27,072 nt of DNA from a virus, in the IMG/VR virus record IMGVR_UViG_3300030329_003542, positions 1 through 27,072 of that record; one strand, written 5' to 3'. A program made the position numbers and the translations under genes. Within the stretch, counting starts at the first letter, position 1. Each line of letters starts with the position of its first letter. Under the pieces are notes generated by a model. It did no database searches. It was not told the DNA's origin and was given only the letters and a program-made list of their open reading frames with translations. Shown piece after piece: positions 1-27,072 of this stretch.

Positions 1-215
1 ATGAGCTTGCGTCTTTACGTTATTCCATCACTTCAAATGGCAAATTTAAAGCTGAGTCAAAGGACTCGATAAAAAAGCGTGGTTATAAATCGCCTGATTT
101 AGCTGATGCTTTTGTTTTAACTTTTGCTTCTGAGCCAGCTCGCGCTAGTGGCAATGTGACTGCTTATAATTGGACTAAAGAGTTGAATTATGGGAATTCA
201 AGCTGGATAGTTTAA
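1..215 (+). CDS. terL: Terminase large subunit, C-terminal end (partial)
   Basis: The window opens inside this gene; the reading frame starts at base 3 and ends at the TAA at 213-215. The visible tail contains the segment KKRGYKSPDLADAFVLTF. This matches the end of the RNase H-like nuclease domain of phage packaging ATPases, where the Asp of LADAF (codon 105-107) is normally the last metal-binding residue. The ATPase domain and most of the nuclease lie outside the window. The protein cuts and pumps phage DNA into the prohead through the portal, whose gene lies 1.7 kb downstream. Identification rests on this C-terminal motif plus the neighbouring portal, so the family is fairly secure, but headful versus site-specific packaging cannot be judged. 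Confidence 0.85.
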   Translation, partial: ELASLRYSITSNGKFKAESKDSIKKRGYKSPDLADAFVLTFASEPARASGNVTAYNWTKELNYGNSSWIV

Positions 216-216
216 A

Positions 217-1746
217 ATGGTGAGTTTATTAAATTCTTATAGCAACCCATTTAATATTTTGGATTTTTTGCCAAGTGAAAAGCAATTACAAGCTCATAAG
301 TCGGTTCAAGATCAACAGGCTTTAGCTCTTTATGGTTCTGATTCTAACCCTATGCGTCGGCTACCTTTTCAGCTTGCTACTAATGTAGGTGTAAATCCTA
401 CCTTAGCCTCTGTTGTTCCAGCAGCGATTGATTATATTCCTGTTGTCGGGGATATAAGTGCGGCTGTTGATGCCAAGCAAGCGTTTGATAGAGGCGATTT
501 AGCGACTGCTGGATTACTTGGTGGTGCGGCTGCTGTTCCTTTTGTTCCTTCTGGTGCAGTAAAGGGAGTGGCAAAGCAAGCAAAGGGTTTGCTTGATCGA
601 GTTGATGTATCGGTAGATCCAGCAACGCTTGGCTCTATGGGTGGCAATGTTAAGGTTGGCTTAAAGCCGAAAGGACTGCTTGATGATGGTGGAATAGACG
701 CTTATCACGGTTCTGGCACAATTTTTGATAAATTTAGAATGGACAAAATTGGTACAGGCGAAGGAGCGCAAGCCTATGGGAAAGGTTTATATTTTACTGA
801 TTTAGAAAAGATTGCAAAAGAGTACGAAGGGAAATTAACGCCAAGAGATTTGGACTATGAAGAATGGTTAATGAAAAAATATAACCAAGCGGAAAAGAAT
901 CAAGATTATTCAAGATTGGAAATGTATGAACGAGCATTGATGCACGATAAGCCCTCTGATTTTAGATCGATAGCCAATGACGCAGATTATGACGACGATT
1001 ACAGAGCGTTAGCTGATGAAATAGCTGATGAAATTGAAGAATATAATCCAAAATTTGGTGCTACTTATAAGGTAAAAATAAAAACCAAATTAGAAGATAT
1101 GATTGATTATGATGAACCTATAACAGATCAACCGATTAAAGTGCAAAAAGCCTTTAGAAATATTTATAAAAAATACGCATATAAAGACCCTTTTCGGTCT
1201 AAACCGAAAAATGGGTGGTCAGAAGGAAAATTAACAATAGATGAACTTCGTCACATGGATTTGGATAATACATCTTCTGGAGCAACTGCCTATAAACGAA
1301 TATCTACAGTTTTAAACCCTAATAAGTTTGATCCCAAAGCGAATATGACTACAGATGAAATTCGTAGAGGAATAAGAGAAGATTATAATAGTGGCGAAAC
1401 TATGATGTCTGAACTTTTAAATTCCGAAGGAGTTACAGGCATTAAATATTTAGATCAAGAATCAAGACAATCCCCATACAAAATTGAATTATTTACCGAA
1501 AAGGGTGCTTACGATACAGAGCGAATTGGTGCTAGATCAAAACTAGACGCTGAAAAATTGGCTTCGGATTATGAAAAAAGGGGATTTAAAACAAAGATCA
1601 CAAAAGAAGGTACAAATAACTATGTAGTTTTTGACGAGGATTTAATCGAAATTTTAGCAAAATATGGAATAGTTGGTGGTGTCGGAATTGGTGCAATGAA
1701 GTCGGCACAAGACAACAACCAGCAACCACAAGGACTGTTATACTAA
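217..1746 (+). CDS. ADP-ribosyltransferase-like (ART-PolyVal-type) phage protein
   Basis: 509 aa, starting 1 nt after the terminase stop. Residues about 58-125 are Gly/Ala-rich and hydrophobic (DYIPVVGD, AGLLGGAAAVPFVP), like the linker ahead of toxin domains in polyvalent or polymorphic proteins. Residues 162-194 hold AYHGSG and GEGAQAYGKGLYFTD, which match the ART domain of phage polyvalent proteins and resemble the PARP motifs HGS and GKGIYFAD; H164 and Y192 are the likely NAD-binding pair. GIKYLD (408-413) and NYVVFD (468-473) complete the family signature. NYVVFD aligns with the PARP EYIVYD strand, so Asn468 stands where PARPs carry the catalytic Glu. About 50 residues separate GIKYLD from NYVVFD, more than I expect for the family. 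The likely role is transfer of ADP-ribose to a host target. Whether it is packaged in the virion is unknown. Confidence 0.75.
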   Translation: MVSLLNSYSNPFNILDFLPSEKQLQAHKSVQDQQALALYGSDSNPMRRLPFQLATNVGVNPTLASVVPAAIDYIPVVGDISAAVDAKQAFDRGDLATAGLLGGAAAVPFVPSGAVKGVAKQAKGLLDRVDVSVDPATLGSMGGNVKVGLKPKGLLDDGGIDAYHGSGTIFDKFRMDKIGTGEGAQAYGKGLYFTDLEKIAKEYEGKLTPRDLDYEEWLMKKYNQAEKNQDYSRLEMYERALMHDKPSDFRSIANDADYDDDYRALADEIADEIEEYNPKFGATYKVKIKTKLEDMIDYDEPITDQPIKVQKAFRNIYKKYAYKDPFRSKPKNGWSEGKLTIDELRHMDLDNTSSGATAYKRISTVLNPNKFDPKANMTTDEIRRGIREDYNSGETMMSELLNSEGVTGIKYLDQESRQSPYKIELFTEKGAYDTERIGARSKLDAEKLASDYEKRGFKTKITKEGTNNYVVFDEDLIEILAKYGIVGGVGIGAMKSAQDNNQQPQGLLY

Positions 1747-1841
1747 TGCACAAAAATATGTATTTAAAAAAAATAAAAATTACGAAATCAACTGCAAAAA
1801 CAAAACCTAAAAAGCGTAAAAAATATGGGAAAAAGAAATGA
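1746..1841 (+). CDS. Lysine-rich micropeptide 1 upstream of portal (31 aa)
   Basis: A 31-codon ORF whose ATG overlaps the stop of the preceding gene (TAATG at 1744-1748). The product is strongly basic, ending in KPKKRKKYGKKK. It has no recognisable domain. Translation could be coupled to the upstream gene by re-initiation. Together with the next micro-ORF it exactly fills the gap between the ADP-ribosyltransferase-like gene and the portal, which argues that both are real rather than chance ORFs. A nucleic-acid- or capsid-binding role is conceivable from charge alone, but nothing in the sequence proves a function. Confidence 0.5.
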   Translation: MHKNMYLKKIKITKSTAKTKPKKRKKYGKKK

Positions 1842-1927
1842 TTGCTTGGTTGAAAAGAATTCTTGGAATAGCTCCCTCCTCCAAAAAAAAGCCTATTCCA
1901 AGAACCAAAAAAAAGCGAAGAAAGTAA
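1838..1927 (+). CDS. Basic micropeptide 2 upstream of portal (29 aa)
   Basis: A 29-codon ORF that begins within the stop of the previous micro-ORF (ATGA at 1838-1841) and stops 3 nt before the portal ATG. It has a short amphipathic start, MIAWLKRILGIAP, followed by a Lys/Arg tail ending KKKRRK. Both the four-base overlap and the tight fit before the portal suggest a translated, coupled gene. An amphipathic helix followed by a polybasic tail could bind membrane or nucleic acid, but that is inference. It could also be a leader that only maintains ribosome flow into the portal gene. Confidence 0.5.
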   Translation: MIAWLKRILGIAPSSKKKPIPRTKKKRRK

Positions 1928-1930
1928 AAA

Positions 1931-3913
1931 ATGGACAATTTTGATTTTAAGGCTCTTGTTCAGAATGAAATTCAAGCGGCTGTAAATTACCACGATTCGA
2001 GTTTTAGTTCTGATCGGTCTGAAATTTTGGGTTATTATCTTGGTGATAAGTTTGGAAATGAGCAAGAGAATAGAAGTCAAGTTGTTTTAACTGAGGTGTC
2101 AGATACGATTGAGTTTATTATGCCTCAGTTACTTAAAATTTTTGCATCTTCAAATGATTTTGCTCGTTTTGTTGGTCGTGAAAAAGAAGATATAAAAAGT
2201 GCGGAGCAAGCAACACAATTAGTTAATTTTGTTATTAATTCACAAAATAACGGTTTTTCTATTTTACATAATTGGTTTAAAGATGCTCTTTTATTTAAAC
2301 TTGGAGCTTTAAAATTTTTCTGGGAAGAGACTGAAACAACGGTCAATGAGGAGTATAATAATTTATCTGAAGATGAATTAGTTTTATTGCTTGAGGATAA
2401 AAATATAGAAATTGTTTCTCAGGAGAGTGTTGAGCAAGGTTTTATTGATGAAAATGCTGCTGTTCCTGTTTCAGAATTTTTTAATGTTGAGGTGAAAAGA
2501 AAAACAAAGGGTGGCAAGGTTAAAATTGAGAATGTGCCTCCTGAAGAACTAATATTTTCGCCTCGTTCAAAATCGCTTGAGGATTGTGATTTTATAGCCC
2601 ACAGAACCACTATGAGGGCAGGGGATTTAATTGAGCGTGGTTTTGATCCAAAAGTGGTTCAAAGGTATGCTGGTGGTGAAAATAGTGACCATGATGGCGA
2701 AATTCAAAAACGCTTTCAAGAGATTGATGCTGGTGAGGAGGGTGATAGTAAAGATCCTTCAATGAAGGAGGTTATTGTTAACGAGTGTTATATTCGTTGT
2801 GATTTTGATGGAGATGATATTCCAGAATTAAGAAGGGTTGTAGTTTTTGGTGATTCTGGTGAAATTGTTAGTAATGAGCCTTTTGACCACATACCATTTT
2901 CAATTTTAAGTCCTATTTTAATGCCACATAGAATGGTTGGTCGTAGTGTTGCTGAAATGGTTATGGACATTCAGCTTATAAAATCCTCAATTTTAAGAAG
3001 TCAACTTGATAATTTATATTTGACCAATAATTCAAGGGTTGCTGTTGTTGAGGGTCAAGTTAATTTAGATGATTTATTAAACTCGCGACCTGCTGGCATT
3101 GTAAGAATGCGTCAGCAAGGGGCGGTCCAGCCTTTGCAAGTTCCGCAATTGGGATCTCAAGGTTTTGCTATGTTGGAATATATGGACCAAGTGAGGGATC
3201 AAAGAACGGGTTTTTCAAAGCAAAGTTTAGGTCTTGATCCAAAAGCGTTACAATCTACTACAGCAGCCGCAGTAACGTCGACGATTCAGGGCTCGCAATT
3301 AAAGGTTGAGATGATAGCTAGGGTTTTTGCTGAAACTGGCTGTAAAAATTTAGCTTTTGGTGTTTTACATTTGCTACAAAAGCATCAAGACAAAAGTGTA
3401 ACTGTTAGAATTAATAATGAATATGTTAATATTGATCCTAGAGCTTTTGACAATAAATTTGACATAGAAGTTGACGTTGGCCTTGGCAATGGAGTTGAGT
3501 CTGACAAACTTAATATGCTTATTCAAATTGCTGGAAAGCAAGAGCAGATTTTGCAAACTTTAGGTCCAAGTAATCCTGTTGTTAGTACAAGTCAGTATGT
3601 CAATACTTTGAAAAAAATTGCAAATATGGCTGGGTTTAAGGACACAGATCAATTTTTTACAAGTGGAGAGACTGTTGATGAAAGTATGAAAGCTGCTGCC
3701 AATGAAGAGCCAGAAGAGAGCGTAGAGATGCAAAAATTAAAAGCTGATATGCTTTTAAAACGTGAGCGTATGCAAGCGGAATTGGCTCTTGAAAGAGAAA
3801 AATTACAGATGGAAATGCAAATGAGAAAAGCTGAGTTCGAGGCAGAACTAAGTTTAAGACAACAAAAAATGTCTTTGGGTGGTGATATTTCCACAAATTT
3901 ACCGAGAGTTTAA
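1931..3913 (+). CDS. Portal protein (P22-like)
   Basis: 660 aa, the right size for P22/SU10-type podovirus portals. The N-terminus has the pattern RSEILGYYLGDKFG...RSQVVLTEVSDTIEFIMPQL, typical of this family. The middle includes the conserved IPELRRVVVFGDSGEIV and PFDHIPFSILSPILMPHRMVGRSVAEM segments. Residues about 600-650 form a charged Met/Glu/Lys-rich helix (LKADMLLKRERMQAELALE), fitting the C-terminal barrel helix of long portals. Twelve copies would form the ring at the capsid vertex through which the terminase packs DNA and to which the tail attaches. It lies directly ahead of the small conserved gene, scaffold and capsid genes, the standard head-gene order. Confidence in the family is high. 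Confidence 0.92.
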   Translation: MDNFDFKALVQNEIQAAVNYHDSSFSSDRSEILGYYLGDKFGNEQENRSQVVLTEVSDTIEFIMPQLLKIFASSNDFARFVGREKEDIKSAEQATQLVNFVINSQNNGFSILHNWFKDALLFKLGALKFFWEETETTVNEEYNNLSEDELVLLLEDKNIEIVSQESVEQGFIDENAAVPVSEFFNVEVKRKTKGGKVKIENVPPEELIFSPRSKSLEDCDFIAHRTTMRAGDLIERGFDPKVVQRYAGGENSDHDGEIQKRFQEIDAGEEGDSKDPSMKEVIVNECYIRCDFDGDDIPELRRVVVFGDSGEIVSNEPFDHIPFSILSPILMPHRMVGRSVAEMVMDIQLIKSSILRSQLDNLYLTNNSRVAVVEGQVNLDDLLNSRPAGIVRMRQQGAVQPLQVPQLGSQGFAMLEYMDQVRDQRTGFSKQSLGLDPKALQSTTAAAVTSTIQGSQLKVEMIARVFAETGCKNLAFGVLHLLQKHQDKSVTVRINNEYVNIDPRAFDNKFDIEVDVGLGNGVESDKLNMLIQIAGKQEQILQTLGPSNPVVSTSQYVNTLKKIANMAGFKDTDQFFTSGETVDESMKAAANEEPEESVEMQKLKADMLLKRERMQAELALEREKLQMEMQMRKAEFEAELSLRQQKMSLGGDISTNLPRV

Positions 3914-3914
3914 T

Positions 3915-4166
3915 ATGGATTTAATAAAGGATAGAGAGCGTGGCGCACGAGCGCAAGCGGTTTTAAATGAGCCTATTGTTTTAGAGGCTTTTAACACAAT
4001 TCGTAATCTTTATTTTGATGCTTGGAGAAATAGTAACGCTGCGGAACAACGTGAGCATTTGTATTGTTTATTTACTGCTATTGATGAATTTCAAGGTCAT
4101 TTAGAGAATGTTTTAAAAACGGGCCAAATGGCTGAAAAAGAATTATTTAACAACAAAAGGAGTTGA
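3915..4166 (+). CDS. Conserved small protein between portal and scaffold
   Basis: 83 aa, starting at the ATG 1 nt after the portal stop (longer in-frame starts would overlap the portal by more than 30 nt). It begins MDLIKDRERGARAQAVLNEP and contains a largely helical sequence with Trp and Tyr. I recognise similar proteins sitting between portal and scaffold genes in podoviruses but know no assigned function. Its position suggests a role in head assembly. No catalytic motif, signal peptide or membrane segment is visible. Confidence 0.75.
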   Translation: MDLIKDRERGARAQAVLNEPIVLEAFNTIRNLYFDAWRNSNAAEQREHLYCLFTAIDEFQGHLENVLKTGQMAEKELFNNKRS

Positions 4167-4168
4167 AT

Positions 4169-5086
4169 ATGTCTAGTATTCCTGAAGATGGAACTGGAAA
4201 TCTTTCGCAATCAGACGCGATAAATTTGCTTGTTGATAATAACTCTGCTGAAGAGGTGGTAAGTGAAGATCAAGAAGAATCCCAAAAAACAGAACCAGAA
4301 GTTGATACCGTTGAAGAAGACCAAGTTGAAACTGAAGTAGTTCAAGAAGAAGAAGAGGAAGTAGAAGAACCTCTTTTTACAGTAAAGGTTGATGGAGAAG
4401 AATACGACGTTAACACTGCTGAATTGATAAAATCTTATCAATTAGAAAAAACAGCTCAAAAGCGCCTACAAGATGTTTCCGAGCAACGAAAGCAAGTTGC
4501 TGGTGAAAAAGCGGCAATTGAGCAAGAGCGCCAAAATTACGCTCACGCTTTACAACAATTACAATCTCAGTTGGCTACTGAACCTGAAAAAACTCAGGAA
4601 GAATGGAATAGTCTCTATGAAAAAGAGCCTATGGAATACATGCGTCAACGAGAACTTTTGCGAGATAAACAGGAAAAACTGCAAGCTATCAAAAATGAGC
4701 AAGCGGCTTTACAACAACAAAATCTCGTGACTCAGCAAGCAAAACTTTTAGAGTTAGTTCCAGAATGGAAAAATTCTGAAGTTGCAACGCGAGAAAAAAC
4801 TGATTTAATTGCGTATTTAAAAAATCAAGGTTTTTCTGACCAAGATGTAGCAAATGCTACAGATGCGCGAATTATAAGTTTGGCTCGCAAGGCTAGTTTA
4901 TATGACCAGCTTCAATCTAAAAAAGGTGTTGTGAAAAAGAAAGTTGGAACAGCGCCAAAAATGGTAAAATCTGGTCAACCAAAAGGTAAAGTAGATGTTG
5001 CAGAGCAAAGAAAAAGGGAAGCTTTTTCTAAACTTAGCAAATCTGGCAGTCGTGATGCTGCCATTGAATATTTATTAACAAAATGA
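4169..5086 (+). CDS. Capsid scaffolding protein
   Basis: 305 aa from the ATG at 4169, chosen because AAAAGGAGT lies just upstream; a TTG two codons earlier falls inside that ribosome-binding site. The first 70 residues are very acidic (runs of Glu and Asp), followed by LFTVKVDGEEYDV, a motif typical of phage scaffolds. Residues about 85-205 are predicted coiled coil, rich in Gln, Glu and Lys. The C-terminal 70 residues are basic (KKGVVKKKVG and beyond), as in scaffolds that bind coat protein through a basic tail. It should assemble inside the prohead and leave on maturation. The gene precedes the capsid gene by 15 nt, as expected. Confidence 0.85.
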   Translation: MSSIPEDGTGNLSQSDAINLLVDNNSAEEVVSEDQEESQKTEPEVDTVEEDQVETEVVQEEEEEVEEPLFTVKVDGEEYDVNTAELIKSYQLEKTAQKRLQDVSEQRKQVAGEKAAIEQERQNYAHALQQLQSQLATEPEKTQEEWNSLYEKEPMEYMRQRELLRDKQEKLQAIKNEQAALQQQNLVTQQAKLLELVPEWKNSEVATREKTDLIAYLKNQGFSDQDVANATDARIISLARKASLYDQLQSKKGVVKKKVGTAPKMVKSGQPKGKVDVAEQRKREAFSKLSKSGSRDAAIEYLLTK

Positions 5087-5101
5087 TGAAAGGAGTAGTT
5101 T

Positions 5102-6046
5102 ATGGCTACTTATACAACCACCAGCGCGATTGGTGAAAGGGAGGATTTATCTGATGTTATTTATCGGATTGATCCTTCAGAAACTCCTCTTATTTCTAAT
5201 ATGAAAAAGGAAACAACTTCAGGAGTTACAACCGAGTGGCAAGTTCAAGAACTTGCAGCAGCCTCAGATACAAACCATGTGAACGAGGGTGCGGATTATA
5301 GTTATGTAAATCCTACAGCAACAACCCGATTATCTAATGTACACCAAATAAGCGTTAATGCTGCTTCTGTAAGTAACACGCTTGATTCTGTGGACAAAGC
5401 TGGAAGGGAAAAAGAAACAGCTTATGTTAAGGTAATAAAAGGACTTGAGCAGCGAAGAGACATAGAAAAAGCCTTGTATAAAAATGAGGCTAAATCTGCG
5501 TCTGATCCGCGAAAAGCTGCAAAACTTGTAACTTGGATTACTCGTTGTAATAAGCCTTCTGACATGGGCCATGCCTCGGGAGATGGCACGGATACCGCTG
5601 ATCTCACGGGAAGTGCGGCTGCTCTCACGCTGGCAAAAATTGATGGTGCTATGCAGGAAGCCTTTGAGACAGGTGGAAATCCTAGCATGATGGTAATGAG
5701 TCCGACAAACAAAGGTAATTTTTCAGGATTAAGTTCTGGATCAGTTGCGACGAACCAAGTCAATATGACTGCTCCTGCTGATATTACAATCGTAGGCAGT
5801 GCTAGTGTATACTTGTCAGATTTTGGCTCGCTTAGTGTTACTGTAGACAGAGTATGCCCTAATTCTGAAATTTATCTGGTAGACACAGACCATATTTGCT
5901 TGGGTACGTTGGCTGGTAGATCCTTTTCAGTGAGTGATGTTGCGGCTACTGGTGACGCGACAAAGTTTGCTATAGTTTCTGAGTGGACTTTAATTGTTAA
6001 AGCACCAAAAGCGCATGGCGCTGTTTTGGGTCTCAACGGTTCTTAA
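5102..6046 (+). CDS. Major capsid protein (DUF5309/SU10-like, HK97 fold expected)
   Basis: 314 aa with a strong ribosome-binding site (AAAGGAG) upstream of ATG 5102. The N-terminus has EREDLSDVIYRIDPSETPL, the hallmark of the DUF5309 capsid family found in SU10-like and HMO-2011-like podoviruses. Further family-typical stretches are EWQVQELAAASDTNHVNEG and, in the middle, GGNPSMMVMSPTNKGNFSG. The C-terminus includes DRVCPNSEIYLVDTDHICLG. The protein builds the icosahedral shell; an HK97 fold is expected for the family. It is followed by a hairpin (6055-6080) that may help set capsid transcript levels. Family assignment is confident. Confidence 0.9.
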   Translation: MATYTTTSAIGEREDLSDVIYRIDPSETPLISNMKKETTSGVTTEWQVQELAAASDTNHVNEGADYSYVNPTATTRLSNVHQISVNAASVSNTLDSVDKAGREKETAYVKVIKGLEQRRDIEKALYKNEAKSASDPRKAAKLVTWITRCNKPSDMGHASGDGTDTADLTGSAAALTLAKIDGAMQEAFETGGNPSMMVMSPTNKGNFSGLSSGSVATNQVNMTAPADITIVGSASVYLSDFGSLSVTVDRVCPNSEIYLVDTDHICLGTLAGRSFSVSDVAATGDATKFAIVSEWTLIVKAPKAHGAVLGLNGS

Positions 6047-6054
6047 AAAATAAA

Positions 6055-6080
6055 AAAGGGGTGGCTTTGGCTGCCCCTTT
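6055..6080 (+). terminator. Hairpin after the capsid gene (possible partial terminator or mRNA 3' end)
   Basis: AAAGGGG (6055-6061) pairs with CCCCTTT (6074-6080). The stem extends inward through two G-T wobbles and two G-C pairs to a TTTG loop, 11 bp in total. It sits in the only gap within the head operon. It is followed by AGGAACAAAA rather than a T-run, so it is not a classic intrinsic terminator; it may attenuate transcription or protect the 3' end of capsid mRNA. Confidence 0.55.
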
Positions 6081-6091
6081 AGGAACAAAAA

Positions 6092-6412
6092 ATGGTTAAA
6101 AAAGTTGTTAATGTAAATAATATAACTGGTTCTGTGACCACAATGGAAAACTGTGTTGAAGGTGGTTTTTTAATTGAAACAAAAACAAATGTTGATCCAG
6201 TTATTAATGTAGCAACAAAAGAAAGAAATGAATACCGACCAAATTCTTTAATAGGCAATACTCAAAAACATCATCAAAAAATTGGAGAAATACCTATGGA
6301 TATTTTCCAGCAATTGGTTAATAAATTTGGTGAGCCAGCTCAAAATCCTAATGAATGGAAGAAGTGGTTAAGAGAAAATCCTTCTTTTAGAACAACGAGT
6401 GGAAATTTGTAA
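6092..6412 (+). CDS. Conserved head-region protein of unknown function
   Basis: 106 aa, the first gene after the capsid hairpin. It ends with a conserved-looking pattern, NPNEWKKWLRENPSFRTTSG. This resembles the ending of small proteins found between capsid and head-tail adaptor genes in podoviruses (a 'WL.DP..R.FRT..G' type end). The N-terminal half, with VKKVVNVNNITGSV, looks beta-rich. A structural or completion role is inferred from position only. Its TAA overlaps the next ATG (TAATG at 6410-6414), indicating translational coupling with the adaptor gene. No enzymatic motif is seen. Confidence 0.7.
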   Translation: MVKKVVNVNNITGSVTTMENCVEGGFLIETKTNVDPVINVATKERNEYRPNSLIGNTQKHHQKIGEIPMDIFQQLVNKFGEPAQNPNEWKKWLRENPSFRTTSGNL

Positions 6413-7026
6413 TGGCTCTTGATACTTTTGCAAATTTAAAAACAGCTATAGCTAATTTTCTGGCTCGTGACGATCTAACAACTCAAATACCAGATTTTAT
6501 CTCATTAGCTGAGGCTCGTATGTCGCGAGAGTTAGACACTAGATCACAAGAAAAAAGGGCTACAGCTTCTACGGTAGTTGGTGAAGAGTTTGTAAGTTTA
6601 CCAACTGATTTACGAGAAGTTAGGTTAGTTAAATTGAATTCATCACCTGTTAATGTGTTAGAGTTTATGACACCAAATTCTTTTTATTCAACTTATTCTA
6701 ATACTGGAACTGGTACACCAAGGGCTTATTCAATAATTGGTGCAGAGTTAGCTTTAAGGCCAATTCCAGATTCAGTAACTACACTTGAAATTATGTATGG
6801 AGAAAGCATTGTCGCTCTTTCTGATTCTGCAACGTCAAACACTGTTTTGAGTCGACACCCCGACGCTTATTTATATGGCTCTCTTGTTTCAGCTTATACT
6901 TATTTATTAGATGAGGGTAGGGCCGCGACTTATGATGCAATGTTCACCAGAATTATTTCTGAAATTATTAAAGATACTGACACCGCACGCTTTGGAGGCG
7001 GTTCTTTAAGTATGAAGCAAAATTAA
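6412..7026 (+). CDS. Head-tail adaptor protein
   Basis: 204 aa, translationally coupled to the previous gene. It starts with a helical ALDTFANLKTAIANFLARDDL...IPDFISLAEARMSRELDTR, then a beta segment, then conserved RLVKLNSSPVNVLEFM and a late LSRHPDAYLYGSLVSAYTYLLDE helix. This arrangement matches the podovirus adaptor family of SU10/HMO-2011-type phages, whose copies sit under the portal ring and connect it to the nozzle. Its place between capsid and tail genes fits. No active site is expected. Confidence 0.78.
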   Translation: MALDTFANLKTAIANFLARDDLTTQIPDFISLAEARMSRELDTRSQEKRATASTVVGEEFVSLPTDLREVRLVKLNSSPVNVLEFMTPNSFYSTYSNTGTGTPRAYSIIGAELALRPIPDSVTTLEIMYGESIVALSDSATSNTVLSRHPDAYLYGSLVSAYTYLLDEGRAATYDAMFTRIISEIIKDTDTARFGGGSLSMKQN

Positions 7027-7042
7027 AAAGCGGAGAGTCAAA

Positions 7043-7426
7043 ATGAGTTTAACAAATAGTTTTGAAACACATGTTTTACAGTATCTTTTTTCTACTGCAA
7101 GTTTAACAAGACCGACGAGCTGGTATTTAGCTTTATACACTTCAGCTCCCACCGATTCATCTACAGGAACAGAGCTTTCTGGCAATGGGTATGCAAGACA
7201 AAGCATTTCGTGGACTATTTCGGGAAACACTGCCACTAACTCAGGTGCAATTGAATTCCCGACAAATACGGGCAGCAATTGGGGTACTGTGACCTCCTGT
7301 GCTGTGACCGACGCAAGTTCTTCTGGAAATATTATTGCCTACGCAAATTTATCAGCTTCAAAAACAGTTAATGTGGGTGATGTTTTGCGAATTCCCGCTG
7401 GTGATTTAGATGTAACCTTGGATTAA
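7043..7426 (+). CDS. Small tail/fibre structural protein (Gp80-like)
   Basis: 127 aa with GGAGAG upstream of ATG 7043. The N-terminal WYLALYTSAPTDSSTGTELSG and following GYARQSISW are typical of a widespread beta-sandwich phage protein often annotated as a tail fibre or Gp80-like protein. The rest is Ser/Thr/Asn-rich with alternating hydrophobic residues (GNIIAYANLSASKTVNVGD), consistent with a beta fold. It begins a cluster of small fibre or decoration genes running to 10804. The family match is by motif memory only; whether it decorates the capsid or belongs to the tail is not decided by sequence. Confidence 0.68.
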   Translation: MSLTNSFETHVLQYLFSTASLTRPTSWYLALYTSAPTDSSTGTELSGNGYARQSISWTISGNTATNSGAIEFPTNTGSNWGTVTSCAVTDASSSGNIIAYANLSASKTVNVGDVLRIPAGDLDVTLD

Positions 7427-7428
7427 TA

Positions 7429-8142
7429 ATGTCAGTTAGAGAAACTGGTTATGGTCAAGGTAATTTTGGTGTTTATTATTATGGTATTGGTGGTTCGTAT
7501 GTAGATGCTGCCTCAACTGTTGCAATCTCAACAAATGTTTCTTGTGGTTCAACTAGAATACAGCAACCTAGTTTAACAAGTGCTTTAACAACGAGTGTTA
7601 GTTGCGTTAGTGTAAGAATTGCTGATGGTTCTAGTGTTAGTTCTATTAGTACAAGTGTAACGTCTGCTGGAGTAAGAATACAACAACCTACTTCAACGCA
7701 CAGTTTAAATTTAAGTGTTGCTTGTTCCTCTTCAAAAATACAGAGTGGTAGTTCAACTCTTTCTGTTTCTTTTTCAAATTCTGCAAATGGACAAAGAATT
7801 TTTCTTGGGGCTTCAAATCCTCAGTTAAGTTTTTCAAATAGTTCAAGTGCAACACTTGTAATTCAACCAAGTGCAACAAGTACTTTTTCTTGTGTTAATA
7901 GTGTTTTATTAAATCATGTTTTTCCAATTAGCGTTAACGAAATTGCGGCTACTTTTACCGTTTCAATTTCACCAATTTTTCTTTGGGTTGATACTCCAAC
8001 AGAAACTACAAGTTGGTCTGATATTTCAGATGCTAGTTCAACTTGGTCTGATATTACAATTGCTAGTACAAGTTATTCAAATATTTCAACAACGTCTACA
8101 AGTTGGTCTAATGCTTCAGAAGCATCAACAACTTGGGTTTAA
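7429..8142 (+). CDS. Ser/Thr-rich repeat protein, probable tail fibre or virion decoration
   Basis: 237 aa beginning in TAATAATG after the previous gene. The start (VRETGYGQGNFGVYYYGIGG) is a Gly/Tyr-rich segment seen at the front of small phage virion proteins. Residues 35-154 consist of six units of 20 residues, with a basic residue plus Ile recurring at 43, 63, 83, 103 and 123 (Val144-Ile145 in the sixth). The C-terminus (194-233) is four 10-residue units of the type TSWSDISDAS, plus a terminal fragment TTWV. Such short-period beta repeats suggest an elongated beta-solenoid or fibre. No enzyme motif is present. Its exact role on the particle is unknown. Confidence 0.7.
   Translation: MSVRETGYGQGNFGVYYYGIGGSYVDAASTVAISTNVSCGSTRIQQPSLTSALTTSVSCVSVRIADGSSVSSISTSVTSAGVRIQQPTSTHSLNLSVACSSSKIQSGSSTLSVSFSNSANGQRIFLGASNPQLSFSNSSSATLVIQPSATSTFSCVNSVLLNHVFPISVNEIAATFTVSISPIFLWVDTPTETTSWSDISDASSTWSDITIASTSYSNISTTSTSWSNASEASTTWV
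7531..7890 (+). repeat. Six 60-nt (20-aa) degenerate tandem repeats
   Basis: Coding repeat inside the preceding Ser/Thr-rich protein. Each unit follows the pattern tSVsc.s.rIq.gss..s.s, with the R/K-Ile pair spaced exactly 20 residues apart in the first five units and 21 in the last. DNA copies are diverged; examples such as AGAATACAGCAACCTA and AGAATACAACAACCTA are still close. Confidence 0.75.
8008..8139 (+). repeat. Four 30-nt (10-aa) tandem repeats plus a partial copy
   Basis: Units at 8008-8037, 8038-8067, 8068-8097 and 8098-8127, then a partial copy up to the stop codon. The translated units are TSWSDISDAS, STWSDITIAS, TSYSNISTTS and TSWSNASEAS, with the final partial copy TTWV. Exactly 30-nt periodicity with an aromatic residue at position 3 of every unit. 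Confidence 0.85.
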
Positions 8143-8151
8143 GGATTCTTT

Positions 8152-8442
8152 ATGTCTGACACGATAACAACATCTTTCAGTTTAACGAAGCCTGAAGTTG
8201 GTGGCTCTGATGATTCTTGGGGAGGTAAGTTAAATACAAATTTTGATATGATTGATGATTTGTTCGACGGTACAACTGCAATTTCTCCAAATTTGTCAGC
8301 TTTAAAAATTGGAGGAACAACAATTACTGCGTCTGCCGCTGAACTGAATTATGTTGATGGTGTAACTAGCAATATTCAGACGCAACTTAATACTAAAGCG
8401 ACAAGTGATGATAGTACAGCACTAGCGATTGCACTAGGTTAG
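8152..8442 (+). CDS. Short stand-alone tail-fibre N-terminal module
   Basis: 96 aa. The opening [20 protein letters not shown] and the [16 protein letters not shown] that follows are the N-terminal module that usually begins long marine phage tail fibres. [21 protein letters not shown] is the usual start of the fibre shaft. Here the ORF stops after that shaft start, ending STALAIALG before a TAG. The product is therefore either a short baseplate or virion adaptor or a fibre reduced by rearrangement. The gene is followed by a good ribosome-binding site (AGGAGAG) for the next gene, so the short form appears to be stable rather than a recent frameshift. Confidence 0.72.
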
Positions 8443-8453
8443 GAGAGAAAAGT

Positions 8454-8801
8454 ATGGCTAACACCTTCAAACTTATAACGAAAGCTGGTGTAACTTCTGC
8501 TGATGTTATATACACTGTTGCTGGTTCAACTACTACTGTTTTGCTAAGTATAATGCTTGGAAATACAACAGGTTCACAAGTAACCTCTACACTTACTTTA
8601 ACTTCAGATACTTCAGGAAGATCAGGTGCAAATGATGAGGCGAACCAAGCGGTAGAGTTAATTACAAACGCTCCAATTCCTTCTGGAAGTTCTTTAGAGT
8701 TATTAAGTGGAAATAAAGTTGTGATGGAGACAACAGACACTCTAACTTTGGCTGCGTCGGGCGCGGTTGATATTGCTTTAAGTGTGATGGAGATTACTTA
8801 A
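8454..8801 (+). CDS. Small marine-phage virion protein
   Basis: 115 aa with AGGAGAGAAAAG upstream of ATG 8454. The sequence FKLITKAGVTSADVIYTVAG and the later NAPIPSGSSLELLSGNKVVME are recognisable from small structural proteins common in cyanophages and pelagiphages. The pattern (two beta-sheets, 'TVYTVP...TTVLLGI.LANT', a PSGSSL turn, ending ..VMEIT) fits a beta-sandwich. It probably decorates the virion or fibre. Its stop overlaps the start of the next fibre gene. I know no experimentally proven function for this family. Confidence 0.72.
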   Translation: MANTFKLITKAGVTSADVIYTVAGSTTTVLLSIMLGNTTGSQVTSTLTLTSDTSGRSGANDEANQAVELITNAPIPSGSSLELLSGNKVVMETTDTLTLAASGAVDIALSVMEIT

Positions 8802-9811
8802 TGCCCTATATTGGAAATTCTTCTAAAAGTTTAGTGTCTGCAACCGACATTTCGATAAATGATGATTTAAGCGTTGGAGATGACGCAAGTATTGCTGGTT
8901 TGCTTCAAGTTTCAAGTTCCGCAACAACGGGCGATATAAATGTTGGAGCTGGTGTTGGTTCTTATGCTACTATACAAATGACTCCTTCAGGGACATCTAC
9001 TGGAAATAAAATAAATTTTGGTGACAGTAGTGATAATGATTATTCGTCAATAACCAGTTTCGGAAGTGGGGCAGGGGAAAGTGGTCGTGTTCGGTTTATA
9101 TCAGGGACAAAAGAAAGTTTAAATCTTTATAGTACTGGATATGCTTATTTTTCAGCAGATGTGGCTGGTAATTATGGCGCTAAATTTTTTAATGATGGTG
9201 ATAATAGTAATCGTTCAGGAATTTTAATTCAATGTGGTGCTGATACTGGTAGTGGCACTAACTATGCTGTTGGTATTAATGATGGAGATGGTAATGGTGT
9301 TGGTTACATTACGTTTTCGGGCGGTACTACAACTTATGGAGCTTTTACCGCACACCATGAAATATCTCTTCCCGATTCTGATAAAACGTCTGGGTTTTCG
9401 TATGGAACTTTAGTTGAAATAGATAAAATTTATTATACACAAAAAGATTCAACAGAAACAGAGCGTGGCATACGTTATCTTGTGAAAAAAACACAATCAG
9501 CTTATTCAAAAAAAGTTTTAGGAGCTTATTGTGGGGATATGTTGGCGGTTGCAGAAACAGAAGGAACTTACGCTAACAATTTACACCAATGCGCTGTCTT
9601 GGGTGATGGTCATATTCTTTGTAACAATTCGGGCGGTAACATTTCAGTCGGAGATGGTATTTGTACTTCTAGTGTAGAAGGAATTGGTCAAAAAGCAGAC
9701 CAGTTGACTATGATAATGGGGATAGCACAGAAAGATATCACTTTTAATGGTAGTGAAACAGTACTCGTTCCAGTCCAATTTGGTTTGCAACAGTTTACTC
9801 CTTGGGAATAG
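8801..9811 (+). CDS. Tail fibre protein with C-terminal GDLL/peptidase-G2-like module
   Basis: 336 aa starting MPYIGNSSKSLVSATD, a common start of marine phage fibres. Residues about 20-175 are Gly/Ser/Asp-rich shaft sequence with no strong repeat. From about 180, AFTAHHEISLPDSDKTSGFSYG leads into a domain ending GDGHILCNNSGGNISVGDGI and GQKADQLTMIMGIAQKDI. This resembles the module with a 'GDLLVTSS..GYAMKA' motif found at fibre ends and in peptidase-G2-like autocleavage domains. It probably folds as a trimer on the tail. I see no proof that it self-cleaves. It lies beside a second fibre gene that carries an S74 chaperone. Confidence 0.68.
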   Translation: MPYIGNSSKSLVSATDISINDDLSVGDDASIAGLLQVSSSATTGDINVGAGVGSYATIQMTPSGTSTGNKINFGDSSDNDYSSITSFGSGAGESGRVRFISGTKESLNLYSTGYAYFSADVAGNYGAKFFNDGDNSNRSGILIQCGADTGSGTNYAVGINDGDGNGVGYITFSGGTTTYGAFTAHHEISLPDSDKTSGFSYGTLVEIDKIYYTQKDSTETERGIRYLVKKTQSAYSKKVLGAYCGDMLAVAETEGTYANNLHQCAVLGDGHILCNNSGGNISVGDGICTSSVEGIGQKADQLTMIMGIAQKDITFNGSETVLVPVQFGLQQFTPWE

Positions 9812-9817
9812 AAAAAA

Positions 9818-10804
9818 ATGTATGTCGGAACTGAACCAGCTTTAACAGTAACAGTTGAAGAACAAATCATTACAAGTTCTTCAGGTGGAACTGTAAAATT
9901 AATTCGTGATGATGCAACTGTTGAAACTGATAATAGTTTGGGAAGAATTCAATGGGTTGCAGAAAATGAAAGTTCTGGCAGTGATGCGCTACTAACTGCT
10001 GCTGAAATTGAGGCTGTTGCAGAAGGTGATTTTTCAGCTTCAAGTAATGCAACGAAAATGGATTTTAAAACGGGATCGTCTGCTGTTGCTTCTACCAAAA
10101 TGAGTTTGTCGTCTGGTGGGGGGTTAACATTGACGGGTGGTGCTTCAAAGTTAAAAGTTGAGTCAAGTAGTAATCGGACCTCTATGATAGAACTTATGGG
10201 GACTGGAACTCAATCGACTACTTGGGCTATGCGAATTGGAATCCCTGCTGACGATAGCAAGGATAGTATGATAGGCGGTGTTGTGGGAGGCATGGCTGGA
10301 CTACACTTTTCTTATTATTATTTATTGCCACAGATCCAACAAACGACAAATAATGGTGATTTAAGGCTTGGTGGCAGTGGTTATCGTTTTCACACTGTCT
10401 ATGCTTCAAATGCGTTAGACACTTCTGACGAAAGAGTAAAAGAAGAAATTGAAAACCTAGACGTTGGTTTGGATTTTATAAATGCTTTAACACCTAAAAA
10501 ATTTAAATATGCAGATAAAGATGCTGAAGGAAAATACAAAGATGGAAAATTAGATCAACCAAACGGCATTAAAAAATGGGGATTAATCGCCCAAGAGGTG
10601 AAAGCTGTTTTAGATTCCAATTCCATCAGTGAGGATATTGGGCTTTGGTCGACTGATAAAGGCGAGTGCAATGGTGTTGTTTTAGAAGATCAGCAACAGT
10701 TACAATACAAAGAACTTATAGCCCCTTTAATTAATTCAATAAAAGAATTAACAATTAAATACAATGCGCTAGAAGATAAAGTTAAAGCATTGGAGGGTGG
10801 TTAA
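9818..10804 (+). CDS. Tail fibre with C-terminal S74 intramolecular chaperone
   Basis: 328 aa. Residues about 40-110 (LGRIQWVAENESSGSDALL..., then SSGGGLTLTGG) are a shaft motif frequent in marine fibres. The C-terminal 126 residues form a peptidase S74 chaperone: TSDERVKEEIENL at 202-214, then GLIAQEV, then LQYKELIAPLINSIKEL and a final coiled coil. In this family the chaperone helps the fibre trimerise and then cuts itself off just before the Ser of the S-D-x-R-x-K motif, here Ser203. The mature fibre would then be about 202 residues. The gene lies immediately before the nozzle gene, fitting a tail appendage. Confidence 0.82.
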   Translation: MYVGTEPALTVTVEEQIITSSSGGTVKLIRDDATVETDNSLGRIQWVAENESSGSDALLTAAEIEAVAEGDFSASSNATKMDFKTGSSAVASTKMSLSSGGGLTLTGGASKLKVESSSNRTSMIELMGTGTQSTTWAMRIGIPADDSKDSMIGGVVGGMAGLHFSYYYLLPQIQQTTNNGDLRLGGSGYRFHTVYASNALDTSDERVKEEIENLDVGLDFINALTPKKFKYADKDAEGKYKDGKLDQPNGIKKWGLIAQEVKAVLDSNSISEDIGLWSTDKGECNGVVLEDQQQLQYKELIAPLINSIKELTIKYNALEDKVKALEGG

Positions 10805-12265
10805 ATGATACCTTTTGGGGAATGGTTGCCAGATCAAAGCGATTTAAATAATGTTGGTGCAACCGTTGCAAAAAATGTTATTCCAGCCGAAAAAGGTTAT
10901 AGACCTTTTCAAAATCTTGCTAGTTTATCAACAGCAACAGACACAAGAATAAGGGGTTTTATACCAACCAAAGCGACTGATGGCACAATTAATCTTTTTT
11001 GTGGGCATGGTACAAAACTTTTAAAATATAACAATGGAACAACTGCTTTAGATAATGTGAGTAAAGCAGGAAATTATACAGTTGGAGATGATAAGCAGTG
11101 GAAGTTTGTGCAATTTGGTAATGATGTTATAGCGGCTGGTTCAACCTCAACAATTCTCCAAAAATATACTTTAGGAAGTTCGTCTCTTTTTTCTGATATT
11201 TCTGGATCACCAAGCACAAATTATTTAACTGTAGTAAAAGATTTTGTTGTTTGTGCAAATGTAAAATATTCTTCTACTGATTACCCATACCGAGTTCGCT
11301 GGTCACAAATCAATGATGCAAGTAGTTGGACCATTGGAACAAATCAAGCGGATATACAGGATTTGGTTGATTCAGGTCATATTACTGGATTGTGTGGAGG
11401 GGAGTCTGGTGTAGTCCTTTGCGAGCGCGGAATTTACAGAATGGTTTATGTCGGAACTCCTTTAATTTTTACATTTCAAAAAATTACAGAACATGGTTGT
11501 ACGTTCCCAAATTCAGTAGCTTCACTTGGACCAAATCAAGTTTTTTATTTAAGTCAAGACGGTTTTTTTATGTTCAATGGAAGTGTCAGTATTCCTATTG
11601 GTGCTGATAAAGTAGACGTTTTTTTTAATGATGATTTAAATGCAAATTTCACTGATAGAATTAGTTGCTCGATTGATCCTGTAAATCAAATTGTCGCGTG
11701 GAGTTATGCCTCAACTGAGTCAACGGGTGATCCTGATAAAATTATAATGTATAATTATGCTAGTAATCGTTGGTCAATTGCTGAATTAGAACATGAATTT
11801 ATTGGACAAATTACTAGCCCAAGTCGAACATTAGAAAGTTTAGACGATATTAATTCAAGCATTGACGCTCATACCCTTACTTTTGACAGTCCAGCATACG
11901 CTGGTGGAAAGTTTTTATTTGCGGCCTCAAAAGATAAAAAAATTCAGACATTCAGTGGTGCAAATTTAGCCGCTACGCTTGAAACAACTGAGTTTGAACC
12001 AAAAAGTTTACATAGAAGTTTAATTAAAACAGTAAGCCCAATTGTAACAAAAGGAGCTGGAGAACCGACCATTACTGTACAGGTTGGTTCTCGTTCAAAG
12101 CAAACTGACTCTGTGACGTTTACTTCTTCAAGTTCTTTAACTTCAGATAATTTTTGTAATGTGCGGTCCAATGGTCGTTATCACAGGATTCGCGTTAATG
12201 CTGAGGGAAATTGGAGGTTTGCTTTAGGTGTTGATGTTGATGCAGTTGGAATCGGTAAAAGATGA
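10805..12265 (+). CDS. Tail nozzle / head-completion protein (P22 gp10-like)
   Basis: 486 aa, ATG immediately after the fibre stop. The opening FGEWLPDQSDLNNVGATVAK and KNVIPAEKGYRPF is typical of the P22 gp10-like 'stabilisation' family, present in most podoviruses with this portal. The body has repeated beta-propeller-like strands (RVRWSQINDASSWTIG, QVFYLSQDGFFMFNG, IIMYNYASNRWSI), as in the nozzle proteins of SU10-type tails. Copies would form the tube below the adaptor ring and seal the packaged head. It is followed by a small conserved virion gene and the ejection genes, the standard order. Confidence 0.85.
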   Translation: MIPFGEWLPDQSDLNNVGATVAKNVIPAEKGYRPFQNLASLSTATDTRIRGFIPTKATDGTINLFCGHGTKLLKYNNGTTALDNVSKAGNYTVGDDKQWKFVQFGNDVIAAGSTSTILQKYTLGSSSLFSDISGSPSTNYLTVVKDFVVCANVKYSSTDYPYRVRWSQINDASSWTIGTNQADIQDLVDSGHITGLCGGESGVVLCERGIYRMVYVGTPLIFTFQKITEHGCTFPNSVASLGPNQVFYLSQDGFFMFNGSVSIPIGADKVDVFFNDDLNANFTDRISCSIDPVNQIVAWSYASTESTGDPDKIIMYNYASNRWSIAELEHEFIGQITSPSRTLESLDDINSSIDAHTLTFDSPAYAGGKFLFAASKDKKIQTFSGANLAATLETTEFEPKSLHRSLIKTVSPIVTKGAGEPTITVQVGSRSKQTDSVTFTSSSSLTSDNFCNVRSNGRYHRIRVNAEGNWRFALGVDVDAVGIGKR

Positions 12266-12576
12266 GCATTGGTTATAATAAAGTTCCAATTTCGTCAGCA
12301 ACTCCAGAGGAATTGGCAACAGCAGTAAATTTATTAATTGATGGGAAAATGAATGCTTATGGTTCTTTTACATTAGCAACGTCTACAACAACAACAACTG
12401 TTTCTGATTTAAGGTCAGGACCAGATAGTATTATTTTATTTACTCCAATGACTTCTAATGCAGCATCAGCATTAACAACAACTTATATTTCTGCGAGGGC
12501 GAAACAATCGTTTACCATAGCACACGCAAACAATTCTCAGAGCGACAGGACATTCAGTTACATAGTTATAGCATAA
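12262..12576 (+). CDS. Conserved small virion-associated protein
   Basis: 104 aa whose ATG overlaps the stop of the nozzle gene (ATGA at 12262-12265). The conserved motifs IPSSATPEELATAVN-like start and FTIAHANNSQSDRTFSY near the end are shared with small proteins found next to gp10-like genes in other podoviruses. It is beta-rich with no membrane segment. Probably a structural or tail protein, but its role is not established. It is coupled to the next gene through TAATG. Confidence 0.72.
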   Translation: MSIGYNKVPISSATPEELATAVNLLIDGKMNAYGSFTLATSTTTTTVSDLRSGPDSIILFTPMTSNAASALTTTYISARAKQSFTIAHANNSQSDRTFSYIVIA

Positions 12577-12989
12577 TGGCAGTACCGCGCACTCAGTTAA
12601 GAAGTTTGTGGCCTTTTGTTGCTAAATTATTAAAGAAATCAGTTGATTTAAGTAGTCATAAAATTTCTATGCCTGATATTTTAGAAGGCGCAAAAAATGG
12701 AGTGTATAGTATTTGGGTTGTTACCGAAAATAATGAGAAAATTGTAGCGGCAATTGCAACAAGAATTGTTGTGTACCCAAGAGCAAACGCTTTTGCAATT
12801 GAATTTGTAGGTGGTTCTAAAATGAGTAAGTGGATTGATGTTGTTTTAGATACTCTTCAAAAGGTGGCTATTCATAATAATTGCAGTTTTGTTGAGGGTT
12901 ATGGTCGAACTGCTTGGCTACGATATTTAGAAAAAAGAGGTTTTAAATCGGCTTTTTGTACGTTTGAAAAGGAACTTAAAGATGGGTAA
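12576..12989 (+). CDS. GNAT-fold protein (internal virion / T7 gp13-like position)
   Basis: 137 aa. A central beta segment (GVYSIWVVTENNEKIVAAIAT) is followed by NAFAIEFVGG and, near the end, EGYGRTAWLRYLEKRGFK. This last pattern is the usual end of an N-acetyltransferase (GNAT) fold. Podoviruses commonly carry such a protein between the nozzle and ejection genes, and T7 gp13 belongs to the same broad fold group. No clear acetyl-CoA pyrophosphate loop is visible, so enzymatic activity is uncertain; it may be a structural descendant. Its last codons overlap the start of the next gene by 8 nt. Confidence 0.7.
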   Translation: MAVPRTQLRSLWPFVAKLLKKSVDLSSHKISMPDILEGAKNGVYSIWVVTENNEKIVAAIATRIVVYPRANAFAIEFVGGSKMSKWIDVVLDTLQKVAIHNNCSFVEGYGRTAWLRYLEKRGFKSAFCTFEKELKDG

Positions 12990-14532
12990 AGGTAGACAAA
13001 CAGTAACTCAAATTACAGAATATCCTGATTTTATTAAAGATCAGATGAAAGAAACATTTGAGTTAGCTCAAAATATTAACCCAGATATTTATGAAGGGCA
13101 GAGAATAGCAGATTTTTCTCCTACCACTTTAGAAGCTCAAAATTTAATGGTGGATTATGGTAGAGGAAGGCCAGTTTATGACGCTGGGTTTAGTGATTTA
13201 ACAGGAGTGAGAAATCTTGTTGGTGTACCAACTAATACAACAGCTTTACAAGCTGCATTAGGTTCAACGATTAACACAGATGAGCTAAATAGATTAGTAG
13301 GTGAATCTACTGATCTTTCTGGATTAAGAAATGTTGCAAATAAAACAACAGACCAAAGTAATTTAAACGCTTTATTAAATTCGGAAAATGTTGCAAGGGG
13401 TTTATTGACTCAAATGGCTACAGCACCGTCAACAAACCCATATTTAGAAAACCAATTAGCTAATGCGGTTCAAGACGCTGTAAATCAAACAACGAGCCAA
13501 TATGCGCTTGGAGGTAGGTTAGGCTCAGGAGAATTTGCAGGAGCTTTAGGTTCTGGCATTACTGAAGCTGCTTTGCCATTATTGTCCGAAAATTTGCAGA
13601 GGCAACAAGCTCAACAACTAGCGGCAGCTCAAGCGCTTGGTTCTGTTGCAGGACAAGATTTAGCAAGAAATGTTGACGTAGCACGTTATGGAATTGGAGC
13701 AACTCAAACTGATACTGCAAGAGAGCTTGCGGCTCAACAAGCAATTGCAGACGCTTCACAACAGGATTTTATTGCTCAAAGTGCGCTGGCTCAAAATTTA
13801 GCTGATGCAAGGGCGCAAGATCTTTCAAGGCAGGGAGCTTTAGCAACTAGCCTAGCTGGGTTTTCTCAAGCTGATTTAGCAAGGGATTTAGATGCGGCAA
13901 GCACAATTGCTCAAATAACAGGGCAAGACGCACAACGTAATTTACAGACTCAATTAGCTCAAGAGGCGGCAAATTATCAACGAATGGGCTTGTTAGGAGA
14001 TGTTGGGGCGCAACAAACTGGACAAGCACAAGCATTGTTAAATGCCCAAAGAGATTTATTAGCAGAGCAAAATTTAGGCGAGCAAACAGTTTTTAATAAT
14101 ATGCTCGCTGCTTCTGGTCTTGCGCCTAACTTTGCAAGTACGACTCAAACCAAAACAGGTGGTTTGGGTAATTTAAATAATGCTTTGGGAGGTGCTTCAG
14201 CAGGATTTGCGCTTGCCAGTGGTTTAGGAGGGGCTGGCGGTGTTTTACCTTGGTTACAGCCTTATATGGGCGCTCTTGGGGGCGGTTTACTGGGTTTAAT
14301 TTCAGACATGAGATTAAAAACAAATATAAGAAAAATAGATTATGATATAAATGGTTTGGGTATTTATGTCTGGGATTGGAATAAAAAAGGTACTGATGTC
14401 GGAGCTAACTTTTATCCAACAAGCGGTTATCTTGCTCAAGAAGTAAAACAAAAATTTCCAAATGCAATAATGGTTTGTGATGATGGGTATTTACGCATTG
14501 ATATAACTTCAATTCCAAAAATAAAGGTTTAA
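12982..14532 (+). CDS. DNA ejection / internal virion protein with S74-like C-terminus
   Basis: 516 aa from ATG 12982, which overlaps the GNAT gene by 8 nt; a start six codons upstream would overlap further. Residues 200-370 are Gln/Ala-rich helical repeats with recurring QDLAR/QDFIAQ-type units about 20-22 residues apart, typical of podovirus ejection proteins. A Gly-rich hydrophobic stretch (393-440) follows. The last 76 residues begin SDMRLKTNIRKIDYDINGLG, then IYVWDW and GYLAQEVKQKFPNA. This matches the core of S74-type chaperone domains but lacks the usual final trimeric coil. Expected role: packed inside the head and ejected with the DNA to cross the cell envelope. Confidence 0.78.
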   Translation: MGKGRQTVTQITEYPDFIKDQMKETFELAQNINPDIYEGQRIADFSPTTLEAQNLMVDYGRGRPVYDAGFSDLTGVRNLVGVPTNTTALQAALGSTINTDELNRLVGESTDLSGLRNVANKTTDQSNLNALLNSENVARGLLTQMATAPSTNPYLENQLANAVQDAVNQTTSQYALGGRLGSGEFAGALGSGITEAALPLLSENLQRQQAQQLAAAQALGSVAGQDLARNVDVARYGIGATQTDTARELAAQQAIADASQQDFIAQSALAQNLADARAQDLSRQGALATSLAGFSQADLARDLDAASTIAQITGQDAQRNLQTQLAQEAANYQRMGLLGDVGAQQTGQAQALLNAQRDLLAEQNLGEQTVFNNMLAASGLAPNFASTTQTKTGGLGNLNNALGGASAGFALASGLGGAGGVLPWLQPYMGALGGGLLGLISDMRLKTNIRKIDYDINGLGIYVWDWNKKGTDVGANFYPTSGYLAQEVKQKFPNAIMVCDDGYLRIDITSIPKIKV

Positions 14533-14537
14533 TTAAA

Positions 14538-15707
14538 ATGGCTGGTTTGTTAGATAAAATTAATACTTTTGGTCAATCGTTAAGTCCTGCTGCTCGTTAT
14601 GGACTCCTAGGGTTTGGTGGATCTTTGCTCGGAGGTGGAACTCTTCCTCAAGCATTGCGAACTGGTTTTGGTGTGCATGATACCTTTGATGCCTATGATA
14701 AAGACAAAAAAACCAAACTAGCGTTGGGGCAATTTTTAGAAAATCAACCTCCTGCAATACAAAATTTAGCCAAAATTAACCCAAAGGTTGTTTCTCAAGC
14801 AATTCTTTCGTCACGTTTTGGTATGACTGGTGGTGCGCGAGAAGATTCAAAAATTAGAAATATAATTAATAAAATGCAAAACAATCAACCTTTATCGGCT
14901 GATGAACGAATTATGTATAGCATGTGGTATTCTGAACAAAACAAGCCAAGACCAGTGACCGTAGTAGAAGACGGTATTGAAACATTAAAATATATGCCAC
15001 CTAACATGGGCATGTTTCCAAAACCCGAAGATTATGTTGAACCAAAACCAATTGAAAAAAAGAAATATGATTTTAGTGAAGGTGTTAAAAAAGATGCGAC
15101 TTTTGCCAAGGCACAAATTGACGCTCAAAAGGTTTTGTATGATTTAGAAAAAAGTGGTTATAGGCCAGCCGATAGAGTTAACAAATTTTTTGCTGAAAAA
15201 ATAGATAGCGGCTTACTTAACAAGTTTGCTTTTACACCTGAAGACCGTCGATATATTAATGCTAGACAAAGGTTTATTGAGGCTTCAGTCCGAAAAGTAA
15301 GTGGTGCAACAATTAACGAGTCAGAATATACAAATAAAGCTAAAACATATTTTCCGAGTTTTGGTGATGATGACCAAACAATTTTAGATAAAGCTAAAGC
15401 GCGAAATAGTGAAATACAAAGTTTTTATGGCGGATCAAAACCGTTTTTTGATTTAATTTATGGTGATGAACAAGTTAATGAAATTCTGAACCTAAATTGG
15501 GAAGATTTATATAAAAAATCTTCTGTAGAAGTGCCAACAGAATTTATAAATGACTTAACACAATTTCCCTTGTGGCAACAGTGGGTAAAAGAAGGTGCTG
15601 TTGATCCTGCTGGGAAAAAATATAGTGATTATACCAAAGACGATTTTCAGAAATTTTATGAAACTACCGAAGGACAAAAAATCGCAGAAATTTTAATGGG
15701 TCAGTAA
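14538..15707 (+). CDS. Internal virion (ejection) protein
   Basis: 389 aa. It starts with a small Gly-rich hydrophobic region (YGLLGFGGSLLGGG, residues 21-34). Residues 242-285 (ARQRFIEASVRKVSGATINE, then YFPSFGDDDQTI) carry a motif widespread in podovirus internal proteins ('R..fi.avlRkeSGA.I...E...yFP..GD...'). The rest is mostly helical and charged. It lies between the first ejection protein and the largest internal protein, so it is probably one of three proteins ejected into the host with the genome. No lytic transglycosylase motif is seen. The role follows from family and position. Confidence 0.75.
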   Translation: MAGLLDKINTFGQSLSPAARYGLLGFGGSLLGGGTLPQALRTGFGVHDTFDAYDKDKKTKLALGQFLENQPPAIQNLAKINPKVVSQAILSSRFGMTGGAREDSKIRNIINKMQNNQPLSADERIMYSMWYSEQNKPRPVTVVEDGIETLKYMPPNMGMFPKPEDYVEPKPIEKKKYDFSEGVKKDATFAKAQIDAQKVLYDLEKSGYRPADRVNKFFAEKIDSGLLNKFAFTPEDRRYINARQRFIEASVRKVSGATINESEYTNKAKTYFPSFGDDDQTILDKAKARNSEIQSFYGGSKPFFDLIYGDEQVNEILNLNWEDLYKKSSVEVPTEFINDLTQFPLWQQWVKEGAVDPAGKKYSDYTKDDFQKFYETTEGQKIAEILMGQ

Positions 15708-15708
15708 A

Positions 15709-17607
15709 ATGGAAAATAAACCAACAATTGAGGAACTTTTAATTCAATCGCAAAATAAAAAAACCGCAAATGCTGCGGATTTATTAGAGGATATAACTAA
15801 AAAAGAAAGAGTGCGAACTACTCTTCAAGGTGTAACTCTAGGTTCTGCTGACGAAATAGAAGCAGCATTGCGAACTCTTGGTGGCGACGATTATGGAAAA
15901 AGTTTAAGTGAAATACGGGATAATTTAAGACAGTATAAAGATGTTTTCCCAAAAAGTTCAACCGCTTTTGAAGTTGGGGGAGCTATGATCCCAGCATTAT
16001 TTTCAAGAGGAAAAACTCTTCCACAAACTTTAAAAAAAGCTAGTCTTTTAGGAGCTGCTGAGGGTGGAGCTTATGGTTTTGCAACTGGTGAAGGTGGTTT
16101 TAAAGAAAGAGTTTTGCAAAGTGTACCGAGTGCTATGGCTGGCATGGTTTTAAACCCATTAAGCCAGAAAATTATTGGGGCTGGTTCTAATATGGCTCTT
16201 AGATATTTTGATAGGTTGCGTCGTAAATTTGGGCATAAAACAGCCAAGGCTGTTGAAGATGAAGTTAATAGACTGGTTTCAAGTGCTATAAATAAAAGAA
16301 CTGGGAATAAATATACGATAGACGAGGCTATTGAAGAAGTAGCACAAGGAAAAGTTTTAGCAGACCTTACACCAGTCGACACAAGGGCTGTTCGAGCTGA
16401 AAGTAGTGAGGGTGGAGCTGTTATTGATGATGCTTTAGTAAAACGTAGGGATTTATTAAGGGGTGATGCAAGCTCACAAATTCAAGAAGATTTAACAGGA
16501 ACAGTCGGAAATGTTCAAAAAGCTGTTTTAAGAAATAGAGATAAATTGTTAAGTGAAGAAAGTTCAGCTTATAATGCTATTTGGAAAAAAACAAAAGGCC
16601 AGCCAATTTCTAAAGAGTTACAAGAAAACATTATTGAAATTTTAACTTTAGAAAAAAGTTTACGAGATGAACTTGCAAAAGATATTTCTACAGCTAGATT
16701 ACCAAAACTTTTTTCAGTTGATAAAAATAATGCAATAACACTTTTGAGAGAACCAGACTTAAAAACAGCAGAAATTATAAGAAGAGGTCTTAATGATCTC
16801 GCTGACGCGGCTGGGAAAAATAGAAAGAAATCTTATTTAGATTTAGAGAATGAAATAAGAGAAAATATCGACAATTTTTCTCCAGACCTCAAAACTGTGC
16901 GAAGAAATTGGGCCGAAATAATGGCGGCTAAAGATGCGTATGATAATGGAAAGTTAGTGTTTACCCGAAAAACAGTTGATGATGTAGAAATTGAATTTGA
17001 AAAACTTGTGGCAGAGGGAACAGCAGCCCAAGTAGCGGCTTACCGACAAGGTGTTGGATCAACGCTACGAGCTAAATCAACAACTGGAAGTGGAAAGTCT
17101 TTAATGACTTCTTTAGATGACATTACTAGAAAAGAGCGCAAAATTTTAGAAATTGTGTACCCAGAAGATAAATTTGAAGATGCTGTAAAAAAGATTAATT
17201 TAGCTGCTACAGCTCAACAAACAAAAAATGTGGTTGTTGGCGGATCTCCAACAGCGATAACTGAGGCAAGAAGAGATTTGTTAGGTTCTGCTGGCGATTT
17301 AGCTGATATTGTGTCTGCATTGCGGAGTGGTGGAACTTCTATTGGTCCAGTTGTTAGAATTGTAAAAAGGTTCTTAGGTCGGTCTGGTAATTTACTTACG
17401 AACAAACAAAAAGAGGAAGTTGCTCGCCTTCTCGTAGCTGAAAATCCAGATGTTTTAATAAATAGATTACAAGACCGTTCTGGACTTGCATCTTTGCAAG
17501 GCAAAATTGCACAGTTAGCGAATATTGTAAAACGAGCTGGTGGAACCGGCGCTACAGTAGGTGTTTTGAGTAACACTGAAACACTTAAAAATTCTTTGTT
17601 AAATTAG
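15709..17607 (+). CDS. Large internal virion (ejection) protein
   Basis: 632 aa, starting 1 nt after the preceding stop. Residues about 30-120 (RVRTTLQGVTLGSADEIEAA, then a repeated-charge segment with YGKSLSEIRDNLRQ, ending AFEVGGAMIPALFS) are typical of large podovirus internal or ejection proteins. A Gly/Ala-rich hydrophobic region (about 110-160) follows and could insert into membrane. The remaining 450 residues are predominantly charged helices. No peptidoglycan hydrolase motif is obvious. It is the third and longest of the ejection set and precedes the second S74 fibre gene. Confidence 0.72.
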   Translation: MENKPTIEELLIQSQNKKTANAADLLEDITKKERVRTTLQGVTLGSADEIEAALRTLGGDDYGKSLSEIRDNLRQYKDVFPKSSTAFEVGGAMIPALFSRGKTLPQTLKKASLLGAAEGGAYGFATGEGGFKERVLQSVPSAMAGMVLNPLSQKIIGAGSNMALRYFDRLRRKFGHKTAKAVEDEVNRLVSSAINKRTGNKYTIDEAIEEVAQGKVLADLTPVDTRAVRAESSEGGAVIDDALVKRRDLLRGDASSQIQEDLTGTVGNVQKAVLRNRDKLLSEESSAYNAIWKKTKGQPISKELQENIIEILTLEKSLRDELAKDISTARLPKLFSVDKNNAITLLREPDLKTAEIIRRGLNDLADAAGKNRKKSYLDLENEIRENIDNFSPDLKTVRRNWAEIMAAKDAYDNGKLVFTRKTVDDVEIEFEKLVAEGTAAQVAAYRQGVGSTLRAKSTTGSGKSLMTSLDDITRKERKILEIVYPEDKFEDAVKKINLAATAQQTKNVVVGGSPTAITEARRDLLGSAGDLADIVSALRSGGTSIGPVVRIVKRFLGRSGNLLTNKQKEEVARLLVAENPDVLINRLQDRSGLASLQGKIAQLANIVKRAGGTGATVGVLSNTETLKNSLLN

Positions 17608-17615
17608 GAGCTATC

Positions 17616-18497
17616 ATGGCAAAAGATCAAATCTCAGAATATGATTCTACAGCCGCAAATAATACGGTTGTGGGTGATGTTAACATTGCTGAAGGTTGCC
17701 CACCAAGCGGAATTAATAATGCTCTTAGAGAAATTATGAGTCATTTAAAGGATATGGATTCTGGAACAAGTGCTGTAACTTCTCCTCAAATTACGAGTAT
17801 AAATTTAGGTCATGCGTCTGATACTACAATTGCAAGAAGTAGTGCTGGTGTTGTAACAATTGAAGGTGTAGAGGTTGTTACAACAACAGCCTCACAAACT
17901 TTAACAAATAAAACTTTTGGCTCACTGACCGTTGACAATATTACAATTGATGGAACTGAAATTGATTTGTCGTCGGGTGATTTAACTTTAGATGTTGCTG
18001 GTGATATAATTCTTGATGCTGGTGGTGATGAGATCATTTTTAAAGATGGCAGCACAAATGTTGGTCATGTGAGCATGGATAGTGATAATTTTACGTTAAA
18101 AAGTTTGGTGAGTGATAAAGATTTTATTATTCAAGGAAACGACGGTGGCAGTGGAATTACTGCTTTAACTTTGGATATGAGCAACGCTGGGGCGGCAACT
18201 TTTAATAATAATATAACAGCTTATTCAGACGCTAGGTTAAAAAGTAACATTTTTACAATTCCTAATGCTCTTCAAAAAGTCAAAACAATGCGTGGTGTTC
18301 ATTTTTTTAGAGAAGATACTCAGAGAGAAGGTACAGGAGTTATTGCTCAGGAAATGCAGAATGTTGCTCCTGAGATTGTACTAGAAGCGCAAGACAAAAT
18401 TAAAACACTTTCAGTCGATTACGGTAATTTAACTGGTTATTTAATTGAGGCCATTAAAGAATTATCTCTCAGAGTTTCGCAATTAGAAAGACAATAA
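17616..18497 (+). CDS. Tail fibre with S74 chaperone (second)
   Basis: 293 aa with AGGAG upstream of ATG 17616. The N-terminal module (ISEYDSTAANNTVVGDVNIA, then EGCPPSGINNALREIMSHLK) is a recognised marine phage fibre start. A Gly/Asp/Thr-rich beta shaft follows, including ASQTLTNKTFGS and DLTLDVAGDIILDAGGDEI. From Ser204 the S74 domain begins (SDARLKSNIF), with GVIAQEM and VDYGNLTGYLIEAIKELSLR toward the end. Self-cleavage before Ser204 would be expected by analogy. It differs from the S74 fibre at 9818 in both shaft and chaperone sequence, so it is a distinct appendage. Confidence 0.82.
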   Translation: MAKDQISEYDSTAANNTVVGDVNIAEGCPPSGINNALREIMSHLKDMDSGTSAVTSPQITSINLGHASDTTIARSSAGVVTIEGVEVVTTTASQTLTNKTFGSLTVDNITIDGTEIDLSSGDLTLDVAGDIILDAGGDEIIFKDGSTNVGHVSMDSDNFTLKSLVSDKDFIIQGNDGGSGITALTLDMSNAGAATFNNNITAYSDARLKSNIFTIPNALQKVKTMRGVHFFREDTQREGTGVIAQEMQNVAPEIVLEAQDKIKTLSVDYGNLTGYLIEAIKELSLRVSQLERQ

Positions 18498-18498
18498 A

Positions 18499-19599
18499 AT
18501 GCCTCTTCAAAGTAGTGGTGCAATATCCCTCAATGAAATTCACATTGAAGCAGGGGGTAGCACAGGTACAACTGCAACGATCAATGATGCCGATATTCGT
18601 GGTCTCATAGATAAAACCTCAGAAGCAACTATGGCATTTAATGAATGGTATGGCGCTTCTGCTGTTACTCCAAGAGGCATGTTTTGGGGTGGTTATATTA
18701 GTGCGAGTGATGCAAATGTTGATACAACTGATTATATTTCAATAGCCTCCACTGGAAACGCTACTGATTTTGGCAATTTAAGTACTGGTAGAGCAAATGT
18801 TGCGAGAGGCAATTGTGGAAGTTCAACAAGAGGTTTAACAGCAAGTGGTAATGGCAAAGGCGGTGCTGCAACAAATACTTTGCGGGGTGGCTATGAAGAT
18901 GAAGTAATAGAATATTTTAATTTTGCTTCAACTGGGAATGCTACTGATTTTGGCAATTTAGATGATGATTATATAGATACCGCAGCCTGTTCAAGTTCAG
19001 TAAGAGGTATTTTTTCAGGCGGTAATACTGGTAGTGCGTATGTAAATATTGTTCAATACGTCGAAATAGCTTCAACGGGCAACACAACAGATTTTGGCGA
19101 TTTATTAGCAATTGTTGGTCAACATAGTGGGGGTGGTGGAACAACCAGAGGAATTTTTGCTAGTGGAAGTTCGGGGGATCACAACACGATTCAATACATA
19201 ACAATAGCCTCGACGGGAAATGCAATTGATTTCGGTGATCTCAGGGCAGGATCGAGAAGGGGAGCTGCTGGAAGTTCTAATACTCGGTTTGTTATAGCAG
19301 CGCTTGACGCAAGTTTTGATGACGGTGATGGAGTTGGATATAAAGCTGAAGCAGAATATATTACAATAGCGAGTACAGGTAACGCTACTGATTTTGGCAA
19401 TCTTGTAAGTGGGGAGCATGATGCCAGAGCTGGAACAAGTAACAGTATTAGAATGGTGATTGCTGGTGGAGCTTCTGGAATAACAAATGAAATCGAATAT
19501 TTAACGATTGCGTCGACGGGTGATGGAATCGATTTTGGTGATTTAACTGTTGCGAGAGCAACTTTAGGATCGGGTTCGAGTGAGCATGGTGGTTTATAA
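18499..19599 (+). CDS. Kelch-like repeat tail protein, receptor-binding candidate
   Basis: 366 aa. The first 50 residues (MPLQSSGAISLNEIHIEAGG, then NDADIRGL) form an adaptor module known from marine phage tail appendages. Six repeats follow, each containing a version of Y-x-x-IASTGNATDFG-[ND]-L; they start at 18733, 18913, 19057, 19195, 19357 and 19498, at spacings of 46-60 residues. Between them lie Gly-rich SS.TRG...GG turns. This matches the kelch-like beta-propeller proteins of marine phages, usually interpreted as host-recognition proteins. Six copies in a row fit a 6- or 7-bladed propeller. Cell-surface binding is inferred, not shown. Confidence 0.75.
   Translation: MPLQSSGAISLNEIHIEAGGSTGTTATINDADIRGLIDKTSEATMAFNEWYGASAVTPRGMFWGGYISASDANVDTTDYISIASTGNATDFGNLSTGRANVARGNCGSSTRGLTASGNGKGGAATNTLRGGYEDEVIEYFNFASTGNATDFGNLDDDYIDTAACSSSVRGIFSGGNTGSAYVNIVQYVEIASTGNTTDFGDLLAIVGQHSGGGGTTRGIFASGSSGDHNTIQYITIASTGNAIDFGDLRAGSRRGAAGSSNTRFVIAALDASFDDGDGVGYKAEAEYITIASTGNATDFGNLVSGEHDARAGTSNSIRMVIAGGASGITNEIEYLTIASTGDGIDFGDLTVARATLGSGSSEHGGL
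18733..19545 (+). repeat. Six kelch-like protein repeats within the receptor-binding candidate
   Basis: Each begins at a Tyr codon followed by about 15 residues of the type ISIASTGNATDFGNL. Starts: 18733, 18913, 19057, 19195, 19357 and 19498. Protein identity is high, but synonymous codons differ between copies. Confidence 0.8.
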
Positions 19600-20420
19600 T
19601 GAAAGAATTGACATTAAATGAAATTGACAATTTATCGTTAGAAAATAGTAAGCCTCAATATAAATTAATGATGTCAAATATAAAGGAAAAACTTCCTGTA
19701 ATTAAAGAGGCTTCAACAAATTTTTATAAGTCACATTCTCAATTTATGAATGTCTCGCTTGACGTTACAGCTTTAACACCATTGCGATCAATAAAGCATA
19801 CATTAGCTGAAATTGATAAAACAAGAACTGCATTGAGACATAATTATATACAACGTCGTAAGAGTGAAATTAAATTACAGAAAAAACAAAAACAATTAAA
19901 AGTTTGTAACAATGAAGATAAGAAAAGTTTATTGGAAATTGAAATTTTTGAAATACAAACTGGGTTATGCGAAGGTCAGAATTTTCTTGAGGGTGCAATT
20001 CGCAAGCTAAATTTCTTTGTGAATCAATATGAAAATTTATTAGAGCATCTTGGTATAACAGAAATTACCGAAGAAATGTTTGAACAAGAAGAAGCTAAAT
20101 ATCACGTTATGACAGCTATGAAACAAGCTCTTTGCAGCGCCCGAACCAAGGGTGGTGTAATCGACGAAGGTAATCATATTTATCTTTTTGACTTAGGGAT
20201 TAATGGAGCAGACGCTCAAGTTGAATTGTTTAATTACTTAAAACTTGAGAATGAAATGATAGCCAAAGGTCTTAAACCCTCACACGAAATGACTCTTAAT
20301 TGGTTGGAGTCTTGTGCTAAAAAGTTTTCAACCAAAACCAAAACTTTTGTTGAACAAAAGGGTTTTAAATTATTAGACAAGCAATCATTAACAAAATATT
20401 TTCTTGAGGCTGCTGAATAA
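19599..20420 (+). CDS. Conserved coiled-coil phage protein of unknown function
   Basis: 273 aa; its ATG overlaps the stop of the kelch-like gene (TAATG at 19597-19601). It is mainly helical and charged. Residues about 70-150 (TRTALRHNYIQRRKSEIKLQ and the following KKQKQLKVC region) look like a coiled coil. I have a sense of similar proteins after fibre genes in marine phages but cannot name a family or function. No signal peptide or membrane segment is seen. It may be part of the tail or a late regulator. Confidence 0.62.
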   Translation: MKELTLNEIDNLSLENSKPQYKLMMSNIKEKLPVIKEASTNFYKSHSQFMNVSLDVTALTPLRSIKHTLAEIDKTRTALRHNYIQRRKSEIKLQKKQKQLKVCNNEDKKSLLEIEIFEIQTGLCEGQNFLEGAIRKLNFFVNQYENLLEHLGITEITEEMFEQEEAKYHVMTAMKQALCSARTKGGVIDEGNHIYLFDLGINGADAQVELFNYLKLENEMIAKGLKPSHEMTLNWLESCAKKFSTKTKTFVEQKGFKLLDKQSLTKYFLEAAE

Positions 20421-20421
20421 A

Positions 20422-20748
20422 ATGTCACATAAATTAGTAAAATACAGACTGACAAGCGCAGGAACAATCCCAACTTGGTTAAAATTTAAAGTAAAAGAAA
20501 CAACGCATGGTATGTTTCCGGTATTTGATTCAGATACTCCTAGTCCTCAAGATTGGATAATGATTGGAATAACAAATGAAAATGGAGATATTTCAAATGC
20601 AATTGAGGAAATAACAACTAAAGAAAATTTAACAAGTTATTTAACCCATATTAAAGACACTATCAATTGCACCCAAACGTGGGAGAATACAACACCAGCA
20701 GAAGCCGCAGAAAAAATCTGGAATAATCTGGTAACTTTAAATCAATAG
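20422..20748 (+). CDS. Hypothetical protein
   Basis: 108 aa from the ATG at 20422; an in-frame TTG six codons upstream would overlap the previous gene and has no better ribosome-binding site. The product (KYRLTSAGTIPTWLKFKVKE, then IMIGITNENGDISNA, ending with a Trp-rich helix) is not recognised. The mixed beta/helix composition suggests a small soluble domain. Position between fibre and lysis genes gives no strong clue. It is almost certainly a real gene by length and packing. Confidence 0.6.
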   Translation: MSHKLVKYRLTSAGTIPTWLKFKVKETTHGMFPVFDSDTPSPQDWIMIGITNENGDISNAIEEITTKENLTSYLTHIKDTINCTQTWENTTPAEAAEKIWNNLVTLNQ

Positions 20749-20758
20749 GTAAACAAAA

Positions 20759-21193
20759 ATGGTTGATCCAGTTACGTTGCTGACAGCAGCAACCACAGGT
20801 TATTCGTTACTAAAACGTGGGTTTGAAACGGGTCGTGAAATTAGTCAAATGAGTTCTGAAATGAACTCAGTGCTTGATTATATTAAAGGTGTTGAAACAG
20901 CTAAAAAATCAAATAAAAAAAATGATCCTCTAAATGATTATTTGGAGTGGGATCGTGCTAAGAAAATGAAACAAGATCTTGAAACACTTATTAAATTTCA
21001 TAAAGGCACAAAAGGTCTTGCAAAGTATAAAGAATTTGTGCGCCATGCTGAAACAGCTCAAAGACAGGGCCGCTACAAAGAAATACAAAAACGAAATCAA
21101 ATCCAAAAAATATTTTCAGTTATTATTGGTTTAAGTGTTTTTGTGGGTGGAGCAATCGGATTAATTTATTTTGCACAAAAATTTTCGGAATAG
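20759..21193 (+). CDS. Membrane-anchored phage protein ahead of the lysis cassette
   Basis: 144 aa. The N-terminus is mildly hydrophobic (DPVTLLTAATTGYSLL), the middle is a charged helix, and residues 118-139 (FSVIIGLSVFVGGAIGLIYF) form one clear membrane span close to the C-terminus. Similar proteins with a C-terminal anchor precede lysis genes in marine phages. A lysis accessory or virion membrane role is plausible. It is not a classical Rz spanin, having no N-terminal signal anchor or lipobox. Its stop overlaps the GTG of the next small gene. Confidence 0.65.
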   Translation: MVDPVTLLTAATTGYSLLKRGFETGREISQMSSEMNSVLDYIKGVETAKKSNKKNDPLNDYLEWDRAKKMKQDLETLIKFHKGTKGLAKYKEFVRHAETAQRQGRYKEIQKRNQIQKIFSVIIGLSVFVGGAIGLIYFAQKFSE

Positions 21194-21291
21194 TGGAAAC
21201 AAAATATATATTAGCATTATGTTTTGTATTTTTAATTTTAAGTTATTTTAACGCAATTTTAACAGAACCATATTGGTTAATGATAAAATGA
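21193..21291 (+). CDS. Predicted 32-aa single-span membrane peptide (GTG start)
   Basis: A 32-codon ORF whose GTG shares a G with the stop of the upstream gene (TAGTG at 21191-21195) and whose stop overlaps the ATG of the next gene (ATGA at 21288-21291). The product (METKYILALCFVFLILSYFN plus a short tail) is almost entirely one hydrophobic helix. Exact overlap at both ends fills a gap that would otherwise be non-coding. Ribosome-binding support is weak, so translation likely relies on coupling. Possible role: antiholin or lysis accessory. Function is inferred from place and topology only. Confidence 0.5.
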   Translation: METKYILALCFVFLILSYFNAILTEPYWLMIK

Positions 21292-21536
21292 ACGAAATGA
21301 TACCAGACAAAAAAGCCTATCAATCAAATCGCAGAATTATGTGCTATATTGCGTTGGCACTTATGGCTTTAACAACTGTAGCAACGATTATAGACCCTGT
21401 ACGCATGGCTCACGCTGACGGGGCTATAATGACTCAATATATCGCTTTAAGCGGTCTAGTTGGGGCTTATTTTGGGTTTAGTAGAACGTCTGGATCTAAT
21501 TCAAAAACAAAAAATGAATTAGAAATGGAAAAATAA
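21288..21536 (+). CDS. Two-span membrane protein, possible holin or lysis accessory
   Basis: 82 aa from ATG 21288, chosen because it overlaps the stop of the preceding micro-ORF; the TTG five codons upstream is inside that ORF. Residues 18-35 (MCYIALALMALTTVATII) and 48-66 (MTQYIALSGLVGAYFGFS) are membrane spans with a short loop between. The C-terminus is charged. This topology and its place directly before a 3-TM holin and endolysin suggest a holin-like or accessory lysis protein. Small proteins of this kind are common in marine phages, but no functional assignment is certain. Confidence 0.65.
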   Translation: MNEMIPDKKAYQSNRRIMCYIALALMALTTVATIIDPVRMAHADGAIMTQYIALSGLVGAYFGFSRTSGSNSKTKNELEMEK

Positions 21537-21537
21537 C

Positions 21538-21996
21538 ATGTTAACAATTTTAGGATCGGCTCTAGGTTTTGCGACATCAATAGTTCCAGAGGTTTTAGGT
21601 TATTTTAAACAACAACAAAAAGACAAACAAGAATTGGCTTTAATTGAGGCCAAAGCAAAATACGCAACTCAATTATCAGAGCTAAAAATCAATGAGTTAG
21701 AGGCAAAAGCTGATATTTCTGAAATTGAAGGAATTTATTCAGAAATGAAAGCCGCAAATTCGGAATCCAGTTTCGCGGCTGCTTTATCTGGGAGTGTAAG
21801 ACCAATTGTAACCTATCTTTTTGTGGCCTTGTTTTTGGCTGTTAAGGGTGGTGCTTTATACTCTCAAATGGATTCAGGTTTTTCTTGGAATGAGGCAATG
21901 AAAACAATTTGGGATCAAGAAACAGCCGCTTTATTTGCTGGTGTAATTAGTTTCTGGTTCGGTCATAGAGCAATGCAAAAAATAAGGACAAGATAA
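21538..21996 (+). CDS. Holin of three-TM type
   Basis: 152 aa. A first hydrophobic segment (LTILGSALGFATSIVPEVLG, 2-21) is followed by a charged coiled stretch (KQQQKDKQELALIEAKAKYA) and two membrane spans at about 89-108 (VRPIVTYLFVALFLAVKGGA) and 130-147 (AALFAGVISFWFGHRAM). The sequence SVRPIVTY and the ending FWFGHRAMQK are typical of the 3-TM holin family also found in gene transfer agents. It should form lesions in the inner membrane that release the endolysin encoded 3 nt downstream. Assignment is by motif and by place next to a GH108 lysin. Confidence 0.8.
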   Translation: MLTILGSALGFATSIVPEVLGYFKQQQKDKQELALIEAKAKYATQLSELKINELEAKADISEIEGIYSEMKAANSESSFAAALSGSVRPIVTYLFVALFLAVKGGALYSQMDSGFSWNEAMKTIWDQETAALFAGVISFWFGHRAMQKIRTR

Positions 21997-21998
21997 AA

Positions 21999-22544
21999 AT
22001 GGCAAGTATAAATTTTAGAAAAAGTTTACTTTTAATGTTAAAATCTGAAGGTGGTTTTCAAAAAGATAAAAGAGATACTGGAAATTCAGGTGATGGTCAT
22101 GGAAATCAAGGCTCAACAAATTTTGGTGTTACAGCAAAAGTTTGGGCTGCATACACAAAAAAACCAGCGCCAATTGAAGTTATGCAAGGCTTATCGCATG
22201 ATTTAGTAGCCCCTCTTTATAAAACAGAATATTGGGATAAATGTAAATGCAGCAGTATAACGCTTTCTGGAGTTGATTTTTACGTTTTTGACATTGCTGT
22301 TAATTCTGGTGTTTCAAGAGCTTCAAAAATGTTGCAAAAAATAATTTCAGTAAAAGAAGATGGAATAATTGGAATTAAAACACTTGAAAAACTTAATTCA
22401 CAAGATGCTAAAGAAATTATTCACAAATTATATGCAGCAAGAGAGGCTTTTTACAAAAAAGCTAAAGGATTTCAACACTATGGTAAAGGTTGGTTAAAAA
22501 GAAATTCTGATTGTAAAAAACACGCTCTTGAAATGTTAAATTAA
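21999..22544 (+). CDS. Endolysin, glycoside hydrolase family 108-type muramidase
   Basis: 181 aa with AGGACA upstream. The N-terminal MLKSEGGF places the catalytic Glu at residue 17, followed by STNFGVTAKVW, then YKTEYWDK, GVDFYVFDIAVNSG, and EDGIIGIKTLEKLN. These are the hallmarks of GH108 lysozymes with a C-terminal PG_binding_3-type helix. It should cut the glycan strands of host peptidoglycan once the holin opens the membrane. No signal peptide is seen, so export depends on the holin. It is the last rightward late gene; its stop interlocks with the stop of the leftward operon. Confidence 0.88.
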   Translation: MASINFRKSLLLMLKSEGGFQKDKRDTGNSGDGHGNQGSTNFGVTAKVWAAYTKKPAPIEVMQGLSHDLVAPLYKTEYWDKCKCSSITLSGVDFYVFDIAVNSGVSRASKMLQKIISVKEDGIIGIKTLEKLNSQDAKEIIHKLYAAREAFYKKAKGFQHYGKGWLKRNSDCKKHALEMLN

Positions 22545-22744
22545 CCTTTTTTATATTTTTTCAAAGCACATTTCCCACAGTGAAATTGTCCAAGCAAAAC
22601 CAAATCAGCTTTGTTGTTACAAAAAGCGCACCAAAATCTTTGAGTGTTACTTGATTTATAAGTTTCTTTTCTTTTTTGGATAATTTTATTAATTCTTGCT
22701 TTTTGCTTCTCGCTGCGTCGGGGTATTGGTTTTAATTCAATCAT
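22541..22744 (-). CDS. Small zinc-ribbon protein
   Basis: 67 aa, last gene of the leftward operon. Its ATG overlaps the stop of the upstream gene (ATGA). The N-terminus (MIELKPIPRRSEKQKARINK) is basic, like the start of NinG/HNH-type phage nucleases. It is followed by CAFC and CGKC, two CxxC pairs that could hold a zinc ion. No HNH catalytic core is seen after them; the protein ends 8 residues later. It could be a nucleic-acid-binding relic or regulator. Its stop overlaps the endolysin stop on the other strand. Confidence 0.62.
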   Translation of the reverse strand: MIELKPIPRRSEKQKARINKIIQKRKETYKSSNTQRFWCAFCNNKADLVLLGQFHCGKCALKKYKKG

Positions 22745-23049
22745 AATATTGCTCTTTCCTCAATTTTTAGTTTATTTTTTTTTGCTAAATTTATTGCCAG
22801 TTTCATACCGTAAGAAACTCCATAATCAGTGTAAACTGCAAGTAAATCAGCGACTTTAAGCCATTGGAAGCTAGCCATAATTCCTTGGAAACGCTCTTTT
22901 TCATCAAGATCATTTAATACTTGAGTATAAAATAAATGAAAAGCAAGTGGACTTTCATTTCTGTTTAAACTATCTAATAGGGCTTTTTGAGCGTAAAGAG
23001 TGTTTCGCTCAACATTAAATCGATAAGGGCTTTCAATAATAACTTTCAT
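22741..23049 (-). CDS. DUF7768/DUF4406-like protein (nucleoside deoxyribosyltransferase-related fold)
   Basis: 102 aa. MKVIIESPYRF at the start, a following pattern ALLDSLNRNESPLAFHLFYT, and VYTDYGVSYGMKLAI match the phage DUF7768/DUF4406-type family, which is related in fold to nucleoside 2-deoxyribosyltransferases. In such proteins the second motif often contributes to the nucleotide site. It could alter nucleotides or serve as a binding protein, but no activity is established. It is coupled to the primase-helicase through ATGA and to the zinc-ribbon gene downstream. Confidence 0.7.
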   Translation of the reverse strand: MKVIIESPYRFNVERNTLYAQKALLDSLNRNESPLAFHLFYTQVLNDLDEKERFQGIMASFQWLKVADLLAVYTDYGVSYGMKLAINLAKKNKLKIEERAIL

Positions 23050-24908
23050 TGTAAATTGATAATGTTAGATCCACGAATTACAATTTTTGTTGAGCGACCA
23101 GACCGTGAATTATTTTCTTCTTGAACCTCTAAAACTTTTGTTTTGATCCAACCTTTAATAATTGTAATAATTTTTGCTTTATCGAATTTATCTTCAACAT
23201 TAAGTTCCAGCTCTTCAGCAATAATTTTCCCAACCCAATTGTCAGCGCTGTGATGCAATCGCGGTTTACAATCGTCTATTTTAAATTGTAATTTTCGAGC
23301 TTGTTGTAATGTTACGTCTGAAAATGCGTCTGGAAATTTCCAGCATTTTACAACACCAACTTCATCTGTGTTGTCTAGGGCTACAGACACTCTTTCATAC
23401 CAATTTGCTTGCAACAAAGAAGCTGACAAATTATTTTTTGCATCTTCCATTTTGAAGTGATGGAGATTTGTTTCCAAACCAGCTTTATCTGCTTCATCTC
23501 GTGACATTAAATTTAAAAGTCTAGCAGACCTGACAGCCGCAATTAGTGCGCTTCCACCCCTCACAGAATCAACGTCTGCCATATTCCCATTTAATTTTCT
23601 CGTGTGATGTACAATTTCAATTGACATTTTGGCTTTTTCTGCCAAGTGACTTAAACGCTTTGCAACTTCTTTAAAAATTTCGTTTGTTTCTAAAGAACTT
23701 GTCATATTCGCAAGCGGATCAAAAACAAGTACATCTATACAATTTTCAATACAAAAATCTTCAATTTTTAAAAAAGCATCTTCTTGTATTAAACCCTCCA
23801 ATCCTGCGGCTAACATTAAGTTTTGCTCTCGCCCAGACGCAACAAAAAGTTGGTTGATTAATTCCTCTTGTTTAATGTTAAAATATTCACAAATAGCAAT
23901 GACTCGACGCTCGATTTCGTCAAGTGGATCTTCTGCATTATAAAAAATTGTTTTGTATTTTTTTTGAGGCTGTATGCCCAATAAATTGCGACCAGTCGCC
24001 ATTGCAATACATTCAGTTAGGATTACAGTAGATTTTCCTAACCCCCCCTGAGAGGCGGTTAAACTTACATATTTACGGATATAATGATTTCCATAAATAA
24101 AATCTCTCGGAGCAATATTAATTGCACTTTTTACTTTCCAACTTTTAAACAGTTGAGTTGGAGAATAAATTTCTGTTTTATAAATAAGTTCATTTAATTT
24201 AACCTTATTTCCACCATTCGCAAGCCAGTCGCTAATATCTTCTTTTTCATTGACGGGTAGATGTAAAATTTTTATTGCTTTGACAATTTTTGATAGATGA
24301 GTCGCAACAATTTCAACGTGCTTTTCCCCAGCTTTGTCATTGTCAGGAATTAAAATTACATTTCTATCAATAAAATATTTATTAAGTTCTTTGTTCCAAT
24401 TCCCAGCCCCTCCAGAGTTACAAGTCGCAATTAAACCAAGTTGTGTTAATGCATCACAATCTTTCTCACCTTCACAAATAAAAATTGGTTTATCTGCATT
24501 ATTTACAATTTGTGGTAAATTGTAGGGTAGGGGTGTAATACCAGCTAAATTGAAAACATAACCATTATTAGTTTTACGTCTTGGCCTAAAAGTTTTTGGT
24601 TCAAAACGCACCACTTGATATATTTCTTCTCCTTTTTCATTTTTGTAACTATATTCTTTTACAATTTTTGGAGTTATTTGATTAATTCCTAAATCGTTTA
24701 AAAATGTAACAGGATCTTTCCCCTCGCGCTTAATTAAATCAACAAGACCACCTCCATGCCCTATTTCGTGATCAAAAAACGTACCTTTGCTTAAATCAAT
24801 ACTTAAAGAGCCAAAACTGCCATAGCGTAATTCTTTTGGTTTACTCAATTTTTTGTTTGGCTCACCAAGTAAACTTTTTACAATTTGCAAAGAGTGTTGT
24901 TCAATCAC
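23046..24908 (-). CDS. Primase-helicase: TOPRIM domain fused to RepA-like helicase
   Basis: 620 aa, starting at a GTG (minus strand, 24908-24906) with AAGGA 8 nt upstream. Residues 35-62 (SLSIDLSKGTFFDHEIGHGG) resemble the end of a primase zinc-binding domain, but no CxxC/CxxH ligands are present. TOPRIM motifs are EGEKD (146-150) and PDND (188-191). The ATPase has Walker A at 284-294 (TASQGGLGKST) and Walker B VLVFDPL (393-399), then HHTRK (434-438) and RGGSALIAAVRS (450-461), typical of RepA/AAA_25 hexameric helicases rather than DnaB. It should prime and unwind phage DNA. It forms the core of the leftward operon. Confidence 0.87.
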   Translation of the reverse strand: MIEQHSLQIVKSLLGEPNKKLSKPKELRYGSFGSLSIDLSKGTFFDHEIGHGGGLVDLIKREGKDPVTFLNDLGINQITPKIVKEYSYKNEKGEEIYQVVRFEPKTFRPRRKTNNGYVFNLAGITPLPYNLPQIVNNADKPIFICEGEKDCDALTQLGLIATCNSGGAGNWNKELNKYFIDRNVILIPDNDKAGEKHVEIVATHLSKIVKAIKILHLPVNEKEDISDWLANGGNKVKLNELIYKTEIYSPTQLFKSWKVKSAINIAPRDFIYGNHYIRKYVSLTASQGGLGKSTVILTECIAMATGRNLLGIQPQKKYKTIFYNAEDPLDEIERRVIAICEYFNIKQEELINQLFVASGREQNLMLAAGLEGLIQEDAFLKIEDFCIENCIDVLVFDPLANMTSSLETNEIFKEVAKRLSHLAEKAKMSIEIVHHTRKLNGNMADVDSVRGGSALIAAVRSARLLNLMSRDEADKAGLETNLHHFKMEDAKNNLSASLLQANWYERVSVALDNTDEVGVVKCWKFPDAFSDVTLQQARKLQFKIDDCKPRLHHSADNWVGKIIAEELELNVEDKFDKAKIITIIKGWIKTKVLEVQEENNSRSGRSTKIVIRGSNIINLQ

Positions 24909-25092
24909 TAAATAGGTCCTTCGGTCGTTGCAGAGGTGGTTCTATATAATCGCCCTGAGTTCTGACAATTTTCATACAATTTGGAACACTGCTAGAATTG
25001 TAATTAACATAAAAAGCATTACAATTTGCTTCAGCATTTGGCCCTTGAAATTCAAAGAAAATAAGGGCCACATAAACTGTAATTTCCTTCAT
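24901..25092 (-). CDS. Small hypothetical protein in replication operon
   Basis: 63 aa. Its ATG overlaps the stop of the upstream gene (TAATG on the minus strand) and its stop overlaps the primase-helicase start by 8 nt, so it sits fully in the operon's coupling chain. The sequence has a short hydrophobic start (VYVALIFFEF) and two cysteines about 15 residues apart (ANCNAFYVNY... NCMK). It is not recognised. Whether it is a binding partner of the neighbours cannot be read from sequence. Confidence 0.55.
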   Translation of the reverse strand: MKEITVYVALIFFEFQGPNAEANCNAFYVNYNSSSVPNCMKIVRTQGDYIEPPLQRPKDLFSD

Positions 25093-25601
25093 TAAAATTG
25101 TATATCAGGATCAGAAGATTTTTTTGGAGGCTCAATGTCTTCAGGCTTGTCTCTCCAATCAACAATTGTAAATAAAGGAATTCTTGTTGTACCCTTGCCA
25201 ATAGTTTCCGCTTTCGAGCCATTGGTTGAAATAGCTACAACTTTACCTTTATTTTTTTCCCATTGGCTATGAATTTCGCTCCAAAGAGCTGTCATGCCCT
25301 TTAAATTTCCAACCCCGTTTGCTTGCCATTCTCTCCAGCCAAAGTCTTTGACATATAACATAACACTAAAGCCTCGTTTATGTTCAGGGGTAGGTCGCTC
25401 AGATTTTACACCTAAAGTTTTATCAAATTGCCAATCTGGTGACTGTCCTTCTGAAATATGCCCCCACCCAGTTTTCATTGAGTCAGGATCTAAAAGAAAA
25501 CCTTTTAAATCGGTTTCGTCAGAATCAATAAACCAACCATTTACACTCGGTTTAAAAGCGATATATTCAGCTTTCACAGTGTCCATTAAACCTAAGTCCA
25601 T
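25092..25601 (-). CDS. Conserved phage protein with SSB-like acidic C-terminal tail
   Basis: 169 aa; AAGGAG lies 8 nt upstream of the ATG. Residues 8-20 and 31-60 contain patterns such as YIAFKPSVNGWF and KTGWGHISEGQSPDWQFD. The central RGFSVMLYVKDFGWREW is a recurrent segment in a family of phage proteins of unknown function. The C-terminus (154-169) reads EDIEPPKKSSDPDIQF: acidic with a terminal Phe, like the tip of bacterial SSB (DDDIPF) that recruits partners. Together with its position between a nuclease and a primase-helicase, this suggests a single-strand-DNA-binding role. That is inference; no OB-fold is demonstrated here. Confidence 0.62.
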   Translation of the reverse strand: MDLGLMDTVKAEYIAFKPSVNGWFIDSDETDLKGFLLDPDSMKTGWGHISEGQSPDWQFDKTLGVKSERPTPEHKRGFSVMLYVKDFGWREWQANGVGNLKGMTALWSEIHSQWEKNKGKVVAISTNGSKAETIGKGTTRIPLFTIVDWRDKPEDIEPPKKSSDPDIQF

Positions 25602-25942
25602 TACTTTTTCTCCTTTTTTTCTAACCAGCCCATTTTTTGAGCCATTTCAATCATTAGTTTTTCGGGGAGAACATAAAGACGGTTTTTTCTATCAGCTCGC
25701 ACAACCAACATGTCAGCATCATCTTGCTCAAACCAAATGTAAAGTGATTTAAAGCCATTGCCAGATTTGCGTCGCTTACACTCAATTTTTAAGCCTTCTA
25801 GTCTTACATCACCTTCAAATTCTTCCCCAACTTTTTTAAAAGCACCTGAGCCAAAAACTCGTTTGCAATTTGCACCCAAGTTGGTCCAAACGTCTTGCAC
25901 TTCCTTCTCTAATACATACCCCCTCTGTTTATTGCCCCTCAA
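25601..25942 (-). CDS. PD-(D/E)XK nuclease, Holliday-junction-resolvase-like
   Basis: 113 aa starting at TTG (minus strand, 25942-25940) within TTGA, overlapping the stop of the upstream gene. The motif set is complete: Glu12 or Glu14 in RGYVLEKEVQD, GSGAFKK, then GDV with Asp45, then ECKRR with Glu54 and Lys56, then VVRADRKNRLYVLP. This matches the archaeal-Hjc/VRR-type PD-(D/E)XK resolvase-like nucleases found in phages. It likely cuts branched recombination or replication intermediates. No upstream ATG is in frame, so the TTG start seems forced. It is coupled through TAATG to the next gene. Confidence 0.78.
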   Translation of the reverse strand: MRGNKQRGYVLEKEVQDVWTNLGANCKRVFGSGAFKKVGEEFEGDVRLEGLKIECKRRKSGNGFKSLYIWFEQDDADMLVVRADRKNRLYVLPEKLMIEMAQKMGWLEKKEKK

Positions 25943-26118
25943 ATGACACCTGCCTTCTTTTCGTCGTTATTTATATTTAATACATGTCTTTTATTTAATG
26001 CCTCAATAATAAGAACTTCTGCCATTTTAGAGATAGAAACACGCTCTTTTTTTGCATAAAGTTTTAATTGTAAACGTATGTTTTTATTTAAATAAATTTG
26101 TTGTTGTTCTATTTCCAA
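25939..26118 (-). CDS. Ribbon-helix-helix (Arc/MetJ-type) DNA-binding protein
   Basis: 59 aa from a TTG at 26118-26116 on the minus strand. AGGAGA lies 6 nt upstream of it; the ATG at 26151 has no such site and places the AGGAGA inside coding sequence, so I prefer the TTG. The protein starts MEIEQQQIYLNKNIRLQLKL; QQQIYLN is the expected beta strand of the dimer and two helices follow (RLQLKLYAKKERVS and SKMAEVLIIEALN). Such proteins bind palindromic operators as dimers. It is the first gene of the leftward operon and lies beside a palindrome (26151-26172), so autoregulation is likely. Confidence 0.75.
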   Translation of the reverse strand: MEIEQQQIYLNKNIRLQLKLYAKKERVSISKMAEVLIIEALNKRHVLNINNDEKKAGVI

Positions 26119-26124
26119 AATGTT

Positions 26125-26130
26125 TCTCCT
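26125..26130 (-). promoter_or_regulatory. Ribosome-binding site deciding the TTG start of the RHH gene
   Basis: AGGAGA on the minus strand, followed by a 6-nt spacer and TTG at 26118. This argues for a non-ATG start. Confidence 0.7.
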
Positions 26131-26150
26131 AAAAATAATTGTAAAAAACA

Positions 26151-26172
26151 TGTATTAAACACTTGTAATACA
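26151..26172. promoter_or_regulatory. Palindrome TGTATTA-N8-TAATACA, candidate operator
   Basis: Perfect 7-bp arms at 26151-26157 and 26166-26172 with an 8-nt spacer. Its location, 33 nt upstream of the ribbon-helix-helix gene start, suits a site bound by that protein. Binding is inferred. Confidence 0.5.
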
Positions 26173-26215
26173 CTTTTTTTTATATTAAAAGGAAACTGTG
26201 ATATACCTTTACTAC

Positions 26216-26227
26216 CCCCGAAAGGGG
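26216..26227 (+). other. GNRA-tetraloop hairpin in the 5' leader of the rightward operon
   Basis: CCCC-GAAA-GGGG: four G-C pairs closed by a GAAA loop, 38 nt before the ATG at 26266. No T-run follows on either strand, so it is not a terminator. It may stabilise the leader mRNA. Confidence 0.45.
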
Positions 26228-26265
26228 TTAAAATAAAACGCAAAGGGAGAAACTAAGGAGACATT

Positions 26266-26769
26266 ATGAAAAATGATATACAAATACCCTACGTTTATAA
26301 TGATGGTGGCCGTTCTAATTATTTTAAAGGTTCGTTTGTAGGTGATTGCGTACCAAGAGCAATTACGATTGCTACGGGGCTTAATTACAAATTTGTTTAT
26401 GACGAATTAAATCGTTTAACAAAGGAATATGCTGAAAAAAAGGGTCAGCGTACCAAAGTTTCAAGAGCAATTAATAATAAACGTCATAACCGATCAGTTC
26501 GTAACGGTACTTATGATAAGGTATCAAAACCGTTTTTGGCTTCGCTTGGGTGGGAATGGCAACCGACCATGTTTATTGGTTCGGGTTGCACAGTTCACGT
26601 TAAAGCTGATGAGTTGCCAACCGATAAAGGCAATTTAATTTTAAAACTTAGTCGCCATTTGGCTGCGGTTATAGACGGAGAACTACACGACACTTACGAT
26701 TGCTCCCGAAATGGAACAAGGGGTGTGTACGGTTATTTTTGGAAGCCTATTGGAAGCAAGGGGGCTTAA
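26266..26769 (+). CDS. Papain-like cysteine-protease-fold phage protein
   Basis: 167 aa with AAGGAG 5 nt upstream of ATG 26266. Motifs: YNDGGRS near the start, GDCVPRA with Cys28, LGWEWQPTM, SRHLAAVIDG with His131, and HDTYDCSRNG with Asp142. These match a conserved phage and bacterial family that looks like a minimal papain-like cysteine peptidase (Cys-His-Asp). Both the Cys-first and 'RHLAAVIDG' arrangements support the fold. Substrate and role are unknown; as the first gene of a rightward operon near a regulator it may act early, for example on host proteins. Activity is not shown. Confidence 0.68.
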   Translation: MKNDIQIPYVYNDGGRSNYFKGSFVGDCVPRAITIATGLNYKFVYDELNRLTKEYAEKKGQRTKVSRAINNKRHNRSVRNGTYDKVSKPFLASLGWEWQPTMFIGSGCTVHVKADELPTDKGNLILKLSRHLAAVIDGELHDTYDCSRNGTRGVYGYFWKPIGSKGA

Positions 26770-26772
26770 ATA

Positions 26773-26976
26773 ATGGAGCAATATTATTTTCGCCATGACC
26801 ACAATCTTGAAAGCCCAGTTGCAAAAGTTTACGAGCTTAATGGGAAATTAGTTTCAAAGGAAACTTGTTACAAGTGTATGCACAGTGGAGTAGCTGGTTG
26901 GCTTCCTCTCAAAAGTATTGACAAAAAATTAGATGCTTTAAACTGCAAGCAATTACACGCAAGATGGGGGGTATGA
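26773..26976 (+). CDS. Small hypothetical protein, rightward early operon
   Basis: 67 aa with AAGGGGG upstream of ATG 26773. The sequence (FRHDHNLESPVAKVYELNGK, then ETCYKCMHSG) contains one CxxC that might bind metal, but there is no second pair to form a full zinc finger. It is not recognised. Its stop overlaps a downstream ATG (ATGA at 26973-26976), indicating a packed operon. Confidence 0.55.
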   Translation: MEQYYFRHDHNLESPVAKVYELNGKLVSKETCYKCMHSGVAGWLPLKSIDKKLDALNCKQLHARWGV

Positions 26977-26978
26977 GA

Positions 26979-27072
26979 ATGGCTAAATATTACAAAATAA
27001 AATTAACTGAGGCTCAATACTTACATGTGTTAAAGGCAATGAATGAATATGAAGGCATTATCGCAAGTAATC
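26979..27072 (+). CDS. Small phage protein (partial, runs past the window end)
   Basis: The ORF is open to the last base. I prefer ATG 26979 over ATG 26973 because the run of G at 26966-26971 is then 7 nt away, a workable ribosome-binding spacing; at 26973 it would be 1 nt away. The visible part (MAKYYKIKLTEAQYLHVLKA, then NEYEGII) is a short helical protein of a type common in marine phages. Length and function cannot be read. Confidence 0.55.
   Translation, partial: MAKYYKIKLTEAQYLHVLKAMNEYEGIIASN

Follow-up and report, generated by a model that had tools for sequence, protein, structure and literature searches.

A phage protein family with a predicted OB-type barrel and a C-terminal aromatic tip, proposed as a single-stranded DNA-binding protein

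In the excerpted text of PMC5686142, the hallmark of the T7-type single-stranded DNA-binding protein (SSB) is a long helix right behind strand 2, and in other solved SSBs a capping helix is placed between strands 3 and 4. For the phages of the CRP-821 paper, the accessible sections state that an SSB gene is mainly identified in two subgroups (PMC12629253), and the phiCbK genome paper, in the portion available, reports no detected SSB for either phiCbK or its relatives (PMC3556154). A further protein that enters the comparison is gp3, the directionality factor (RDF) of phiC31. As far as the excerpt of PMC3132441 extends, its known role is to bind integrase, att DNA is not bound without integrase, and some RDFs may have further functions. 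Here, a virus gene is described that very probably encodes a phage SSB of a family unrecognised by the libraries searched; its product would bind ssDNA and is predicted to adopt an OB-type fold. The family assignment is new, and the function is an ordinary one.

The window, which is the whole stretch of DNA that was analysed (27,072 bases), corresponds to bases 1-27072 of a 35,102-base IMG/VR virus record (label G000). The gene lies in a cassette with the following features:

25939..26151, minus strand: ribbon-helix-helix (Arc-like) protein at the cassette head (weak: phrog_2639, 0.0034; PF07878, 22.4 bits, cut-off 26)
25601..25942, minus strand: RusA-like Holliday junction resolvase / PDDEXK nuclease, 113 aa (phrog_244, 3.7e-10)
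25092..25601, stop codon included, minus strand: SSB-like protein gene, 169 aa (ORF and translation, family alignment, model)
25146..25568, minus strand: predicted OB-type beta-barrel core of the SSB-like protein, approximately residues 12-152 (AlphaFold2 model)
25095..25118, minus strand: C-terminal tip SSDPDIQF of the SSB-like protein, residues 162-169 (disordered in the model; aromatic end conserved in relatives)
24901..25092, minus strand: 63-aa ORF between the SSB-like gene and the primase-helicase (relative in locus L007)
23046..24908, minus strand: primase-helicase (Toprim + RepA/RecA-like AAA_25), 620 aa (phrog_239, 3.4e-40; PF13481, 77 bits)
22741..23049, minus strand: DUF7768 / nucleoside 2-deoxyribosyltransferase-like protein, downstream of the primase-helicase (PF24963, 92 bits; phrog_355, 8.6e-18)

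The reading frame given in a preliminary description of this DNA is confirmed to the base and lies on the minus strand, which had been left unstated; read on the plus strand in frame from 25092, the same bases contain many stops. An overlapping plus-strand ORF of 152 aa is present in another frame (25294-25752). The only match to the SSB-like protein in the 35,102-base record is the protein itself, and relatives are found in other phages with neighbours in common; the gene is therefore considered real rather than a chance frame. The C-terminus of the protein reads ...EPPKKSSDPDIQF, with SSDPDIQF as the final eight residues, and the core is approximately neutral in charge (21 D/E versus 20 K/R). 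On the same strand, the genes follow one another in the order ribbon-helix-helix, nuclease, SSB-like gene, 63-aa ORF, primase-helicase and DUF7768 protein. PHROGs and Pfam scans, which covered ten window proteins, bear out the two neighbours named earlier, a resolvase-like nuclease (phrog_244) and a primase-helicase (phrog_239), with the 63-aa ORF intervening before the latter. The stop of the nuclease gene overlaps the start of the SSB-like gene as TAATG, the stop of the SSB-like gene overlaps the start of the 63-aa ORF in the same manner, and the first 8 bases of the primase-helicase gene are shared with the end of the 63-aa ORF. The TAATG overlaps on either side of the SSB-like gene suggest coupled translation. 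Elsewhere in the window, a 509-aa protein (217-1746) shows a weak likeness to polyvalent-protein ADP-ribosyltransferase domains (PF18760, 25.6 bits, cut-off 31.2). An exact common stretch, LNGKLVSKETCYKCMHSGVAGWLP, is observed in neighbouring ORFs at window 26773-26976 and L006:5044-5667, which is either a duplication or an assembly effect.

The family of the protein had been described as unknown, in agreement with sequence and profile comparisons to PHROGs, Pfam, NCBIfam and PDB sequences, none of which returned a useful relative; the weak Pfam matches are below cut-off and unrelated, and no sequence link from the family to any known SSB family was found. In contrast to these libraries, a search of IMG/VR with a four-member alignment recovers at least 80 loci with relatives, whose identity to the window protein is 47-57% in a close group and 20-32% beyond it. 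One record of the phage collection, MW202711, holds a relative that is 27.9% identical across 70% of the query; its annotation is hypothetical, and it is flanked by a 'holliday junction resolvasome' gene on one side and repA on the other. In an alignment of 45 sequences, D38, G45, W46, P70, P142 and W149 are invariant, and F169 is kept in at least 90%. By sequence, the window protein belongs to a broad phage family that is either unnamed or labelled nucleotidyltransferase in the libraries searched. The family is encoded with replication and recombination genes: among the matches listed, which are redundant, 72 of 81 loci of the wider family have a relative of the nuclease and/or the primase-helicase in the flanks, on either strand. 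In part of the branch that ends DEDFG, the resolvase and primase relatives are encoded some kb off on the other strand, and the tight cassette is thus not universal across the family. A single open frame at L003:476-1219 joins the nuclease to the SSB-like protein, with the nuclease end and the initial ~22 residues of the latter missing; a natural fusion, a deletion and an assembly error are the candidate explanations.

A distant branch is reached through Caulobacter phages. With a DEDFG-branch member as query, tblastn reaches Caulobacter phage proteins, the family of which is phrog_9528 (4/4 isolates scanned), and 63 phage records match one of them, CcrSC gp188, by tblastn. Alignment of the window family to the phrog_9528 branch with hhalign gives a prob of 98.7 (E 3.8e-16, 144 columns), compared to 0.1 for the reversed control, and matches to the window-family profile are obtained in CcrSC (2.4e-18) and phiCbK (5.8e-9). 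On these profile comparisons, phrog_9528 (phiCbK gp119, CcrSC gp188) is a distant branch of the window family. Like the window family, this branch is located in replication modules: a helicase gene is found downstream within the flank in 12 of 13 isolate loci, the exception being ctNMl277, and five of them (phiCbK, CcrSC, Mwe-JY26, RpAliso and RcXuper) have an annotated DNA polymerase upstream of the gene and a RecD-like helicase downstream. The isolate proteins differ in being longer (265-371 aa; 210 aa in ctNMl277), and all 13 carry long, disordered-looking tails of Pro, Ala, acidic residues and Arg. Their ends (RGRF, RRSF, RRF, NFG, NFD, RRRS) are mostly basic and RGRF-like or NFG/NFD, with no acidic tip.

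A structure of the window protein was predicted with AlphaFold2 from an input of this protein and 43 relatives (pLDDT 82.5, pTM 0.75). The core, residues 11-150, has a mean pLDDT of 76-95 per ten-residue block, and residues 157-164 and 166-169 are below 50. The longer elements of the model are strands 34-48, 75-84 and 88-94, a helix at 97-117, and strands 120-134 and 137-151; the resulting order, strand-strand-strand-helix-strand-strand, is that of an OB barrel. Judged by strand order, an OB fold is probable for the window protein. In comparison to T7 gp2.5, the model is without a helix after strand 2. Instead, its sole helix (97-117) is found between strands 88-94 and 120-134, a position equivalent to that of the helix in SSBs that are not of the T7 type. 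The OB fold, which had been named as a check on the SSB reading, is recovered as a predicted barrel and does not refute that reading. Matches to solved structures are weak: Foldseek gave no match in the PDB at E ≤ 0.001 and VIA-align gave Z scores to SSBs of no more than 4.2. The top Foldseek match in the PDB is PrgE (E 0.13, prob 0.44), which we take to have an OB fold. Among the weak PDB rows, polymerase epsilon and antibody chains are frequent and commoner than SSB-type chains; mitochondrial, Streptomyces and Deinococcus SSBs are at ranks 27, 28 and 41. When the best 1000 of Foldseek are re-aligned by VIA-align, 31 of the best 50 rows are SSB, mtSSB, RPA/Rfa1, hSSB1, HIN-200 or OBody (mostly by title), several of which are presumably HIN-200 chains. 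The SSB, RPA and HIN-200 chains have Z scores of 2.8-4.2, with SSB and mtSSB at most 4.2; according to the tool, scores in this range occur often between unrelated models and may reflect no more than a common arrangement. In BFVD, 10 structure matches are found at E ≤ 0.001, and the two that are named among the first five are an uncharacterised phage protein and phiCbK K4JPM6. With the bacterial SSB (PF00436), the window family shares a layout of barrel (here predicted), linker and tip, but the window protein has no sequence match to it.

The tail was compared in 60 distinct complete relatives from 81 loci among the matches listed, with the window protein uncounted and with L002, L005, L029 and L086 dropped as duplicates and L028 as incomplete. 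Of these, 37 end in F, 22 in FG and 1 in W, and 56/60 combine an F or FG end with at least three acids within the last eight residues. As a background, 722 other ORFs of at least 80 aa from the same listed loci include 42 that end in F or FG, only 19 of which are also acidic (13 end DE[IV]PF, 5 end DNLF, ADLF or EDLF, and 1 is other). In these sequences, the tail of the window family is therefore conserved beyond chance. After clustering of the 60 listed relatives and the window protein at 80% identity, 28 of 29 clusters are entirely F/FG and 24 are acidic too; at 60% identity the values are 15 and 11 of 16, and at 50% identity 4 and 2 of 5. The segment past the last Trp is composed of 17% Ala, 16% Pro and 18% Asp/Glu in the same set. 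A likeness of the tail to the bacterial SSB tip, as claimed in the preliminary description, accordingly holds at the level of the family, but the window tip itself is a weak example: it has only two acids in the last eight residues, short of the acid criterion, and it has Gln where E. coli SSB has Pro. A disordered linker with an (acidic) aromatic C-terminal tip is thereby found across the family and in weaker form in the window protein. Conservation of the terminal Phe, another of the named checks, likewise does not refute the SSB reading. A terminal aromatic residue is kept (59/60 listed relatives end F or FG), but it is not strictly Phe, since 12 of 55 family ORFs from a redundant sample of slot loci (the best 80 of 544) end in W, with 41 ending in F and 2 in FS or FE. 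Some W-ended branches are without acids (for example SAGAAASW), the member in L001 ends AENIF, and the member in L020 ends DDEIPF. An acidic tail alone was rejected as proof of an SSB, as tips vary (AENIF, EEQWF, DLF, W ends). Because of this variation, reliance is placed on the aromatic end, the fold and the slot together. As a separate observation, L019:10612-11106 encodes a terminase small subunit (Terminase_2, 26.7 bits, cut-off 26.1) with an acidic tail; look-alikes of this protein are present in L011, L021, L025 and L031, and the acidic tails of the set end DNLF, ADLF or EDLF.

The genomic slot was analysed with an alignment of four primase-helicases, using the best 80 of 544 loci, of which 79 were analysed and L014 was left out. 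In 52 of the 62 loci with 900 or more bases of sequence ahead of a related primase-helicase, a family member is carried upstream; the loci of this sample are redundant (not deduplicated), and several contigs are common with the family search. Of the 55 family ORFs in the sample, three are in loci with short upstreams, and the gap from the ORF to the primase match has a median of 54 bases (range 12-1764). The remaining 10 of the 62 loci are without a family member upstream. In three, small proteins ending [ND]D[DE]IPF lie just upstream of the primase-helicase, in the place of the SSB-like gene (L307:1488-1877, L314:2502-2822 and L315:2616-2984), two with a Cys pair near the start. In the other seven, no SSB candidate was found among the listed ORFs by comparison with the window family and the CRP-821 proteins.

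In Roseobacter phage CRP-821, the gene order is PDDEXK nuclease, 'ssDNA-binding protein' and primase/helicase. The SSB of this phage is gp2.5-like (phrog_112, 2.7e-17; PF10991, 28 bits, cut-off 26) and ends DLDDALPF. It has no blastp similarity of note to five window-family members, and the window-family profile finds no member in CRP-821, whereas the same profile finds one in the three other records tried. The T7 gp2.5 / Enc34-type SSB is therefore alike in its slot in CRP-821 and in its acidic tail with a terminal F (DDALPF), and differs in that PF10991, PF21265 and phrog_112 have no sequence match to the window family. A match to phrog_112 is absent from G000 and from 8 family-bearing phage records, CRP-821 alone having it (1/10); this profile matches 0/14 control genomes, although it finds the CRP-821 SSB. 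PF00436 is absent from G000 and from 9/9 phage records, and in its control it matches 12/14 genomes, 10 over cut-off. Judged from one gp2.5-type phage, a recognised SSB and the window family appear to take each other's place in a single slot. The earlier argument from position is strengthened by the conserved slot and by its occupation by a recognised gp2.5-type SSB in CRP-821. The earlier statement that no other SSB candidate is seen also holds for the virus record, in which PF00436, PF10991 and phrog_112 have no match; outside the window, there is a protein with the tail DDEIPF, which is predicted to be helical.

The slot bears on the alternative that host SSB coats the ssDNA and that the window protein, with its SSB-like tail, is an OB-fold accessory of replication or recombination: a helicase loader, an annealing protein or a recombination mediator. 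A host SSB would always be available, a position by a Holliday-junction nuclease suits an annealing or mediator protein, the RpAliso and RcXuper relatives lie directly after an annotated exonuclease, and PrgE, the first Foldseek row, is presumably a plasmid protein and not a replication SSB. This alternative is nevertheless unlikely, as a recognised SSB holds the slot in CRP-821, and a linker followed by an aromatic tip is the tail design of SSBs.

The DDEIPF protein of the same virus ends YDDEIPF and is encoded outside the window at G000:31841-32344 (= L006:9842-10345). Its family was exposed by the background tail count described above, in which 13 of 19 ORFs end DE[IV]PF. Sixteen members were first aligned after being picked by their tail, so that the tip is present in 16/16 by construction; identity to the first member falls to 20%. 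A 90-aa member in L001 has much of the middle missing and keeps DEIPF. An unbiased set was assembled with internal motifs, in which complete proteins from the best 80 loci were collapsed by their last 100 residues to 54. Among the matches listed, the tip fits a strict SSB-type pattern in 49 of these 54 distinct relatives and reads DDKIPF or DDEIPW in the remaining five. In many relatives, the gene follows just after the primase-helicase. The literature searches found no paper on phage and DDEIPF, and no phage protein that mimics the SSB C-terminus or DDDIPF appears in the titles or abstract openings that were returned. That this protein is the real SSB and that the window protein has another role is suggested by the frequency of the strict tip, but is very improbable. 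No barrel is present in the predicted fold, which consists of helices and a small alpha/beta part (pLDDT 76.7, pTM 0.54); the best Z score is 7.8, to helical bundles, which according to the tool may mean only a common arrangement, and the matches listed include no OB chain, which excludes nothing. Moreover, 51 of 80 loci of the DDEIPF family among the matches listed also carry the window family within the flanks. The one CRP-821 relative (28.4% identity) ends EGLFQHD, without the tip, in a phage with a recognised SSB that ends DDALPF. Among the matches listed, LF is the end of all 24 distinct window-family relatives near a DDEIPF protein, most of which have no acidic run.

Records of the distant branch carry varied labels: hypothetical, nucleotidyltransferase, polyribonucleotide nucleotidyltransferase, DNA polymerase III alpha subunit and peptidoglycan synthetase. 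These incompatible labels on one family are observed for phrog_9528, CcrSC gp188, CcrBL10 and RBC11. A nucleotidyltransferase, to which the phrog_9528 label and many phage records (as polyribonucleotide nucleotidyltransferase) point, is the least likely identity of all and barely credible, because the labels on one gene are inconsistent, no transferase domain is found by Pfam in 7 members (none from the phiCbK branch) or by NCBIfam in 5 (CcrSC gp188 included), and the predicted fold is a single small barrel. The nucleotidyltransferase, PNPase, Pol III alpha and peptidoglycan synthetase labels are probably all wrong. We think that phiCbK gp119 is, putatively, the missing SSB of phiCbK.

The best VIA-align row for the window model is the phiC31 RDF gp3 (PDB 9teh), with a Z score of 6.6 over 125 residues and an rmsd of 4.1. 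Unmerged profiles of the window family and gp3 gave prob values of 1.9 and 7.7, or 1.7 and 16.2 with more gp3 rows. A merged family profile compared with 59 gp3-like rows, which include phiC31 itself twice, gave a prob of 58.3 (P 9.7e-5), in register over 77 columns that cover the helix and flanking strands; this score was reached by 0/60 column shuffles and by neither reversal. Among gp3-like proteins from viral contigs, 10 of 52 end in F, four of them with at least three acids (L163 left out, open L155 uncounted). phiC31 gp3 itself has no acidic-aromatic tip, but DEPPF and EDEPAF ends are seen in some of its relatives. Neither SSB nor OB-fold is mentioned in PMC5814800, OB-fold and single-stranded are absent from PMC11530663, and OB-fold does not appear in further papers among the matches listed. 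The link between the window family and phiC31 gp3 is suggestive only. Several divergent gp3-type factors are observed to end EEPPF, DEPPF, PVPF, EPAF, KPAF, QPAF or DVPF, and gp3-type loci with a remote likeness in profile and fold to the SSB-like family are L105:3599-4333, L106, L107 and L110, as well as L145, L148, L151, L152, L154 and L168-L172.

With the window protein as a phage SSB, the OB-type barrel would coat ssDNA exposed at the replication fork and in recombination. A short disordered linker and then the C-terminal tip would follow the barrel, and the aromatic residue of the tip would dock on partner proteins, the likeliest of which would be the co-transcribed primase-helicase and the RusA-like nuclease. 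We infer ssDNA binding, co-transcription, docking of the tip and the identity of the partners from the features described above. A broader scheme, which is speculative and on balance doubtful, joins the three families: the SSB of these phages would be made of two proteins, in which the window protein would be an ssDNA-coating barrel with a phage-specific aromatic tip, the helical DDEIPF protein would recruit or hijack host SSB partners in trans through its exact copy of the bacterial tip, and the barrel family would be the ancestor of phiC31-type RDFs.

If the SSB assignment is true, it would provide a function for a gene family of many environmental and isolated phages that is now unnamed or labelled nucleotidyltransferase, and it would fill the SSB gap noted for phiCbK-like phages. 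It also points to a second phage protein, in which the bacterial SSB tip is carried on a non-SSB body.
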